NCBI GenBank assembly: GCA_029552245.1
Contig: JAKPDW010000021.1
Location: 1-64,000, forward strand
Reading direction: 5' to 3'
Source: Deltaproteobacteria bacterium
GTDB taxonomy: Bacteria; Desulfobacterota; Desulfomonilia; UBA1062
DNA length: 64,000 bases
Shown: piece by piece, positions 1 to 64,000 of the stretch
Layout of the letters: the number at the start of each line of letters is the position of its first letter
How positions within the stretch are numbered: position 1 is the stretch's first letter
Notes under the pieces: model-generated
Seen by the model: only the letters and a program-made list of their open reading frames with translations
What the model was told of the DNA's origin: nothing
Database searches by the model: none
Translations under genes and position numbers: made by a program

Positions 1-585
1 GTCGAACCTAGCGATATTGTCTCGTCCTCCCGGTGGAACGATCTATGTGACGCTGTCGAGGCGCTCGAAGAGAAGGTCGGGGTTACAGGCTCTCCCGATA
101 CGTCATCTATAGACTACCGTATCTCGGCTGCAGAAGACAGAATCGATGAGATTGAGTCCGACATTGCGACGATCGAAAAGGTGCTCGAGTCCAAGCAGCC
201 TCTCCTACGTGTGTCTAGGATAACGATCACCGGCATCTCCTCCTCTCAGGCGACTATCGTCATGGAGTCGCTCTCGAATGGTGACAATGTGCCCACGACG
301 ACAATATATGCCTCATATAATGGAACATACTATCAGGTGTCAGCCTCGAGCTCATATTTCAAGCTCAGCATTAAGCAAGCGGCATTCGCGTCTACTGTCA
401 CCCATCTATTCGGCGCTTTGGTGGTGGTGGTGCCGACCTCGCACCTGATTGCGCACGCTTACTGTGTCATTGGGGGATGGGATGGCTTTATGCCTTCGAT
501 CACTACTATTGGCAGTACCGCTGATTTCTTCGCAGAGTTGAATGGGAAGACATACGTACTCGATCTCTTATATGCGAGGGCGTGA
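1..585 (+). CDS. Phage tail-fibre-like protein, 5' end cut by the window
   Basis: The frame is open from base 1, so the gene begins outside the window; at least 194 codons are present. The N-terminal part looks like a short coiled coil (acidic heptad-like segment around bases 120-200), followed by a beta-rich Ser/Thr/Gly/Tyr C-terminal part ending in a Tyr-Val-Leu-Asp-Leu-Leu-Tyr pattern. The N-terminal half shares a Trp-Asn-x-Leu ... Leu-Glu-x-x-Val-Gly ... Asp-Tyr-Arg-x-Ser pattern with the next gene, so the two are paralogues. Composition and gene order suggest a receptor-binding or fibre protein of a tailed phage; this is inference, since no catalytic motif is visible. Stop and next ATG overlap (TGATG). 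Confidence 0.6.
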   Translation, partial: VEPSDIVSSSRWNDLCDAVEALEEKVGVTGSPDTSSIDYRISAAEDRIDEIESDIATIEKVLESKQPLLRVSRITITGISSSQATIVMESLSNGDNVPTTTIYASYNGTYYQVSASSSYFKLSIKQAAFASTVTHLFGALVVVVPTSHLIAHAYCVIGGWDGFMPSITTIGSTADFFAELNGKTYVLDLLYARA

Positions 586-1154
586 TGGCGTACCCAGACT
601 CCATTGTCTACTTCACGCAAGCAGCATACAGGTCGCCGATCAATGTAGATACCTGGAACCTGCTCCAGGATACTATCAGTGGCCTAGAGTCTGTTGTCGG
701 GATTGATTCATCCAACGTCCCGGAGTCGGTCGACTATCGACTCTCTCAGATCGAACAGCGCATTGCCGCTATCGACCCCTACGAGGGCGTCTCCCCCCGG
801 GATAGTCGGCCATTAAAGGGAGCGTGCATCTCTCTGTGTTGGTATAAGTCGAGCGGTGTCTACCGTGATTGGAGTATCGCTCTAGAGATATCGCCGGGAC
901 GCAAGCTATCAGGTTTTATAAGCGGCCATTACGCCCGGATCTCTATCTCCTCGATGTATAATACTATCTCCAGGGTGCTATCGGCTCGTATGGTCTATAA
1001 CGAGGATGGTACGTGGAACACTATTCGTGTCGTGCCGGTTGCGACGACCAATCAGCAGCTATATCTCTACTTCTACCAGGGAGACTCGGGTTATGACATC
1101 TATAACGAGTGCTATGGTGATAGGCACTACATATGGGTACTGTATGCAACGTGA
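585..1154 (+). CDS. Phage tail-fibre-like protein, paralogue of the preceding gene
   Basis: 189 residues starting at an ATG that overlaps the upstream TGA; a GTG one codon earlier (582) is also in frame. Residues 15-65 repeat the upstream pattern (Trp-Asn-x-Leu-x-Asp, Leu-Glu-x-Val-Val-Gly, Val-Asp-Tyr-Arg-Leu-Ser), then the sequence diverges into a Tyr-rich beta segment that again ends in a Tyr-Ile-Trp-Val-Leu-Tyr-Ala motif. A conserved attachment end and a divergent distal end are typical of host-range fibre or tip proteins. Function is inferred from architecture and phage context only. Confidence 0.55.
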   Translation: MAYPDSIVYFTQAAYRSPINVDTWNLLQDTISGLESVVGIDSSNVPESVDYRLSQIEQRIAAIDPYEGVSPRDSRPLKGACISLCWYKSSGVYRDWSIALEISPGRKLSGFISGHYARISISSMYNTISRVLSARMVYNEDGTWNTIRVVPVATTNQQLYLYFYQGDSGYDIYNECYGDRHYIWVLYAT

Positions 1155-1165
1155 GGAGGTATAAG

Positions 1166-1633
1166 ATGGCGCTACAGTCTTTTCTCGTTCCACAGACGGC
1201 ATTCCCGACATCGTCCGGGTATTCTGGCCTGGGGCAGGCGTGGACCGGCTTCTCACAGAACCAGGTCATGCCTATCCTATCCCGCCTAGTAGGATCGTTC
1301 GGTGCATACGCTGAGCCGTACAACCAGGCTGGCCAAATGACTGCCCAGTATATGACCAACCAGCTCCTCCCATCCATCCAGGGCGTACTGAACAGACTCG
1401 CTGGGAGGGGAATGCTCCAATCGTCTGTGGCGTCTGACGCTTTAGCTAAGACGGCGGCGACGCTCGGCGGCCAGGCGCTCGGTGCCCAGGCGGGGCTACT
1501 GGGGTCGGCGGCGCAGAACTACGGGGAATCGCTTTTTAAGGCGGCGGAGCTGGGTAGATACTCAACGTACTCCTCCCAGGACCCATCAGCGCCGTACCGC
1601 GTCATCGCGGACCTGCTAAACTCGTTGCTGTGA
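1166..1633 (+). CDS. Phage structural protein of unknown function (155 aa)
   Basis: An earlier in-frame ATG (1133) lies inside the previous gene; the ATG at 1166 sits behind a strong GAGGAGGT ribosome site, so it is chosen. The protein is Ala/Gly/Gln/Ser rich with a helical centre. It contains a Leu-Asn-Arg-Leu-Ala-Gly-Arg-Gly-Met-Leu-x-Ser-Ser segment around residues 73-86, of a kind seen in phage virion-internal and head-tail proteins with long amphipathic helices. It shares an Asn-x-Leu-Leu/Arg-Leu-Ala core with the next two genes. No signal peptide or enzyme motif. A virion role is inferred from position. Confidence 0.5.
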   Translation: MALQSFLVPQTAFPTSSGYSGLGQAWTGFSQNQVMPILSRLVGSFGAYAEPYNQAGQMTAQYMTNQLLPSIQGVLNRLAGRGMLQSSVASDALAKTAATLGGQALGAQAGLLGSAAQNYGESLFKAAELGRYSTYSSQDPSAPYRVIADLLNSLL

Positions 1634-1645
1634 GGAGGTCACGTC

Positions 1646-2203
1646 ATGAGCATTGCATCACGTCGGGGTGATATCCTCAGCGTTTTGCCCCGTCCCGGGT
1701 ACTCTCGGCGCCCTGGGTATGAGCAGATGCTGGAGGAGCGCGAAAAGTGGCTCAACGAGCGCTTCGGCGACTACCTGGATAGTCTTACTGGGGCATCGTC
1801 GCAGTACAGTTCGTTATTGAACAGGCTCATTGGTGACGCGCTAAGCGGCTCTCAGTTCAGTATAGGCGTGTCGGGCGGCCCTACGTTGTCATTTGTGCCT
1901 GGACGTATTCTCGAACGACTCGCCTCGCTTGGCAACACACAGATGCAGACAGCCATGCTGCCCGCCGCGACAACGTGGGCATGGCAACAGCAGCAGCCGA
2001 TTTACTCGGCGGCGGAGCAGTTTTTGAATTACCTCGGCAACGTCGCCGGTCAGTCGGAAGGTCGGCGGTACGGTGTGCAAAGTGAGACTGTGACGTCGTC
2101 AGGTCGGGCGCACCCGCTGACCGTGCTTGGAACGATCGGTCAGCTCGCGTCTACCGGTATGGACATCTACGGGCGTGGGAAGACTTTGGGCTGGTGGGGG
2201 TGA
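1646..2203 (+). CDS. Phage structural protein of unknown function (185 aa)
   Basis: ATG behind AGGAGG, 12 bases after the previous stop. The N-terminus is basic with a helix around residues 25-45. Residues about 52-90 hold Leu-Leu-Asn-Arg-Leu-Ile-Gly-Asp-Ala followed by Ile-Leu-Glu-Arg-Leu-Ala, which matches the same-order pattern in the following gene. A Gln-rich stretch (about residues 113-117) follows. It ends in a short hydrophobic/Gly tail. I do not recognise the family; the tight spacing and shared core suggest it works with its two neighbours in the virion. Confidence 0.5.
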   Translation: MSIASRRGDILSVLPRPGYSRRPGYEQMLEEREKWLNERFGDYLDSLTGASSQYSSLLNRLIGDALSGSQFSIGVSGGPTLSFVPGRILERLASLGNTQMQTAMLPAATTWAWQQQQPIYSAAEQFLNYLGNVAGQSEGRRYGVQSETVTSSGRAHPLTVLGTIGQLASTGMDIYGRGKTLGWWG

Positions 2204-2209
2204 CAAGCT

Positions 2210-2647
2210 ATGAGTCTCGGGTTAGCGGCAGTGGGTGTCGGCGGTCTTCTCGGCGGTCTCCTTGGCAGCAGAAAACAGAAGGTCAGCCAGTCATCGACGA
2301 GACAGATTCTACCACGTGACTATTCAGCGAGTCTGTTGTGGGACACGTACATGAACAGATTACTCGGTGACGCCGCGTATCCACTGATCCAGTTTAACGC
2401 CGGTGGTTATCCGGCGCAGGTATCTGTCGCTTCGCTCTTGGATAGGCTTGCTGGAGTAAGGCAGGTTGATCCGACCGTGACTCTGTATACGAAGTATTAC
2501 GCTCAGCCGCTTCTCCTGCACAAACTGGTTGGTAGTTCACCCCTGTATGAGGAAGCGATGAGAATTGGTCTTCCTGCGGAAGCTGCTAAGCGAAGATGGG
2601 AGTATATACGTACATATGGAATTGAACCAATAAGCACAGGGGGGTGA
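2210..2647 (+). CDS. Phage protein with hydrophobic Gly-rich N-terminus (145 aa)
   Basis: Begins 6 bases after the upstream stop. Residues 1-20 are a Gly/Leu/Ala hydrophobic segment followed by Arg-Lys-Gln-Lys, which could be a membrane-active or fusion-like segment. The core has Asn-Arg-Leu-Leu-Gly-Asp-Ala and Leu-Leu-Asp-Arg-Leu-Ala about 30 residues apart, aligning with the previous protein. The C-terminus is helical. Such small hydrophobic virion proteins often take part in DNA ejection, but nothing here proves that. Confidence 0.5.
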   Translation: MSLGLAAVGVGGLLGGLLGSRKQKVSQSSTRQILPRDYSASLLWDTYMNRLLGDAAYPLIQFNAGGYPAQVSVASLLDRLAGVRQVDPTVTLYTKYYAQPLLLHKLVGSSPLYEEAMRIGLPAEAAKRRWEYIRTYGIEPISTGG

Positions 2648-2650
2648 CGT

Positions 2651-3511
2651 ATGCTGAACCCAGGTTGGCCGGATCAGGTCTTACGTGGCGCGACGGAGTA
2701 TGCCGCGAATGCATGGTCATCATTCATGAATGGGCTCGTGATGCGCCAGGCTGGCAGTGAGCTGTTGGGTCTCGTGGCGTCCAAACCCGAAGGTGTTACC
2801 TCCGCCGATGTCGCTGAGCTAGCCAAGAAGTACAGGCTCTCACCTACTCAACTGTCTGAGCTGGTAGCTCACCTCAAAGACTCGCAGGCCCTGGACGTTG
2901 CCCTGGCGCAAAGAGATGCGCATAAGGCACAGCAAAAGCTTTTTGAAGAGGAGCTCCAGCAGAAACAACAGTTGTTCCCGTCTCACAAGGAGGAGGCCGA
3001 GGCCAAGGCGACGAGTAGTAAGGCTAAGGCTCGTATGGACACCATAACTGCTCAAATCGCGGAAAAGTATGGTCTACCCGAGGCTGAGCTAAGGTTCAGA
3101 CTGCTAAAGCATGGTGTCGCCGCTAGTGGTAGCCCCCGGGCCACCGCGCCCAAAGAGGGGAAAGATCTTGACAACGAGATTTTCCTTAAGACTGCGCAAC
3201 AGCTCTTCTCCGACCCTTACGTAACCACGGAAGAAGCGCTCGATCGGCTGTCTGCGCTAGATCGGGTGCTCCGACCCCGTCAGGGTGGTCAGGCCGGTGG
3301 GCCGAAGAAGCAGAGCGAGCTTCCTGGTGAGTACCTTGTGGCACCCGATACTGCCAAGCTGGTTGAAGACGTACTTACCCTGATACGCAAGGGGAAGAAG
3401 GACGATGAGATCGAGGCGTATCTTCGCAGGAACGCCAAGACAATGGACCAGGTGGAGACCGTGCGAGAAATAGTGCGGTCCAGGGTGAAGGGGGGAGCCG
3501 GTGCCAGGTGA
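2651..3511 (+). CDS. Phage coiled-coil structural protein (286 aa)
   Basis: ATG three bases after the previous stop. The N-terminal 70 residues are compact and include a helix-turn-helix-like [12 protein letters not shown] run. Residues about 80-150 are highly charged, Gln/Glu/Lys/Ala rich and predicted coiled coil. A flexible Ser/Pro/Ala linker near residue 160 leads to a second helical domain that ends in a basic tail. It may be a scaffold or internal virion protein; function is unassigned. Its stop overlaps the GTG of the next frame by 11 bases, the normal dense packing of a phage operon. Confidence 0.5.
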
Positions 3512-3917
3512 TACCGCACTTGACCGCTTCGTCGCCGCGCTGAACGACGACCCGTCAGCGGACGAGGATCTCGTGAGCCTGCTACGCGGGCGGGAATCAG
3601 TGAGTCGGTGGCCAACTGAGGTATTCGCAGCCGAGGCAGCAGCGAGCCCCAAGGCCATCCAGTACTTCTCCTGGGTTGCCGTTGCCACGGGTATCGGCAT
3701 GGCGATCGCCGCATTCGGAACGGGCATCGGCCAGGGCAACGGCGTGAGGGGGGCCTGCGAAGGCATCGCCCGCAACCCCGACGCCTCGGGGAAGATCCTC
3801 ACGGCGCTCATTCTGGGCCTCGCGATGATCGAGTCCCTCGCCATCTACGCATTGGTCATCGAGCTCATCCTTCTCTACGCGAACCCGTTCCTCAAGTTCA
3901 TGGGGCTCGGCGCATAG
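3501..3917 (+). CDS. atpE: Chimeric frame: phage N-terminus joined to ATP synthase subunit c
   Basis: The 138-codon frame has two parts. Residues 1 to about 40 are Asp/Glu rich, overlap the phage gene upstream and match its base composition. From about residue 41 the sequence is F-ATPase subunit c: the end of a signal-like presequence (Val-Phe-Ala-Ala-Glu-Ala-Ala), helix 1 with Gly-Thr-Gly-Ile-Gly-Gln-Gly, the polar loop Arg91-Asn-Pro, and helix 2 with the ion-binding Glu111 in Ile-Glu-Ser-Leu-Ala-Ile-Tyr. Gln79, Glu111 and Ser112 form the Gln/Glu-Ser set also found in Na+-type c rings, but it is common in this group, so coupling ion is not decided. AtpE's own start is missing; atpB and atpI, expected upstream, are replaced by phage genes. 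The fusion is probably not a natural gene. Confidence 0.85.
3600..3628. other. Junction between phage-like and chromosomal DNA
   Basis: Left of about 3600, codons use A/T third positions freely and genes are phage-like. Right of about 3628, the sequence is atpE with strong G/C third positions that continue to the window end. Family knowledge places the AtpE presequence ending at Phe-Ala-Ala-Glu (bases 3624-3635), so the break lies just upstream. No direct repeat, att-like core or integrase is visible. An assembly join is the simplest reading. Confidence 0.7.
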
Positions 3918-3942
3918 GAAGGTCACCGTCGCTCGTAAGCCT

Positions 3943-3970
3943 ACGGGCCCCATACCATGGGGCCCGTTTC
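3943..3970 (+). terminator. Rho-independent terminator of the atp operon
   Basis: A perfect 10-bp inverted repeat (ACGGGCCCCA / TGGGGCCCGT, 3943-3952 and 3958-3967) with a 5-nt loop is followed by TTTCC, 26 bases after the atpE stop. It marks atpE as the last gene of its transcript, as in the split atpIBE arrangement common in deltaproteobacteria. Confidence 0.8.
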
Positions 3971-4081
3971 CACTCCTCTCCCCGGGCGATCTCCCGGTGA
4001 CCACCCACCAGCAGCCCTCTCCGCGAGGTTCCAGGCCCTCATGAACATCAGGGGCCTTCAGCCTGCCAGACCCAGTCCACC

Positions 4082-7000
4082 CTACCCGGCGAGTCCCAGA
4101 AGGTCAGCGGCGCGTGAGGCGGAAGACCTCAAGTGCGCCAGCACCGGCACGAGGGACGAGTTCTTCGTTCCGCCGGTCCCGTCGTAGACGATGTTGGCCA
4201 CGGGTATGCCCGTTACCTGCTCGATGCGGTCCGCCATGGCCTCCGTCACGAGACCGGCGCAACAGAACGCCGGGTTGACGAGCACCAACAGGCCGATATC
4301 ACTGTAGTGCTTCGAGAGGTAGTGCACCTTCAGCACGTTGTCCATGGACTCGCCGGAGTGCCTGGTGGTCAGCCCGAAGGCGGCGAGGATCCGGGCCGGG
4401 TTATCCGTGAAGGTGGGCTCAGGCTCATCCAGGACCTCGCGGAAGATCCCGTAGTAGCGCATCTCCATGGCACGGAAGGCCGCGAGCATGGCGGCGGAGG
4501 AGAGGGCGAAGAGGTATTTGCCCTCGTGTACCCACTTCCTCAGGTAGGGGCCTGCGACCATCCGCGCATAGGTGGTGTACGGCATGGTGACGGCCTCGGC
4601 CCCCCTCTCTTCGAGAAACGTTATGAGATCCTGGTTCAAGAAATCGTTGTCCCTGACGTAGAGGTCTCCCACGATCGCCACCTTGGGCCGCACCTGCCTC
4701 GAGACGGGGATGGACTTGAAGGCCGAGACGGCCTTCCTGAGCGCCTCGGCCTTGGACGAGCCGGAGGCGAAGGCCGCTTCCAGGATATCCATACCGTCTC
4801 TGATCGCCCTGTCCGTTGCGCCCTTTTCGGTCTCGTACGGCCGGATCCTGCAGCCTACCCTGCGCATGAGGCCGCCGAACATGAAGGAGAAGTACACCCC
4901 GAAGGACGCACGCACCGAGAGGTCGATCATGGAGAGTTCCCCGTGATACACCTCTGCACGCTCCATGCCGTGGCCGTGGGCCTGCAGCGCCGCCTTTATG
5001 TGGTGGGGAATGAGTTTGAGGTTGCACGGGATCTCCCCCCTGGGGATCCACAGGGCGCAGCGCTGGGGGTCCACGTCGTGGCGTCTCATGGTGTCCATGT
5101 ATTCCTGGGCGATGATGTGGATGGGGATGCACTGCCCCGTGTTGTACCTGAGGCCCTCGGTCACGCTCGAGCTCGAGTGTTCGAGGAGTCGTGCGTCCAG
5201 GCCTTCCCTCCTGAGGTTGGCCGCGAGCAGCCTGCACGAGAACCTGTCCCAGTCGGGGATGTACACGATGGGCCGCCTGAGCGATCTCGACGGCAGGATG
5301 TCCGGCAGCCTCACCCGGGCCGGTCCCCTGCCCAGGCGGTGGTGGTTCCTGAACGACCTCACGGCCGCTTCGATCCTCGTCTCGTACCCCGCCTTCGAGT
5401 CGTGGCCGTCGAGCTGGATCACCAGGTAGGGCTTGGCGCTCTCGTGCATGATCCTCTTGAAGCACTCGAGGGTCATGGTGTCGGGTGTGCACCGAAACGA
5501 GGTGACGAGGACCGGGTACACCCCCTCCTGGTGCGCGATGGCAGAGGCGGCCTCGAGCACCCCCGCGGCATAGCGCCAAGGCACGTCCTGGAGCATGGCA
5601 TTGATCCAGGACGAGGGCGCCTCTTTCTGTGAGACCATGTCCTGGTAGAACACCCTGACTCCCTGCGACGCGAAGATGTCCGCGACGCCCTTGTTGAGAT
5701 CGCTGCACAAGACCGTGTACGGCCGGCCCAGGAGCACGACGGAGATATCCCCGCCGGCTTGCGATGCGATACCCCTCTTGTACACGTCCAGGAGACGTCT
5801 CCTGGCGCGCTCCCGGTAGTGAACGGCCTCATCGAGCGCCGCCTTGAGGTCGAAGAGGCTCACGGCGGCGCCGAGCACCGGCCTGAGGGCCTTGTACAGG
5901 CTCATCGTCGTCCGTACGTGCACCTGACCCGGCTCCACGACCGGGGTGAGAATCCTGCCCGGTCCCGCCTCGCCCGCGAGACGCAAGGCTACGAGGGAGG
6001 GGGCGTACTGCGTGACGTAGCAGTACTGCCTGCGCGCCCCTTTCCTTTGCGCCTCGTCCTCGTCCTCCAGGTAGACGGGCAGAAAGACGTGATCCACCTC
6101 GGGAAGGAGCTTCCACACGCTGTCGAACAGGTGCCTGACCGGCATGCAGAATTCCGCCCCCACCGAGGGCGCCCGCCCTCTGTGCCGCGCTTCCGACGCA
6201 GGCCGGGTGACGGTCCTTACGCCCAGCCGGTCGAAGAAGAAGCGCCAGAACTCGATGTCTTCGCTCATGTGCAGTGCATCCGGGAGCCCGATGACCACGG
6301 AGTTTGTGTACGTTTTCGGTCTCTTGCGTGAAAAGGCCCTCTTGCGCTCCCTCATGAGGTCGAACCCGGAAGGGTTCGACCGGGGGCCTGCCTTCGAGTC
6401 ATACTCCCTGCCGCACAAGAAGCCACTCGCCACCGTCTGCCCGTCGATCTCGGCCACCGTGAGCTTGCAATGGTTCGCGCAGATGGTGCACACCTCGGTG
6501 CACAGCTCGATCGTCCTCTTGTGGATCCCGGTCCCCCTGAACGCGGTGGCCCCCGAGTGTTCTTCATCGAGGATGAGGGCCGCGCCGAGGGCACCGGTCA
6601 AGTGCGGGTACTTCGACACGAAGATGGGCCTTTCCAGGCGCTGCTCGAACGCAGCGACCAGCGCCGCGTTCTTCGCGGTGGCGCCCTGGAAGCACACCTC
6701 CTCGCCGATCATCGACTGCACCGCCACCTTGGTGAGGTAATTCTCGCGCACCGCATGCAGGGCGGCGGCCAGGACCTCGTCTTTCTCGTACCCGAGGCTC
6801 AGGAGGTGGTTGAGGTCGCGTTCCATGAACACGGTGCAACGGTCGCTCGACGCAGGGGACCCCCTCCCGAGGGCCCGTTCGGAAACTTCGGCAAGCGGGC
6901 ACCCGAGCCTCGAGGCCTGCTCCTCTATGAAACTGCCGGTACCCGCCGCGCAGACCGTGTTCATGGCGCAGAAGGTCACGGCCCCGCCCTCGAGCCTCGT

Positions 7001-8320
7001 GAACTTGGCGTCCTGCCCGCCGATCTCGATGATGGTGTCGGCCCTCGGGTTCGTCTCGATCGCGGCCCGTGCATGGGCGGTGATCTCGTCGATCGTCATG
7101 TCGGCGCCGATGATGGCGCCGATGAGCTTCCTGCCGGATCCGGTGGCGGCGGCGCCCGTGAACTCCAGGGTGACCCCTTTCGAAAGGCAGAGATCCTCGA
7201 CGGCACCCAGTATCGCGCGGACGGCGTCCACGGGCCTGCCCGAGGTCCTCGTGTAGAACCCGGCAATCACCCTCCTCCCGTCGCCCAGGATCACCGACTT
7301 GGTGCTCGTGGACCCGATGTCCAGCCCGAGTGTGACCCTCAGCCTCTCCCGCCCCCCGAGATCCTCGTAGACATCCACCTCCACCGGTACCTCGAAAGAC
7401 CCGTCGGGGAGAACGAACTCCCGGTGCTCCAGGCCTTTGAAATCCGGGTAGGAGGAACGTTTGAGTTCCAGGGGGGCGTAGTGGAGACTCCTCCTCGGGC
7501 CGGGATCCGTGAAGATGCCGCGGATCGACGAGACCGAAGCGGACTCGACCCTGCCCAACTCGTCGAGGAGCATGAGGGCGGCGCCCAGCGCGCCGTAGAG
7601 GTGCGACAGGTCGTCGACCACGAGTGCACGTTGTATCAGGGACTCGAGGTGTGCCTTGACGGATGTGTTTTTCGACACCCCGCCGCAGAACACGATGGTC
7701 CCTTCGGGCACAACCCCGTGGAACAGGGTCTCGGCTATGTTCACGGCAAGCCCCCTGCAGAGGCCGTCCGCTATCTCCATCGGGCTGAATCCGCTCTGCT
7801 GTGCATGCACGAGATCGGTCTTCGCGAACACGGCGCACCTGCTCGCGATGAGCGGGACGGCGCCCTTGTTGCCGGATGCGAGCTCGTCGAGATGGGCGCT
7901 GTCCTTCAGGCCCAGCCTCCGGGCCTGCTGGTCGAGGAAGCTGCCCGTCCCCGCGGCGCAGGAGGTGTTCGTCCTCGTCGACCTGTAGCGGCCCTTTTCG
8001 TCCAAGATATGGAGAGAGAACCTCTCGGCCCCCACGCACAAGAGCGCGCCGATATCCCCGTGAAGGTGTCGTGCCGCCCTCAGCGAGGCCAGGGTGTCGT
8101 CGGAGCGTCTCACCGCATCGGCGGTCGGCGGGCACGAAGAGGTGCACGCCACGTACCCGACGTCTCCCAGGGGAAAGCGCGAGATCAGGCCTTCGAGGGT
8201 GCCAGCGATGTTGCCACGGTGGAAACCGTACGCACTCCGTACCACGCGGCCATGACCGTCGATCTGGACGACGCCCGCGGCCGTGGACCCGACATCGATT
8301 CCAAGGACATCTCCACCCAT
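4082..8320 (-). CDS. Large 2-hydroxyacyl-CoA dehydratase activase (BadF/HgdC-type)
   Basis: 1412 residues. Two tandem ASKHA ATPase domains are visible: one opening with Gly-Ile-Asp-Val-Gly-Ser-Thr near residue 6, the second with Gly-Leu-Asp-Ile-Gly-Ser-Thr near residue 333. Each carries the Asn-Thr-x-Cys-Ala-Ala-Gly-Thr-Gly cluster-binding motif of HgdC/BadF activases. A further CysX3CysX2CysX3Cys motif lies near residues 602-616. The rest matches the DUF2229 plus HgdB/benzoyl-CoA-reductase-like halves of the long activase form. The family uses ATP to push an electron through a [4Fe-4S] centre into a dehydratase or reductase; here activator and acceptor-like modules are on one chain. No dehydratase subunits are adjacent, so its partner or substrate is unknown. 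ATG start with GAGGAG upstream. Cytoplasmic, strictly anaerobic chemistry. Confidence 0.88.
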   Translation of the reverse strand: MGGDVLGIDVGSTAAGVVQIDGHGRVVRSAYGFHRGNIAGTLEGLISRFPLGDVGYVACTSSCPPTADAVRRSDDTLASLRAARHLHGDIGALLCVGAERFSLHILDEKGRYRSTRTNTSCAAGTGSFLDQQARRLGLKDSAHLDELASGNKGAVPLIASRCAVFAKTDLVHAQQSGFSPMEIADGLCRGLAVNIAETLFHGVVPEGTIVFCGGVSKNTSVKAHLESLIQRALVVDDLSHLYGALGAALMLLDELGRVESASVSSIRGIFTDPGPRRSLHYAPLELKRSSYPDFKGLEHREFVLPDGSFEVPVEVDVYEDLGGRERLRVTLGLDIGSTSTKSVILGDGRRVIAGFYTRTSGRPVDAVRAILGAVEDLCLSKGVTLEFTGAAATGSGRKLIGAIIGADMTIDEITAHARAAIETNPRADTIIEIGGQDAKFTRLEGGAVTFCAMNTVCAAGTGSFIEEQASRLGCPLAEVSERALGRGSPASSDRCTVFMERDLNHLLSLGYEKDEVLAAALHAVRENYLTKVAVQSMIGEEVCFQGATAKNAALVAAFEQRLERPIFVSKYPHLTGALGAALILDEEHSGATAFRGTGIHKRTIELCTEVCTICANHCKLTVAEIDGQTVASGFLCGREYDSKAGPRSNPSGFDLMRERKRAFSRKRPKTYTNSVVIGLPDALHMSEDIEFWRFFFDRLGVRTVTRPASEARHRGRAPSVGAEFCMPVRHLFDSVWKLLPEVDHVFLPVYLEDEDEAQRKGARRQYCYVTQYAPSLVALRLAGEAGPGRILTPVVEPGQVHVRTTMSLYKALRPVLGAAVSLFDLKAALDEAVHYRERARRRLLDVYKRGIASQAGGDISVVLLGRPYTVLCSDLNKGVADIFASQGVRVFYQDMVSQKEAPSSWINAMLQDVPWRYAAGVLEAASAIAHQEGVYPVLVTSFRCTPDTMTLECFKRIMHESAKPYLVIQLDGHDSKAGYETRIEAAVRSFRNHHRLGRGPARVRLPDILPSRSLRRPIVYIPDWDRFSCRLLAANLRREGLDARLLEHSSSSVTEGLRYNTGQCIPIHIIAQEYMDTMRRHDVDPQRCALWIPRGEIPCNLKLIPHHIKAALQAHGHGMERAEVYHGELSMIDLSVRASFGVYFSFMFGGLMRRVGCRIRPYETEKGATDRAIRDGMDILEAAFASGSSKAEALRKAVSAFKSIPVSRQVRPKVAIVGDLYVRDNDFLNQDLITFLEERGAEAVTMPYTTYARMVAGPYLRKWVHEGKYLFALSSAAMLAAFRAMEMRYYGIFREVLDEPEPTFTDNPARILAAFGLTTRHSGESMDNVLKVHYLSKHYSDIGLLVLVNPAFCCAGLVTEAMADRIEQVTGIPVANIVYDGTGGTKNSSLVPVLAHLRSSASRAADLLGLAG

Positions 8321-8356
8321 GTTGCCCTCACTCCTCGAACATTCACCACAAGGTTG

Positions 8357-8380
8357 TTTTACATTTCTTTTACATTACAT
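8357..8380. repeat. Phased direct repeats at the activase transcription start
   Basis: TTTTACATT occurs at 8357-8365 and again at 8368-8376, 11 bp apart (one helical turn), with a partial third TTACAT overlapping at 8375-8380. They lie between the candidate promoter and the activase ATG, where a repressor would bind. The A/T-rich block stands out against its high-G+C surroundings. Confidence 0.5.
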
Positions 8381-8382
8381 CC

Positions 8383-8410
8383 CATATACCCCCTTCTCGA
8401 GGGAAATCAA
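8383..8410 (-). promoter_or_regulatory. Candidate sigma70 promoter of the activase gene
   Basis: On the minus strand TTGATT (8410-8405), a 16-bp spacer and TATATG (8388-8383) precede the activase start by about 63 bases. The -10 is only a fair match. It is the only A/T-rich promoter-like stretch in the 800-bp gap. Confidence 0.45.
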
Positions 8411-9158
8411 GAGGCGGGTGACGACCGGGCGGTGGCACCTGGAGTCCATGGCACGATCCGCCTGTTGCCTCGGGGACAAGGGGTGACGGGCGACGAGCCT
8501 GCAAGCCATCGCGTCCTGGCATGGAGACTCAGTAGAGCCTCGCCATGGGCCGGACAGACCTCGCGTGTGCAGAAGGCCGACCCACCGGGGCCCCTGGCTG
8601 AACCCACCGTAGCGCAAGGATCGCTGCCGGTCGCCCTTCGGCCGCTGCAGCAAGCCGAGGGGGCGAAGACACCTCCAGCCCGGGCTCGACGGCCGTCCAC
8701 GAACGTGCGGGGCGTCATTTTCTATCGTGACGGTTTGTGTAGATCGGGAGCGTGCCTCGATGCACCACCTCCTACCACGACAAGGCCGCGAACCGGGGGA
8801 ACCGCCTGCCCGAAAACGGCGGCCGGCCACATTGACAGGGCCGCCAGCACTCCGGGCGCGGCTCTCCCCTCGACACGCGCGTGGCTGCACGCCTCGTGCG
8901 TGGGGGAAGGTGGTCAGCGGCGGACCTGCGAGGGCGAACGATCCCCTGCACGCCTCATGCGTGGAGGAAGGTGTCTACTCTGGCATCACAATCGATGCGG
9001 GACGAGGCCTGGCCCCGGCGCATGGGTTTCACGCCGGGGGAGTCCGCAAGGGGGACAAAGCTGCAGGGCATGTTCGGCCTGACATGGCCACCAGGGGCGG
9101 AACAGGGGCTCCCGAGGCCATGGGAGACTCCGGACTGGCCCTGGGTGGTCCGGGCCGG
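8411..9158. other. Gene-free region, about 750 bp, with a short repeat pair
   Basis: Open frames here have no start-site support, no recognisable product and conflicting frames on both strands. I see no RNA gene. The only structure is the 28-bp repeat pair listed separately. It separates the activase from the flagellar operon end. Confidence 0.5.
8885..8973. repeat. Two copies of a 28-bp repeat, 61 bp apart
   Basis: Copies at 8885-8912 and 8946-8973 differ at two positions. Each contains a small hairpin, CACGC-N5-GCGTG. The intervening 33 bp is unrelated. The ~60-bp period recurs in other gaps of this window (see 16817, 36534 and 50311). Confidence 0.6.
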
Positions 9159-9398
9159 TCACAGCCCGATCAGGGCCTTGACCTTCTTCTTCTGCTCCTC
9201 GCTCGAGTAGAAGTATGCGGCCGCTCCGGATGCCACCAGGAGCAGGGTTATCGGGTGCAGGAGGAGCTTGAGAATGGAACGGACGAGGGACACCACCCCT
9301 GCGAGCACGCCCTTGACGAGTACGTCCACGATCACGAACCGTGCCAGCTTGAAAGGCGCAAGGATGATCGAAGCGATCAGGTCGACGAGAAATCGCAC
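9159..9398 (-). CDS. Small membrane protein (79 aa)
   Basis: Two long hydrophobic stretches (about residues 5-30 and 45-70 with Leu/Val/Ile runs) are followed by a charged tail (Ser-Ser-Glu-Glu-Gln-Lys-Lys-Lys). A GTG at 9407 also opens the frame, but GGGAGG is ideally spaced from the GTG at 9398, so that start is used. It is the last gene of the flagellar transcript, 50 bases after csrA. Not recognised; it may be an inner-membrane accessory or unrelated passenger. Confidence 0.6.
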   Translation of the reverse strand: MRFLVDLIASIILAPFKLARFVIVDVLVKGVLAGVVSLVRSILKLLLHPITLLLVASGAAAYFYSSEEQKKKVKALIGL

Positions 9399-9448
9399 GT
9401 GCGCCACCTCCCTTCGCTGTTGTCATGCCATGGTGCGGGCCGGGCCCG

Positions 9449-9691
9449 TCATGGCTCGTTCTCCCTGTCGAGGAAGAGGGCCTGAGCCTCGCCCAGCGCC
9501 TCCGCGGTCACCTGGGCTGCGCGCAGGTTCTCCTCCTGGATCTTCAGGTAGATCTCCTGCCTGTGTACAGATACCTCCCTCGGGGCCTTGATCCCGAGTT
9601 TGACCTGGGATCCCTTGATCTCCACGACCGAGACCTGGATATCATCGCCGATGGCGACAGACTCGCCGACCTTCCTTGTCAGTATCAGCAA
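9449..9691 (-). CDS. csrA: Carbon storage regulator CsrA (RNA-binding)
   Basis: 80 residues beginning [11 protein letters not shown], the CsrA beta1 strand, with the Val-Ser-Val-His-Arg-x-Glu-Ile-Tyr RNA-binding segment near residue 40-50. The start must be TTG because no ATG or GTG fits the family N-terminus; a GGGGGG run serves as ribosome site. The C-terminal tail is longer than the 61-residue enteric form. CsrA blocks translation at GGA-bearing leaders and in many bacteria controls flagellin production and is antagonised by FliW. Here it follows flgK, the flagellar late-gene position; no fliW is in the window. Confidence 0.93.
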
Positions 9692-9735
9692 TGACGCCCC
9701 CCGATGGATGAGTGCTCAGGGGAATGTGTACATGA

Positions 9736-11508
9736 TTATTTTATCGAAATCAACGCTTCCATCATCTCGTCGGCGACGGATATGAGCTTGGCCGAGGCCT
9801 GGTAGAGATGCTGCAGCTTGATGAGCTCGGCCATCTCGTCGTCGATGTTCACGCCCGTGACGCTCTCTTTTCTCCTCAGGTATTGCCCGAGGAGGGTGTC
9901 GTTGAACTTCTCGTTGTTGATGCTGTTCTGCACGTCCACGCCGACCTGCGCGACAAGCGAGCTGTAGAACGCGTCGAGCGTCGTGCTCACCCCCGTGCCG
10001 CCTATGTCCGGTATGACCAGGTCCTGGAGGGAATAGATCTGCCTGGCCGTCACGTTCGAACCGGGAGCCACGAGGCCTGAGGCGTCCGGCCGCCCCGTGG
10101 ATATCCTCGTGGGATCCTGGGCCACTGCGTCGTTCAGCCCGATCGTCTCGGTGATGTCGTCCAGGGGCGATCCCACGGTCTCGTTCCAGGAAAAGAACGT
10201 GTTCACGCCCATGACGGCAAGGGCGTTGCCGTTCGTACCGGTGGCCGCCGGGGCGACCGCGAAGGTGTAGCCGGTCCCCGCATCGATCCTGAACCTGCCC
10301 TCCGCCGTGATGCTCGCGGTGATAGGCCCGCCGACGCCCGACTCGGCGTTGATCTCGTTCACCAGGTCGCCGATCGTGGTCCCCGCAGGGTCGATGTGGT
10401 ACGATCCCGCCACCTGCCCCGACGAGTCGTACACGATGATCTCGAACGCGCCCGCGACGTAGCGGTCGCTGAAGAGGAAGTCACTCGAGAGGTCGGAGGC
10501 CGCGGTCATCCCGCCGACCGTGCTCTCCATCGACGTGACCCCGGCCAACCCCACACCCTGGGAGTGGATCTCGTTCAAGCGCCAGACGAGCTCACCCACC
10601 ATGGTGTTCAGGCTGTCGATGTACGAGCCGATGGTGTTGTCCCTGACGTTCACCCACCCGGCTATCTTGCCCGCCCTGAGCTTGTCCGTCACGTTGACCT
10701 GCCTCCCGGAGGAGTCCTGCCAGAAGATGTCCGTGAACCCCGTGGCGTCGTTGCGCGAGGTGACGAACTCATACGTGTCGTATCCCAGGACGAGCGGCGT
10801 GCCTCCCATGATGTACACCTGGACCTGGCCCGTGCTCTCCTCCTCGTAGTAGGTAATGTCCATGTACTGGGAGAGCTGCTCCAGGAGGAGTTCCCTGCGG
10901 TCGCGCAGGTCGTTGGCGTTGATCATGCCGTCGATCTCCACGCTCGAGATGCTCTTGTTGAGGTCCGCGATCTGCCTGATGATGGAGTTCACCTCTGTCA
11001 CGGAGCCCCTGATGTTCCCGTCGAGGTGGCGCTGGTAGGATCTCAGGTTGTAGTCGATCTCGTGGATCATGGAGAGCAGGTTTTCCGTCTTGTTCACGAG
11101 CGCCTGCCTCTCGGGCACACCGTCGGGGTTGTTCGACAGGTCACCCCATGCGTTCCAGAACTCGCCCATGAGGTAGTTGAGGCCATACCCGTCCGTCTCG
11201 TTGAAGATGCTCTCGATCTCCTCCATGGCGCTCCTGCTCGCGCTCCAGAACGAGTACTCGGACTTCTTGAGGGTCACCTGCTGGTTGAGGAAATTGTCGT
11301 AGTTCCTCAGCACCTCGACGGCCCTCACGCCAGTGCCGATCTGTCCCGGCCCCATGGTGATGGGGTAACCGGCTTCCACGCGCAGGCTCTGCCTCGAGTA
11401 ACCCTCGGTGTTCGCGTTGGCCACGTTGTGGGAGACGATCTCCATGGCCAGCTGCGAGCTGTACATGGACCACCGTGCGATGTCGAGCGCTCCACCAAGT
11501 CCCGGCAT
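9736..11508 (-). CDS. flgK: Flagellar hook-associated protein 1 FlgK
   Basis: 590 residues. The N-terminal rod-type domain shows Asn-Val-Ala-Asn-Ala-Asn-Thr-Glu-Gly-Tyr-Ser-Arg-Gln near residues 28-42. A Leu-rich HAP1 helical region follows, then a variable middle domain. The C-terminal Leu-x-His-Leu-Tyr-Gln-Ala-Ser-Ala-Lys-Leu and Met-Met-Glu-Ala-Leu motif forms the D0 coil. FlgK caps the hook and joins it to the filament, exported by the flagellar type III system. It starts one base after the flgN stop. The usual partner flgL is not next; csrA is. Confidence 0.95.
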   Translation of the reverse strand: MPGLGGALDIARWSMYSSQLAMEIVSHNVANANTEGYSRQSLRVEAGYPITMGPGQIGTGVRAVEVLRNYDNFLNQQVTLKKSEYSFWSASRSAMEEIESIFNETDGYGLNYLMGEFWNAWGDLSNNPDGVPERQALVNKTENLLSMIHEIDYNLRSYQRHLDGNIRGSVTEVNSIIRQIADLNKSISSVEIDGMINANDLRDRRELLLEQLSQYMDITYYEEESTGQVQVYIMGGTPLVLGYDTYEFVTSRNDATGFTDIFWQDSSGRQVNVTDKLRAGKIAGWVNVRDNTIGSYIDSLNTMVGELVWRLNEIHSQGVGLAGVTSMESTVGGMTAASDLSSDFLFSDRYVAGAFEIIVYDSSGQVAGSYHIDPAGTTIGDLVNEINAESGVGGPITASITAEGRFRIDAGTGYTFAVAPAATGTNGNALAVMGVNTFFSWNETVGSPLDDITETIGLNDAVAQDPTRISTGRPDASGLVAPGSNVTARQIYSLQDLVIPDIGGTGVSTTLDAFYSSLVAQVGVDVQNSINNEKFNDTLLGQYLRRKESVTGVNIDDEMAELIKLQHLYQASAKLISVADEMMEALISIK

Positions 11509-11509
11509 G

Positions 11510-11932
11510 TCATGCCCCCGTACGCAGGGTGTGGTGACTCACCCCGTGTCTCTTCCCATCCTTGGCGTACCCGTCCTTGAGTGCCGAGAGGCACGACTGG
11601 ACCGCCCTGTCGAGGTCCTTGAGCCTCTTCGTCACCATGTCCTTCGCTATCTCGTTGAGCCCCGAGGCCTCCCTCCACGACATCACGAGCCTCTGCTGCA
11701 AGGCCCTGAGCCTCGACGCCTCGGCCGCCGTCGGCTCCACCTCCGGTACCGCGGCATCCTGCCTGAGTTTCTGGATCTCCCCGAGGATCCTGTACTTCGC
11801 GGGCATGGAATCCTCGAGCCCCTGCACGTCGTCGGAGCTGATGAGCTCGAGTTCCCGGCGCAAATGCTCGACCAGCGCCCCTACCATCTCGCACTCCCGC
11901 TCGTACCTCTGGATGAGTTCCGACGGTGTCAT
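11510..11932 (-). CDS. flgN: FlgN-family export chaperone
   Basis: 140 residues, mostly amphipathic helix with Leu/Glu/Arg heptads, the expected length and fold for FlgN. FlgN binds FlgK and FlgL in the cytoplasm and delivers them to the export gate. Identification rests on the gene order flgJ-flgN-flgK and composition more than on conserved motifs, which the family lacks. ATGA overlap with flgJ indicates translational coupling. Confidence 0.75.
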   Translation of the reverse strand: MTPSELIQRYERECEMVGALVEHLRRELELISSDDVQGLEDSMPAKYRILGEIQKLRQDAAVPEVEPTAAEASRLRALQQRLVMSWREASGLNEIAKDMVTKRLKDLDRAVQSCLSALKDGYAKDGKRHGVSHHTLRTGA

Positions 11933-12300
11933 GTCTGGCCTCCTGCCGTAATCTTGGCTTCTCCTCGGTGCATGTCCGTCTTATCGGCTTCTTTCCCTTC
12001 GGGACCCCTAGCGCTCGAGGCGTCCTCGTACCCGAAGCGCTCCCTCAGGGTCTGCTCGAGGACCCTGGCTATCCCCAAGGCGCCCGTTTCCCCGATCCTT
12101 CTCGCGACCTCGAAGGAGAACATGTCCCGGTATACGTCGCCTGCCAGCCCCTCTTCCATGAACCCCTCAGGCACCGTCTCGTACATCGCCTTGAGGAGCT
12201 GGTACGCGAAGAGGGACTCGAACTCGGCGCACGCCCTTTTCAGGGCCTTGGCGGGGTCGGTCCTGTTCATGGCCGCGATCATGGACACGTCGTCGATCAT
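11929..12300 (-). CDS. flgJ: FlgJ-type rod-binding protein, rod domain only
   Basis: 123 residues with Ala-Cys-x-Glu-Phe-Glu-Ser-Leu-Phe-Ala-Tyr-Gln-Leu-Leu near residue 24-38, the rod-capping domain signature. It lacks the C-terminal muramidase of enteric FlgJ, as is normal for deltaproteobacteria, so a separate lytic enzyme must open the peptidoglycan. The C-terminus is a charged tail rich in Glu/Lys/Ala. Start overlaps the flgI stop by four bases. Confidence 0.85.
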   Translation of the reverse strand: MIDDVSMIAAMNRTDPAKALKRACAEFESLFAYQLLKAMYETVPEGFMEEGLAGDVYRDMFSFEVARRIGETGALGIARVLEQTLRERFGYEDASSARGPEGKEADKTDMHRGEAKITAGGQT

Positions 12301-13394
12301 ATGACCTCCAGGTCGGCGTAGAGCGCCCCTGACCGCTTGATGCTCTGGAGGATCACCACGAGGTCCCGCGGCGATACCCCGACCGCGTTCAGGGCGTTCA
12401 CGAGCTCCGCTATGGTGGCCCCGCCCCTGAGCATGATGAGGTTCTTGCCGCCTTCCTCGACCTCGACCCCGCTCTGGGGCACCACGGTGGTGACCCCCCT
12501 CGACCTGGGCAGGGGCTGGGAGACCTGGGGTTGCTCCGTGACCTTCACGCGCAGGTTTCCGTGGGCCACCGCCACGGGCGATATGCGGACATCGCCGCCC
12601 ATGATCACCGTGCCGGTCCGCTCGTTGACCACCACCCTCGCCCTGGTGTCCGGTACCACGTCCACGTTCTCCACCAGGGCCACGAACTCCACCAGGCGCC
12701 CCCTATACGCCTCGGGCACCTCGAGACTCACGGTGGACAGGTCTACGGCGCGGGCGCTGGGAAAGCCCGTCTTCTCGTTGATGGACCTCGCGATACGCTG
12801 CACCGTGGTGAAATCCGGGTTGTTCACCACGAGGGTGAGGTTCGGCCCGAGGGTGGCCTCCATCGTCCGCTCGACCACCGCCCCGTTCGGGATGGTGCCC
12901 ACCGTGGGGAAGTTCTTGGTGACCCCGGTGCCGGAGGCCCCCGCCACGGCAAACCCTCCCACCGAGATCGGTCCCTGCGCGATGGCATAGACCTTCCCGT
13001 CAGGCCCCATCAACGGCGTGGCGACGAGCGTCCCCCCGGCGAGCGATGTGGCGTCCCCTATGGAAGACACCACGCAGTCGAGCTTCTGCGAGCTCTTGGC
13101 AAACGGCGGCAGGGACGAGGTGACGATCACCGCGGCCACGTTCTTCATCTTTATCTCCTCGGGATCGACCAGTATGCCCATGTTCCTGAGCATGTTGGCC
13201 AGCGCGTTGACCGTGTACTGGGTGCTCGTTCCCGCCTTGTCGCCCGTCCCGTTGAGGCCGACCACGAGCCCGTACCCCACGAGCTTGTTCTCACGCACCC
13301 CCTGGATCTGGACGAGATCCTTCACCCGCACCGCCCAGGCGGCGTTCGTCACGCATACCAGCATGCAAGCCAGAACGACGGCCTTTCTCGACAT
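12297..13394 (-). CDS. flgI: Flagellar P-ring protein FlgI
   Basis: 365 residues with a cleavable signal peptide (residues 1-21, ending Ala-Trp-Ala). The conserved Val-Gly-Tyr-Gly-Leu-Val-Val-Gly-Leu-x-Gly-Thr-Gly-Asp block follows near residue 38. The C-terminal Met-Leu-Arg-Gly-Gly-Ala-Thr-Ile and Ala-Leu-Asn-Ala-Val-Gly-Val blocks are present. FlgI forms the peptidoglycan-level bushing around the rod and needs FlgA for assembly; both are in this operon. Confidence 0.96.
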   Translation of the reverse strand: MSRKAVVLACMLVCVTNAAWAVRVKDLVQIQGVRENKLVGYGLVVGLNGTGDKAGTSTQYTVNALANMLRNMGILVDPEEIKMKNVAAVIVTSSLPPFAKSSQKLDCVVSSIGDATSLAGGTLVATPLMGPDGKVYAIAQGPISVGGFAVAGASGTGVTKNFPTVGTIPNGAVVERTMEATLGPNLTLVVNNPDFTTVQRIARSINEKTGFPSARAVDLSTVSLEVPEAYRGRLVEFVALVENVDVVPDTRARVVVNERTGTVIMGGDVRISPVAVAHGNLRVKVTEQPQVSQPLPRSRGVTTVVPQSGVEVEEGGKNLIMLRGGATIAELVNALNAVGVSPRDLVVILQSIKRSGALYADLEVI

Positions 13395-13404
13395 GACACA
13401 CCCC

Positions 13405-14115
13405 CTAGAACGGCCAGACCTTGTCGATGACCCGGGCCAGGAACCCCTTGCCCTGCTGGTCGCCCAGGATCCCCTTGCCGTAGTAGTCCACCTTCAGGTC
13501 CGCAATGGTGGTGGACAAAACCGAGTTGTTCCACAGGATGTCGTCGGGCCTGATCATGCCCGACACCACGATGTACTGGGCCTCGTCGTTGACCCGGATC
13601 TGCTTCTTCCCCTTGATCAGGTAGTTCCCGGAGGGGAGCACCCTCGTGATGCGCGCCGGGACGACCGCCGTGAGGGTACCCCTCCTCGAGGTCTTCCCGT
13701 CCCCCTCGAACTCGGAAGAGCTGTCCGTGGACACCTCGGGCTTGAGCTTGTACCCGAAGACCGACGACTGGTCGAGCGGAAGCCCGAGTAAGCTCGAGAC
13801 CGAGTGGTCGGTGCTGCTCGTCCTCGACGCCTCGGTCTTGGCCTCCTTGTCTGCGGACGAGCTCTCTATGATCCTCACCGTGACGATGTCGCCCACGCGC
13901 CGCGCCCTGCTGTCGCTGAACATGTCGTTGATCTTGGCGTTCTCGGACCACAGCGAGCCGGGACTCTTGACGCCTTCTCCTGTCTCGTCCACGGGGGGGT
14001 AGATCTCGTCCTCGGTGAACTCCTTCTCCCTCAGGGCGTCCATGGTGCTGTGCGAGCACGCCTGAAGGAGCAAGGAGGCAAAGGCGACCAGCAGTACCGC
14101 ATGTATCTTCCTCAT
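13405..14115 (-). CDS. flgH: Flagellar L-ring lipoprotein FlgH
   Basis: 236 residues. The signal peptide ends in the lipobox Leu-Leu-Gln-Ala-Cys (Cys20). The body contains Val-Gly-Asp-Ile-Val-Thr-Val-Arg-Ile and Gly-Asn-Tyr-Leu-Ile-Lys-Gly-Lys, both FlgH signatures, and Val-x-Gly-Met-Ile-Arg-Pro-Asp-Asp-Ile near the end. It forms the outer-membrane ring of the basal body. It lies 10 bases after flgA and before flgI. Confidence 0.96.
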   Translation of the reverse strand: MRKIHAVLLVAFASLLLQACSHSTMDALREKEFTEDEIYPPVDETGEGVKSPGSLWSENAKINDMFSDSRARRVGDIVTVRIIESSSADKEAKTEASRTSSTDHSVSSLLGLPLDQSSVFGYKLKPEVSTDSSSEFEGDGKTSRRGTLTAVVPARITRVLPSGNYLIKGKKQIRVNDEAQYIVVSGMIRPDDILWNNSVLSTTIADLKVDYYGKGILGDQQGKGFLARVIDKVWPF

Positions 14116-14124
14116 GTCTTCCTC

Positions 14125-15018
14125 CTACAGCCCGACCTCTACCAGATCCTGAGCAATAACGGTGCCAACGACGAGCCGGCCTGATGCGAGGTTCTTCACC
14201 TTCACGCTCTGCCCGGTGCGGGCGTCCCTGACCGCCACCCCTTTCGCCTCCACCTCCACGCCGCCGGCCTTCGCGACCACCGTGACGGTATCGCCGGAAC
14301 ACACCTCGGGCCTGGTCTCTATGTGCGACAGGACAACGGGTGCGCCCTTTCTCAGCGTCACCCTGGCCCGCTTGCCCGCGAGCTCTCCCGGGTCCCTGCA
14401 CACCCTGGGCTCGCGGGTGATGTCCGCCACCGCCGTCTCGATGTCCTCGCCCGAGATGACCGTCCCGGCCCTGAGATCCCTCTTGGGCACGCATACACGC
14501 GCCAGGAGCCGCACGCGGGCCGAGGCGGCGAGTCTCACCGCCTTTCCTGCGTGACCGACCGAGAGCGTACCCCGCACGAGACCGAGAAAGTCCTCCCCGG
14601 GGGAAAATGTTGCCTCCACCCTGTCCATGGCTGCCGGGTCGGGGGGGCAGTCGCCGTAGATCCTCACGTCCATCACCTCCACGGTGCCCGCGTCCTTCCA
14701 CGGGCTTCTCTGCTTCACCGCGTGGGCGAACACCGACGAGAGCCCCGCCGTGAGGGTGTCTCCCCCGGGCGCCGACTCCCCGTCGGTTCCCGGGCCGGCG
14801 GCCCGCCTCGCTGCGGGGGGAACCCCTCGCGCGGCCCCAGGGGAGGTCCCCGAGCCCATGCCGGGCACCCCATGCCGCCCGGCATCAACGGCGGTTGCCA
14901 GGGAAGAAGGGCCGCATACCTGTTCCAGGCATGCGCCCGTCACACCCTGGTCACCGGATGCACGCGTGGCCGCCATGAGAAACACCGCCACGCACATGGC
15001 CACCCTCACGGTACCCAT
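14125..15018 (-). CDS. flgA: P-ring assembly chaperone FlgA with long N-terminal insert
   Basis: 297 residues. A signal peptide is followed by roughly 60 residues of low-complexity Gly/Pro/Ala sequence not usual in FlgA. The SAF domain begins near the Val-Cys-Val-Pro-Lys-Arg-Asp-Leu-Arg-Ala-Gly-Thr-Val-Ile run (about residue 171). The C-terminal Lys-Val-Lys-Asn-Leu-Ala-Ser-Gly-Arg block is the family signature. FlgA is periplasmic and guides FlgI polymerisation. In enterics flgA is transcribed apart; here it is inside the ring operon. Confidence 0.9.
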   Translation of the reverse strand: MGTVRVAMCVAVFLMAATRASGDQGVTGACLEQVCGPSSLATAVDAGRHGVPGMGSGTSPGAARGVPPAARRAAGPGTDGESAPGGDTLTAGLSSVFAHAVKQRSPWKDAGTVEVMDVRIYGDCPPDPAAMDRVEATFSPGEDFLGLVRGTLSVGHAGKAVRLAASARVRLLARVCVPKRDLRAGTVISGEDIETAVADITREPRVCRDPGELAGKRARVTLRKGAPVVLSHIETRPEVCSGDTVTVVAKAGGVEVEAKGVAVRDARTGQSVKVKNLASGRLVVGTVIAQDLVEVGL

Positions 15019-15024
15019 GCCAAG

Positions 15025-15807
15025 CTACCTCATGAGGCCGGTCACGGTCTGGAGCATGTCGTCCGAGGCCTTGATGGACTTGGAGTTGAGCTCGTAGGCC
15101 CGCTGTGCGGCGATCATGTTCACCATCTCCTCCACGGCGTCAACGTTGGACATCTCGAGGAAACCCGAGGAGATGGAACCGAAGTTCTCGGTGCCGGGCG
15201 TGCCCTCGATGGCGTCACCGGAGGCGGGGGTGGGGGCGTACTGGTTCATGCCCAGCGACCTGAGCCCGGCGGGATTGGGGAAGATGTACACCGGGATGTT
15301 CCCGGTGGCGAGCGTCTCCCCGGCGTTCGACAGGCAGTTGATCTCGCCCGACTTGGACACCGTGATGGTGGCGGTCTGGGGAGGGACCGTGAACTCGGGC
15401 TGGAGCCTCTCCCCACGCGAGTTCACGATGTAGCCGTCGCTGTCGATCTTGAACGCGCCGTCGCGCGTGTACACCTCCTCGCCGCCGGAGAGGATCTTGA
15501 AGAACCCCTTCCCGTCGATGGCCAGGTCGAGGCTGTTGCCCGTCTGCAGGTAATCGCCCTGCGTGAAGATCTTCTGGATCGAGACGGGCCTCACGCCGAG
15601 ACCGACCTCTATGCCCACGGGCACGGTGCCCCCCTCCGAGGTCTCGGTGCCCTTGCCGCTGTAGGTGGCGTAGAACAGATCCTCGAAGTCGACCCTGCTC
15701 TTCTTGAACCCGGTGGTGTTCACGTTCGCAAGGTTGTTGGCGATGGTGTTGACCAGCATCTCCTGCGCGCTCATGCCCGTCGCCGAGGTCCACATGGCTC
15801 GTATCAT
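15025..15807 (-). CDS. flgG: Flagellar distal rod protein FlgG
   Basis: 260 residues, the standard length. It has the N-terminal Asn-Asn-Leu-Ala-Asn-Val-Asn-Thr-Thr-Gly-Phe-Lys rod motif and the Gly-Asp-Tyr-Leu-Gln-Thr-Gly-Asn-Ser-Leu-Asp-Leu-Ala-Ile block. The C-terminal Glu-Met-Val-Asn-Met-Ile-Ala-Ala-Gln-Arg-Ala-Tyr-Glu motif is complete. It makes the distal rod that crosses the P and L rings. GAGGAAAGGAG lies just upstream of its ATG. Confidence 0.96.
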   Translation of the reverse strand: MIRAMWTSATGMSAQEMLVNTIANNLANVNTTGFKKSRVDFEDLFYATYSGKGTETSEGGTVPVGIEVGLGVRPVSIQKIFTQGDYLQTGNSLDLAIDGKGFFKILSGGEEVYTRDGAFKIDSDGYIVNSRGERLQPEFTVPPQTATITVSKSGEINCLSNAGETLATGNIPVYIFPNPAGLRSLGMNQYAPTPASGDAIEGTPGTENFGSISSGFLEMSNVDAVEEMVNMIAAQRAYELNSKSIKASDDMLQTVTGLMR

Positions 15808-15843
15808 GGGTTTCTCCTTTCCTCGTTTTCTCCGGAAGTTACG

Positions 15844-16593
15844 TCAAGAGACCGCGCCCACGTTGCGGATGGAGTTCGAGTAGGCGTCGTTGATGGACCT
15901 GATCATCCTCTGGTAGGCCTCGTAGGCGCGCTGGGTGGTGATGAGCTCCACCATCTCGGTGACGGGCTCCACGTTCGCCCTCTCGAGATACCCTTGCGAG
16001 ACCGAGGGATTCTCAACGGGATCCGGCACGTGGCCGTCCCTGACGGCGAAGAGGTTCCCGCCGGCACGCACCAGCGCCTCCGCCGGGATATTCACCACCT
16101 GGAGCGAGTCCACCTCGGTGCCGTCGTAGCTGATCCTCCCGTCGGGGCCTATCACGACCTGTCCGTCGCCGGTCGTCGTGTCGATGGTTATGTCCCCGCC
16201 CTTGCCTTGGACGCGGTGTCCCTGGGGCGTGACGAGGTTGTTGTCCTCGGAGATCATGAACGACCCCGCCCTCGTGTACCGGGGGCCGTCCTCGGTCATG
16301 ACCACGAAGAAACCCTCGCCGTTGATCGCCACGTCCAGGGGGTTGTCTGTCTTCATGGAAACGCCCTGCGTCAGGTCCACCGTTGGTCTCGTCGCGACGA
16401 CGTCCACCGGGATGACCCGGTACTGCCCCTGGGCCAGCATGGATGTGTCCAGGATCTTCGTGAACTCCCGGTAGAGGATGTGGTCCTTCTTGTAACCGAC
16501 CGTATTCACGTTCGCTATGTTGTGGGAGATGACGTTCAGCCTCTCCTCCATGGCGATGGCGCCCGATGCCGCCGTGTAGATGCCCTGGTCCAT
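15844..16593 (-). CDS. flgF: Flagellar proximal rod protein FlgF
   Basis: The frame is open to 16653, but the ATG at 16593 has an AGGAGGGC ribosome site and gives the family N-terminus (Met-Asp-Gln-Gly-Ile-Tyr-Thr-Ala-Ala-Ser-Gly); 249 residues. It carries the Ile-Ala-Asn-Val-Asn-Thr-Val-Gly-Tyr-Lys rod motif and a C-terminal Glu-Leu-Ile-Thr-Thr-Gln-Arg-Ala-Tyr-Glu. It is the first gene of the operon behind a sigma54-type promoter; a 36-bp gap separates it from flgG. Confidence 0.94.
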   Translation of the reverse strand: MDQGIYTAASGAIAMEERLNVISHNIANVNTVGYKKDHILYREFTKILDTSMLAQGQYRVIPVDVVATRPTVDLTQGVSMKTDNPLDVAINGEGFFVVMTEDGPRYTRAGSFMISEDNNLVTPQGHRVQGKGGDITIDTTTGDGQVVIGPDGRISYDGTEVDSLQVVNIPAEALVRAGGNLFAVRDGHVPDPVENPSVSQGYLERANVEPVTEMVELITTQRAYEAYQRMIRSINDAYSNSIRNVGAVS

Positions 16594-16620
16594 ACCGCCC
16601 TCCTTTCCTCGAGCCTTCCC

Positions 16621-16636
16621 AGCAAGGGTGATGCCA
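16621..16636 (-). promoter_or_regulatory. Sigma54-type promoter of the flgF operon
   Basis: On the minus strand TGGCAT-N5-TTGCT (16636 to 16621) places GG and GC exactly 10 bases apart, the strict -24/-12 spacing. The predicted start is near 16610, 17 bases above the flgF ATG. Only one base of TGGCAC is off. Class-specific sigma54 control of rod/ring genes is well known in other flagellated proteobacteria. Confidence 0.7.
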
Positions 16637-16678
16637 CGGGGGAAAAGCCGCACGATCTCACGAGCAGGCCCGCCCGGT

Positions 16679-16697
16679 GCGGGAAAATTTTTCCCGC
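16679..16697. promoter_or_regulatory. 19-bp palindrome upstream of the sigma54 promoter
   Basis: GCGGGAAAA-T-TTTTCCCGC is a perfect 9-bp inverted repeat about 43 bp upstream of the -24 element. It could be the binding site of the enhancer-binding protein or of a repressor. No second copy was seen in this gap. Confidence 0.4.
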
Positions 16698-16982
16698 CTC
16701 GATCAAGGATGCGGGAACAACAGGTCGGGTGGTCCTCCTCGCGGCCGGATGGGTCGCCCTCCGTGCGGCCCGTGTATCGCCGAGCCCCCTCCCGCCCCTT
16801 TCGCCATGGTATCGTCTCACCCGTGCCGGGGACGGGGGCTCCTGCACCGGGACCTCACCGGGTCGATCTCTCGCTTCACCCGTGCCGGGGGCGCTTCCCT
16901 CCCGTGAACGCACGTGCGCACGTGCAGCCTGCGCCCGGCGGCCGGGCGCACCTTTTCCTTTGGCTGTGCAACGAAAGAATGC
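16698..16982. other. Divergent intergenic region with a 59-bp-spaced repeat
   Basis: This lies between the two flagellar promoters. TCACCCGTGCCGGGG occurs at 16817 and again at 16876, 59 bp apart, resembling the repeat spacing in other gaps. No supported gene. Confidence 0.5.
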
Positions 16983-17009
16983 TAAAGAATTTTCACGCAG
17001 ATCCGATAC
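16983..17009 (+). promoter_or_regulatory. FliA (sigma28)-type promoter
   Basis: TAAA (16983-16986), 15 bp, then TCCGATAC (17002-17009). This matches the enterobacterial sigma28 consensus TAAA-N15-GCCGATAA at the -35 and six of eight -10 positions, with the exact spacing. It points at the small gene and flgM, which is where sigma28 promoters for its own anti-sigma factor are found in enterics. Confidence 0.7.
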
Positions 17010-17046
17010 AGAATGGCAGACGGTTGACTACGCGCAAGGAGCTCGC

Positions 17047-17271
17047 ATGGAGGTCAAGAACATCTTCATGAACCTCATCATGAGGACCTACGAACGCCAG
17101 CACGCATCGAACGCGAACTGCTTGTGCGGCGGGGAGGTCAAGAACGGCGCCGCGAACCCTGAAGACGCCATCACCATATCGGAGACGGCGACCAGGAGGT
17201 TCTTCAGGGACATCATGGAAAACAGCCTCCAGAAAGGCCTGAACGAGGTCATGACCAATGAAAATATATAA
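17047..17271 (+). CDS. Small unknown protein co-transcribed with flgM (74 aa)
   Basis: ATG with AAGGAG at ideal spacing, 38 bases after the FliA-type -10. It has a Cys-Leu-Cys-Gly-Gly segment near residue 25 and helical ends. Its last 14 bases overlap the flgM start, a coupling arrangement. No family is recognised. Position suggests a role in late flagellar gene control, perhaps an FlgM partner or export aid. Confidence 0.65.
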   Translation: MEVKNIFMNLIMRTYERQHASNANCLCGGEVKNGAANPEDAITISETATRRFFRDIMENSLQKGLNEVMTNENI

Positions 17272-17566
17272 CACCCCCATCGACGCCATCAAGGCATACA
17301 CGACCGGTTCGGCGCAGGGCGTACAGCCTGTGCGCACCTCGCAGCAGTCTCAGGCGAACTCAACGGCCCACACGTCCGACAAGGTCGACATCTCGACCGC
17401 GGTCAAGCTGATGCAGGACATACACCAGGCGATCAAGGAGGCCCCCGAGGTCCGGGTGGAAAAGGTGGCCCAGGTGGAGGCGGCCATCACGAGCGGCACG
17501 TACAAGGCGGACCTCACCGTGGTCGCCCAGAAGCTCTTGAGCCCCAACATCAGCGACAGGATCTGA
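17258..17566 (+). CDS. flgM: Anti-sigma28 factor FlgM
   Basis: 102 residues. The C-terminal half has the FlgM pattern: Ser-Asp-Lys-Val-Asp-Ile-Ser near residue 40, then Val-Glu-Lys-Val-Ala-Gln-Val-Glu-Ala-Ala-Ile, Gly-Thr-Tyr-Lys and Ala-Gln-Lys-Leu-Leu. FlgM holds FliA inactive until the hook is complete, then is exported. Its 3' half is overlapped on the other strand by the lipoprotein frame. Confidence 0.88.
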   Translation: MKIYNTPIDAIKAYTTGSAQGVQPVRTSQQSQANSTAHTSDKVDISTAVKLMQDIHQAIKEAPEVRVEKVAQVEAAITSGTYKADLTVVAQKLLSPNISDRI

Positions 17567-18751
17567 ACCGACTACCGCCACGCGCGCGACCGGCCTGATG
17601 AAGACCGGGTCGGAAAACCTCTTCGAGAACCTGCCGAAGAGGACCTGCCTGTGGATGAGGCCCGACGGCGCAACCCCGTCGCAGACGATGAGTTCCCCCC
17701 GCCGCCTCGACATGTCGCCCACGGCCTTGACCACCTCGGCCCCTCTCGATCGTGACAGAACGTCGACCATGAGCAGGTAAGCCTCCGCGCCCACCGCCTC
17801 CTGCAGTCCCACGGGGCCGCCGGGCCCCTCGCTCCCCTTCCAGAACGAGAGGAACGCCCGTCCCCGGGGGGTGTTCACCTCGTCCTCGGCGAAGTCGCTC
17901 TGCACGTACACGCCGTCAAGGATCCCCGCCGCCCTCGCCGTGAGACGACCGGGGGCGGGCGGACCGGCCACGAGGACGGGCACCGATGCATCCCTGCGCC
18001 GGATCTCCTCGACGAGCCCGAGCGCGGCGTCCGCGTCCACCGGGAGGAAGACGGCATCGACCCGTAGAGACGAGAGCCGCTCGAGGCCGGAAGTGCGTTC
18101 GCTTCCGCCGTCTTTGACCACCACGTCCACCAGGTGCGCGCCCATGGCGGACAGCTCCTCGGCAAAGAGGCTTGCGAGCCTCACCGCCTCGCCGTCCGCC
18201 CCGTTCACGACCAGGGCCACTCGTTTCGCCTTGACCTCCCGGGATATGAAGCAGGCGCATGCGCGCGCCCTGACATCGGGCGGGGTGCATATCCTCAGCT
18301 CGTTGGGGGCGGGATCCGGCGCCCTTCCGTCTGCCCGGCGGCAGATCGAGACGAACGGGATCTCACAGCCCGAGACGATCTCCTTCATGCGCCCCGGGGG
18401 GACCGGTACGTCGCAGGAGATGACGCCGCTTACGCGTTCTTCCCTCACGAGGGAGCCGACAGCCCGGTCCCAATCGGCCTCGTTGCGTATGCCCTTCTTG
18501 AAGACGAGCGTTATCCCCCTTCCCATGGAGGGCTGGAAGGCCCTGTGGGCCGCCCTGAGCCCTTTCTCCTGGAAGACCCCGAGGCCGGGTCCAGACGAAG
18601 GGTCTCCCACGCATACGCCCACCGCGAGCGGTTCCCCCCTGAAGGCCTCGGGTATCCCCGTCACGGCGGCATCCTCCTTCTCCCGGCACGATACGGAACC
18701 GAGCGCGACCACGGTCGCGACCGCGAGGAAAAACGTCAGGCGCCTACCCAT
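17360..18751 (-). CDS. Lipoprotein, periplasmic substrate-binding (PBP1) type
   Basis: 463 residues as read. A signal peptide with Val-Ser-Cys near residue 22 suggests a lipoprotein, although the residue at -3 is not the usual Leu. Two Rossmann-like lobes resemble Leu/Ile/Val-type binding proteins and receptor regions (Val-Gly-Val-Cys-Val-Gly near 45; Ala-Val-Phe-Leu-Pro-Val-Asp near 215). No permease or ATPase is nearby, so it may act as a sensor. The last 69 codons run antisense through flgM and have biased composition; the natural end of such proteins would be near base 17580, where another frame has TAG. A lost stop or a frameshift (real or sequencing) is likely. Confidence 0.65.
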   Translation of the reverse strand: MGRRLTFFLAVATVVALGSVSCREKEDAAVTGIPEAFRGEPLAVGVCVGDPSSGPGLGVFQEKGLRAAHRAFQPSMGRGITLVFKKGIRNEADWDRAVGSLVREERVSGVISCDVPVPPGRMKEIVSGCEIPFVSICRRADGRAPDPAPNELRICTPPDVRARACACFISREVKAKRVALVVNGADGEAVRLASLFAEELSAMGAHLVDVVVKDGGSERTSGLERLSSLRVDAVFLPVDADAALGLVEEIRRRDASVPVLVAGPPAPGRLTARAAGILDGVYVQSDFAEDEVNTPRGRAFLSFWKGSEGPGGPVGLQEAVGAEAYLLMVDVLSRSRGAEVVKAVGDMSRRRGELIVCDGVAPSGLIHRQVLFGRFSKRFSDPVFIRPVARVAVVGSDPVADVGAQELLGDHGEVRLVRAARDGRLHLGHLFHPDLGGLLDRLVYVLHQLDRGRDVDLVGRVGR

Positions 18752-18770
18752 GAAACCCCTCCGGTTTCAT
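18749..18770 (-). promoter_or_regulatory. Hairpin enclosing the lipoprotein ribosome site
   Basis: On the minus strand ATGAAACC-GGAGG-GGTTTCAT is a perfect 8-bp inverted repeat (18770-18763 and 18757-18750). Its 5-nt loop is exactly the GGAGG ribosome site, and its 3' arm contains the first two bases of the start codon. It could regulate initiation. Confidence 0.5.
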
Positions 18771-19069
18771 TTTCCGCCGCCCTCCAGGCGGCATGCCCGA
18801 CGCACCGGCGCCGCGCGCCGTGCGTCCCCCTTTCCGTCCCCCCGCAGGCAAGCACCACAGGGGCGCTCGGCCGCCACGGGTTCGTGACCGGCCGGGGCTG
18901 GCCCCGAGGACAACAACCCGCGGGTCTGGAGAAAAAGTGCGTAGTATATAGCATGGATGTGTGGTAACGCATCAACGTCAAAGGCCGGGGCCGCCGCCTC
19001 CAGGGGGCGACCAGCCTCGGCCGGGCAAGAGAGGAGACGGATCATGGACGCGCTCGAGGGAGGAGAGCC

Positions 19070-19813
19070 ATGGCGTTGATACGGGTGGGACAGACAGAGT
19101 TCGACGCGCGCATAGCGATCTTCGACAAGGACGGGACGCTGATCGACTTCACCGGGACCTGGCTCGCGATCGTGGACCTCCTCCTGCTGCGCATGGCGGA
19201 TCACGTGACCATGAGCGGGCGGCTCAGGGAGAAGGTGCAGGAGGTGCTGGGCGTCAGCCTGGACAGGGGAGAGGTGGACCCGGGAGGCGCCCTGGCCATG
19301 GGGACCTTCGCCGAGTGCTATGCGCTCCTCTGCCACTGCCTCCATCAGGAGGGTCTCCGCTGGGACGAGGCCCAGCGGGTCGTGGCCGCATTGGACGAGG
19401 AGGTGTTCCAGTCCGAGGACAGGAACAGGTGCGTGCGCCCGGCGCAGGGCGCGGTCGAGGCGCTCGCCAGGCTCAAGGAAAAGGGCCTGCACGTGGCCGT
19501 CGCCACCAACGACAAGACCAGGGACGCCCTCTCGGACCTGCTCGCCATAGGTGCGGGCCCGTACATCGACATGGTCGTGGGAGCCGACGCTGTGGCCAAT
19601 CCCAAGCCGGCATCCGACATGGTGGACAAGATCTGCGGCATGGCCGGCAGCCCGCCCGCCACGGCCGTGCTCGTGGGGGACACGGTGATGGACGCCTCGC
19701 TCGGGAGAAACGCGGGCGTGGGTCTCGTCGTGGGGGTCCTGGGCATCGAGGACAGGCGCGTGCTCGAAGAGCACGTGGACGTGGTGATAGGCTCCCTGGA
19801 CGAGATCTCGTAA
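19070..19813 (+). CDS. HAD-superfamily phosphatase (phosphoglycolate-phosphatase-like)
   Basis: 247 residues. HAD motif I is Phe-Asp-Lys-Asp-Gly-Thr-Leu-Ile-Asp (about residues 17-25), motif II the Ala-Thr-Asn-Asp-Lys segment, motif III the Asn-Pro-Lys-Pro run, and motif IV Val-Gly-Asp-Thr-Val-Met-Asp. The helical cap between motifs I and II gives a C1-type HAD. The Gph-like class removes phosphate from small metabolites; the substrate cannot be read from sequence. A GGAGG site precedes the ATG. It stands alone between opposite-strand genes. Confidence 0.85.
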   Translation: MALIRVGQTEFDARIAIFDKDGTLIDFTGTWLAIVDLLLLRMADHVTMSGRLREKVQEVLGVSLDRGEVDPGGALAMGTFAECYALLCHCLHQEGLRWDEAQRVVAALDEEVFQSEDRNRCVRPAQGAVEALARLKEKGLHVAVATNDKTRDALSDLLAIGAGPYIDMVVGADAVANPKPASDMVDKICGMAGSPPATAVLVGDTVMDASLGRNAGVGLVVGVLGIEDRRVLEEHVDVVIGSLDEIS

Positions 19814-19901
19814 ACGGCGTCTCCTTCCCGACAACCCTGCGCCACGCTCACGGCGGGGCATGCCGCGGCCCTGACCGCATGCTCCCCTCCCGGCCGGGAC
19901 C

Positions 19902-20474
19902 TCACGGTCCGGCCACGACCACGACGTCGAACACACCCCACTCGACCCGACCATGGGGGTCGTCGGCATCGATCCTTGCCATGTCGCCCAAGAAGGCGAG
20001 CAGGCCATCCACGTCTCGAGGCGCGCCTATAAGGGCCCTCGGCAGGAAGACCTCCCTGCGAAACCCCCTCGAGAGGACCAACCCCACCTTGCCGTCCCCG
20101 AGGAGGCTTCCGTCGGTGACGGCCAGGGGCCTCACGCCTCCGAGCACGGCCACCTCCACGCTCGGTACGGGATGAGACCCCCTTGCAAGCGGGGTGAACC
20201 TCGGGTCCCTGTGCGCAGCGGCCTCGGCGTATATCCTGCAGGCATCGATGAGGGGGAACAGGGGTTCGCAGCCTCCCATGCACCCCCTGACCCTGCCGGC
20301 TTCAAGGATCGTGACGAACACGCCCCTTGGCGCGGCCAGCCTGGGGGGGAGGCCACGCTCCTGCACGGGCAAGGATGCCCTCGCCCCGTGGAGGACCGAC
20401 TCGACACCCGAGAGCGCGGCCTCAAGGATGGCGGCCTTCTCACCGTCGGTGAACAACAGCCCTTCGTCGGTCAT
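19902..20474 (-). CDS. AMMECR1-domain protein (AmmeMemoRadiSam protein A type)
   Basis: 190 residues from the ATG at 20474; the longer frame upstream is Pro/Arg rich and not conserved. The signature Val-Arg-Gly-Cys-Met-Gly-Gly is near residue 75, with Asp-Pro-Arg-Phe-x-Pro-Leu following. In many bacteria and archaea this domain is encoded with a Memo protein and a radical SAM enzyme; neither is adjacent here. Its biochemical role is unknown. Start choice is moderately sure because the ribosome site is weak. Confidence 0.85.
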   Translation of the reverse strand: MTDEGLLFTDGEKAAILEAALSGVESVLHGARASLPVQERGLPPRLAAPRGVFVTILEAGRVRGCMGGCEPLFPLIDACRIYAEAAAHRDPRFTPLARGSHPVPSVEVAVLGGVRPLAVTDGSLLGDGKVGLVLSRGFRREVFLPRALIGAPRDVDGLLAFLGDMARIDADDPHGRVEWGVFDVVVVAGP

Positions 20475-20717
20475 GTTCCCACGCCTCAATGCGGCCCTGC
20501 CGATGGGTCCGGTGCAGGCCGAATGCATGCCATATACCACAGCGCCCCTTCGATGGTAAGGGCACGGACGGACCCACCCCCGCTCATTGCCGGGCGGGAG
20601 CGGCACGGGAGACGGCCCGCCCAGGGCCCCCACCCTGAAAGGACGATAGGTCGGGGAACACCTCCTTGTCCTCATGCCCGGGGAAACGTTCCCGAGGCCA
20701 CCCGGCGGTGCGGTTTG

Positions 20718-20746
20718 TTGACTCGCTGCGGGAAATTATCTATATA
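20718..20746 (+). promoter_or_regulatory. Sigma70 promoter of the lysS/envelope operon
   Basis: TTGACT (20718-20723), 17-bp spacer, TATATA (20741-20746). Expected start near 20753, 27 bases upstream of the lysS GTG. It is the only good promoter seen ahead of the 15-kb operon, and it also rules out the upstream ATG-like starts of the lysS frame. Confidence 0.8.
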
Positions 20747-20779
20747 AGCGCACAACCCAAATCCCGTGGAGACGCTTTC

Positions 20780-22258
20780 GTGGAAGACCCAAGCCCTCTC
20801 ATACGCCAGCGCATAGAGAAGTACGAACAGCTCAAGCGCGAGTTCAACCTGGTCCACTTCCCCAACACCTTCCGGAAGGACACGGACATAGAGACGTTCA
20901 TCGCGCTCTACGGCACCAGGGACGCCGAGGAACTCGCAGGCGTCAAGACCGTGCACCGGCTCGCCGGGAGGATCATGGCGTCAAGAAAGTTCGGCAAGGC
21001 GTCGTTCATCCACTTCCAGGACTCCACGGGCAGGCTCCAGGCCTTCTTCGAGATGGCCAAGGTCGGCGAGCGTCCCTACGAGCTGTTCAAGAAGCTCGAC
21101 ATCGGCGACATCATAGGCCTGTGGGGGGCGCCCTTCAAGACAAAGACCGGGGAGCTCTCGGTGTACGTCGAGGGGTTCGAGCTCGTCACCAAGTCCTACA
21201 GGCCGCTGCCGGAGAAGTGGCACGGCCTCAGGGACGTGGAGACGAGGTACAGGCAGCGCTACGTCGATCTCATCGTCTCGCCGGAGGTCAGGCGCACGTT
21301 CGTGACGAGGAGCAGGATCATCTCTGCCATCAGGGCGTACATGGACGAGAGGGGCTTCCTCGAGGTGGAGACCCCCATGATGCAGGCCATCCCGGGCGGC
21401 GCGACGGCGAAGCCCTTCCGGACCCACCACAACGCCCTCGACATGGACCTCTACATGAGGATAGCGCCCGAGCTCTACCTCAAGCGGCTCCTGGTGGGCG
21501 GGTTCGAGAAGGTCTACGAGATCAACCGCAACTTCAGGAACGAGGGGATCTCCACCCGCCACAACCCCGAGTTCACCATGATGGAGTTCTACCATGCCTA
21601 CGCCGACCACGAGGACCTCATGCGCTTCACCGAGGACATGATCTCGCACGTGGCGAGAGAGGTGCTGGGGACGACGGTGATCACCTACCAGGGGCAAGAG
21701 ATCGACCTGGGCGCGCCGTGGGCGCGCATGACCCTCAAGGAGGCGGCCTGCGCCGTAGGCGGCGTGGCCCCCGAGGTGCTGGAAGACAGGGCGAAGGCCT
21801 TGTCCTTCTGCTCGAAGGCGGGCATCGAGGTGTCGGGGGGTGAAAGCCTGGGAGACCTCCAGCTCGCCATCTTCGAGAAGACAGCGGAAGACAAGCTGGT
21901 AGGGCCCGTGTTCATCACCTCGTACCCGAGGGAGGTATCCCCCCTGTCGAGGCCCAACGGGAACGACCCCTCCGTGGTGGACCGCTTCGAGCTCTACATT
22001 GCGGGACGGGAGATCGCGAACGCCTTCAGCGAGCTCAACGACCCGGTCGACCAGCGCTCGAGGTTCGAGGAACAGGTACGCCGCAAGGAAGGCCCCGGCG
22101 AGGTGGACGAGGATTACATCCGCGCCCTCGAGTACGGCATGCCCCCGGCCGCCGGTGAGGGCATAGGCATAGACAGGCTCGTCATGCTCCTGACCGACAG
22201 TCCCTCCATCAGGGACGTGATCCTCTTTCCCCTGCTGCGAAAAGGAGACCTGCCCTGA
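20780..22258 (+). CDS. lysS: Lysyl-tRNA synthetase, class II
   Basis: 492 residues from a GTG behind TGGAG and downstream of the promoter; the frame extends upstream through the promoter, so earlier starts are rejected. An N-terminal OB anticodon-binding domain (Val-His-Arg-Leu-Ala-Gly-Arg-Ile near residue 57) precedes the class II core: motif 1 around Gly-Phe-Leu-Glu-Val-Glu-Thr-Pro, motif 2 Phe-Arg-Asn-Glu-Gly-Ile-Ser-Thr-Arg-His, and motif 3 Gly-Ile-Gly-Ile-Asp-Arg-Leu near the end. It charges tRNA-Lys. lysS heads this lipoprotein/lipid A operon in several deltaproteobacteria. Confidence 0.96.
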   Translation: MEDPSPLIRQRIEKYEQLKREFNLVHFPNTFRKDTDIETFIALYGTRDAEELAGVKTVHRLAGRIMASRKFGKASFIHFQDSTGRLQAFFEMAKVGERPYELFKKLDIGDIIGLWGAPFKTKTGELSVYVEGFELVTKSYRPLPEKWHGLRDVETRYRQRYVDLIVSPEVRRTFVTRSRIISAIRAYMDERGFLEVETPMMQAIPGGATAKPFRTHHNALDMDLYMRIAPELYLKRLLVGGFEKVYEINRNFRNEGISTRHNPEFTMMEFYHAYADHEDLMRFTEDMISHVAREVLGTTVITYQGQEIDLGAPWARMTLKEAACAVGGVAPEVLEDRAKALSFCSKAGIEVSGGESLGDLQLAIFEKTAEDKLVGPVFITSYPREVSPLSRPNGNDPSVVDRFELYIAGREIANAFSELNDPVDQRSRFEEQVRRKEGPGEVDEDYIRALEYGMPPAAGEGIGIDRLVMLLTDSPSIRDVILFPLLRKGDLP

Positions 22259-23487
22259 GATTCGAGTTCCTCGTCGCAAAGAAGTACCTGAGAGCCAAGA
22301 AAGGCCAGCGTTTCATAAGCTTCACCTCCGGCCTCTCCGTGGCGGGCATCGCCATCGGGGTCATGGCGCTCATCGTGGTCCTCTCGGTCATGAACGGCTT
22401 CGAGAAGGACATCAAGGCCAAGCTGCTCGGCACCCAGTCGCACATCGTCATCTCCCACTACGAGGGCGGCGTGCGCGACCCCCGGGGAGTGGAGAAGGCG
22501 CTGTCCACCATAGACCAGGTCGAGGCCGCGACACCCTTCATCCTCTCCCAGGGGCTGGTTACCTCCGCGGGCGGCACCTCGGGGGCGGTGATCAGGGGGA
22601 TCGACCCGCAAAGCGCCTACAAGGTCATCAGGCTCAAGGATATCCTCACCAAGGGCACCGCAGACCTCGACGACTCAGGGGTGCTCATCGGGTCCGAGCT
22701 GGCGGCGTCCCAGGGCATCCTCGTGGGCGACGCCGTGACCCTCGTCTCGCCGACCGGCACGGTCACCCCCATCGGCATGATCCCCGTGTCGAAGACCTTC
22801 ATCGTCAGGGGGGTCTTCCAGACGGGGATGTACGAGTTCGACAGCTCCATGGTCTACATCACCATGAACGCCGCGGAAAAGCTCTTCATGAGGGACGCGC
22901 CGAGCGGGGTGGAGGTCAAGGTGAAGGACATCTACAGGGCCGAGGAGGTGGCGAGACAGGCACTCGGGCGACTGGGCGAAGGGTACTGGGCCAAGACCTG
23001 GATGGACATGAACAAGAGCCTCTTCTCCGCGCTCAGGCTCGAGAAGACGATCATGTTCATCATCCTCATGTTCATCATCCTGGTGGCGGCCTTCAGCATC
23101 GTGAGCACCCTCATCATGCTGGTCATGGAAAAACGCAAGGAGATAGCCATCCTCAAGTCCATGGGCGCCACCACGAGGCAGATCCTGGGGATCTTCGTCA
23201 CCGTGGGCATGGTCATCGGGACGGCCGGTACCGCTGCGGGCCTCGCCCTCGGCCTGCTGCTGGCGAGGAACATGAACGCCGTGGTGAGGATCGTGGAGTT
23301 CGCCTTCAGGATCCAGGTCATGCCCAAGGACGTGTACTACATCACGGGCCTGCCCACGGCCGTGGACCCCGTCGAGGTGGCATCGATCGTCGCGGCTTCG
23401 CTCGTGTTGTGCTTCGCGGCGACGATCTACCCGGCCCGCCAGGCATCCAGGCAGGACCCTGTGGAGGTGATCCGCTATGAGGGGTGA
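22255..23487 (+). CDS. lolC: Lipoprotein-release ABC transporter permease LolC/E, CTG start
   Basis: 410 residues if initiated at CTG 22255. No ATG, GTG or TTG lies in frame before 22339, and starting at 22339 would remove the conserved Arg-Phe-Glu-x-x-x-Ala-x-x-Tyr-Leu-Arg-Ala-Lys N-terminus. The CTG overlaps the lysS stop (CTGA) and has AAGGAG upstream. One N-terminal and three C-terminal membrane helices flank a large periplasmic domain, the LolC/E and MacB fold. It extracts mature lipoproteins from the inner membrane for LolA. Only one such permease is encoded, so it probably forms a LolF-like homodimer with LolD. Confidence 0.9.
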   Translation: MRFEFLVAKKYLRAKKGQRFISFTSGLSVAGIAIGVMALIVVLSVMNGFEKDIKAKLLGTQSHIVISHYEGGVRDPRGVEKALSTIDQVEAATPFILSQGLVTSAGGTSGAVIRGIDPQSAYKVIRLKDILTKGTADLDDSGVLIGSELAASQGILVGDAVTLVSPTGTVTPIGMIPVSKTFIVRGVFQTGMYEFDSSMVYITMNAAEKLFMRDAPSGVEVKVKDIYRAEEVARQALGRLGEGYWAKTWMDMNKSLFSALRLEKTIMFIILMFIILVAAFSIVSTLIMLVMEKRKEIAILKSMGATTRQILGIFVTVGMVIGTAGTAAGLALGLLLARNMNAVVRIVEFAFRIQVMPKDVYYITGLPTAVDPVEVASIVAASLVLCFAATIYPARQASRQDPVEVIRYEG

Positions 23488-24166
23488 GGCGACCCTTCGG
23501 GCGCACGGCCTCCACAAGTCTTTCAGGAAGGGCCCGGAGACGATCGTGGTGCTCAGGGGTGTTGACCTTGAGGTCCACCGCGGCGAGGGTGTGGCGGTCG
23601 TCGGCGCCTCGGGATCGGGAAAGAGCACGCTGTTGCACCTGCTGGGCGGGCTCGAGAAGCCCGACTCGGGCACCATCGCCTACGGCGCGGACGACATAAC
23701 CGCCATGGACGAGGCCTCCATGGCGAGGTTTCGAAACTCCCGCATAGGGTTCGTGTTCCAGTTCCACTACCTCCTGCCGGAGTTCACGGCGCTCGAGAAC
23801 GTCATGCTGCCGGCGCTCATCACCTCCCGCGTCTCGGCCCAGGTTCGAAAGAAGGCGGAGGGGCTGCTCGACATGGTGGGGATAGCACACAGGAAGACAC
23901 ACAAGCCCGGTGAGCTCTCCGGCGGGGAACAGCAGCGTCTCGCACTGGCGAGGGCCTTGATGATGAACCCCGAGGTCCTCTTGGCCGACGAGCCCACAGG
24001 AGACCTCGACCCCGAGACCGGGCTCAAGATCATAGAGCTCTTCGGCCGCCTGAGGAAGGATCTCGGCGTGACGCTCGTGGTGGCCACGCACAATCCCGAG
24101 CTCGCGCGCACCATGGACAGGGTACTCGTACTGAAGGGGGGGCACCTTGAACCGAACATCCCGTAG
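23477..24166 (+). CDS. lolD: Lipoprotein-release ABC transporter ATPase LolD
   Basis: 229 residues. Walker A Gly-Ala-Ser-Gly-Ser-Gly-Lys-Ser (about residues 41-48), Q-loop Phe-Val-Phe-Gln-Phe-His-Tyr-Leu-Leu-Pro-Glu-Phe typical of LolD, signature Leu-Ser-Gly-Gly-Glu-Gln-Gln-Arg, Walker B Leu-Leu-Ala-Asp-Glu-Pro-Thr-Gly-Asp and switch His all present. It overlaps the permease by 11 bases and powers it. Confidence 0.95.
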   Translation: MRGEATLRAHGLHKSFRKGPETIVVLRGVDLEVHRGEGVAVVGASGSGKSTLLHLLGGLEKPDSGTIAYGADDITAMDEASMARFRNSRIGFVFQFHYLLPEFTALENVMLPALITSRVSAQVRKKAEGLLDMVGIAHRKTHKPGELSGGEQQRLALARALMMNPEVLLADEPTGDLDPETGLKIIELFGRLRKDLGVTLVVATHNPELARTMDRVLVLKGGHLEPNIP

Positions 24167-26576
24167 CCTCCTGGCCGCGCTCGTCGCATGCATGCTCGCA
24201 CCCTTTCCTCTTCTTGGCGCGGGTCTCGAGCTCATGGTCTCGGACAAGGAGGCGTCCGCGCACCTGGAGGACGTGCCGTGCGTGACGGTGTCGCCCGTGG
24301 CCCGGGCCTCGCTCTTTGTCGAGAGGACCGAGGGCATGGTCACCGCGTCCGACGGCCGGGTGACCTACAGGGCGGCGACCCTCCCGGAGGCCCTGGACGG
24401 GTATCTCCGCCTCATGGGCGTCTGCGTCGCGAAGGACGTCGTGATCAGGGGGACGCAACGCATCAGCAACGACGCCGTCCGCTTCCGCATCAAGACCGCG
24501 AAGGGCGACATCATCCACAAGGGCAGGATCAAGAAGGACATCGAGGAGATCTACGCCATGGGGTACTTCGAGAAGTGCGACGCCTCGTTCGAGGACGACG
24601 TGGTGATCTTCGACGTGAGCGAGTACCCCGTGATCATGTCCATCGAGCTCAAGGGCAACGAGGAGATCAAGGAGAAGGAGCTGCTCGACGCCATCGGCAT
24701 GAAGAAGTTCGACATCCTCAACACGAGGCAGCTCAAGACCGCGATAGAACGCATAAAGAGCCAGTACCGCCAGAGGGGATACTACGGTGTCGAGGTGAGC
24801 ACCTCCACGACACCGACCGAGGGAGGGGTCGTCCTCACGTTCACGGTGGTAGAGAACGAGCAGCTCTACATAAGGGGCATCAGCTTCGACGGAAACGAGA
24901 ACATCAAGGCAGGGAAACTCTCGGGCGTCATGGAGACCAAGACGAGGTGGCCGCTCGGCATCTTCGGGCACGAGGGGGCCTACGACAGCGCGCTGCTCGA
25001 CAACGACCTCCTGCGCATCGAGCAGTATTACGCGGACAACGGGTACATGCAGGCCAAGGTGGGCAGGCCCAGGGTCGACATCAGGGAAAAGGACGGCATC
25101 TACATCACGATCCCGGTGTCCGAGGGCCCGCTCTTCACCGTGGGTGCCGTGGAGATCGAGGGCGACCTCGTCGAGCCCAAGGAGAGGCTCATGGAGAAGG
25201 TGGCCCTGAGCACGGGGAGCCCCATGAGCAAGAGCGCGCTCCAGCAGTCCGTCGAGAACCTGCGCTCCGTTTACATGGACAAGGGTTACGCCTATGCGAA
25301 GATCAGGCCGGTGACCGAAGAGGAGGGGGAAAACCGCCTGGCCGTCACCTTCCGCATCGACAAGGGCAAGCCGGTGGTCGTGGAAAACATCCAGATCAGG
25401 GGCAACACCAAGACCAGGGACAAGGTCATCAGGCGCGAGCTGGAGATCGAGGAATCGAAGACCTTCTCCTCCACCGCTATCAAGGACAGCAAGGACAACC
25501 TCTCGCGCCTGGGCTACTTCAGCACGGTGAACATCGACCCCGTACCCAAGAGCGACTCGTCCATGGACCTCCTGGTCGACGTCCAGGAGACCACCACGGG
25601 CGCGTTCTCCTTCGGGTTCGCCTACTCCTCCTCGGACGGGCCCATGGGCACGACGAGCCTGAGCGAGAACAACTTCTTCGGGCTCGGCTACAAGGTGAAA
25701 GGCAGCATAGACTACGGTCCCAAGCGGAAGAGCTACTCCATAGACGCGGAGGACCCCTGGTTCTTGGACTACAACCTGTCCCTCGGCGGCCGCGTGTATA
25801 ACCTCGAGCGCGAGTACATCTACTACACGAAGCGGTCTGTCGGCGGAAACATCCGGCTGAGCTACCCCCTCTTCGAGCGGGTCCGCCACTCCGTCATCTA
25901 CGCGTACGAGAACGTCCACGAACTCGACGACATCGACCCGGCCTACCTCCAGTCACTGTCCGAGGAGGAGATCGAGGGCGGGGTCACCAGCAGCGTCATC
26001 AACACCATCTCCCGCACCACCACCAACGACTACTTCAGGCCCACCAGGGGATCCCAGCTCACGGCATCCCTCGAGTACGCCGGCCTCGGCGGCGACTACC
26101 ACTTCACCCGCACCACGGCCAGCGCAGCACGATTCTTCCCGCTCTGGGCGGACAAACTCGCCTTGATGTTGAAGGTGAGATGGGGTACAGTGAACCCCGC
26201 CAAGGGCGACAAGCTCCCCGAGTACGAGCGGTTCGACCTGGGCGGCCTCGGGAGCATCAGGGGGTTCAAGTGGGGGGAGGTCGGTCCCCAGGACAGCCTG
26301 GGCAACTTCATCGGCGGCAGGCGGATGGTGGTCATGAACATCGAGGCGACCTTCCCCATAGGACCGATCCCCGGCCTCTACGGCGTCCTGTTCCACGACG
26401 AGGGAAACTGCTACGACAAGCGCATCGACCTGACGAACCTGAAGAAGTCCTACGGCGCCGGCATCAGGTGGGTGACACCCATGGGGCCGCTCAGGCTGGA
26501 GTACGCGAGGGTCATCAACCCTGAGGACTGGGAAGAGCCTTCACGATGGGAGTTCTCGATCGGGAGCTTCTTCTAG
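24147..26576 (+). CDS. bamA: Outer-membrane assembly factor BamA
   Basis: 809 residues from a TTG that overlaps lolD by 20 bases; a GGGGGGG run upstream serves as ribosome site, and this start supplies a signal peptide (residues 1-25). Residues about 26-95 form an extra N-terminal segment before POTRA 1. POTRA domains run to about residue 440 (Val-Ile-Arg-Gly-Thr-Gln-Arg-Ile near 94; Ile-Gln-Ile-Arg-Gly-Asn-Thr-Lys-Thr-Arg near 415). The Omp85 barrel follows, with the Val-Arg-Gly-Phe-like lid motif as Ile-Arg-Gly-Phe-Lys-Trp-Gly and a terminal aromatic (Ser-Phe-Phe). It inserts beta-barrel proteins into the outer membrane. Confidence 0.95.
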   Translation: MNRTSRSLLAALVACMLAPFPLLGAGLELMVSDKEASAHLEDVPCVTVSPVARASLFVERTEGMVTASDGRVTYRAATLPEALDGYLRLMGVCVAKDVVIRGTQRISNDAVRFRIKTAKGDIIHKGRIKKDIEEIYAMGYFEKCDASFEDDVVIFDVSEYPVIMSIELKGNEEIKEKELLDAIGMKKFDILNTRQLKTAIERIKSQYRQRGYYGVEVSTSTTPTEGGVVLTFTVVENEQLYIRGISFDGNENIKAGKLSGVMETKTRWPLGIFGHEGAYDSALLDNDLLRIEQYYADNGYMQAKVGRPRVDIREKDGIYITIPVSEGPLFTVGAVEIEGDLVEPKERLMEKVALSTGSPMSKSALQQSVENLRSVYMDKGYAYAKIRPVTEEEGENRLAVTFRIDKGKPVVVENIQIRGNTKTRDKVIRRELEIEESKTFSSTAIKDSKDNLSRLGYFSTVNIDPVPKSDSSMDLLVDVQETTTGAFSFGFAYSSSDGPMGTTSLSENNFFGLGYKVKGSIDYGPKRKSYSIDAEDPWFLDYNLSLGGRVYNLEREYIYYTKRSVGGNIRLSYPLFERVRHSVIYAYENVHELDDIDPAYLQSLSEEEIEGGVTSSVINTISRTTTNDYFRPTRGSQLTASLEYAGLGGDYHFTRTTASAARFFPLWADKLALMLKVRWGTVNPAKGDKLPEYERFDLGGLGSIRGFKWGEVGPQDSLGNFIGGRRMVVMNIEATFPIGPIPGLYGVLFHDEGNCYDKRIDLTNLKKSYGAGIRWVTPMGPLRLEYARVINPEDWEEPSRWEFSIGSFF

Positions 26577-26612
26577 CCCTCACGCAAAGAACGAACTTTA
26601 AAGGGAGAACCT

Positions 26613-27176
26613 ATGAAACGACACGTCACGTGGGTATGCATCCTCTTAACGGTCCTCTTCGTGTCCTGCCTCCCGGCCGGGTCGCGGGCGGAGGAACTCA
26701 AGATCGCCTGTATCGACTCCAGGCGCGTCATCACCGAGTCCATGGTGGGCAAGGACGCCTACGAGAAGCTGAAGAAGCTCTCCGAGCAGAAGGAATCGGA
26801 GCTGAAGAAACAGGAGGCGAAGATCAAGAGCCTGTCGGACGAGATCCAGGCCAAGTCCGCCACCATGTCGGCATCGGCCAAGGAGGATCTCCAGCAGCGC
26901 TACGAGAAGGAAGTCAAGGAATACAACCGTTCCTACAAGGACGCCCAGGACGACCTGAGGAACACGGAGATGAACCTCCTCAAGCCGTGGACGAAGGAAC
27001 TGGAGGCGATCATCAAGGACTACGGCGAGAAGAACAAGATCGACCTCATCCTCGACAAGACCAACCCGGCGGTCATCTACGGCTCGAAGAAGGTCGACAT
27101 CACCGACGCCATCATCTCCCTCTTCGACAAGCGCTATCAGGAGAAGTCCTCCCAGCAGAAGCAGAAGAAAGAGTAG
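26613..27176 (+). CDS. skp: Periplasmic chaperone Skp/OmpH family
   Basis: 187 residues: signal peptide to about residue 27, then Lys-Ile-Ala-Cys-Ile-Asp-Ser-Arg-Arg-Val, then a long Lys/Glu coiled coil (about 55-145) that forms the tentacles of the Skp trimer. The C-terminal Ile-Asp-Leu-Ile-Leu-Asp-Lys-Thr and Asp-Ile-Thr-Asp-Ala-Ile-Ile blocks are family features. It carries unfolded outer-membrane proteins to BamA. AAAGGGAG ribosome site; 36-bp gap after bamA. Confidence 0.92.
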   Translation: MKRHVTWVCILLTVLFVSCLPAGSRAEELKIACIDSRRVITESMVGKDAYEKLKKLSEQKESELKKQEAKIKSLSDEIQAKSATMSASAKEDLQQRYEKEVKEYNRSYKDAQDDLRNTEMNLLKPWTKELEAIIKDYGEKNKIDLILDKTNPAVIYGSKKVDITDAIISLFDKRYQEKSSQQKQKKE

Positions 27177-27178
27177 CC

Positions 27179-28189
27179 ATGAGGTTGTCCAGGATCACGG
27201 AGCTCCTGGGCGGGTCGCTCGCGGGGGAGGACCGGGAGATCACCGGCGCATCCACCCTGGAGGAGGCGACCCCGTCCGACATATCCTTCTTCGCCAACAG
27301 AAAGTACCGCGAGGCCGCCTTAAGGACGCGTGCGGGCGCCTTGGTGACGTCCGAACCCCTGGACGCCCCGTGCTCGCAGATCGTCACGGATAACCCGTAC
27401 CTCTACTTCGCCCGCGTCCTGGGTCTCCTCCACCCCGAGCCGCAGAGGCCCCGCGGCGTATCCGACCGCGCATACGTGCACGAGGACGCCTTCGTCCACC
27501 CTGAGGCCACCGTTTATCCCCTCGCGTACGTGGGACCCCGCGCGCGTATATCCAAGGGCTGCGTCATCCACCCCGGGTGCGTGGTGGGCGAAGGGGTGAC
27601 CGTCGGCGAGCACACCGTGCTCCACCCCAACGTGGTGGTGTACCCCGGGTGCACCGTCGGCGCCCACTGCATCCTGCACGCAGGCGTCGTGATCGGTTCC
27701 GACGGTTTCGGGTTCGCCTTCGACGGGGTCAGGCACGTCAAGGTGCCCCAGGTGGGGACCGTCGTCGTCGGGGATCACGTGGAGATAGGCAGCAACTGCA
27801 CCATCGACCGGGCGGCGCTCACGGCGACGAGGATCGGCTCGGGCGTGAAGATGGACAACCTCGTGCAGGTTGGTCACAACGTCGTGATCGGCGATCACAC
27901 GATCATCGTGGCCCAGACCGGCATCGCCGGCAGCGCCCGCATAGGCTCCTACGTGGTGCTCGGAGGCCAGTGCGGGGTCGCGGGTCACATCAGCGTCGGA
28001 GACGGGGTCAAGGCCGCGGCCAGGACGGGCATCGCTTCTGACGTGGAGCCGGGCCGCGTCGTATCGGGGTTCCCCTCCATGGACCACTCCCGCTGGCTCA
28101 GGGTGCAGGCAGCGTACAAGGACCTGCCCTCGCTCCTCAAGCGGGTGCGCGACCTGGAAAGGAAGGTGATGGAGCGTGCCGACGATTGA
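27179..28189 (+). CDS. lpxD: UDP-3-O-acylglucosamine N-acyltransferase LpxD
   Basis: 336 residues. The N-terminal uridine-binding domain (Ile-Ser-Phe-Phe-Ala-Asn near residue 36) is followed by a left-handed beta-helix of hexapeptide repeats. The catalytic segment is Asp-Asn-Leu-Val-Gln-Val-Gly-His-Asn near residue 222-230. LpxD adds the second acyl chain in lipid A synthesis. ATG two bases after the skp stop. Confidence 0.96.
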   Translation: MRLSRITELLGGSLAGEDREITGASTLEEATPSDISFFANRKYREAALRTRAGALVTSEPLDAPCSQIVTDNPYLYFARVLGLLHPEPQRPRGVSDRAYVHEDAFVHPEATVYPLAYVGPRARISKGCVIHPGCVVGEGVTVGEHTVLHPNVVVYPGCTVGAHCILHAGVVIGSDGFGFAFDGVRHVKVPQVGTVVVGDHVEIGSNCTIDRAALTATRIGSGVKMDNLVQVGHNVVIGDHTIIVAQTGIAGSARIGSYVVLGGQCGVAGHISVGDGVKAAARTGIASDVEPGRVVSGFPSMDHSRWLRVQAAYKDLPSLLKRVRDLERKVMERADD

Positions 28190-28952
28190 CCCGACCGCAA
28201 AGGTCTCGCCCAAGGCGGTTCTCGCGGACGACGTCACCGTGGGGCCGTACGCCGTGATCGCCGCCGAGGTGAGCATCGGCCCCGGGACGTACGTGGGCCC
28301 GTTCTGCACCATCGAGGGGCCAACCGTCATCGGCGCCGGGTGCACCTTCACGGGCTACGCGAGCGTCGGGACCCCTCCCCAGGACCACTCGTACAGGGGG
28401 GAGCCCACACGCCTCACCATGGGCGACAACAACACCATCCGGGAGTTCGTCACCATCAACCGGGGCACGTCCAAGGACCGGGGGGAGACCGTCATCGGCA
28501 GCGGCAACCTCGTCATGGCCTACTGCCACGTCGCCCACGACTGCGTCCTGGGAGATCACGTGGTCATGGGGAACCTGGCGACGCTCGCCGGCCACGTCCA
28601 AATCCACGATCACGCGATCATCGGCGGGATGTCCGCAGTGCACCAGTTCACCCGCGTGGGCGCCTACGCCATCGTGGGCGGCGGTTCCATGGTGAGCCTC
28701 GACATCGTGCCGTACGCCCGGGCCTCCGGCGACAGGGCGAGGCTCTTCGGCGTGAACACCGTCGGGCTGAAGCGCTCCGGCTTCAAGCCTGAAGAGATCT
28801 CAAGGATCGAACGGGGGTTCCGCATCCTCTTCAGGCAGGGACTGCTCCTCAGGGAGGCGATCGAGCACCTCGAGAGGGAGTTCCCGAACGCCCCGGAGAT
28901 AGGGCGGCTGCTCGAGTTCCTGAGGAACACCAGGAGGGGGATCGCGAGGTGA
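28176..28952 (+). CDS. lpxA: UDP-N-acetylglucosamine acyltransferase LpxA
   Basis: 258 residues. Hexapeptide beta-helix with Met-Ala-Tyr-Cys-His-Val-Ala-His-Asp-Cys holding the catalytic His, then Ala-Thr-Leu-Ala-Gly-His-Val and Gly-Gly-Met-Ser-Ala-Val-His-Gln-Phe. The C-terminal helical domain (Gly-Val-Asn-x-Val-Gly-Leu-Lys-Arg) is complete. First step of lipid A synthesis. It overlaps lpxD by 14 bases; fabZ, often between them, is absent. The next gene suggests the substrate could be the 3-amino sugar form. Confidence 0.96.
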   Translation: MPTIDPTAKVSPKAVLADDVTVGPYAVIAAEVSIGPGTYVGPFCTIEGPTVIGAGCTFTGYASVGTPPQDHSYRGEPTRLTMGDNNTIREFVTINRGTSKDRGETVIGSGNLVMAYCHVAHDCVLGDHVVMGNLATLAGHVQIHDHAIIGGMSAVHQFTRVGAYAIVGGGSMVSLDIVPYARASGDRARLFGVNTVGLKRSGFKPEEISRIERGFRILFRQGLLLREAIEHLEREFPNAPEIGRLLEFLRNTRRGIAR

Positions 28953-29875
28953 GCAGGCTCAGGGTCGCGGTCGTGGGGGTGGGCTACCTGGGACGCTTCC
29001 ACGCGCAGAAGTACGCCGCCATGGACGACGTTGACCTCGTGGCCGTCGTGGACGTGGACCAAGGGCGCGCGCAAGAGGTCGCCCGGGAGCTGGGCACCGT
29101 GGCGTGCACCTCGATCGACCACATCGGCAGGCCCCTGGACGCGGCGAGCGTGGCGGTACCGACGTCCTCCCACGCGGAGGTGGCGGTGAGGCTCCTCGAG
29201 AGAGGGGTGGCCGTGCTCGTGGAAAAGCCCATGGCGTCGAGCCTCGCTGATGCGCGCGCGATCGTGGAGGCCTCACGGAAAACGGGCGCGATCCTCCAGG
29301 TAGGCCACCTCGAGCGTTTCAACCCGGCGCTCGTGAAGCTCAAGCACGCCATATCGGAACCCATGTTCATAGAGGCGCACCGCATCAGCCCCTACCGCTC
29401 GCGGGGCACGGACGTGGACGTCATCCTCGACATCATGATACACGACCTCGACATCATCCTCGATCTCGTCCCCTCTCCCGTCGCGTCCATCGAGGCGGTC
29501 GGGGTGAACGTGCTCACCGAGGGCGTGGACATCGCGAACGCGAGGCTGCGCTTTGCGAACGGGTGCATCGCGAACATCACCGCGAGCAGGGTGAGCGCTG
29601 ACGTCATGCGGAAGATCAGGATCTTCCAGAAGAACTCCTACATCTCCATCGACTTCGCAAAGGCCAAGGCCGACGTGTACACCTTGAGCCCCGATCGCCG
29701 CATCGAGCACGAGCACTACGCGATGAGCGAGTCCGACGCGTTGGCCGCAGAGATCAGGTCTTTCGTGGACGCCGTCAGGGAGAGGACGGAGGTCGCGGTC
29801 GACGGCGAGGCCGGGCTCAGGGCCATGGAGGCCGCGCTCCTGGTCAAGGAACACCTCGTGGTGCCGGGGAAATGA
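28949..29875 (+). CDS. Gfo/Idh/MocA-family oxidoreductase, GnnA-like
   Basis: 308 residues. N-terminal NAD(P) fold with Val-Gly-Val-Gly-Tyr-Leu-Gly-Arg-Phe-His, the Val-Glu-Lys-Pro catalytic Lys motif near residue 93-96, and Asp-Ile-Met-Ile-His-Asp-Leu-Asp. It sits between lpxA and lpxB with four-base overlaps on both sides. In Acidithiobacillus ferrooxidans the same position holds gnnA and gnnB, whose products oxidise and transaminate UDP-GlcNAc to the 3-amino sugar that LpxA then acylates. Only the oxidase half is here. GnnA function is inferred from family and position; another sugar-nucleotide oxidation is possible. Confidence 0.8.
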   Translation: MSRLRVAVVGVGYLGRFHAQKYAAMDDVDLVAVVDVDQGRAQEVARELGTVACTSIDHIGRPLDAASVAVPTSSHAEVAVRLLERGVAVLVEKPMASSLADARAIVEASRKTGAILQVGHLERFNPALVKLKHAISEPMFIEAHRISPYRSRGTDVDVILDIMIHDLDIILDLVPSPVASIEAVGVNVLTEGVDIANARLRFANGCIANITASRVSADVMRKIRIFQKNSYISIDFAKAKADVYTLSPDRRIEHEHYAMSESDALAAEIRSFVDAVRERTEVAVDGEAGLRAMEAALLVKEHLVVPGK

Positions 29876-30972
29876 GGAAGACCGTTCTCATCGCAGCGGG
29901 TGAGGCGAGCGCGGACAGGCACGCATCCGCCGTCATCAGGGCCGTCCGGGCGCTCGTCCCCGAGGCCGCCTTCGTCGGCCTCGGCGGGCCCGAGATGAAG
30001 TCTGCGGGCATGGACGCGGTCTACTCCATGGAGGAGATCTCCATCATGGGGTTCACCGAGGTCGCATCCCGTATCTTCGGCATCCTGAGGGTCTACCGGG
30101 GGATGAAACGCCTCATCAGGGAGTTGCGGCCCGACCTGTTCATAGCCGTCGACCTGCCGGACTTCAACATGAGGCTCGCATCCTACGCCAAGTCCCTCGG
30201 CGTGAAGGTCCTCTACTACATAGCGCCGCAGGCATGGGCGTGGAGAAGGTCGCGGGCCGCGACCCTGGCCAGGATCACCGACGGCCTCGCGGTGATCTTC
30301 CCCTTCGAGGAGGGGTTCTTCAAGGCCCACGGCGTGCATGCCCGCTACGTGGGCCACCCCATGCTCGAGCCGGGCTCGGGCGAGGTCCCCGAGGCCTCCC
30401 AGACCCGCTGGCCGCCCGAGAGCATCTGCATGATGCCGGGGAGCAGGGCGCAGGAGATACGGATGATCCTGCCGGTGATGACGCAGGCCAAGAGACTCGT
30501 ATCGAGGGGGTTCCCGGGTATCCGGTGGCAGCTCAGGCTCGCCCCCGGTCTCGACAGGGCCTTCGTGGAGCGCTTCACGGACGCGGACGTGCTCGTCGAG
30601 GCGGGGGCCCGCCCCGCGGACCTCGCCATCGTGAAGTCCGGGACCTCTTCCCTGGAGATGGCGGTCTCGGGCGTGCCCGAGATCGTCTGCTACCGCACCT
30701 CGACCGTCAACTACCTCCTCGCGAGGCTCATGGTCCGCATCGACCACATCGGCATGCCCAACATCATAGCAGGCAGGAGCATCGTCCCGGAGCTCGTCCA
30801 GGGTGGGCTGACCGCGGAGGCCCTCGCCGAGGCGGTGACGGGCTTCGTCACGAACCGGTCCCTCTACGAGGCCACGCGCGAGGCCCTGCTCGAGATCAGG
30901 GGACGTCTCGGCTCCTTGCGCGCATCCCGGGAGGTGGCGCGCTGGGCCGTGCAGCTCATGGAGGGGGCATGA
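29872..30972 (+). CDS. lpxB: Lipid A disaccharide synthase LpxB
   Basis: 366 residues. Gly-Glu-Ala-Ser-Ala-Asp near residue 10, Asp-Leu-Pro-Asp-Phe-Asn near 97, Tyr-Ile-Ala-Pro-Gln-Ala-Trp-Ala-Trp near 117, and Lys-Ser-Gly-Thr-Ser-Ser-Leu-Glu near 254 are the family blocks of glycosyltransferase family 19. It condenses lipid X with its UDP form. ATGA overlaps on both ends. Confidence 0.96.
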   Translation: MRKTVLIAAGEASADRHASAVIRAVRALVPEAAFVGLGGPEMKSAGMDAVYSMEEISIMGFTEVASRIFGILRVYRGMKRLIRELRPDLFIAVDLPDFNMRLASYAKSLGVKVLYYIAPQAWAWRRSRAATLARITDGLAVIFPFEEGFFKAHGVHARYVGHPMLEPGSGEVPEASQTRWPPESICMMPGSRAQEIRMILPVMTQAKRLVSRGFPGIRWQLRLAPGLDRAFVERFTDADVLVEAGARPADLAIVKSGTSSLEMAVSGVPEIVCYRTSTVNYLLARLMVRIDHIGMPNIIAGRSIVPELVQGGLTAEALAEAVTGFVTNRSLYEATREALLEIRGRLGSLRASREVARWAVQLMEGA

Positions 30973-32705
30973 GGGACTTCGGGACCTACATGAGGCTTTT
31001 GGGCTACGTGAAGCCCCACAGGTTCAAGCTCCTCGGGTCTCTCGCGCTGACGACCGTGGTCGCCGGGGCCATGCCGGCGATAGCGCTCCTTGCGAAATAC
31101 GTCATGGACGACGTCTTCATCGCCAGGGACGTGGTCATGCTCAAGCTCGTGGCGGCCGCGGTGGTTGCCATCTACCTGGTGAAGTCGGTCGCCGACTACC
31201 TCAGCTATTACTTCATGAACGACGTGGGACAGAGCGTCATCAGGGACATACGCGACCGGCTGTACGCCCACATCCAGACGCTCTCCATGCCCTTCTTCAC
31301 GCGCACGCCCACGGGCGTGCTCATCAGCCGGATCACCAACGACGTCAACCTCGTGCAGCTCTCGGTCACCGAATCGGTCACCGAGTTCATCAGGCAGACG
31401 GTCACGCTCACGGGGCTCATCGCCGCGGTCTTCTACCGGGACTGGCAGCTCGCCCTCATCTCCATGGTGGTGTTCCCGCTGGTGATTTACCCCATCAACA
31501 AGTTCGGCCAGAGGCTCAAGCGGTACTCGACCAAGGGGATGAAGGTCATGGGCAACGTCATGAGCATCCTCGACGAGGCCATCAGCGGCATCAGGATCGT
31601 GAAGGCCTACACCATGGAGGAGTACGAGTACCGGCGCTTCTCCGACGAGAACCACGACTTCTACCGGAACTGGATGAAGCGCACGAGGGTGAGGGCCCTT
31701 TCCGGGCCCATGATGGAGCTCATCGGCGGGCTGGCCACGGCCGGGCTCCTCGTCTACGGGGGCCTGCGGGTGATCGACGGCGTCATGACGCCGGGCGATT
31801 TCATGTCCTTCATCACGGGCCTGAGCCTCCTGTACTCTCCCATACGCAAGCTCAACAAGGTGTACATCGAGATCCAGGAAGGGACAGCGGCCGCACGGCG
31901 CATCTTCGACCTCCTCGACACCCCCGCCGAGATACGGGACGACCCTGATGCGATGGAGCTCGGACGCGCCAGGGGTGACTTCGAGTTCAAGAACGTCTGG
32001 TTCAGTTACTCCGGCGACGACACCTACGCCCTCAGGGACGTGAGCTTCAGGGTCGACAGCGGCCAGACGGTGGCCATCGTGGGCGAGTCCGGGTCCGGGA
32101 AGTCGACGATCGCGAACCTCCTTCCCCGTTTCTACGACGTGACCAAGGGCGCCGTCATCGTCTCGGGCACCGACATCCGCAAGGTCACCATGCGGTCTTT
32201 GAGGGAAAACATCGCGCTCGTGACCCAGGATGCGGTCCTGTTCAACGACACGATAAAGGCGAACATCGCCTACGGTTCGAAGGACGCGACCATGGAGGCG
32301 ATCGTGGCGGCGGCCAGGGCGGCCAACGCCCACGACTTCATCGAGGCCATGCCACAAGGGTACGACACCGTGATCGGCGAGAGCGGGGTGAGGCTCTCGG
32401 GGGGGCAGCGCCAGCGGCTCTGCATAGCACGGGCCATCCTCAAGGACGCCCCGATCCTCGTCCTCGACGAGGCGACCTCCTCGCTGGACGCGGAGAGCGA
32501 ACGCGAGGTCCAGGCGGCCCTCGAGGTGCTCATGGAGGGCAGGACGTCCCTGGTGATCGCCCACAGGCTCTCCACGGTGATCAACGCCCACCGCATCATC
32601 GTGCTCCACCAGGGGAGGATCGTGGAAGAAGGGACCCACGAGGAACTCCTGGCCAGGCAGGGTCACTACGCGAGGCTCTATGCGCTCCAGCTCGGCAGCC
32701 CTTAG
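30969..32705 (+). CDS. msbA: Lipid A flippase MsbA-type ABC exporter
   Basis: 578 residues from the ATG overlapping the lpxB stop. Six membrane helices (residues about 15-310) precede an ATPase with Walker A Gly-Glu-Ser-Gly-Ser-Gly-Lys-Ser, signature Leu-Ser-Gly-Gly-Gln-Arg-Gln-Arg, Walker B Ile-Leu-Val-Leu-Asp-Glu-Ala and the switch His in Ile-Ala-His-Arg-Leu-Ser-Thr-Val. It moves lipid A-core across the inner membrane; position between lpxB and lpxK supports MsbA over a drug exporter. Confidence 0.93.
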   Translation: MRDFGTYMRLLGYVKPHRFKLLGSLALTTVVAGAMPAIALLAKYVMDDVFIARDVVMLKLVAAAVVAIYLVKSVADYLSYYFMNDVGQSVIRDIRDRLYAHIQTLSMPFFTRTPTGVLISRITNDVNLVQLSVTESVTEFIRQTVTLTGLIAAVFYRDWQLALISMVVFPLVIYPINKFGQRLKRYSTKGMKVMGNVMSILDEAISGIRIVKAYTMEEYEYRRFSDENHDFYRNWMKRTRVRALSGPMMELIGGLATAGLLVYGGLRVIDGVMTPGDFMSFITGLSLLYSPIRKLNKVYIEIQEGTAAARRIFDLLDTPAEIRDDPDAMELGRARGDFEFKNVWFSYSGDDTYALRDVSFRVDSGQTVAIVGESGSGKSTIANLLPRFYDVTKGAVIVSGTDIRKVTMRSLRENIALVTQDAVLFNDTIKANIAYGSKDATMEAIVAAARAANAHDFIEAMPQGYDTVIGESGVRLSGGQRQRLCIARAILKDAPILVLDEATSSLDAESEREVQAALEVLMEGRTSLVIAHRLSTVINAHRIIVLHQGRIVEEGTHEELLARQGHYARLYALQLGSP

Positions 32706-33663
32706 GGCTCTCTCCACCGTCTACGGCGCGCTCGCGGCCGCCCGGAACCGCCTCTACGACACCGGGGTGCTCAGGCCCACACGGGTCCCGGGGGTGGTGG
32801 TGAGCGTGGGCAACATCGAGGCCGGCGGGACCGGCAAGACCCCCTTCGTCATGGCACTCGCAGGCGGGCTGGCTGCCAGGGGAGTGAACGTCGCCGTCGT
32901 CACCAGGGGCTACAAGGGGAGGATCCGCGGTCCCGTGCACGTGAGACCGGGCCACACGAGCCTCGAGGTGGGTGACGAGGCCCTGCTCATGGCGCTGAGC
33001 CTCGCTCGGGTGCCGGTCGTCAAGAGCCCGGACCGCGTCAGGGGGGCGCTCTTTGCGAGGGCGCGCTTCGGGGCCGAGGCGATACTCCTGGACGACGCCT
33101 TCCAGCACAGGAGGATCCACAGGGATCTCGACATCGTGCTCGTCGCGAGGGACCTCCCGAAAGAGAGACTCCTTCCCGCGGGCATGCTCAGGGAGCCGGC
33201 AGGATCCCTGGCGCGGGCGCACCACGTCATAGCCATGAAGGGCTGCCCCTTGCCGTACCCGAAGGCGGACCTGGCGCCCGTCTGCCTGGTGGACACGCGG
33301 TGGAGGACAGCCCCCCTCGAGCTCGTCCGGGACGAGGACGTCCTCGCCTTCTGCGCCGTGGGCTCCCCGGGCCACTTCTTCGAGACCGCGGGCACGCTGT
33401 GCCGTGTGGTCGACACCATCGCCTTCGCGGACCACCACCGCTACACCGCCGCAGACGCCCGTGCCATCGCAGAGAGGGCGGCCAGGGCCGGGTACGTGCT
33501 CACCACCGAGAAAGACCTCGTGAGGATGGAGCCCGGCATGTTCGGGGAGCTCGAGGGGAGGCTCTTCGCCCTCAGGGTCGCCCTGTCCATGGAAGGGCTC
33601 GAGGAGATCGAGGATGAGATCCAGCGCATGGTCGAGACGCGCCGTGTTCATGGACAGGGATGA
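32680..33663 (+). CDS. lpxK: Tetraacyldisaccharide 4'-kinase LpxK
   Basis: 327 residues, overlapping msbA by 26 bases. The Val-Ser-Val-Gly-Asn-Ile and P-loop Gly-Gly-Thr-Gly-Lys-Thr-Pro are near residues 40-54; Thr-Arg-Gly-Tyr-Lys-Gly and Leu-Asp-Asp-Ala-Phe-Gln-His are also present. LpxK phosphorylates the 4' position to give lipid IVA. kdtA/waaA, often next to it, is missing here. Confidence 0.95.
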   Translation: MRSSSAALRALSTVYGALAAARNRLYDTGVLRPTRVPGVVVSVGNIEAGGTGKTPFVMALAGGLAARGVNVAVVTRGYKGRIRGPVHVRPGHTSLEVGDEALLMALSLARVPVVKSPDRVRGALFARARFGAEAILLDDAFQHRRIHRDLDIVLVARDLPKERLLPAGMLREPAGSLARAHHVIAMKGCPLPYPKADLAPVCLVDTRWRTAPLELVRDEDVLAFCAVGSPGHFFETAGTLCRVVDTIAFADHHRYTAADARAIAERAARAGYVLTTEKDLVRMEPGMFGELEGRLFALRVALSMEGLEEIEDEIQRMVETRRVHGQG

Positions 33664-34216
33664 CACCCTGATCAGGGACACGGGCTACCTCAGCGACCCC
33701 GCGGCGGTCGAGCCCCTCGAGGGCGCGTGCGAGGCCGTGCGGAGGCTCAACGAGGCGGGCATACCGGTGATCGTGGTGACCAACCAGTCGGGTGTCGCCA
33801 GGGGTTTCTTCGACGAGGAACGCTTGCAGGAGATCCACTCGAGGCTCGTCGAGGTCTTCGCCGACATGGGCGCGCGCATCGACGCCGTCTACTCCTGTCC
33901 CCACCACCCCGAGGGCGTGGTCGAGCGCTACCGGCTCGCCTGCAGGTGCCGGAAGCCCGAACCGGGCATGCTCATCGATGCAGCACGGGATTTCGGCCTG
34001 GACCTCGGCTCGTGCTTCCTGGTAGGAGACAAACCTCACGACATCGAGGCGATACACAGGGTCGGGGGGAGAGGGGTCCTGGTAGGAGACCCGGTCGGCG
34101 TCGATGCCCCGAACCCTGCATCGATGCCCGACTTCGTGGCGAGAGACATACGTCAAGCAGTGGAATGGATACTCGGGAAGATCATGGCGGAAGGCGGGGA
34201 AGGAGGGGGCGGATGA
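33614..34216 (+). CDS. gmhB: Heptose-1,7-bisphosphate phosphatase GmhB
   Basis: 200 residues. HAD motif I is Phe-Met-Asp-Arg-Asp-Asp-Thr-Leu, motif II Val-Thr-Asn-Gln-Ser-Gly, with the zinc loop Cys-Pro-His-His ... Cys-Arg-Cys-Arg-Lys-Pro and Gly-Asp-Lys-Pro-His-Asp at motif IV. It makes the heptose precursor for LPS inner core. The reading frame overlaps lpxK by 50 bases; the ATG gives a normal-length protein. Confidence 0.92.
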   Translation: MRSSAWSRRAVFMDRDDTLIRDTGYLSDPAAVEPLEGACEAVRRLNEAGIPVIVVTNQSGVARGFFDEERLQEIHSRLVEVFADMGARIDAVYSCPHHPEGVVERYRLACRCRKPEPGMLIDAARDFGLDLGSCFLVGDKPHDIEAIHRVGGRGVLVGDPVGVDAPNPASMPDFVARDIRQAVEWILGKIMAEGGEGGGG

Positions 34217-35172
34217 ACGTCCTCAAGGAGGCGCCGAGCGTCCTGCAGGCCCTGCTCGTGCGGGGGGCGATCAGGCTCGTCCTGGCCCTGCCCTACCGGT
34301 GGGCCTTGTCCATAGGCAGGGTGCTCGGCCTCTTCACGTGGGCCGTCCTGCCCACAAGGCGCAGGCTCGTCGAGGTACAGGCCAGGAGTGCCATCGGGGA
34401 GGAGGCCACGCGCTCCTTCGTCCTCAAGGTGTTCATGAACCAGGGGGAAATCCTCGTGGACACCATCCGCTACGCCTTCATGGACGAGGACGAGCTGAAG
34501 TCGCGCATAAGGATCGAGGGGCGGGAGAACCTCGAAGAGGCGCTCGAGCAGGGCCGGGGTGTCATGATGATCACGGGCCACATAGGCAACTGGGAGATCC
34601 TCTCGAACCTGCCGAGGCTTGTGGGGATACAGTTCTGCGTCATGGCGGACAGGAGGGAGGACGAGAGGCTCGAGGCCGTCATAGACGGCATCAGGAGAAG
34701 GAGCGGGGCCACGATCCTGCCTCCCAAGGGAAAGGCGCTCATGCTCGTCAAGGAGCTCAGGAAGGGCCGGCTGATCGGGATGGTGGTGGACCAGCGGGGA
34801 AGGCGGAGAGACAACCTGTTCTGCGACGTGTTCGGCATGCCCGCCCCCACGAACCCTGCGCCCGCCTTCATAGCGATCAAGGGGGACGCCCTCGTGCTGC
34901 CTGTCTATGCCATGAAGGAGGAAGGAGGCTACGTGATCAGGTTCGATCCTCTCGTCGACACGCGCCGGTTCAGCCCCGGCGCCGACGGCATCGAGGCCCT
35001 CAGCCGGTTCATGCAGACATGGGTGAGCACCACGGTGAGGAAGAACCCCACATGGTGGTTCTGGCTCCACAGCAGGTGGATCAAGCGAAAGACGTTTCGG
35101 TCCCTGGCGAGGTCGGGCGGCGACTTCAGGGCGCTCGTGCGCTCGATGAACAGGCCCGTCACGAGGGAGTGA
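34213..35172 (+). CDS. LpxL/HtrB-family lipid A late acyltransferase, copy 1
   Basis: 319 residues with an N-terminal hydrophobic segment. The acyltransferase His-X4-Glu motif is Gly-His-Ile-Gly-Asn-Trp-Glu near residue 121-127, followed by Arg-Ser-Gly-Ala-Thr-Ile-Leu-Pro and Phe-Gly-Met-Pro-Ala-Pro-Thr-Asn. It adds a secondary acyl chain to lipid A on the inner face of the inner membrane. GGAGG site; ATGA overlap with gmhB. LpxL versus LpxM role cannot be decided. Confidence 0.88.
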   Translation: MNVLKEAPSVLQALLVRGAIRLVLALPYRWALSIGRVLGLFTWAVLPTRRRLVEVQARSAIGEEATRSFVLKVFMNQGEILVDTIRYAFMDEDELKSRIRIEGRENLEEALEQGRGVMMITGHIGNWEILSNLPRLVGIQFCVMADRREDERLEAVIDGIRRRSGATILPPKGKALMLVKELRKGRLIGMVVDQRGRRRDNLFCDVFGMPAPTNPAPAFIAIKGDALVLPVYAMKEEGGYVIRFDPLVDTRRFSPGADGIEALSRFMQTWVSTTVRKNPTWWFWLHSRWIKRKTFRSLARSGGDFRALVRSMNRPVTRE

Positions 35173-36164
35173 CCCCAGCGGTGGGCATGGGAAGGTCGTT
35201 CAGAGAGGTCGTCCTGGCCCGGCTGGCACGTGCGGCCGTCTTCTTCGTGAGGAAGGCCCCCTACCCCCTCGTGACCGCCGTCTTCAAGGCGGTCGCCCTG
35301 TGTGCGTGGTGTTTCCTGCCCTACCACAGGAAGACATCGGCCGTTCAGCTCCGCATGGCCCTGGGGCTGGAAAACCCCACGCTCATGTCGCTCAGGGTCT
35401 TCCTCGGCCATGCAGAGATCCTCGTGGACGCCGTCAGGTACGCGTACATGAGCGGGGAGGAGGTGAAAAGGGCGGTCAGGGTCGAGGGGCTCGAGCACCT
35501 CGAGCGCGCCCTCGAAACCGGCAAGGGGGTCATGATGATCACGGGCCACGTGGGCAACTGGGAGATCCTCTCGCACCTCCCCCGCATCCTCTCGGTCGAG
35601 TTCTGCGTCATGGCCCAGCGAAGGGGAGACCCCATGATCGACGCCATCGTGGACGACCTTCGCTCGCGGAGCGGTGCCACCATCCTGCCGCCTACGGGCA
35701 AGGCGCTCATGCTCGTGCGCGAGCTCAGGAAAGGCCGTGTCATCGGCATGGTCGTGGACGGCAGGCACGACGGCGCGGACGCGGTCATGTGCGAGGTCTT
35801 CGGCATGCCTGCACCCACGAACCCGGCACCCGCCTTCATCGCGATCAAGGGTGACGCCGTGGTCCTGCCGGTGGTGGCGATCAAGAACGGCCGGTGCTAC
35901 CGCGTGATCTTCACAAGGCCCGTTCCGGCCTCGGATTTCGGCGCCTCGAGGGATGCCGTGGAGAGGCTCAGCGGTTGGATGCAGTCCCAGGTGGAACACG
36001 CGGTGAGGAGGGATCCCCACCAGTGGTTCTGGCTCTACAGCAGGTGGATCCCCCGCTCTCTCATGAAGAAGGTGGTCCGGGAGGGGCTCGACCTCGAGGG
36101 TGTCGTGTCAGGCGCGGCTCTTCGCAGGGGCTGGACACCGCCGGGCGGCGCGCCCCTTCGGTGA
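35169..36164 (+). CDS. LpxL/HtrB-family lipid A late acyltransferase, copy 2
   Basis: 331 residues from the GTG overlapping the previous stop (GTGA); GTG 35181 and ATG 35187 are alternatives. It aligns end to end with copy 1, including Gly-His-Val-Gly-Asn-Trp-Glu and the shared Phe-Gly-Met-Pro-Ala-Pro-Thr-Asn-Pro-Ala block, so it arose by tandem duplication. The two probably attach different secondary chains. It ends the envelope operon; no clear terminator follows. Confidence 0.86.
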   Translation: MTPAVGMGRSFREVVLARLARAAVFFVRKAPYPLVTAVFKAVALCAWCFLPYHRKTSAVQLRMALGLENPTLMSLRVFLGHAEILVDAVRYAYMSGEEVKRAVRVEGLEHLERALETGKGVMMITGHVGNWEILSHLPRILSVEFCVMAQRRGDPMIDAIVDDLRSRSGATILPPTGKALMLVRELRKGRVIGMVVDGRHDGADAVMCEVFGMPAPTNPAPAFIAIKGDAVVLPVVAIKNGRCYRVIFTRPVPASDFGASRDAVERLSGWMQSQVEHAVRRDPHQWFWLYSRWIPRSLMKKVVREGLDLEGVVSGAALRRGWTPPGGAPLR

Positions 36165-36693
36165 TCCGTCCACGCTGTCTCTATCTGCTGCGTTCCGGGA
36201 GAAGGACCGCAAGCCCCCGAAGCCCTCTGGGGTCATGTGACGGCTGCGTGCGGCACATCAGTTGGCGCGCCTTACCTGCCGGGGGTCGGCGTGCTCCGGA
36301 GGCCTCTTTCCCTGCATGCTCGGGCTGTGAGCCGGTAGTGGAGCGCGTTGTTGGTCACCCGCATGCTCTCCTGAGGCCGCTCCCTGCATGCTCGAGCTGT
36401 GCGTGTCCGGGCGGAGGCCTTCTGCCCGGGCAGGGCTTGTGTTCTCGTGGGGAAGGCAGGCCCCGGCGTGGCGGACATGCAGGCGATGCCCAAGGGTGGG
36501 GAAACGGGCCCCTTCCAGGGGCTGCACCCGAGGCGCCCTCCCCAAGGGAGTGCAGGTGTGACGCCCGACACGTTGACGGCATGCGGCTGGTGGACGCCCT
36601 CCCCAAGGGGGTGGGGGTTAACACGCGGGGGGATGCCAGCACGCCTCTGCCCGGCCGCTTGCCGAGGCCGGAAGCCGGAGTTTAGCTTGCCCT
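36165..36693. other. Gene-free region with two short repeat pairs
   Basis: No supported gene or RNA. TCCCTGCATGCTCG appears at 36309 and 36381 (72 bp apart). CGCCCTCCCCAAGGG appears at 36534 and 36595 (61 bp apart). Frames through it are low complexity. Confidence 0.5.
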
Positions 36694-36723
36694 TGACTTT
36701 TCGAGACACCCGCCGGTATATCA
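36694..36723 (+). promoter_or_regulatory. Sigma70 promoter of tRNA-Cys
   Basis: TTGACT (36694-36699), 18-bp spacer, TATATC (36718-36723), 17 bases before the tRNA. Because no terminator follows the tRNA, it may also serve the two regulator genes downstream. Confidence 0.7.
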
Positions 36724-36740
36724 AGGAGACGCAAAGGTCC

Positions 36741-36815
36741 GGCGGCATAGCCAAGGGGTAAGGCGACGGTCTGCAAAACCGTTATTCACCGGTTCGAATC
36801 CGGTTGCCGCCTCCA
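36741..36815 (+). tRNA. tRNA-Cys (GCA)
   Basis: The acceptor stem GGCGGCA pairs with TGCCGCC; anticodon loop CTGCAAA gives GCA; T loop GGTTCGAATCC; discriminator U73 as expected for tRNA-Cys; CCA is encoded. 75 nt. Confidence 0.96.
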
Positions 36816-36854
36816 CCGACAACCCCATGTAGACACTTCCCCGGGAGGACGAGC

Positions 36855-37088
36855 ATGACCAACAGGGGCAGAAAACCGCTGAGGATGAAACAGGGCGAGC
36901 TTTCTGCAGAGCTCGTCAAGCGGAACTACTACATCGACGAGCGTTACGCCAAGGCCCTCTCCGTCCTCTCGGCGCTGACCGGCAAGGAACTTTCGATCCT
37001 GGTGAACGAGGCCTTGCAGGACCTGATAGCCAAGTACCAGCCGTCCACCGAGATCGACCTCTTGAACATCAAGCCCATCAAGAAGTAA
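36855..37088 (+). CDS. Ribbon-helix-helix-like protein next to nikR (77 aa)
   Basis: ATG behind GGGAGGACGAG, 39 bases after the tRNA; the frame's earlier start would lie in the tRNA. After a basic N-terminus, Lys-Arg-Asn-Tyr-Tyr-Ile-Asp (strand) and two helices (about residues 30-62) fit a ribbon-helix-helix DNA-binding fold. It lacks the NikR ligand domain. It is likely a small regulator paired with NikR, perhaps acting on its own promoter; family not recognised. Confidence 0.65.
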   Translation: MTNRGRKPLRMKQGELSAELVKRNYYIDERYAKALSVLSALTGKELSILVNEALQDLIAKYQPSTEIDLLNIKPIKK

Positions 37089-37097
37089 GGTCATCCC

Positions 37098-37514
37098 ATG
37101 TCCCGCCTCGTGAGGTTCGGTGTCTCGCTGGAAAGCGGGCTCCTCGAACAGTTCGACCGCCTGATCGCCAAGAGGGGCTACACGTCCAGGTCCGAGGCCT
37201 TGCGCGACCTCATCCGGCAGGAGCTCGTCCACGAGGAGTGGGAGGAGGACAGGGAGGTCGCCGGCACCGTCACCTTTCTCTACGACCACCACACCCGGGG
37301 CCTCTCCGCCAGGCTCACGGACATCCAGCACGACCACCAGGACCTCATCATCTCGACCCAGCACATCCACCTGGACCACCACACCTGCCTCGAGATCGTG
37401 GCGGTGAGGGGCCGTGCGTCCGACGTGCTGAAGCTGGCCAACGCCCTGAGATCGGTCAAGGGGGTGCGTCACGGCTCCCTGAGCATGAGCAGCACGGGCA
37501 AGACCCTCCTTTGA
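37098..37514 (+). CDS. nikR: Nickel-responsive regulator NikR
   Basis: 138 residues. N-terminal ribbon-helix-helix (Val-Arg-Phe-Gly-Val-Ser ... Arg-Ser-Glu-Ala-Leu-Arg-Asp-Leu-Ile) and C-terminal ACT-like metal domain. The nickel ligands align with His78, His89, His91 and Cys97 (E. coli 76/87/89/95). With nickel it represses uptake genes; here the nikMN-Q-O transporter follows and a candidate operator lies between. Confidence 0.95.
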   Translation: MSRLVRFGVSLESGLLEQFDRLIAKRGYTSRSEALRDLIRQELVHEEWEEDREVAGTVTFLYDHHTRGLSARLTDIQHDHQDLIISTQHIHLDHHTCLEIVAVRGRASDVLKLANALRSVKGVRHGSLSMSSTGKTLL

Positions 37515-37705
37515 GGCCCCCACCCCAACCGGGGACGGAAGTTTGCCCTGCCAGGGCGTCGAGGAAAACCCTCCCCCTGCAAGGTCACGGGTTTTCTCAC
37601 AGCTGCCCCAGGCTCGGCGTGGCGTCGGGGAGCATCGCCCTGACAGGCCCTCTCCCTCATCTGACGGCAGGTCATGACCCGCACGGCACCCGGTATGACA
37701 TCGGG

Positions 37706-37732
37706 GTAGCACTTTTTTCCCAATCATGCTAC
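37706..37732 (+). promoter_or_regulatory. Candidate NikR operator before nikMN
   Basis: GTAGCAC-N13-ATGCTAC is an inverted repeat with one mismatch, total 27 bp, 37 bases before nikMN. NikR sites are long-spaced inverted repeats of about this length; the half-site differs from the E. coli GTATGA. A T6 run lies in the spacer. Confidence 0.55.
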
Positions 37733-37769
37733 TGACAGATCATGAAACCAGTCGAGGAGGTTTTGCCGC

Positions 37770-38789
37770 ATGCACATGGCTGACGCACTGCTTTCCCCTG
37801 CCGTCGGAGGGACCATGTGGGCCGTCACGGGCGCCAAGGTGGCCCACTGCGCAAAGAAGATGAAGAGCCTGGGGTCGGAGCGCCTGGTACCCCTCATGGG
37901 CGTGCTCGGGGCCTTCGTCTTCGCCGCACAGATGATCAACTTCAGCATCCCGGCCACCGGTTCCAGCGGCCACCTGGGAGGGGGCCTGTTGCTCGCCGCG
38001 ATCCTCGGCCCACACGCGGCGTTCATCGTCATCGCATCGGTCCTCGTGGTACAGGCCCTGTTCTTCGCGGACGGCGGCCTGCTGGCTCTCGGGTGCAACA
38101 TCTTCAACCTCGGGTTCTTCCCGGCCTTCGTGGCATACCCGCTGATCTTCAAGCCGATCGTCCAGGGTGGGGCCACCCGGGGCAGGCTCTTTGCCGCATC
38201 GATCCTCGCGAGCGTGGTCGGGCTCGAGCTTGGCGCGCTCGGCGTGGTGGTCGAGACCGTGATGTCGGGCATCACGGACCTGCCGTTTACGACCTTTGCA
38301 TCCTTCATGCTCCCCATACACCTCGCCATCGGGATCGTGGAGGGGGTCGTCACGGCGCTCGTGGTGGGCTTCGTGCTGGAGGCCAACCCCCGGGTCGTGT
38401 TCGATCCCGGTGTGTACCGCGGCGATGCACGGACCAGGTTTTCCACGAGGACGATCGTGGCGGCGTTCGCCATCGTTGCGGCGATCACCGGGTCCGTGAT
38501 CTCCTGGTATGCGTCCGAGCACCCCGACGGCCTCGAGTGGTCGCTCGCCAAGACCACGGGCAGCGAGGAACTGAACACCACCTCGCCGATCCACGAGGCC
38601 CTCGCCTCTCTCCAGGACCGCATCGCGCCCCTGCCCGACTACTCGTTCAGGGCAACGCAGGCCTCCGACCGACAGCCCTCACCCAAGGCAGGCACGACGG
38701 TCTCCGGCCTGGTAGGGGCGGCGCTCGTGCTCCTTTTCGCCATGGCAGGCGGATTCATCCTGAGCCGCCTGGGGAAGAAGGCGACATGA
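37770..38789 (+). CDS. nikM: ECF nickel transporter substrate component, NikM-NikN fusion
   Basis: 339 residues with GAGGAGG upstream. The N-terminus Met-His-Met-Ala-Asp is the CbiM/NikM metal-binding end. Six or more hydrophobic helices cover residues 1-215. Two further helices (about 228-250 and 315-335) flank a periplasmic loop with His-Pro-Asp-Gly-Leu-Glu, the CbiN/NikN signature. This is the nickel/cobalt-specific S component fused to its N partner; NikR next door favours nickel. Confidence 0.92.
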   Translation: MHMADALLSPAVGGTMWAVTGAKVAHCAKKMKSLGSERLVPLMGVLGAFVFAAQMINFSIPATGSSGHLGGGLLLAAILGPHAAFIVIASVLVVQALFFADGGLLALGCNIFNLGFFPAFVAYPLIFKPIVQGGATRGRLFAASILASVVGLELGALGVVVETVMSGITDLPFTTFASFMLPIHLAIGIVEGVVTALVVGFVLEANPRVVFDPGVYRGDARTRFSTRTIVAAFAIVAAITGSVISWYASEHPDGLEWSLAKTTGSEELNTTSPIHEALASLQDRIAPLPDYSFRATQASDRQPSPKAGTTVSGLVGAALVLLFAMAGGFILSRLGKKAT

Positions 38790-39367
38790 AAGACCCCGCA
38801 CGTGCCAGCGCGAAGGCGCACCGCATGGCCCCGGAGACGACCTGTCCAGCCCCTTCCGAAGGTACGGCCTTGCACTCTTGCGCTTTCGAAACGCACTCTT
38901 CTTGAAGGAGCAAAGACAAGGCCGGGCACGTTCTCAACGATGGCTTGCACTAGGGCGCGAACGGATGCACGATGGGGGAGCGGGACGACACGGTGCGGGT
39001 CTAGAGGGAACACCCCCATCCTTCCTGCGGGCATTCCCTCTGCCCGAGGAATGACGCGGGTGTCCCCAAAGCCCCTGGGAGAGGCCCGTGCGGCAGCAGC
39101 AGGAACGGGGTTGCCGTGGTCGCGGCCGGCCGGGGTCCTGGTGCAAGACTCCTCGTGAGCCGGGGTCCCTGTTGCGAGTCATGCCGGTCCCTGTCGTGAC
39201 GAGGGCGAAGGCCCTGCTGGCCGAACGGTGTCTGATGGGGGAAACCGTATCATCGCATGGGCCCCGGTTTAGACGCCCCCAGCTGAGCGAGGCCTGCGGC
39301 TCGCATGTGGACAGACTCGTGGGACGTCACGCGGGCATGAGAAAACCAGGGAAAGGACTCGACGCAC
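38790..39367. other. Gene-free gap within the nickel transporter cluster
   Basis: 578 bp with no supported gene. No cobalamin-box-like or other riboswitch core was found by eye. CCGGGGTCC recurs at 39130 and 39160, with a partial third copy after. It probably contains a repeat insertion, and nikQ may need its own promoter, which I could not identify. Confidence 0.45.
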
Positions 39368-40180
39368 ATGCATGATCCTGCTCTCGGATACAGGGGCCTC
39401 GGCCAGCTCGACGAGCTCTCTCTCGCCGACAGCCCCGTCCACCGCATCGACCCGCGCGTAAAGCTCGTCACTTTCATGACCTTCGCCGTCTGCATCGTGT
39501 CCTTCCCCAAGTACGAGGTCGCGAGGCTCGCGCCGTACACGCTCTTCCTCGCCTTCATACTCCCGCTGGCGCGCGTCCCCTTCACCCTCGTCGCCGCGAA
39601 GGTCGCGCTCGTCCTCCCGCTGGCGCTATTGACCGCGGCCTTCAACCCCTTCTACGACCGCCAGCCCGTCGTCACCGTCTTCGACCTGCCGGTCACGGGC
39701 GGCATGATCTCGTTCGTGTCCATCATCGTCAAGTTCGTCCTCACTGCAGCCGGCGCAGTCACCCTCGTGGCGGTGACCGGCTTCAACGACCTGTGCGCGG
39801 CCATGGGCAGGCTCGGTGTCCCGAACGTCCTCACCACCCAGCTCCTCCTCCTCCACCGCTACCTCTTCACCCTCTCGGCAGAGGCCGCCCACATGAGGCG
39901 CGCGAGGGACCTGCGTTCCCCCGGGACCGACGCCCACGGTATCAGAACCGCATCCGCGGTCTTGGGCCATCTCCTCCTGAGGACGTACGCGCGCGCCGAA
40001 AGGATCCACCTCGCCATGCTCTCGAGGTCCTGGCGAGGCGACATCCTGCCTCACAGGTCTTTCAGGTCGAGACCAGCGGACTGGGTCTTCTGTGTCCTCA
40101 CGTGCGCCCTCTTCATCGCTTGGAGAGTCATGGACATGACGTCCGCCCTGGGAAGCCTCGCGCTGGGGGTGCTCGGGTGA
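39368..40180 (+). CDS. nikQ: ECF transporter T component, NikQ/CbiQ
   Basis: 270 residues. After Ser-Pro-Val-His-Arg-Ile-Asp-Pro-Arg-Val-Lys-Leu, multiple membrane helices. The two coupling motifs are Met-Arg-Arg-Ala-Arg-Asp-Leu-Arg (near 177) and Met-Leu-Ser-Arg-Ser-Trp-Arg-Gly (near 218), equivalents of the Ala-Arg-Gly motifs of EcfT. It links the S component to the ATPase. ATG at 39368 has only a moderate GGGAAAGG site. Confidence 0.9.
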   Translation: MHDPALGYRGLGQLDELSLADSPVHRIDPRVKLVTFMTFAVCIVSFPKYEVARLAPYTLFLAFILPLARVPFTLVAAKVALVLPLALLTAAFNPFYDRQPVVTVFDLPVTGGMISFVSIIVKFVLTAAGAVTLVAVTGFNDLCAAMGRLGVPNVLTTQLLLLHRYLFTLSAEAAHMRRARDLRSPGTDAHGIRTASAVLGHLLLRTYARAERIHLAMLSRSWRGDILPHRSFRSRPADWVFCVLTCALFIAWRVMDMTSALGSLALGVLG

Positions 40181-40935
40181 GCCATCACATCGTCGAGCTC
40201 AAGGATGTCACGTACGTGTACCCCGACGGGACCGAGGCCTTGAAGGGGGTCTCGCTGAAGATCACGCACGGCGAGGCCGTCGCGCTCGTGGGTGCCAACG
40301 GCGCGGGCAAGTCCACCCTGTTGCTCAACCTCAACGGCTGCCTCATGCCCACCTCGGGCAGCGTCCGCATCGGCGACTATCCCGTGACGCAAGCGACGCT
40401 GGCGAACGTTAGACGAACCGTGGGCACGATCTTCCAGGACCCTGACGATCAGCTCTTCATGCCGACCCTCGGGGACGACGTGTCGTTCGGGCCCTACAAC
40501 CTGGGCCTCAGGGGCGAGGAGCTCAGGCGCAGGGTGGACGAGGCGCTGGCGCGCATGGGCATAGAGCACCTCAGGAATAGGCCGCCATACAGGCTGTCCG
40601 CGGGCGAGAAGAGGCGGGGCGCGATCGCCTCCGTCCTCGCCATGACCCCTGACATCCTCATCCTCGACGAGCCTACCACGGGTCTCGACCCGCGGGGCCG
40701 CAGGCAGATGATAGAGATCCTCAAGGGGTTCGCCCACACCAGGATCATAGCCACCCACGACCTCGATCTCGTCCTTGAGGTATGCCCGAGGACCGTGGTG
40801 CTCTCGGAAGGGTCAATCCGCGCTGACGGCCCCACCCTGGAGATCTTCAGGGATGCGGACCTCCTCGAGAGATGCAGCCTCGAGCCCCCGCTCTCGCTCA
40901 AGGGTTGCCCGGTGTGCGGAAAAGGTCCCGGGTGA
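40177..40935 (+). CDS. nikO: ECF transporter ATPase, NikO/CbiO
   Basis: 252 residues from the GTG overlapping the nikQ stop (GTGA). Walker A Gly-Ala-Asn-Gly-Ala-Gly-Lys-Ser, Q-loop Phe-Gln-Asp-Pro-Asp-Asp-Gln, signature Leu-Ser-Ala-Gly-Glu-Lys-Arg-Arg and Walker B Ile-Leu-Ile-Leu-Asp-Glu-Pro-Thr are present. The C-terminus has Cys-Pro-Val-Cys. It drives the transporter and completes the nikR-MN-Q-O cluster. Confidence 0.93.
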   Translation: MSHHIVELKDVTYVYPDGTEALKGVSLKITHGEAVALVGANGAGKSTLLLNLNGCLMPTSGSVRIGDYPVTQATLANVRRTVGTIFQDPDDQLFMPTLGDDVSFGPYNLGLRGEELRRRVDEALARMGIEHLRNRPPYRLSAGEKRRGAIASVLAMTPDILILDEPTTGLDPRGRRQMIEILKGFAHTRIIATHDLDLVLEVCPRTVVLSEGSIRADGPTLEIFRDADLLERCSLEPPLSLKGCPVCGKGPG

Positions 40936-41452
40936 ACCCGGCTCCACGGGACTCCGACACAGGACGCCTGCCAGGGCCTCCCCATGACGACGACCTGAAA
41001 CGGCCCACACCCGGCTCAACCCCCGCCGGAGGAAGTGAGGGAAAGGGCAAGGCACGGTGAGTTCCCGGTGCCCATCGTGCGGCCAGGGCGTAGTCTCCTC
41101 GACGGCGGGCCACGGCCGACACCCGCCTTTACCCTCTGCCAGGGGAGGTGCGGGAAAGGACAAGGTCACCATGAACGCCCGATACCCCTCAGGCAGGGCG
41201 TAGCCTCCTCGACGACGGGCGACGGCCCACACCCGCTTGCCCACGAGAGGCGAGGCAAGGGGCACGGCACGGTGAGTGCCCGGTGCGTTCAGACCTGTTT
41301 CCTCCGGAAAGGCTCGAGCCCCACCCATGACCTGGCCCTGGCCACCTTCAGGGCGCCCTTTGAGCCCGTTTTCCCTTGCCGTCACAAAACCCCCCGTGAT
41401 ATCTATGAAATAGATGATGCGCGGTCCAGGACACCATGACGAGGAACAAGGC
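40936..41452. repeat. Three degenerate ~110-bp tandem repeats in a gene-free gap
   Basis: Units start at CGGCC(C/G)ACAC at 41001, 41113 and 41223. Each continues with a GGAGG-like AG-rich block, GGGAAAGG-type sequence, and (units 1-2) CAGGGCGTAG-CTCCTCGACG. The copies are diverged. Past 41300 the DNA becomes A/T richer ahead of the omptin gene. No gene or promoter is convincing apart from a weak TTGCCG/TATCTA pair near 41376-41405. Confidence 0.65.
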
Positions 41453-42487
41453 ATGCCCGCTTCCTTTCCGGATGACGCCCACGGGTGTGAGGCCGGGGCT
41501 TTCCCGCACCGACGCACCGGTTCCCGCAGGAAACACCTGGGCAGCCTTTTCGCGGGGTGGTCGGCACTTCTGCTCGCCCTGCTGTCGCCTGGCCTTTGCC
41601 CTTCCCATGCCATGGACCTCGATGGGAGCATGGAGGTGTCCTGCGTGTCCATGACAGGCTTGACCACCTCCCGCACCTCGTACGACGGGGGTACAAGCGT
41701 CCTCAAGTGGCCGGTGGAGGGGGTGATGCCGTCGATGCGCGCGCGCCTTTCTTTCCGGGAGACCGTGGATGCAAGCATCCAGGTCACGGCCACGCCGTGG
41801 TACTCCCAGGATTCCAGGATGAGGGACTTCGACTACCTGGACGAGAGCGAGTGGAACAGGCAGGCGCACGAAGGGGTGGACATCTACTCGGAGACCGAGA
41901 CCGAGGCGAAGACCGTGGAACTGTCAACGCACCTCAGGTTCCTCCCTGTCTGCACAGGGTTCATGAGGGCGGGCCTCACCGCGGGATACAGCCGCAGGGA
42001 GCACGACTTCAGGGGTTTCGACACGATACAGACAGGCCACGGTCCCTGGGTCGACCAGGCGCGCACGCTCAAGGGGCCGAGCACCCTCTACAGCGTGAAG
42101 TACGAGATCTACTCGGCCGGGGTGGCCGTCGAGTGGACTTGCTTCGAGTCCCTCGCCGTCGCCCTGGAATGGGCCTCCCTGCCCGTCGTCCACGCAACGG
42201 ACGAGGACGACCACCTGAGGCGGAACCGGGCGGGCAGATCGAGCACGAGGGGATCGGGATACAGGACCTCGGTGTACGCCCTGGCCCCAGTCGGCCGAAG
42301 GCTCGCCGTCACGATGTCCTGCACCCACGAGCGCTTCGACACGGACGGGCGCCAGACCCAGTACTGGTACGGCGACGATCCCGCCACACCGGGTTTCAAC
42401 GATACGGGCTATGGTCTCGGCGGCATCAGGACGGACCTGGACTCCAGGTGCACGACCCTGTCCATAGGCTCGCGTGTCGCGTTCTGA
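41453..42487 (+). CDS. Omptin-family outer-membrane protease homologue
   Basis: 344 residues from the ATG with GAGGAA upstream (41453); an ATG at 41414 would add an unlikely N-terminus. A long basic N-region precedes the hydrophobic signal core (about residues 30-50). The mature part is a barrel of alternating strands ending in Arg-Val-Ala-Phe. Catalytic sites line up with OmpT: Asp125-Phe-Asp127 for Asp83/Asp85 (Met-x-Asp-x-Asp-x-x-Asp context) and Asp252-Asp-His254 for Asp210-Glu-His212. Omptins cleave between basic residues and need lipopolysaccharide. Known members are mostly gammaproteobacterial. Motif match is by eye; fold is inferred. Confidence 0.75.
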   Translation: MPASFPDDAHGCEAGAFPHRRTGSRRKHLGSLFAGWSALLLALLSPGLCPSHAMDLDGSMEVSCVSMTGLTTSRTSYDGGTSVLKWPVEGVMPSMRARLSFRETVDASIQVTATPWYSQDSRMRDFDYLDESEWNRQAHEGVDIYSETETEAKTVELSTHLRFLPVCTGFMRAGLTAGYSRREHDFRGFDTIQTGHGPWVDQARTLKGPSTLYSVKYEIYSAGVAVEWTCFESLAVALEWASLPVVHATDEDDHLRRNRAGRSSTRGSGYRTSVYALAPVGRRLAVTMSCTHERFDTDGRQTQYWYGDDPATPGFNDTGYGLGGIRTDLDSRCTTLSIGSRVAF

Positions 42488-42519
42488 CGCCCATCGGCGC
42501 GCGGGGAGGCGGGCATGGC

Positions 42520-42548
42520 TTGCGGCAGGCGTCGTCGCCGCTTATAAT
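42520..42548 (+). promoter_or_regulatory. Sigma70 promoter of the receiver-TPR gene
   Basis: TTGCGG (42520-42525), 17-bp spacer, TATAAT (42543-42548); the ATG is 17 bases beyond. The -10 is a perfect consensus. Confidence 0.7.
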
Positions 42549-42565
42549 CATGAAAAAACAGGGCC

Positions 42566-43582
42566 ATGAGATCATACTCCTCGCTCAAGATACTCGTCGT
42601 GGGAACTGGGACGTTCTACCACCACAACCTCGAGAACATGCTCACCAAGATCGGCTTTCCCGCCCCTGAGCACGCAGACGACGGGCCTTCCGGGTGGGAG
42701 GCCGTGAAGCGCCTCATGCCGGACATCGTGGTCGCCCAGTGGGACATGCCGGAGATGAACGGCCTGGCGCTGCTCAAGGTCATCCGGTCGGACCCCTTCC
42801 ACGGCGAGACCCCTGTCATCCTCTGTACCAACGAGATCACCAAGAGCGACGTGATCAAGGCCGGGGAGTCGGGCGTGAACGCCATCCTCGTGGAGCCCTT
42901 GAGCATCGAGGTCCTCGAGCAGAAGATCAACCTCATCCTCGAGTTCGACATGACGCCGTCGACGAAACAGGCAAGGGCCTACCTGGAAAAGGGCGACAGG
43001 TACATGAGGGCGGGGCTGTTCGACCTCGCGCTCAAGGAGTACGAGCGGGTGCTCACCATCCTCGAGTCGGCCGAGGTCTACTACAATATCGGCTACATCA
43101 AGACAGCCCGGGGGGAATACGACGAGGCCCTGGTGGCGTTCAGGAAGGCGACGCAGATCAACCAGCTCTTCGCGAAGGCATACCAGGCCATGGCCGAGGT
43201 GTACATCAAGCTCGGCGACAAGGCCATGGCCGAGAAGTACCTCAACATGGCGGGGGAGATCTTCCTCGAGCGGGAGATGCACGAGAAGGCCGAGAGCGTG
43301 TTCAACGAGATCATCGCGCTCAATCCCGAGACCACGAACGTGTACAACAGCCTGGGCATCCTCTACCGCAGGCAGAACCGACACGCCGACGCGGTCAAGG
43401 TGTACCAGAAGGCCGTCAAGATCGACCCTGAGGACGAGAACATCCACTTCAACATGGGGAGGGCGTACCTGGAGATGGGCCAGCACGAACTCGCGAGGCA
43501 GTGTTTCAAGAAGGCCCTCGAGCTCAACCCCAGGTTCGACACCGCCCAGGCCATGCTCAAGGCGCTCGAGTCCATCGACTAG
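42566..43582 (+). CDS. Degenerate receiver domain fused to TPR repeats
   Basis: 338 residues. Residues 6-128 have the CheY-like pattern, but the acidic pair is Gly-Thr-Gly, the phospho-acceptor is Gln58 (Val-Val-Ala-Gln-Trp-Asp-Met-Pro) and the conserved Lys is Glu110. So it should not be phosphorylated normally. Residues about 135-335 are five or six TPR units with Tyr-Asn-Ile-Gly and Pro-Glu-Asp-Glu-Asn-Ile-like turns. Likely a protein-binding scaffold, for example for motility or type IV pili, but no neighbour confirms this. Own promoter; converges on the PFK-2-like gene. Confidence 0.85.
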   Translation: MRSYSSLKILVVGTGTFYHHNLENMLTKIGFPAPEHADDGPSGWEAVKRLMPDIVVAQWDMPEMNGLALLKVIRSDPFHGETPVILCTNEITKSDVIKAGESGVNAILVEPLSIEVLEQKINLILEFDMTPSTKQARAYLEKGDRYMRAGLFDLALKEYERVLTILESAEVYYNIGYIKTARGEYDEALVAFRKATQINQLFAKAYQAMAEVYIKLGDKAMAEKYLNMAGEIFLEREMHEKAESVFNEIIALNPETTNVYNSLGILYRRQNRHADAVKVYQKAVKIDPEDENIHFNMGRAYLEMGQHELARQCFKKALELNPRFDTAQAMLKALESID

Positions 43583-43640
43583 CCCCCCGGGCGCCTACCG
43601 GGCGCGGATGCGTGATCACCGCACGGCCCGGCTCCCGTCT

Positions 43641-43680
43641 CTCTGGCGGCCCGGGGAAGGCCGGAGGCCACCCGCCAGAG
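43641..43680. terminator. Inverted repeat between convergent genes
   Basis: CTCTGGCGG (43641-43649) and CCGCCAGAG (43672-43680) form a perfect 9-bp stem with further GGCC pairing inside. No T-run follows either strand, so its role as a bidirectional terminator is a guess from its position. Confidence 0.4.
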
Positions 43681-43712
43681 GGGATCCGGGCAGCCACGCC
43701 GGGCGCTTGCCT

Positions 43713-44963
43713 CTATCGGCCGGCCCTCCTGAAGTCGTACCTCTTCAGCTCGAACACCTTCCTGTCCTGGGTGGCCACGATGTGGTAGAACTTGTCCTGG
43801 GGGACGTAGATGTACGGCACGTCTTCCTCCCTGCGGTAGAGGAAGTGCGACAGGATCATGCGGTTGACCGCCCTGTGCCCGACGATCATGATGTTGTCGG
43901 GCTTCTGGTTCAGGAAGAAGGCCTTCTTGATGCCTATCTTGATGCGCTCCTTCATGGTCGCGTACCCTTCGCCCAGGGGGTAGGTGTAGTTGTACTTGTC
44001 CGCCTTGCGCGCGGCATAGACGTCGGGCTTCAGGCGCTGTATCTCGTCGTAGGTCATGCCCTCGCAGATACCCGCGTCTATCTCGTTGAACTCCTTGAGG
44101 GGCACGATCGTGCAGTCCTCCTGGAGGGCCTGGATGTAGTGGGCGGTCTGGATCGTGCGCTTCTTCTCGCTCGTGAAGATGTAGGCGATCTTCTTCTTCT
44201 GGAAGAACCGGCCCAGGGCCTGCGCCTGGGTTATTCCCCTGTGGGTGAGGTCCGGATCACCGCCGATCCGGTCTTCAACGTTGAACTCGCTCTCGGTGTG
44301 CCTGATCAGGAAGAGGCTCTTGACGACGTCGGTGACGAGGCAGTCCCTGATGCGGGAATACAGGGGGATCTGGTCCTCGATCTGCTCGTCTATGACCCTG
44401 TTGTGAAGTGAATCCATGGTGATGTAGTTCCGCTCCACGTGGAGGGGGTTGTAGATCTCCCTGTAATACTCGATGCGTTTCTTGAATTCCATGACAGCCG
44501 TCTCTTCGGGCATCCCCGCGAACTCGTTGGTCCGGACCTTGTGGCGGATGCTCAGGTCCACGATCTCCACGTCGTTGTTCACGCACTCGATGTAGAGGAT
44601 GGGGTGGTCGTCGAGCTGCTGCTCGATGAGTTCCCGCCTCGACCTGCTCACGTTGGTGGCGTCCAGTATGGCCACCTGGCCCTTGTTCCTGAGGTAGGCC
44701 TTGGCCCGCCTCATGTTCATGAGCGCGAACTCCTTCCTGAGCTGGACCGCGGCCGTGTTGCGCGGGTCGTAGAAGTCCGACATCCATGTTTCCTGCGGCG
44801 CCAGCTTCCTCCTGAGCTCGCCGTTGTTGTAGATCATGGTGTGGATGTCGTTCTTTGTGAAGATGTCCTGGAGCCTATTGGCCACCGTGGACTTGCCCTG
44901 GGACGGCAGGCCCACCATCACGATGTAGAGTTTCTCGTCCTTGGGGATCATGGGCACCTTCAT
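43713..44963 (-). CDS. 6-phosphofructo-2-kinase/fructose-2,6-bisphosphatase-like protein
   Basis: 416 residues from ATG 44963; ATG 44951 with AAGGTG upstream is an alternative. The N-terminal P-loop Gly-Leu-Pro-Ser-Gln-Gly-Lys-Ser and Asp-Ala-Thr-Asn-Val-Ser-Arg-x-Arg-Arg match the 6PF2K kinase. The phosphatase half begins near residue 218 with Ile-Arg-His-Thr-Glu-Ser-Glu-Phe-Asn (RHG becomes RHT). It keeps Gly-Gly-Asp, Lys-Arg-Thr-Ile-Gln-Thr-Ala, Glu-Ile-Asp-Ala-Gly-Ile-Cys-Glu and Gly-His-Arg-Ala-Val-x-Arg. Order, length and motifs match eukaryotic PFKFB. That enzyme makes and degrades fructose 2,6-bisphosphate; whether this one does is unknown, and another nucleotide- or sugar-phosphate role is possible. 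Confidence 0.82.
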   Translation of the reverse strand: MKVPMIPKDEKLYIVMVGLPSQGKSTVANRLQDIFTKNDIHTMIYNNGELRRKLAPQETWMSDFYDPRNTAAVQLRKEFALMNMRRAKAYLRNKGQVAILDATNVSRSRRELIEQQLDDHPILYIECVNNDVEIVDLSIRHKVRTNEFAGMPEETAVMEFKKRIEYYREIYNPLHVERNYITMDSLHNRVIDEQIEDQIPLYSRIRDCLVTDVVKSLFLIRHTESEFNVEDRIGGDPDLTHRGITQAQALGRFFQKKKIAYIFTSEKKRTIQTAHYIQALQEDCTIVPLKEFNEIDAGICEGMTYDEIQRLKPDVYAARKADKYNYTYPLGEGYATMKERIKIGIKKAFFLNQKPDNIMIVGHRAVNRMILSHFLYRREEDVPYIYVPQDKFYHIVATQDRKVFELKRYDFRRAGR

Positions 44964-45423
44964 AGCACCCGCAGGTGCGGGGCACAAGGGCATGTCCGGG
45001 GCGCGCCACGGGCCGCCGGCGCCCGGGCGGCCCGCGGGCTGCCCGGGAGGGCTGCCGGCCTCATCCCCGGGCCGATGCATATGCCATCCAGACACCCCCG
45101 CATCCTGAACGAGGGGCGGGGATACGAAGTGGGGGCCGCGTGCGGCACACACAACGGACGATCGCCCTTACCGTACTCCTCGAAGCATCCGGGGTCGAGA
45201 CGACAACGAGCCCGGACGAAGTTCTTGCCCGAGAGAAACCCGGCGTTCACGATCGGGCAGAGGCAGGACTCACCGCCTGGTGGCCGCTGCATCCCATTGC
45301 GCCATGAGCAGAGGCTCGCACTGCCTCCCGAGCGAGCCCCGGCAAGAGGGCGCCGCCCTTCTGACACGCAAAGATCCGCTCGACACAACGATCCGCAGGC
45401 CCTCCAGGCCGGAGAAAAACACC
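44964..45423. other. Gene-free region with a G+C-rich hairpin
   Basis: About 460 bp. GGGCCGCC-N8-GGCGGCCC (45010-45033) lies some 50 bases upstream of the PFK-2-like start on its transcript side. It could affect leader folding. The frame of the PFK-2-like gene extends upstream here, but its sequence is low complexity and is not counted as coding. Confidence 0.45.
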
Positions 45424-45451
45424 TTGACAACCACAGGCTCTGTCATTAGAA
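45424..45451 (+). promoter_or_regulatory. Likely promoter of the tRNA-Gln/tRNA-Glu pair
   Basis: A perfect -35 TTGACA (45424-45429) is followed after 16 bp by TTAGAA, a poor -10. Distance to the tRNA (14 bases) is reasonable. Confidence 0.45.
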
Positions 45452-45464
45452 GAGCAAAGTACGC

Positions 45465-45538
45465 TGGGGGATGGTCTAACGGCAAGACAGCGGACTCTGA
45501 CTCCGTTTATCTAGGTTCGAATCCTAGTCCCCCAGCCA
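45465..45538 (+). tRNA. tRNA-Gln (CTG)
   Basis: Acceptor TGGGGGA pairs with TCCCCCA; U1-A72 is the known identity feature of tRNA-Gln. Loop CTCTGAC gives anticodon CTG. G73 and encoded CCA present. 74 nt. Confidence 0.96.
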
Positions 45539-45551
45539 GCGTACAGCGTGC

Positions 45552-45627
45552 GGTCCCATCGTCTAGTGGCCTAGGACAACGGCCTCTCACGCCGTAAACA
45601 GGGGTTCGATTCCCCTTGGGACTACCA
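45552..45627 (+). tRNA. tRNA-Glu (CTC)
   Basis: Acceptor GGTCCCA pairs with TGGGACT, leaving a G1-U72 wobble; loop CTCTCAC gives anticodon CTC; A73 and CCA encoded. 13 bases after tRNA-Gln, so one transcript. Confidence 0.95.
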
Positions 45628-45646
45628 GGATGACAGGTTTCAGCGA

Positions 45647-45687
45647 GAGCCCCGGTGTACCGTTCGGTGCACCGGGGCTCTTCTTTG
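45647..45687 (+). terminator. Terminator of the tRNA operon
   Basis: GAGCCCCGGTG (45647-45657) pairs with CACCGGGGCTC (45670-45680), 12-nt loop, then TTCTTTG. It lies 20 bases after the tRNA-Glu CCA. Confidence 0.85.
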
Positions 45688-45822
45688 TCACTCCCCTGAA
45701 GGGCCACATTTGTTGTGCGCAGTTAGTCACCCATGAGGCATAAGCATACGTTCGCCGAGAGTGCGACGTATCCACCATTCCAGGTGATGGGCTGGGTCAC
45801 GGTACTGGTTTGACATAAGAAC

Positions 45823-45854
45823 GGGGGAGACGGCATGGTGACGCCGTCTCCCCC
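45823..45854 (-). terminator. Terminator of the secreted-protein gene
   Basis: GGGGGAGACGGC / GCCGTCTCCCCC is a perfect 12-bp inverted repeat with an 8-nt loop, 27 bases after the stop of the minus-strand gene; on that strand GTTCTTATG follows. Confidence 0.75.
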
Positions 45855-45880
45855 GCTGGGAGTCATCATCAACGCGACAG

Positions 45881-47182
45881 CTACTTGTCCTTCCTGAAGC
45901 TCATGCGGGCGAACACCGCACACAAGAGCCCCATGAGCACGGGCGCCAGCGCTCCTCCCTGGGCCGAGGCCGTCTCGATGAAACACTTGATCCCCAGAAT
46001 CCTGTCTTCTTTGTCGTGAGCGAGGTTGTAGTAATCCTCGTAGTTGTCCTCGTCCTCTTCCTCTTCCGCAATCCCCTCGCAGGTGATCTGGACACTGTCT
46101 GCATTCGTGACGTCCTCGTCGGTCTGGGACGTGGCGGTCAGGGTGACCGTGTCGATCAGCCCTACGGCACTTGACGGCACCCTGACTCTCACCAAGACCG
46201 TCGCGACCTCTCCGGAATCGACGCTCACGGTGTCCCCGCCCGGCAGACTCACCTGCCAGCCGAGATCGGACGCCGCATGAAGGGTAAAGGTATCGGTATC
46301 CTCCTGGAAGTTCTGGATAATGAAGTTGAGATCCACCACCTCCCCAGCGTTGCGGGTTTCATCGGAGGGCGCGATGACCTGCACATTGCCGGCCTCGGTC
46401 CACTTCTCGTAGGCCGTTATCACCCACGACTGGCCGGGCTCGAGGCTCGCCCGGTTCCATTGGAGATAGTAACCGGCATCGATATAATTCGGGTCAGCCT
46501 CATTCGGCAGGTCACCAACATTTACGGCATACTCGTTTCCATCATCATAATACCCGCCGTAATACCGGTCCGCACGCGACCCGACACCGCCGTAGAAACC
46601 CATGATCCCGCTCACATCCGGGTTCCTCAGATAGATCATGCCCAGGGTCTCGTTCCAGTAGCTCCGCGCGGCGTCATCCCCCCCGAAATAGGTGTCTCCG
46701 CCGTGGAAGAACTTGCAGTTCGTGTACGTCACGCCGCTGTCGTTCGTGATCGTCCACGTCATCTTGTAGTAGCTCTGTCCGTTCGTGTAGTCCACCGTCT
46801 GGGTGACGGTCACCCCCGAGTCCCCCGCATCCATCACCGTGACGATCCTCCAGGTGTTGGGTTTCGTATTTCCGACCGGCGTGAACGCCGTGGCACCATA
46901 CCCGACCTGGTAGCTGCTGCCATATTTCTCGGTAACGGGGATGCCATCCCCCACGTCGAACATGAGCACCGATCCCCAGGAATCTTCGCTATAGTACTGG
47001 TAGACGCCCTGATACCACAGGGCCATTGTCCCCGTGTCGTCCACAAAGATATCCAGGGGGTCACCATCTATGGACTGGGTCGCAGCCCATGCCCCAGATG
47101 CCGCCGCAAAACCTGCCTGCAGGCAGCACACCGCCGCCAGCACATACCACCCGATACGCCGTTTCAGCTCTCCTCTCGTCAT
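45881..47182 (-). CDS. Secreted beta-rich protein with C-terminal membrane anchor
   Basis: 433 residues from the ATG at 47182, behind GGGAGGG; a GTG at 47200 is also possible. A signal peptide (to about residue 34) precedes a Tyr/Gly/Asp-rich region of about 240 residues. A Big/NEW3-like beta-sandwich follows (Glu-Val-Val-Asp-Leu-Asn-Phe ... Val-Leu-Val-Arg-Val-Arg-Val). Then come an acidic Glu/Asp linker, Cys-Phe-Ile-Glu-Thr-Ala-Ser, a hydrophobic helix and a basic tail (Arg-Lys-Asp-Lys). That tail plan resembles proteobacterial C-terminal sorting signals. It is probably a surface or outer-membrane-exposed protein; its binding target is unknown. No sortase-like enzyme is nearby. Confidence 0.7.
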   Translation of the reverse strand: MTRGELKRRIGWYVLAAVCCLQAGFAAASGAWAATQSIDGDPLDIFVDDTGTMALWYQGVYQYYSEDSWGSVLMFDVGDGIPVTEKYGSSYQVGYGATAFTPVGNTKPNTWRIVTVMDAGDSGVTVTQTVDYTNGQSYYKMTWTITNDSGVTYTNCKFFHGGDTYFGGDDAARSYWNETLGMIYLRNPDVSGIMGFYGGVGSRADRYYGGYYDDGNEYAVNVGDLPNEADPNYIDAGYYLQWNRASLEPGQSWVITAYEKWTEAGNVQVIAPSDETRNAGEVVDLNFIIQNFQEDTDTFTLHAASDLGWQVSLPGGDTVSVDSGEVATVLVRVRVPSSAVGLIDTVTLTATSQTDEDVTNADSVQITCEGIAEEEEDEDNYEDYYNLAHDKEDRILGIKCFIETASAQGGALAPVLMGLLCAVFARMSFRKDK

Positions 47183-47968
47183 ACATGCCCTCCCCCGCAC
47201 CTCATTGCCTCCAGGTCCGCGTGCACCGTTCTCTCAACCTCTGCCCGTGACTGCGGACAGGCCCGAGAAAAGGCGCACCATACCAGCCGGCTGTGCGTGT
47301 CCATCTGTTCTATGGAATGATCTTAGCCCCGAACAATCCTGTTTCCGTGTACCTGCAACCGACGAGCAAATCCCCGTCTCCTTGCCGCCACAAGAGTTCC
47401 AGGGACTCTGCACCTTCACCAATCATGCTCGCCACGATACCCCGTGGATCACGGCCCATGAATACGGAAGCGACCAGTGTGCGGCTCACGGATGTGCTGG
47501 TCGTCAACGGCGCTGGACGTCTTGCTTCATGGCCTACATTGGTCTCAACGATGCATGAAAACACCCTGCCTGTCAACGGACATTCTCTGAACACAGACGT
47601 TCCAGGCCGGGCGGGACGACTCAGGGAAAACCCGATGTTCTGGGCTCCGGCTCGGACGTGACCGTTTGGCACCCTCTGCGTCCTGGATGCGCATTCCTTC
47701 GATGCACTGCATGACACCCGGCCTTCGTCGGCGAAAACGCCTCGGACAAGGGTGCTCAAGCGCACCCTCGGCCGTTCGGGACGAGGTCTGTCGCGATACC
47801 TTTGACACCACTTACGAGGTCCCAAGAGCCCGCAGAGGACGTCCCCGTTCACGAAGCCGCTCGTCACGCCCCATACGCCGCCCAAGACGCCGGCTTGCAC
47901 GACGCCGCCGCTCGCGGCGGAGGTGAGGCACCGCCGCCCGTCACGGGCTTGGACCATGCGTTCAGCCG
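47183..47968. other. Gene-free region before glnS
   Basis: Nearly 790 bp. Several open frames overlap on both strands, none with a ribosome site or a recognisable product; base composition is lower in G+C than the flanks. I see no RNA gene or repeat here. Confidence 0.45.
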
Positions 47969-47997
47969 TTCAAAACGCCTCGTCCCTGTGGTATAAG
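47969..47997 (+). promoter_or_regulatory. Sigma70 promoter of glnS
   Basis: TTCAAA (47969-47974), 17-bp spacer, TATAAG (47992-47997). The predicted start is about 30 bases above the glnS ATG. Confidence 0.6.
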
Positions 47998-48033
47998 ACA
48001 TAGAACTCAACGTGAGTGCCGAGGTACCCGTCC

Positions 48034-50175
48034 ATGGCAGGACCGACGAAGAACGCACCACCTTCAGGCGCAACAGACCCGTCCAGGCCCGTTGACTTCA
48101 TCAGGGCCATCATCAACGACCACATGAGGACCGGGAGGTTCGAGGGTAAGGTCCACACGCGCTTCCCGCCGGAGCCGAACGGCTACCTGCACATAGGCCA
48201 CGCCAAGTCGATCTTCCTGAACTTCGGCATCGCGCAGGAGTACGAAGGCCTGTGCAACCTGCGCTTCGACGACACGAACCCCTCCAAGGAGGACCAGGAG
48301 TACATCGACTCCATCATCGAGGACGTGAGGTGGCTCGGGATGGACTGGGGGGACCGGATGTTCTTCGCCTCGGACTACTTCGAGAAGACCTACGAGCTGG
48401 CCGAGGAGCTCATAAAAAAGGGGCTCGCCTACGTGTGCGACCTCACCCCGGAGGAGGTCAGGCAGTACCGGGGGACCCTCACCGAGCCGGGCAGGGAGAG
48501 CCCGTATCGCAACCGCAGCGTGGAGGAGAATCTCGAGCTGTTCAGGCGGATGAGGGCCGGCGAGTTCGAAGACGGCTCGAGGACGCTCAGGGCGAAGATA
48601 GACATGGCCTCTCCCAACATGAACATGAGGGACCCCGTGATCTACAGGATCCTCAGGGCGACGCACCACCGGACGGGCGACGACTGGTGTATCTACCCCA
48701 TGTACGACTTCGCCCACCCCATCTCCGACTCCCTCGAAGGCATCACCCATTCCATCTGCACGCTCGAGTTCGAGGATCACCGCCCGCTGTACGACTGGTT
48801 CCTGGAGAAGCTCGGCATGTTCCACTCCCAGCAGATCGAGTTCGCGAGGCTGAACCTCAGCTACACCCTCATGAGCAAGCGGAGGCTCCTGGAGCTCGTG
48901 GAACTGGGCGTGGTGGAGGGCTGGGACGATCCGCGCATGCCGACCATCGCCGGGCTGCGCCGCAGGGGGTACACGCCAGAGGCCATCAGGAAATTCTGCG
49001 ATCGCATCGGCGTGTCGAAGAAAGACAGCATGGTGGACCTGGCGCTGCTCGAGCACGTGGTACGGGAAGACCTCAACGAACGGTGTCCGCGCGTGATGGC
49101 CGTGCTCGACCCCCTGAGGCTGACCATCGAGAACTACCCCGAGGGCCTTGTCGAGGAGTTCGAGATACCGAACCACCCGGACAGGCCTGAGATGGGGACG
49201 AGGAAGGTCCCCTTCTGCAAGACCCTGTATATCGAGCGGGACGATTTCAGCGAGGACCCGCCCCCGAAATTCCACAGGCTCGCACCCGGCAAGGAGGTGA
49301 GGCTCAGGGGCGCTTACCTCGTGACCTGCACCGGGGTGGACAGAGACCCCCGGACCGGCGAGACCGTGGGCGTCAGGTGCGCCTACGACCCAGCCTCTCG
49401 AGGCGGCGATGCACCCGACGGCAGAAAGGTCAGGGGCACCATCCACTGGGTGTCGGCCGAGCACGCCGTCGAGGCGGAGGTGAGGCTGTACGACCGTCTC
49501 TTCACGGTGGAGAACATCGCCGCCGAGGCCGAGAGGACGGGCAGGGACTACAAAGACTTCCTCAACCCCGCCTCCCTCGTGGTCCTCAGGGGGTGCAAGA
49601 TGGAGCCCTCGGTCAAGGACGCCCCCGCCTACAGCAGGTTCCAGTTCGAGCGCCAGGGCTACTTCTGCGTCGACCCGAAGGCAACGTCGCCGGGCAGGCC
49701 CGTCTTCAACAGGACCGTCCAGCTCAGGGACACCTGGGCGAAGATCGAGAAGGCCTCTGCCGGCAAGGCCGCTGGACCAGGCTCGGAAACGGCCGCGGAG
49801 GGCAAGGGCGCCTCTCCCTCGGAAGGTGACCATGGCGTGGAGGCCCGCGAGATCACCATCGAGGACTTCACCAAGGTCGACCTCAGGGTGGGGCGCGTGC
49901 TCGAGGCGCACGCCGTGGAAGGCTCGGACAAGCTGGTGCGGCTCCTGGTGGATCTCGGGGAGCCGAGACCAAGGAACATCGTCGCTGGCATACGGAAGGC
50001 CTATCCCGAGCCGGTCGGGCTCGTCGGGAAGCTCGTGCTGGTGGTCGCCAACCTCAGGCCGAGGAAGATGAGGTCCGGCCTGTCGGAAGGCATGATCCTG
50101 GCCGCGGGCAGCGGCGATCACTGGCGCATCTGCACGGTCGACGGCGACATGTCGCCGGGAGCGAAGGTGTCCTGA
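48034..50175 (+). CDS. glnS: Glutaminyl-tRNA synthetase with C-terminal MetRS-type tRNA-binding domain
   Basis: 713 residues from ATG 48034 with GAGGT 8 bases upstream; GTG 48016 is less likely. Residues about 15-550 are class I GlnRS: [12 protein letters not shown], Phe-Asp-Asp-Thr-Asn-Pro, and Leu-Met-Ser-Lys-Arg (KMSKS), then the two-barrel anticodon domain. A Lys/Ala/Gly/Glu linker leads to residues 603-713: [14 protein letters not shown] ... Ala-Asn-Leu-Arg-Pro-Arg-Lys-Met, the EMAPII/Trbp111-like OB domain normally at the MetRS C-terminus. It should add nonspecific tRNA affinity. tRNA-Gln and tRNA-Glu lie 2.4 kb upstream. Confidence 0.93.
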
Positions 50176-50923
50176 CCGGTGCCGCCTTCAAAGCCCTTCT
50201 AGGGCGAGCCGCCAGGAGATATGGTGCCGGGAGAGAAGATGTCCTGACCGCCCGCGGGGACCCAGCCTCCTGCATGCACGCGCGCCCGGCGCCCAGGCCT
50301 CCGGGCTGAGATCCCGCGCATGCTTCACGCGGATTCTGCCATTGCCGGTACCTTCGGCTATGACACGAAGAACCCGCGCCCTCTTCATGCGTGTTCTGCC
50401 TACCGGTAAGGCCCGCATCATTGCATGACCTGACGGCTGAGAACCCGCGCCCACTCCACGCGGGTTCTGCACCGGGCGGCACGGCACGGACCGGCCACGC
50501 ATCGTTCCAGGAAGCGGTTGCATTCCCGCCGCCTGTTCTTACCTTACGGCGATGACAGGCATCCTTGACATCGTCAAGGGCGGCCTTATTCTCCTTATTC
50601 AAGAATCACCAAGAGACAGCCCGGGAGCCTCGGCCTTGTCCATACCGATGACGTTCATCCTTCCCGCGACGGATTCCGATAACAGAGGTGTCGGCATGCA
50701 GTATGGGACGAAGAGAGACCGGCCGTCGGCAGGCCCGGACATGAACGCATGAAGGGTTCGGGGGAGCCCTTTACCCGGATGGGCTGCCTTGCAAGGCGGC
50801 GCGAGGGATGCGGCCTGGCCACGACAGCAGAAGGCCGCCGGAGAAGGATGCCCGGACCTCGAGCCGGCGCCGGTGTCTTGGGACAGCCAAGCGGTCGTGA
50901 GAGAGCCCGGAGGTTGTGAGAGC
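50176..50923. repeat. Gene-free gap with three ~60-70-bp palindromic repeats
   Basis: Units begin A(A/T)CCCGCGC at 50311, 50371 and 50442 and end in GTTCTGC or ATTCTGC about 20 bases later. Each folds as a hairpin (unit 3: CCCGCG ... CGCGGG). The rest of the gap, to the kinase start, has no supported gene; a 66-codon frame at 50552 has no ribosome site. Confidence 0.65.
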
Positions 50924-53900
50924 ATGAAGCCCAGGGGCAAAGGCATACCAGCAGCCAAGGTGACGGCAAAGAGATCGGCGGCGGACACCGCCCGTGCGGT
51001 GGAGAAGCCCGTGAAGAAGAGGAAATGCCTCGAGGACCTGGCGAGGCTCTCCGACTCTCTGCCGGATGCCACCTTCGCGATCGACACCGAGGGCACGGTG
51101 ATCATCTGGAACAAGGCAATGGCGAGTCTAACCGGCATGCAGGCCGAAGAAATGATCGGGAGGAGACAGGGCGCCCACGCGGAGGCATTCTACGGCGAGA
51201 GACGCCCCATGCTCGTCGACCTCCTCTTCACGCCCGACGAACAGGCGGAGAAGCAGTACGATTGGGTCAAGAGGGAGGGGCAAACGATCACGGCGCAGGG
51301 GCCGGCCACGGTGCGGGGCGCCGAACGGTACCTCCACGCCAAGGCGTCACTCCTGACAGACCCTTCGGGAAGCGTCATTGGGGCCATCGAGACGATACGG
51401 GACATCACGGACTGGAAGAAGGCGGAACTCGCCTTGCGGGAGAGCGAGGCGAAATACCGGGACATCTTCCTGAACGTATCCGACCTCGTCTACCTCCACG
51501 ACTTGAACGGCAGGTTCATGGAGACCAACCTCGCCGCCAAGAAGGAAACGGGCTACACGGAGAAAGACCTCGAGAGCCTCAGGGTGCAGGACATCCTTCC
51601 CGAACGCCACAGAGACCGCTTCGTCAATTACCTTCAGAACGTCGTGAGAAAGGGCCGCGACGAGGGTTTCTTCACCATTGTCACCAAGGACGGCACCGAG
51701 CGCATCATCGAATACCGCAACTCCCTCGTGAGGGACGCCTACGGCAGGCCGACGGCCGTGCGCGGCATCGCCCGGGACATCACGCAACGGGTCACCATGA
51801 CCAGGAGGCTGCGCAGGGAGCGGGACCTGGTCAAAACCATCATCCAGACCTCTCCCGCGTTCTTCGGCGCCGTAGACGTGAACGGCTCTGTGATCATGAT
51901 CAACCAGGCCATGCTGGAGGCGCTCGGTTACAGGGAGGCCGAGGTTTTGGGAAGGGACTACAAGGACCTGTTCCTCCCGAGGGAGGAACGGGAGTCGTTC
52001 GACAACGTGCTGAGGGCGGTGGTGGGCACGGGCAGGCCGGTCGTGCACGAAACGAGGCTCACCGCGAAGAACGGCGGGGTCCTCGTCGTGGAGTGGAGGA
52101 GCTGCGCGGTATTCAAGCCCGACGGGACACCCGAGTTCGTCTTCGGCATCGGCATCGACGTCACGGAAAAGAGAAAGGCCGAGGAGGACCTCGCCGAGCG
52201 ACGCAGGCAGCTGGAGACGCTCGTCGACAACCTGCCGGGCATGGCGTACCGCTGCAAGAACGACCGTGACTGGACCATGGACTTCGTGGGGAGCGCCTCG
52301 CTCGGCCTGACGGGGTACACCCCGGAAGAACTCGTGCACAACAAGGCGGTGTCCTATGCCGACCTCATACACCCTGACGACAGGGAAAAGGTCTGGGAGG
52401 AGGTGCAGCGCTCGCTAGCTCGGCGGGAGCGCTTCCAGATCACCTACAGGATCGTCACGAAAGACGGCAGGACCCTCAAGGTATGGGAACAGGGCCAGGG
52501 TGTGTTCGACGCCGAGGGGAACGTCCAGTCCATCGAGGGGTTCATCATGGACGTGACCGAGGTGGAAGAGGCCCAGGAGGAGCTCAGAAAGAGCGAGGAG
52601 CGCTACCGCCTCCTCGCCAGGAACGTCCAGGACGTGATCTGGGTGCTCGACCTCGACCTCAACCATACCTACGTGAGCCCGTCCGTCGAGAGGATGAGGG
52701 GATTCACCGTGGAGGAGGTCCTCAGGCAGAGGATGGACGAGGTGCTCACCCCCGAGTCCTACGCGTACGCTACGAGGGTCTTCGTGGAGGAGCTCGAACG
52801 CGAACGGTCCGGCGTCCAGAGGGAGGCGCACTGGTCGAGGACCATCGAGCTCGAGCTCTGGAAAAAGGACGGCTCCACCCTGTGGACCGAGGTCACGGCG
52901 AGCCCCTTGAGGGACGACACCGGGGAGGTCATCGGCGTCGTGGGCATCACCAGGGACATCTCCGAGCGCAAGAAGCTCGAGGAGGCCATAGCCCAGGTCC
53001 AGTTCGCGGTGGAGCACATTGCGGAGTGCGCCTTCTGGGTCGACGGCGAAGGCCGCATCATCTACGTGAACGAGGCGGCCTGCGCTTCGCTCGGATACAC
53101 CAAGGACGAGCTCACACGCATGCACATGCCCGACATCCACCCGCGCTCCGGCGGGGACTCGTGGGATCGCAGGTGGGAAGACTTGAAGCGCCAGCAGAGA
53201 CTGAGTTACGAGACGTTCCTCCTCAGGAAGGACGGAGGCGTATTCCCCGTGGAGATCAACGCGAACCTCCTCACGTTCAGGGGCAGACAGTTCTGCTGGG
53301 CCTTCGCCAGGGACATCACGGAGAGAAAGGAGGCCGAGAGGGCCCTCAGGGAGAGCGAGGAGCGCTTCAGGAGGATGGCGGAGGCCATCCCCATGATGTT
53401 CTTCATGGTAACCCCGTCATTCGACGGCCTCATCTACGTGAACCCGGCATGCAGGAATATCTTGGGGATGGGGGAAGACGCTCTCCGTGGGAACCCGAGG
53501 GCCTGGATGGATCTCGTGCACCCGGACGACAGGGCGTTCGTGCGGAAGGCCGTGAACGAGGATGCGGAAAGGGATGCCGCCCTCGAGTTCAGGATCGAAA
53601 GACCGGACGGCTCCTGGGGATGGATCCACATGAGGCTCACCCCGGTCTTCGACGCGCAGGGCGCGCCCTCCTGCCGCGTGGGCACGGCGGAGGACATCAC
53701 CCGCCGCAAGGAGATGGAACACGAGCGAGAGCTCGCACAGGCCCACCTCGAGAGGGCGGGAAGGCTCGAGGCGATCGGCACGCTCGCGGGAGGGATCGCC
53801 CACGACTTCAACAACATCCTCGTGGCCATCCTCGGCTACGCGGAGCTCGCGATCGAGGAGCTCCCCGAGAACAACCTGGCACGGGAGAACATCGCCGAGG

Positions 53901-54886
53901 TGCTCAAGGCGGGCGAGCGGGCCCGCGACCTCATCCGGCAGATCCTCACCTTCAGCAGGCAGATGGAAAACGAGCGAAGGCAGATACGGATCCAGAGCGT
54001 GGCCAAGGAGGTTCTCAAGTTCCTCAGGGCATCCATCCCGAGCACCGTACGGATAGAGGAACACCTGGACCCGGATGCGGGGTTCGTCAACGCCGACCCG
54101 GTGCAGATCCACCGGATCATCCTGAACCTCTGCACGAACGCCTACCAGGCCATGCCGCCCCAGGGAGGCCTCATCACGGTCAGGGTGGACAAGGTCGACC
54201 TGGACGAGGAGTCGACCCGCAGGACCCCGGGGCTCGCGCCGGGCCCGTACGTGGCCGTCACGGTCTCAGACACCGGCTGCGGGATGGACGAGCACACCAT
54301 GAAGCGCATCTTCGACCCCTTCTTCACGACAAAGGAGAAGGGCAAGGGCACGGGCCTCGGCCTCGCAACGGTGCACGGCATCGTGAGCGCACTGGAAGGG
54401 ACCGTGACGGTCACCTCGGAGGTCGGCCGTGGCAGCACCTTCGTGGTATACCTTCCCATGAGGGGTAAAGAGCCCGAGACACAGGACCACTCGGTGGACG
54501 AAATCCCGAAAGGTGACGGCGAGACGGTACTCGTCGTGGACGACGAGGAGTCCGTCCTCCACATCGCGACGGCCATGCTCGAGCAGGCGGGCTACCGGGT
54601 GGTGACCGCGGCCTCCGGCATGGAGGCCCTCGACAGGTTCGAGGAATGCACCGAGGCGATCTCCTGCGTGGTCACCGACCAGACCATGCCCGGGATCACC
54701 GGCGCAGAGCTCGCCTCGCAGCTGTTGAGGCTCAGGCCGGGACTGCCCGTGATCCTCATGACCGGTTTCAGCGAACTCATCGGCCGCGACGAGGCGCTCG
54801 CCATGGGCATCAGAGAGTACCTCGACAAGCCCTTCACCATGGGCGTGCTCGCTCGGGCCGTCAAGAGATGCCTCACCGGTGGGTGA
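50924..54886 (+). CDS. Hybrid histidine kinase with seven PAS domains
   Basis: 1320 residues from the ATG with GGAGG upstream; the frame is open to 50789. No transmembrane helix is seen, so it is likely cytoplasmic. About seven PAS domains run from residue 35 to 930. Several end in the PAC pattern Asp-Ile-Thr-x-Arg-Lys-x-Ala-Glu. HisKA has Gly-Gly-Ile-Ala-His-Asp-Phe-Asn-Asn (His about residue 960), then an HATPase with Asp-Thr-Gly-Cys-Gly-Met and Gly-Thr-Gly-Leu-Gly-Leu-Ala. The C-terminal receiver has Asp1252 in Val-Thr-Asp-Gln-Thr-Met-Pro. No cognate regulator is adjacent. Signal unknown. Confidence 0.92.
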   Translation: MKPRGKGIPAAKVTAKRSAADTARAVEKPVKKRKCLEDLARLSDSLPDATFAIDTEGTVIIWNKAMASLTGMQAEEMIGRRQGAHAEAFYGERRPMLVDLLFTPDEQAEKQYDWVKREGQTITAQGPATVRGAERYLHAKASLLTDPSGSVIGAIETIRDITDWKKAELALRESEAKYRDIFLNVSDLVYLHDLNGRFMETNLAAKKETGYTEKDLESLRVQDILPERHRDRFVNYLQNVVRKGRDEGFFTIVTKDGTERIIEYRNSLVRDAYGRPTAVRGIARDITQRVTMTRRLRRERDLVKTIIQTSPAFFGAVDVNGSVIMINQAMLEALGYREAEVLGRDYKDLFLPREERESFDNVLRAVVGTGRPVVHETRLTAKNGGVLVVEWRSCAVFKPDGTPEFVFGIGIDVTEKRKAEEDLAERRRQLETLVDNLPGMAYRCKNDRDWTMDFVGSASLGLTGYTPEELVHNKAVSYADLIHPDDREKVWEEVQRSLARRERFQITYRIVTKDGRTLKVWEQGQGVFDAEGNVQSIEGFIMDVTEVEEAQEELRKSEERYRLLARNVQDVIWVLDLDLNHTYVSPSVERMRGFTVEEVLRQRMDEVLTPESYAYATRVFVEELERERSGVQREAHWSRTIELELWKKDGSTLWTEVTASPLRDDTGEVIGVVGITRDISERKKLEEAIAQVQFAVEHIAECAFWVDGEGRIIYVNEAACASLGYTKDELTRMHMPDIHPRSGGDSWDRRWEDLKRQQRLSYETFLLRKDGGVFPVEINANLLTFRGRQFCWAFARDITERKEAERALRESEERFRRMAEAIPMMFFMVTPSFDGLIYVNPACRNILGMGEDALRGNPRAWMDLVHPDDRAFVRKAVNEDAERDAALEFRIERPDGSWGWIHMRLTPVFDAQGAPSCRVGTAEDITRRKEMEHERELAQAHLERAGRLEAIGTLAGGIAHDFNNILVAILGYAELAIEELPENNLARENIAEVLKAGERARDLIRQILTFSRQMENERRQIRIQSVAKEVLKFLRASIPSTVRIEEHLDPDAGFVNADPVQIHRIILNLCTNAYQAMPPQGGLITVRVDKVDLDEESTRRTPGLAPGPYVAVTVSDTGCGMDEHTMKRIFDPFFTTKEKGKGTGLGLATVHGIVSALEGTVTVTSEVGRGSTFVVYLPMRGKEPETQDHSVDEIPKGDGETVLVVDDEESVLHIATAMLEQAGYRVVTAASGMEALDRFEECTEAISCVVTDQTMPGITGAELASQLLRLRPGLPVILMTGFSELIGRDEALAMGIREYLDKPFTMGVLARAVKRCLTGG

Positions 54887-55272
54887 CGCCAGGGGAGACG
54901 TCCGGAAGGATCCTCCACCTCGAGAGGTCCCCGGCTCATGCCGCCTTGCTCCCTCGTCCACCCTGGGGTCGGGCACCAAGCATCCCCCATCCCGAGACGG
55001 CGCCCGCTCATGTCGAGGGGAGACAAAGACCAGTCGGCCGTCATCTACCGGCACGGCCGCTTCCCAGCTGCACCCATACCCGGAGCGGGGCGAGCGCGGG
55101 CCTTCCATGCAAGGGGCTCACGCCGCGGCCAGGTGTCTCACGCCCATCCAGCGAGACCTCGCCGATTACGCGCCCCATTCGAGATCGGGCTTCCCGAGCG
55201 CACAGCCCGGCGAAGAACAACCCTGCGGATCGCAAGTGGATGGCGGGTCCTTTTCCGGCGACGCCATGATCC
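54887..55272. other. Gene-free region between convergent genes
   Basis: 386 bp, no supported gene, RNA, terminator hairpin or clear repeat. Confidence 0.45.
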
Positions 55273-55959
55273 TCAGGTCTGCCCCCCGCCGCCCTTTGTG
55301 TCCACGGACACCCTTATCCCTATCGACGCCATCTCGTCCATGATGCGGCTTCGATCTTCAGGCCTGGGACTCACGGCCCGGCACAGCTCGGCCAGGACGA
55401 ACACCTCGAAGCCGAGGCGCACCCCGTCTGCGGCAGTGAAGAAGACGCAGTAATCCAGGGCGAGCCCGCACACGAAGATCCTCTTGACCCCCCTGTCCTT
55501 CAGGCAGCCGGCGAGGCCTGTGGGGGTGGCCCGGTCGTTCTCCAGGAAACCGGAATAACTGTCCACACCCCTTCTCGTCCCCTTCCTCAGGACGACATGG
55601 GCGAGACCGGTGCGCAACGCCGGGTGAAAGTCGGCGCCGAGGCTCTCTTGAACGCAATGGTCCGGCCAGAGCACCGGGCCGACACCCGGCTCCTCGTGGG
55701 GATCGAAGGGGCGTTTCCCTCTGTGCGCCGACGCAAACGACCGGTGCCCTGCAGGGTGCCAGTCCTGCGTGAGCACCACGGTGAGGCCCTCGTCCGCGAA
55801 ACGCTCCATCAAGGCGTTCACCCCGGGCACGATCTCGTCCCCGCCGGGCACTGCCAAGGCGCCTCCCGGCATGAAGTCGTTCTGCACATCGACCACGATG
55901 AGGGCGTCATGCCCTTCGAGACCCACCGGGATCGCCACGCTCGCTGTCCTATCGGCCAT
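55273..55959 (-). CDS. pncA: Nicotinamidase/isochorismatase-family amidohydrolase
   Basis: 228 residues from the ATG with GGAGG at 8 bases; the frame extends upstream without homology. Catalytic Asp in Val-Val-Asp-Val-Gln-Asn-Asp-Phe, the metal-site Asp-Trp-His-Pro-x-x-His, Lys in Leu-Arg-Lys-Gly-Thr, and the nucleophile Cys in Ala-Leu-Asp-Tyr-Cys-Val. Those zinc-site residues point to nicotinamidase (nicotinamide to nicotinate, NAD salvage) rather than isochorismatase. Confidence 0.9.
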   Translation of the reverse strand: MADRTASVAIPVGLEGHDALIVVDVQNDFMPGGALAVPGGDEIVPGVNALMERFADEGLTVVLTQDWHPAGHRSFASAHRGKRPFDPHEEPGVGPVLWPDHCVQESLGADFHPALRTGLAHVVLRKGTRRGVDSYSGFLENDRATPTGLAGCLKDRGVKRIFVCGLALDYCVFFTAADGVRLGFEVFVLAELCRAVSPRPEDRSRIMDEMASIGIRVSVDTKGGGGQT

Positions 55960-56652
55960 GGCCCCAACCTCCGGAGACGAGAGTCCTCGCAGACGCGATG
56001 CTACCAGCTGAGGGCCATTCAGCGCAAGCGCCTCGGGACAACAGGCCCCCCGTCGGGATGTCCCTGTTCGTGGGTGGGGGCGTGCGAATGCCCGGGCATC
56101 ACGCAGGACACGGCCGTCACCCGTTTTCCTCCGAGGGTCACACGCCTCTTCATGCCGGCCGTTCCCCTTGCGGCCTCGACCTCCCGGCCCGGAAGCGCCG
56201 CGAGGCGCAATGCGACAGGAACACCACTGTTTGGGCGGCCTCGACACGGGCCGGGGCCCTGCCTCTCGTGGAACAAAGACCACGCGATCCCCCTCTTGCC
56301 CAGGGCCGCGCCCTGGCCTGTAAAGCCGGTCAACGGCCTGGACACAAGGCCGTTGAGTCCACCGTCCAGCCCGTCTCATCGCGCACCGGCATGAAGGCCG
56401 CCCGGCGATGCACGGTCACCCACCGACACCGAAGTGGTGCCCCGACCATAGTGCGCACCCGCCATAGTTTATGGTCCAGAAACCATAATTACGGATGACC
56501 GCCATGGTCCTCACGAGGAAAGGGCGCCCCCATCTCCCCGATAGTACAGCATGTATGCGCTCTCGAGACCCCCGGGAAGAACCTGTCCGGACGTGGCATG
56601 GATCTGGCAAAACTCTATGCGGTTCACGAAAAGCAACCAGGAGGAGCCAACG
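55960..56652. other. Gene-free region with clustered CCATA inverted repeats
   Basis: Near 56446-56490 an A/T-richer block holds CCATAGT at 56446 and 56463, the palindrome CCATA-GTT-TATGG (56463-56475), and TATGGT-N6-ACCATA (56471-56488). It looks like an operator region, possibly for the zinc-finger gene about 165 bp downstream. The rest has no supported gene. Confidence 0.45.
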
Positions 56653-56880
56653 ATGCAACCGGCATTGAAACCTCAGACATGCCAGTGCGGTCTGTACCTC
56701 GACCTCGCGTGCGCAGGATGCGCAAGGCCCGTGTGCCCCGAGTGCAGCCACGTGGAGATCACGTCCCTCGATACCCGGCACATCACGGTGTCGCGTTTCT
56801 GCCCGGCCTGCGCCGGAAACCCCGCGAAGAACCCCTGGGGGACGCTGTACTGGGAGAACGCGAGGGCGCTCTACACCTGA
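56653..56880 (+). CDS. Small zinc-finger-like protein (75 aa)
   Basis: ATG behind a strong AGGAGGAG; the longer frame upstream is discarded. Cys pattern: Cys-x-Cys, then Cys-x-x-Cys-x4-Cys-x-x-Cys, then Cys-x-x-Cys, with a His between. This suggests two zinc-binding sites, perhaps B-box or ribbon-like. The C-terminus is Trp/Tyr rich. No family recognised. It stands alone. Confidence 0.65.
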   Translation: MQPALKPQTCQCGLYLDLACAGCARPVCPECSHVEITSLDTRHITVSRFCPACAGNPAKNPWGTLYWENARALYT

Positions 56881-57373
56881 GAACCATGCATGAAGGGGGG
56901 CGGGCTCGATGTGACCGCAGGCGAAGAGCCCGAAGCGCCCTGCACCTTGAGACAGCACCCAGACCAAGGGCGCACCCCACCACGGCGGGCCGGTGGCACC
57001 AACCACGAAACCGCCTCATGAAACGCCATCGGCCCGGCTTGCGGTCCTTCTCCGGATCCCGGTCGCAAGGCGGCATCCCGATCAACACTCCACGGACGCC
57101 ACGCAATCCCTCACCACCCCAATGAGCGCGCTCGAGGGGCATCTCACACGTCATCCCCGTGGGAACCTTCTGTCGCCGGCTGATGCGGCCCACAGATCTC
57201 CTCGCATGAACATGCCGTGACTCTGCCTTGTCCAGCCGGGAACCTCCTCCAGTACTGAGGCCGGTCTGGGGCTCACGACCCCCAGGCCCTCGTTGACAAA
57301 CGCCCGCGGTACGGGTGCGCACGTCCCGCCCCAGCCATGACCGAACGGGTTGACGACATGTGCGGAGGCGGCC
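56881..57373. other. Gene-free region before the efflux gene end
   Basis: About 490 bp with no supported gene, RNA or clear repeat. Confidence 0.45.
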
Positions 57374-58819
57374 TCAGCCGGGTCTCTTTCGCACCTCTCC
57401 CCTCGCAAGAGACGCGAGGACGCCCGGTATGCCGAGCAGCGAGAAGAACACGAACCCCGTGCGCATCGCGGTCATGAACGCCTCTTGGTCCACGTGGGCC
57501 GTTCCACGATCTCCCAGGAACAGGGAGATCACGAGGAGCACGACGGCCATGCTGAAGGACTGGCCCGTGATCCGCATGGTGGCGAGCACGCCGGATGCCA
57601 TCCCGTAGTCGCCCGGGGAAACGGAGCTCATGACCGCGTTGGTGTTCGGCGAGGAGAACAGTGAGAACCCGAGCCCCACGAGGCCGAGGCAGGAGACGAT
57701 CCACGGCGTTTCGGTCCCTTGCCCCAAGGATGCGAGCAGGGCGAGGCCGACGGACGTTATGACCATGCCAAGCGATGCCAGGATGCGGGGCTCGATCCTG
57801 TCCGAGAGACGCCCCGCGAGCGGCGAGAGCACGGTCATGACCGCGGGCTGGGTGACGAGCACCACGCCGGCGCCTGACGGGCCGAACCCCCTGACCGACT
57901 GGAGGTAGAGGCTCATCAAGAACGAGGTGGAAAAGGTGGCGCTGTAGTGTATGAACGCGGCTGCGTTCGACCAGGTGAAGGCCCGGTTCGACCTGAACAG
58001 TGCCGTGTTCACGAGGGGACATGCCTGCCTGCCCTCCCAGAGCAGGAAGACCCCCATGGCTGCGGCGCCCGCGACGAGGAGGGTGACGCCGGAAGCGGTC
58101 CTCACGCGGGCAAGGCCGAGCATGAGGGCGACGAGGGCCCCCGCATAGACCGATGCACCTGCGAGGTCGAACGACCCGCCTGAGGGAGCGCCTGTGTCCG
58201 GCCTTACGCACCTCGCGGCGACCACGAAGACCGCGGCGCCCGCCAGGGCGCAGACGATGAAGATGCTCTGCCACCCGAGCCCCTCGGTGAGGAGTCCCCC
58301 CAGGAAAGGCCCGGCCGTGAGCCCCGCGTACGTGGCCCCCGTTGCGATCCCGATCGCCCTGCCCCTGCGCCGGGGGGCGACGGCCGAGGCCAGGATGGCC
58401 ATGGCGGTGCCGAAGATCATGGCGCCGCCCATTCCCTGGACCCCCCTCAGGGCGATGAGGGCCGTCGCGCTCCACGAAAGGGGTATGCAGAGGCTGACCC
58501 CGGTGAACACGAGGATCCCGGAAACGAAGATGCGCTTCCTCCCCACGAGGTCCGAGGCCCTGCCCAGAGGCAGGAGGAACACCGCCGTGGCTATGAGATA
58601 CGAGGTCGTGACCCACCCCATGAGCACCGCGTCCATGGCGTAGGTCTTCCCTATCGCGGGCAACGCGATGTTCACCGACGACCCCATGAACGGGGTCATG
58701 AACGAGGTGACGGAGGCGACGAAGACGGCGCCTTTCTCCCCGGCACTCCCGCGGGTGTCCCCTTCCATGCCGGGACCGGTGGGTGTCTCTGCTCCCGATG
58801 CGCCTTTCAGGGGTGCCAT
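57374..58819 (-). CDS. DHA2-type MFS drug/solute efflux transporter
   Basis: 481 residues from ATG 58819, which overlaps the regulator stop; ATG 58768 is an alternative because neither has a good ribosome site. About fourteen hydrophobic helices. Motif A is Leu-Gly-Arg-Ala-Ser-Asp-Leu-Val-Gly-Arg-Lys-Arg; a central Pro-Phe-Leu-Gly-Gly-Leu motif C follows. This is the EmrB/QacA class, proton-driven export of hydrophobic compounds. Operon with a sigma54 activator and kinase suggests induced efflux. Confidence 0.87.
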   Translation of the reverse strand: MAPLKGASGAETPTGPGMEGDTRGSAGEKGAVFVASVTSFMTPFMGSSVNIALPAIGKTYAMDAVLMGWVTTSYLIATAVFLLPLGRASDLVGRKRIFVSGILVFTGVSLCIPLSWSATALIALRGVQGMGGAMIFGTAMAILASAVAPRRRGRAIGIATGATYAGLTAGPFLGGLLTEGLGWQSIFIVCALAGAAVFVVAARCVRPDTGAPSGGSFDLAGASVYAGALVALMLGLARVRTASGVTLLVAGAAAMGVFLLWEGRQACPLVNTALFRSNRAFTWSNAAAFIHYSATFSTSFLMSLYLQSVRGFGPSGAGVVLVTQPAVMTVLSPLAGRLSDRIEPRILASLGMVITSVGLALLASLGQGTETPWIVSCLGLVGLGFSLFSSPNTNAVMSSVSPGDYGMASGVLATMRITGQSFSMAVVLLVISLFLGDRGTAHVDQEAFMTAMRTGFVFFSLLGIPGVLASLARGEVRKRPG

Positions 58820-60267
58820 CCTCGCTTCTTCGTGAGATGATACTTTTCCGCCTTGAGGTAGAAGGTCTTGTAGTTGAGGCCCGATTCCCTTGCGGCCTCG
58901 GCTATGACCCCACCGTGCTTGGCGAGGAGATGGGCGAAGTAGGTGCGCTCGAACTGCTCGAGGAGCGCCTTCTTGATGGAGTGGTAGTCGTTCCCCTCGG
59001 GGGCCTCGACGAGGATGGAACCGTCTTCGACCTGGGCCTGCACCGTCGCGCTTTCCGTTTCCTTCTCCAGCACCTTGCGCAGCTCGGGGAAGTCGGTTAT
59101 GCACTCCGAACGGGTGGATACCATGGCGTGCTGGATCACGTTCTCCATCTCGCGCACGTTTCCCGGCCACCGGTAACGCTCGAGCTGTTCCATCGCCCTG
59201 GGCGAGATCCCCTTGACGGGCGAGTTGAGTTTCTTGGAGTACTTGGCCATGAAGTGCCCGGCCAACAGCGGTATGTCCTCCCTGCGTTCCCTCAAGGGGG
59301 GGATGATGATGGGCAGGACGTTGATGCGGTAGTAGAGGTCCTCCCTGAACAGTTCTTTTTTGATCATGTCCTGGATCGGGCGGTTCGTCGCGCAGATGAC
59401 CCTGAAGTCGAGCTCTATCTCGCGGTTGCTCCCGAGCCTCGTGATTTTGTGGTCCTCGAGCACGCGGAGTATCTTCGCCTGGAGGTCGAGGGGTATGTCG
59501 CCGATCTCGTCGAGGAATATCGTCCCGGTGTGGGCCTTCTCGAACTTGCCGATGCGCTGGCTCACGGCGCCGCTGAAGGCGCCCTTCTCGTGGCCGAAGA
59601 ACTCGGATTCAAGCAGGTTTTCCGGGATGGCGGCGCAGTTGATCACCACGAAAGGCCTCGACCTGCGCTCGCTCCTCGAGTGTATCGACCTGGCCACCAG
59701 CTCCTTGCCCGTGCCGGTCTCGCCGAGGATGAGCACCGTGAGGTCCGTCTCCGCGGCCGTGAGGATCTGCTCGTAGACCCTCTGCATCTTCGGGTGCGAC
59801 CCCACGAGCTGGTCCAGGCCTTCTGCATGCTGCTGGATCTGGCCCTTGAGCTCTATGTTCTCCCTGAGGATCTCGTGCTGCCTGAGGATCTTGGTGATCG
59901 ATATCTCGAGGGTCTCCATGTTGAAGGGTTTCTCGAGGAAGTCATAGGCCCCGTACTTCATCGCCTCGACCGCGGCGGAGACGCTCCCGAACGCGGTGAC
60001 GACGACCACGTAGGTCGTCGGGAAACGGCTGTGGATCTCCCTGAGGAGGGCATGGCCGTCCATGCGCGGCATCTTGAGGTCGGTGATCACGATATCGTGC
60101 CTGCGCGCCTCGATCTTTTGCAGGGCTTCCAAGCCGTCGCTGGCGGTCTCGATCTCCAGGTCGAGCCTGGAGTTCTCGAGGGCCTCCTTGAGCTGTTCGA
60201 GAAACACCTCCTCGTCGTCCACGAGGAGGACCCTCTTCCTCTCGGACATTTCCTCGCTTCTCCTCAT
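58807..60267 (-). CDS. NtrC-family sigma54-dependent response regulator
   Basis: 486 residues; ATG 60267 overlaps the kinase stop (ATGA), with ATG 60249 an alternative. Receiver: Val-Asp-Asp-Glu and phospho-Asp in Val-Ile-Thr-Asp-Leu-Lys-Met-Pro. AAA+ domain: Walker A Gly-Glu-Thr-Gly-Thr-Gly-Lys-Glu, the sigma54-contact loop as Gly-Ala-Phe-Ser-Gly-Ala (Thr to Ser), Walker B Phe-Leu-Asp-Glu. C-terminal Fis-type helix-turn-helix. It should activate sigma54 promoters under control of the adjacent kinase. Confidence 0.93.
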   Translation of the reverse strand: MRRSEEMSERKRVLLVDDEEVFLEQLKEALENSRLDLEIETASDGLEALQKIEARRHDIVITDLKMPRMDGHALLREIHSRFPTTYVVVVTAFGSVSAAVEAMKYGAYDFLEKPFNMETLEISITKILRQHEILRENIELKGQIQQHAEGLDQLVGSHPKMQRVYEQILTAAETDLTVLILGETGTGKELVARSIHSRSERRSRPFVVINCAAIPENLLESEFFGHEKGAFSGAVSQRIGKFEKAHTGTIFLDEIGDIPLDLQAKILRVLEDHKITRLGSNREIELDFRVICATNRPIQDMIKKELFREDLYYRINVLPIIIPPLRERREDIPLLAGHFMAKYSKKLNSPVKGISPRAMEQLERYRWPGNVREMENVIQHAMVSTRSECITDFPELRKVLEKETESATVQAQVEDGSILVEAPEGNDYHSIKKALLEQFERTYFAHLLAKHGGVIAEAARESGLNYKTFYLKAEKYHLTKKRGWHP

Positions 60268-62621
60268 CGAGCGCCTCGCTCGGCGTCACCGACGCCCGTG
60301 ATCCCCCCGGGGCCCTCCTGGCGGACTGGCAGCCGGATGACGAGCGCCGTCCCGCCGCCTGGGGCCTCCTCGACGTGGACCTCACCCTTGTGCATGTCGA
60401 TCACCTTCTTGACGAGGGCGAGCCCCAGGCCGGTGCCTTTGGCCTTTCTCGTGTAGAACGGATGGAACACCTTCTGGCGCTCCTGGGCGGGGATGCCGCA
60501 CCCGGTGTCCAGGACCCGGATCTCCACGATCGGGGCCGCCACGCCCCCCGTCCCGCCGGAGGCCTCTTTCCCTTCATGCTCGAGTCGGCGCGTGATCACG
60601 TGGAGGGTGCCTCCCTCTGGCATGGCATCCAGGGCGTTCTCGATGATGTTGACGAACACCTGGCGCATCTGGATGCCGTCTATCTCCAGGGTGTCGGCCT
60701 GGGGGTCGTAATCGGTCTTCACGACCACGCGGCGCTGCTCGAGCGCGTCGGCCATGTTGAACAGGAGGCCGTCCATGATGTTGCTGATCCTGTGCGTCTT
60801 CGGCTTGATCTCGCCGGACCTGGTCCATTCGAGGATCTGCGTCACGAACTTCTCGAGGTTTTCCACCCCGTCCTTCACCCCCTGCAGCTGCCTGCGCTGC
60901 CTCTCGTCCATGTCGAGCGAGGCCGAGAGCAGCTCCACCCCGGTCTTTATCTTCTGGAGGGGGTTACGCACCTCGTGGGCCACGTGAGCCGACATCTCCC
61001 CCAGCACCGCCATCCTCCGGGCATGCTCGAGCTCGCGCTGCATGCGCTTGATCTCGGTGATGTCCATGATGGACACGATGCTCTGCCTGGTTCCCGGGAT
61101 CATGCCGATGGTGAGGAACGCATCCCTGACCGCGCCGTTCTTGTCGACGAAACGGAACTCGTACTGCGAGGGCACGTCCTTGTCCCCCGTGCGCCTGGCG
61201 CGCGAATACTGCTTCATGCGCTCCACGTCCTCCTCGTGGACGAGTTCCGTCCAGCGCATCTTCCCGACGATCTCCTCCTTCGTGTACCCGCTGAGGCGCT
61301 CCAACTGGTTGTTCGCGAAGGTGATCGTGTAGTCCTCGTCGAGGATCATCATGGCCGTGCCCGTGTGCTCGACCGTGGCGCGGTACTTCGCCTCGCTGGC
61401 CCTGAGCGCCTTCTGGGCCTCCCTCCTCTGGGTGATGTCCCGGATCACGTTCTGTGTCGCAGGCCTGCCCTCATACTCGATGATCGACGGCGTGATCTCG
61501 AAGGCCCTCCAAGCGCCGTCCTTCGACCTCAGGGCGATCTCGTACTGGTCCGGGACCTTCTCCCCCCTGATGCGCTTTTCGTACCTGGTCTCGATCATGA
61601 CGGCGAGCTCGGGCCTGACGATATCCTTGAGGCCCATGGTCGCCAGCTCCTCCTCGGAGTAGCCGAGGAGCTCCCTGAAGGCCGGGTTGGTGTACCTGAA
61701 GCGGTGGTCCTGGTAGACGAAGATCCCGTCCTGGGTCTTCTCGACGAGCATCCTGTACTTCTTCTCGGACTCCCTGAGCCTCTCCTGGACCGCCTTGACC
61801 GGTCTCAGATCCCTGAAGATGCCGATGGCCGCGACCGGCTTGCCGTCCGAGTAGAGGTACGAGACCGAGAGCGATATGGGGATGACCGACCCGTCCTTGG
61901 CGATGATCTTCGTCTCCTCGCTGACCACCCACCTCGGGTTGTCCTGCGTGCCCCTATCGAGCATGTCCAGGATCCTGTCCCGCTCGCCTGGGAGGATGAA
62001 CGCGGCGATGTTCGTCTTGTGGTCGAGCATCTCGGAGGCCGTGTACCCGGTGATCTCCTCGGCAGCCCTGTTGAAGATGAGGGCGTGCCCCTTGAGATCG
62101 GAGGCGACGATCGCGTCCGAGGAGCTCGCAATCAGCCCGGCGAGGAACCTGTTCGTGGATTCGAGGCCCTGCTCCATGCCCTTGCGCCTGGTGACGTCGT
62201 GAGCCACGTGGAGCGTGGCCTCACCGCCGGCCACGGTGATGACCGAGCTCGAGACCGATGCGATCCTCTCATGGCCGGCGGCGGTCTTGAAGACGACCTC
62301 GATCCTGCGGGCCTCGGCCTCAGGGTTTCGCCCCAGCTCCGTGCAGACCCTCATCATGGCCTGCGCGGAGTCCTCGCGCATGAGGTCGTACACCCTCATG
62401 CCATCGAGTTTTCGGGCATCCCTCCCCACGAGCCTCGCAAAGGCGGGGTTCACGTAGAAAAGACGATCGGAGATCAGGACGAAGATGCCGTCGTGCGCGT
62501 TTTCCACCATGGCCTGGAAGACGGCCTTGGTGAGGCTTTTTGTCCTTGAGCGTCGAGAGAGCGGTGCCCGCGCATTCACGCTGGGAACATACACGATGGG
62601 GGTGCGTGAATCAAGGTTCAT
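60264..62621 (-). CDS. PAS-domain sensor histidine kinase
   Basis: 785 residues, no membrane helix seen. Four PAS domains (about residues 30-530), then HisKA with Ala-His-Val-Ala-His-Glu-Val-Arg-Asn-Pro (His about 549), and an HATPase with Asp-Thr-Gly-Cys-Gly-Ile and Gly-Thr-Gly-Leu-Gly-Leu-Ala. Cognate partner of the following NtrC-type regulator by overlap. Starts 11 bases after the nuclease-domain gene. A cytoplasmic redox or ligand signal is likely, but no cofactor motif is evident. Confidence 0.92.
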   Translation of the reverse strand: MNLDSRTPIVYVPSVNARAPLSRRSRTKSLTKAVFQAMVENAHDGIFVLISDRLFYVNPAFARLVGRDARKLDGMRVYDLMREDSAQAMMRVCTELGRNPEAEARRIEVVFKTAAGHERIASVSSSVITVAGGEATLHVAHDVTRRKGMEQGLESTNRFLAGLIASSSDAIVASDLKGHALIFNRAAEEITGYTASEMLDHKTNIAAFILPGERDRILDMLDRGTQDNPRWVVSEETKIIAKDGSVIPISLSVSYLYSDGKPVAAIGIFRDLRPVKAVQERLRESEKKYRMLVEKTQDGIFVYQDHRFRYTNPAFRELLGYSEEELATMGLKDIVRPELAVMIETRYEKRIRGEKVPDQYEIALRSKDGAWRAFEITPSIIEYEGRPATQNVIRDITQRREAQKALRASEAKYRATVEHTGTAMMILDEDYTITFANNQLERLSGYTKEEIVGKMRWTELVHEEDVERMKQYSRARRTGDKDVPSQYEFRFVDKNGAVRDAFLTIGMIPGTRQSIVSIMDITEIKRMQRELEHARRMAVLGEMSAHVAHEVRNPLQKIKTGVELLSASLDMDERQRRQLQGVKDGVENLEKFVTQILEWTRSGEIKPKTHRISNIMDGLLFNMADALEQRRVVVKTDYDPQADTLEIDGIQMRQVFVNIIENALDAMPEGGTLHVITRRLEHEGKEASGGTGGVAAPIVEIRVLDTGCGIPAQERQKVFHPFYTRKAKGTGLGLALVKKVIDMHKGEVHVEEAPGGGTALVIRLPVRQEGPGGITGVGDAERGAR

Positions 62622-62632
62622 CCCTTACGGCT

Positions 62633-63151
62633 TCAGGCCTTGAACTTGCCGAAGTCCTCGGGGTTCATCTTCTCAAGGATCTCCTTGAGCTTCTCCTGGT
62701 CCTGCTCGAAGCCGACCATGATCTTGCCGGCGGCGGGCTTGGCCGTATCCACGCGGATGGCGTCCTTGACCACGTGTTCGGCCACGTAGATGGGGGAGTT
62801 CGTCCTGAGGGCGATCGCTATGGCGTCAGAGGGCCTCGCGTCTATCTGGAGACGTTCATCCCCCTTGATCACGGTGATCAGGGCGTAGAATACGTTGTCC
62901 TTCAAGTCCACGACCTCGATCTTCTCCACGACGACGCCCAGGTGCTCGACGAAGGACCGGAAGAGGTCATGGGTCATGGGCCTGGAGTAGACCACACCCT
63001 CGAGGGCCGCCGCAATGGCGCTCGCCTCCATGATCCCTATCCAGATGGGCAGGATGAATGTGCCGTCAATGTCCCTCAGGATGACAATGGGGGCATTGTT
63101 GCTCGGGTCGAGAGCGATACCGGCCACCTTCATCTCGTAGAATTCCGGCAT
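62633..63151 (-). CDS. Bifunctional nuclease (BFN/DUF151) family protein
   Basis: 172 residues from the ATG with GAGGTG upstream; a GTG two codons earlier is possible. Leu-Pro-Ile-Trp-Ile-Gly-x-x-Glu-Ala near residue 34 and the Arg-Pro-Ser-Asp-Ala-Ile-Ala-Ile-Ala motif near residue 105 are the family core. Members in plants show DNase/RNase activity; the bacterial role is unclear. First gene of the kinase-regulator-efflux transcript. Confidence 0.88.
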   Translation of the reverse strand: MPEFYEMKVAGIALDPSNNAPIVILRDIDGTFILPIWIGIMEASAIAAALEGVVYSRPMTHDLFRSFVEHLGVVVEKIEVVDLKDNVFYALITVIKGDERLQIDARPSDAIAIALRTNSPIYVAEHVVKDAIRVDTAKPAAGKIMVGFEQDQEKLKEILEKMNPEDFGKFKA

Positions 63152-63393
63152 GTGCACCCACCTCGATACATAACATTAAGCGGCTTGCCCCAGAGAGTCA
63201 AGTGATACGAAACCCGGCGGAAAGCCCCGGGGACGAGCCCGTGCATCGACCGGTCGCGACGCTTCCCGGCACACGCGTTGAGCCCGCCCCGAGGGCGCAG
63301 GGCGGCCGAGGGCGATGCGCACCGCGGCCTCGGGAGGCTGACCTGGGACGACGCCCGTGCCGCCTTCAACTGGCCCGAACGCCGCGGGAGGCC

Positions 63394-64000
63394 TCACTCC
63401 CCGTTTTCGGGCATGCCTGCCAGCAGCCTCAGGCGACGGACGAGGCCGTCCATGTCCCAGGACGGCCCGTCCAGCTCAAGTCCACCGGCGCGGAGCCACT
63501 GCTGCGCCTTCACCACGAGGGGGATCTCGAACGGGTACCCCCGGGCAATGTCCGGCCTCGCGAGGAGATCCTCCACCGATGCGTCGAAGACGACCCTGCC
63601 GGCGTCCAGGCACACGACCCTCTCGGCCACGCCGAGGAAATCCTCCAGGTTGTGGGTGACCACCACCACGGCCGTCTCTCCCAGCGACGAGATGACCCTC
63701 GCGACGTCCTTCCTCCCAGCCGGGTCGAGACCGGCGGTCGGCTCGTCGAGCATCAGGATCTCGGGCTCCATGACCAGGGCGCTCGCCAGGGCGAGCCTCC
63801 GCTTCTGGCCCGTGCTCAGCGAGAAGGGGGAGACCTCCTTGAGGCGGCCCGTATCGAGCCCCAGGTACGAGGCGGCCGAGGCCGCCCTCTGGTGAATCTC
63901 CTTCTCGTCCGATCCGAAGAAGTTGCGCAACGAGAAGGTGAGTTCCTCGTAGGCGCTCTGGTGAAAGAACTGGTCCTCGGGGAACTGGAAGAGCACCCCG
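63394..64000 (-). CDS. ECF/CbiO-type ABC transporter ATPase, cut by the window
   Basis: Open to the window edge; about 202 C-terminal codons present, Walker A lies outside. Q-loop Phe-Gln-Phe-Pro-Glu-Asp-Gln, signature-like Leu-Ser-Thr-Gly-Gln-Lys-Arg-Arg, Walker B Ile-Leu-Met-Leu-Asp-Glu-Pro-Thr-Ala-Gly-Leu-Asp and switch His in Val-Thr-His-Asn are seen. The Phe-Pro-Glu-Asp-Gln Q-loop is typical of EcfA. Partners are not in the window. Confidence 0.9.
   Translation of the reverse strand, partial: GVLFQFPEDQFFHQSAYEELTFSLRNFFGSDEKEIHQRAASAASYLGLDTGRLKEVSPFSLSTGQKRRLALASALVMEPEILMLDEPTAGLDPAGRKDVARVISSLGETAVVVVTHNLEDFLGVAERVVCLDAGRVVFDASVEDLLARPDIARGYPFEIPLVVKAQQWLRAGGLELDGPSWDMDGLVRRLRLLAGMPENGE

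Follow-up and report, generated by a model that had tools for sequence, protein, structure and literature searches.

A predicted bacterial 6-phosphofructo-2-kinase/fructose-2,6-bisphosphatase from Desulfobacterota and its association with class I fructose-1,6-bisphosphatase

The gene and its surroundings

The window, a stretch of 64,000 nucleotides, carries on its minus strand a gene for a predicted bifunctional 6-phosphofructo-2-kinase/fructose-2,6-bisphosphatase (PFK-2/FBPase-2), which is listed in Table 1 together with its neighbours. The open reading frame was first delimited as 44963..43713 (416 amino acids), and an earlier note on this DNA had described its architecture as that of PFK-2/FBPase-2. 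This frame was confirmed and is real, as seen from Pfam domains and from the differences to the nearest homologue (L005), which amount to 0.12/0.08/0.31 at codon positions 1/2/3. As changes occur mostly at the third position, the gene is under selection at the protein level.

Frame and strand stand as first delimited, but the start codon needs correction. A strictly spaced box (TTG[T/C]NN-17-TATNNN) lies 6-8 nt before an ATG in 16/16 members of the subclade to which the window gene belongs (the window gene itself and L001-L005, L011, L013-L015, L017, L019, L022, L023, L025 and L026). Because of this conserved spacing, the true start is almost certainly M5 (44951) and not 44963, where the codon overlaps the -10 element of the promoter. 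From the short distance between box and ATG, a leaderless mRNA is predicted. A generic consensus promoter scan did not list the box at 44959..44987, and the promoter reading rests on conservation. In many members of the subclade, an additional TTGTCAAG element is found upstream of the box.

Judged from its surroundings, the gene is probably monocistronic. An operon logic was considered for the window and rejected, as the neighbours (tRNA-Gln/Glu, a response regulator-TPR protein, an omptin-like protein and an ABC transporter ATPase) have no evident metabolic link. The response regulator-TPR gene is kept beside PFK-2/FBPase-2 in several relatives.

Table 1. Positions of the PFK-2/FBPase-2 gene, its parts and its neighbours in the window
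Feature	Position	Strand	Remarks
Omptin-like outer-membrane beta-barrel	41414-42487	+	PF01278, 29.6 bits vs cut-off 22.6
Response regulator receiver-TPR repeat fusion	42566-43582	+	Converges on PFK-2/FBPase-2 gene
Bifunctional PFK-2/FBPase-2 gene	43713..44951	-	412 aa from M5; Pfam, phmmer, conserved promoter/ATG spacing
Fructose-2,6-bisphosphatase (histidine phosphatase) domain	43749..44315	-	RHTESE ... NEIDAG ... GHRAVNR; Pfam
6-Phosphofructo-2-kinase domain	44367..44942	-	Walker A GLPSQGKS, F6P-site arginines, DATN; Pfam
Predicted sigma70-type promoter TTGTGC-17-TATGAA	44959..44987	-	Ends 7 nt before ATG; conserved spacing
tRNA-Gln(ctg)	45465-45538	+	Tandem with tRNA-Glu(ctc)
tRNA-Glu(ctc)	45552-45627	+	Tandem with tRNA-Gln(ctg)
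Secreted-looking protein, 439 aa	45881-47200	-	No Pfam match at E 1e-5
Glutaminyl-tRNA synthetase-like ORF	48016-50175		Near the tRNA-Gln/tRNA-Glu pair; named from sequence by eye

Domain architecture and predicted structure

Two Pfam domains were identified in one chain, 6PF2K (residues 8-199, E 5e-38, 131 bits vs cut-off 27) and, C-terminal to it, His_Phos_1 (residues 217-405, E 1e-36, 126.6 bits vs cut-off 21.7). PFKFB chains were the top matches in a phmmer search of PDB, the best being 1k6m (E 7e-63), which aligned unbroken over residues 13-389. Since this match runs in one stretch, domain order and linker agree with PFKFB, and the full PFK-2/FBPase-2 architecture in the eukaryotic order, linker included, which had been claimed earlier, is borne out. 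Identity to human PFKFB1 is 38% (38.3%) over 363 residues and reaches 44.6% in the phosphatase half.

The single-domain histidine phosphatases CobC, PspA and GpmB share the phosphatase fold and the RH[GT] motif with the window protein but, unlike it, are without a kinase domain. The protein also stayed far below the curated equivalog cut-offs for CobC (alpha-ribazole phosphatase; 91 vs 162.9), PspA (72 vs 350), GpmB and dPGM. From its sequence, the gene product is well supported as a genuine bacterial PFK-2/FBPase-2.

An AlphaFold2 monomer model of the protein was confident, with a pLDDT of 92.5 and a pTM of 0.87, and its top 26 Foldseek matches were PFKFB entries (best E 1e-34). The phosphatase domain of the model superposed on rat FBPase-2 with a TM of 0.90-0.91, whereas the whole chain compared to PFKFB crystals gave a TM of 0.48 and an rmsd of 17, with the two domains placed differently. 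A control model of the eukaryote-like homologue L028 behaved alike; thus, the deviating orientation may be a modelling effect, via the alignment or dimer contacts, rather than a real bacterial difference.

Distribution and phylogeny

Of 23 relatives sampled from the genus or family of the window's genome, 21 have PFK-2/FBPase-2 as well; the two negative genomes are 98% and 77% complete. It is thus a core gene of this family. A survey for PF01591 covering the phylum (Desulfobacterota-like) detected the gene in 56/395 genomes from ten families. Both domains were present in one frame in all homologues fetched, except two clipped by contig ends.

The tree largely tracks families. With mammalian sequences as the eukaryotic representatives, the bacterial proteins form a deep clade apart from mammals and L028, supported at 100/100. 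L028 (G378:C17:93672-94211) comes from the same phylum but is joined to the mammals with 100/100 support, its own branch being very long; a transfer from or to eukaryotes is possible, as judged from this placement. A mobile or viral origin of the gene was also considered and rejected, as phages and plasmids gave matches to the histidine-phosphatase half only and no full-length relative, and viral contigs gave none.

Association with class I FBPase and proposed function

Class I FBPase (PF00316) was present in 40/40 carriers of PFK-2/FBPase-2 vs 60/118 non-carriers (19/40 plus 41/78, the latter after exclusion of two genomes from the family of the window), corresponding to p 4e-10 by genome, a value for genomes that are not phylogenetically independent. 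Counted by family, it occurred in 9/9 carrier vs 14/28 non-carrier families (p 0.007), a test that does not fully remove shared ancestry. The class I enzyme is divergent and scores lower in four of these carriers, which belong to family f32. Class II FBPase (GlpX) was rejected as the linked enzyme, as it was not associated (7/40 carriers vs 5/40 non-carriers).

In nine genomes of families f34 and f50 (G108, G214, G237, G258, G296, G315, G351, G368 and G386), the gene for class I FBPase precedes PFK-2/FBPase-2 on the same strand, 2-5 kb upstream. As far as the intervening DNA was read, it contains genes on the opposite strand, and the linkage is therefore a matter of neighbourhood and not of an operon. 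It may go back to one ancestral event, and was not seen in carriers from the family of the window. The genome of the window encodes, on contig 5, a class I FBPase closest to that of E. coli, with common blocks including NEGNY and GKLRLLYE. At the active site of class I FBPases, fructose 2,6-bisphosphate acts as a competitor. PMC6400660 cites a structure paper on the inhibition of both the mammalian and the bacterial enzyme by this compound.

In the proposed mechanism, the N-terminal half of the window protein would phosphorylate fructose 6-phosphate (F6P) at C2 at the expense of ATP, and the C-terminal half would remove the C2 phosphate via a phosphohistidine at H222, so that the amount of fructose 2,6-bisphosphate would depend on both halves together. 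The likeliest receptor of this signal would be the cell's own class I fructose-1,6-bisphosphatase, with its active site blocked, and the window enzyme would switch gluconeogenesis, and futile cycling against phosphofructokinase (PFK), on or off. The genome of the window encodes two PFKs, on contig 57 (L127) and contig 43 (L128), with the cofactor-site motifs GGEDT/PKTIDGD (PPi-like) and GGDGT/PKTIDND. Together with class I FBPase, these provide opposing fluxes at the F6P step that exist to be controlled. A genuine PFK-2/FBPase-2 that controls gluconeogenesis via class I FBPase by setting fructose 2,6-bisphosphate is considered the probable function; we infer both activities, the metabolite and the target.

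The product might instead act mainly on PFK, of the ATP or PPi type, or on another enzyme. Eukaryotic PFK-1 and, in plants, PPi-PFK are known targets of fructose 2,6-bisphosphate, and one of the two PFKs of the genome is PPi-like. However, PFK genes are near-universal in both sets (39/40 carriers vs 35/40 non-carriers, no clear difference), so that PFK was rejected as a target by co-occurrence, whereas class I FBPase is both associated and linked. A main target other than class I FBPase is thus regarded as unlikely.

Active-site residues

The window protein was aligned with human and bovine PFKFB1-3 and 63 bacterial homologues, and invariance was scored over 53 aligned bacterial sequences. The residues reported to form the F6P pocket of PFKFB3 (R74, R75, R98, D124, T126, R132, R189 and Y193; PMC3177832) are all eight retained as identical residues in the window protein (R51, R52, R76, D101, T103, R109, R163 and Y167, respectively). 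Except for T103, they are invariant in the 53 bacterial sequences; at this position, 56 T, 5 S, 2 A and 1 N were counted among 64 sequences. A loss of F6P-binding residues, named in the earlier note as grounds for refutation, is not seen in the window protein.

In the phosphatase half, R221, H222, N228, R269, E294, R319, K323, H363 and R368 are invariant in the same 53 sequences, and Y305 is nearly so. By analogy to rat and human liver FBPase-2, we take H222, E294 and H363 to be the catalytic His/Glu/His, and the bisphosphate-binding Arg, Lys and Asn to be among R221, N228, R269, R319 and K323. With F6P contacts and catalytic residues kept, the suggestion in the earlier note that this gene is a putative bacterial source of fructose 2,6-bisphosphate is well supported at the level of sequence.

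Some positions deviate from PFKFB. The P-loop Arg is replaced by Q22 (Q in 15/64) and the equivalent of Q393 is R364 (R in 44/64, Q in 20/64), both near substrate sites, N47 stands for Leu/Val, and the position of PFKFB3 T128 is occupied by V/A/I/C in every bacterial member and never by Thr. These few differences at the P-loop and around the phosphatase site, together with the other domain orientation in the model, would suit a PFKFB architecture acting on a different sugar phosphate, such as a heptulose or another ketose phosphate. Such a substrate is improbable, however, as none of the published F6P contacts that were checked has been lost, and the phosphatase also keeps its bisphosphate-binding residues.

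The third residue of the RH[G/T/A] motif (G259 position) is Thr in the window protein, in which the earlier note had seen a possible change in the balance of the two activities. Among the homologues, RHT occurs in 25/64, RHG in 37/64 and RHA in 2/64, and RHT is restricted to a well-supported clade of f1 and f32 (27 sequences), where it is the normal form. Compared across homologues, RHT is a lineage variant and not a lesion of the window gene; found clade-wide, it was rejected as an inactivating substitution, and with the catalytic set intact it is by itself no sign of an altered kinase/phosphatase balance. An effectively one-way enzyme, in which RHT or the P-loop glutamine of the window's genus (Q22 for Arg) silences one half, has a precedent in the monofunctional PFK-2/FBPase-2 isoforms of fungi (PMC9721465) but is very unlikely, since RHT is normal in its clade, the catalytic residues are complete in both halves and both domains stay conserved.

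Comparison with known systems and implications

The bifunctional reading places the window protein next to the eukaryotic PFKFB1-4, with which it shares the order of kinase and phosphatase in one chain, the F6P and catalytic residues and 35-38% identity over about 370 residues, and which are its best PDB matches by sequence and fold. It differs from them in the substitutions described above, in the deep separate clade of the bacterial proteins and in a chain too short to hold either the autoregulatory N-terminal extension or a long tail at the C-terminus.

As usually taught, fructose 2,6-bisphosphate is a hallmark of eukaryotes in the control of glycolysis and gluconeogenesis. Desulfovibrio desulfuricans and the window organism belong to the same broad, deltaproteobacterial group. 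The view of the earlier note that the metabolite is eukaryotic was too narrow, as a 2022 paper (PMC9721465, citing Rider et al. 2004) describes it as absent from bacteria except Desulfovibrio desulfuricans. According to this paper, that species is a bacterial case of the same signal as proposed here; the bacterial kind was therefore already known, and the window gene is not its first case. The family of the window is a different one, and its nearest relatives are uncultured MAGs. In the literature covered, mostly outside subscription journals, no paper was found on the breadth across the phylum or on a tie to class I FBPase. New here are the breadth across the phylum, the correction of promoter and start and the association with class I FBPase, whereas the kind itself is known and little-studied.

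Control of class I FBPase by fructose 2,6-bisphosphate might even be an old and widespread bacterial circuit of Desulfobacterota and a core function of entire families, and eukaryotic PFKFB could descend from such a bacterial enzyme instead of having arisen in eukaryotes, a speculative and rather doubtful proposal at present. If the proposed function is true, a complete fructose 2,6-bisphosphate switch would work in bacteria, encoded by a core gene that tracks, and partly neighbours, class I FBPase, a known target of the signal. It would offer a simple system without phosphorylated tails in which to study this switch, and would bear on the origin of the eukaryotic PFK-2/FBPase-2.
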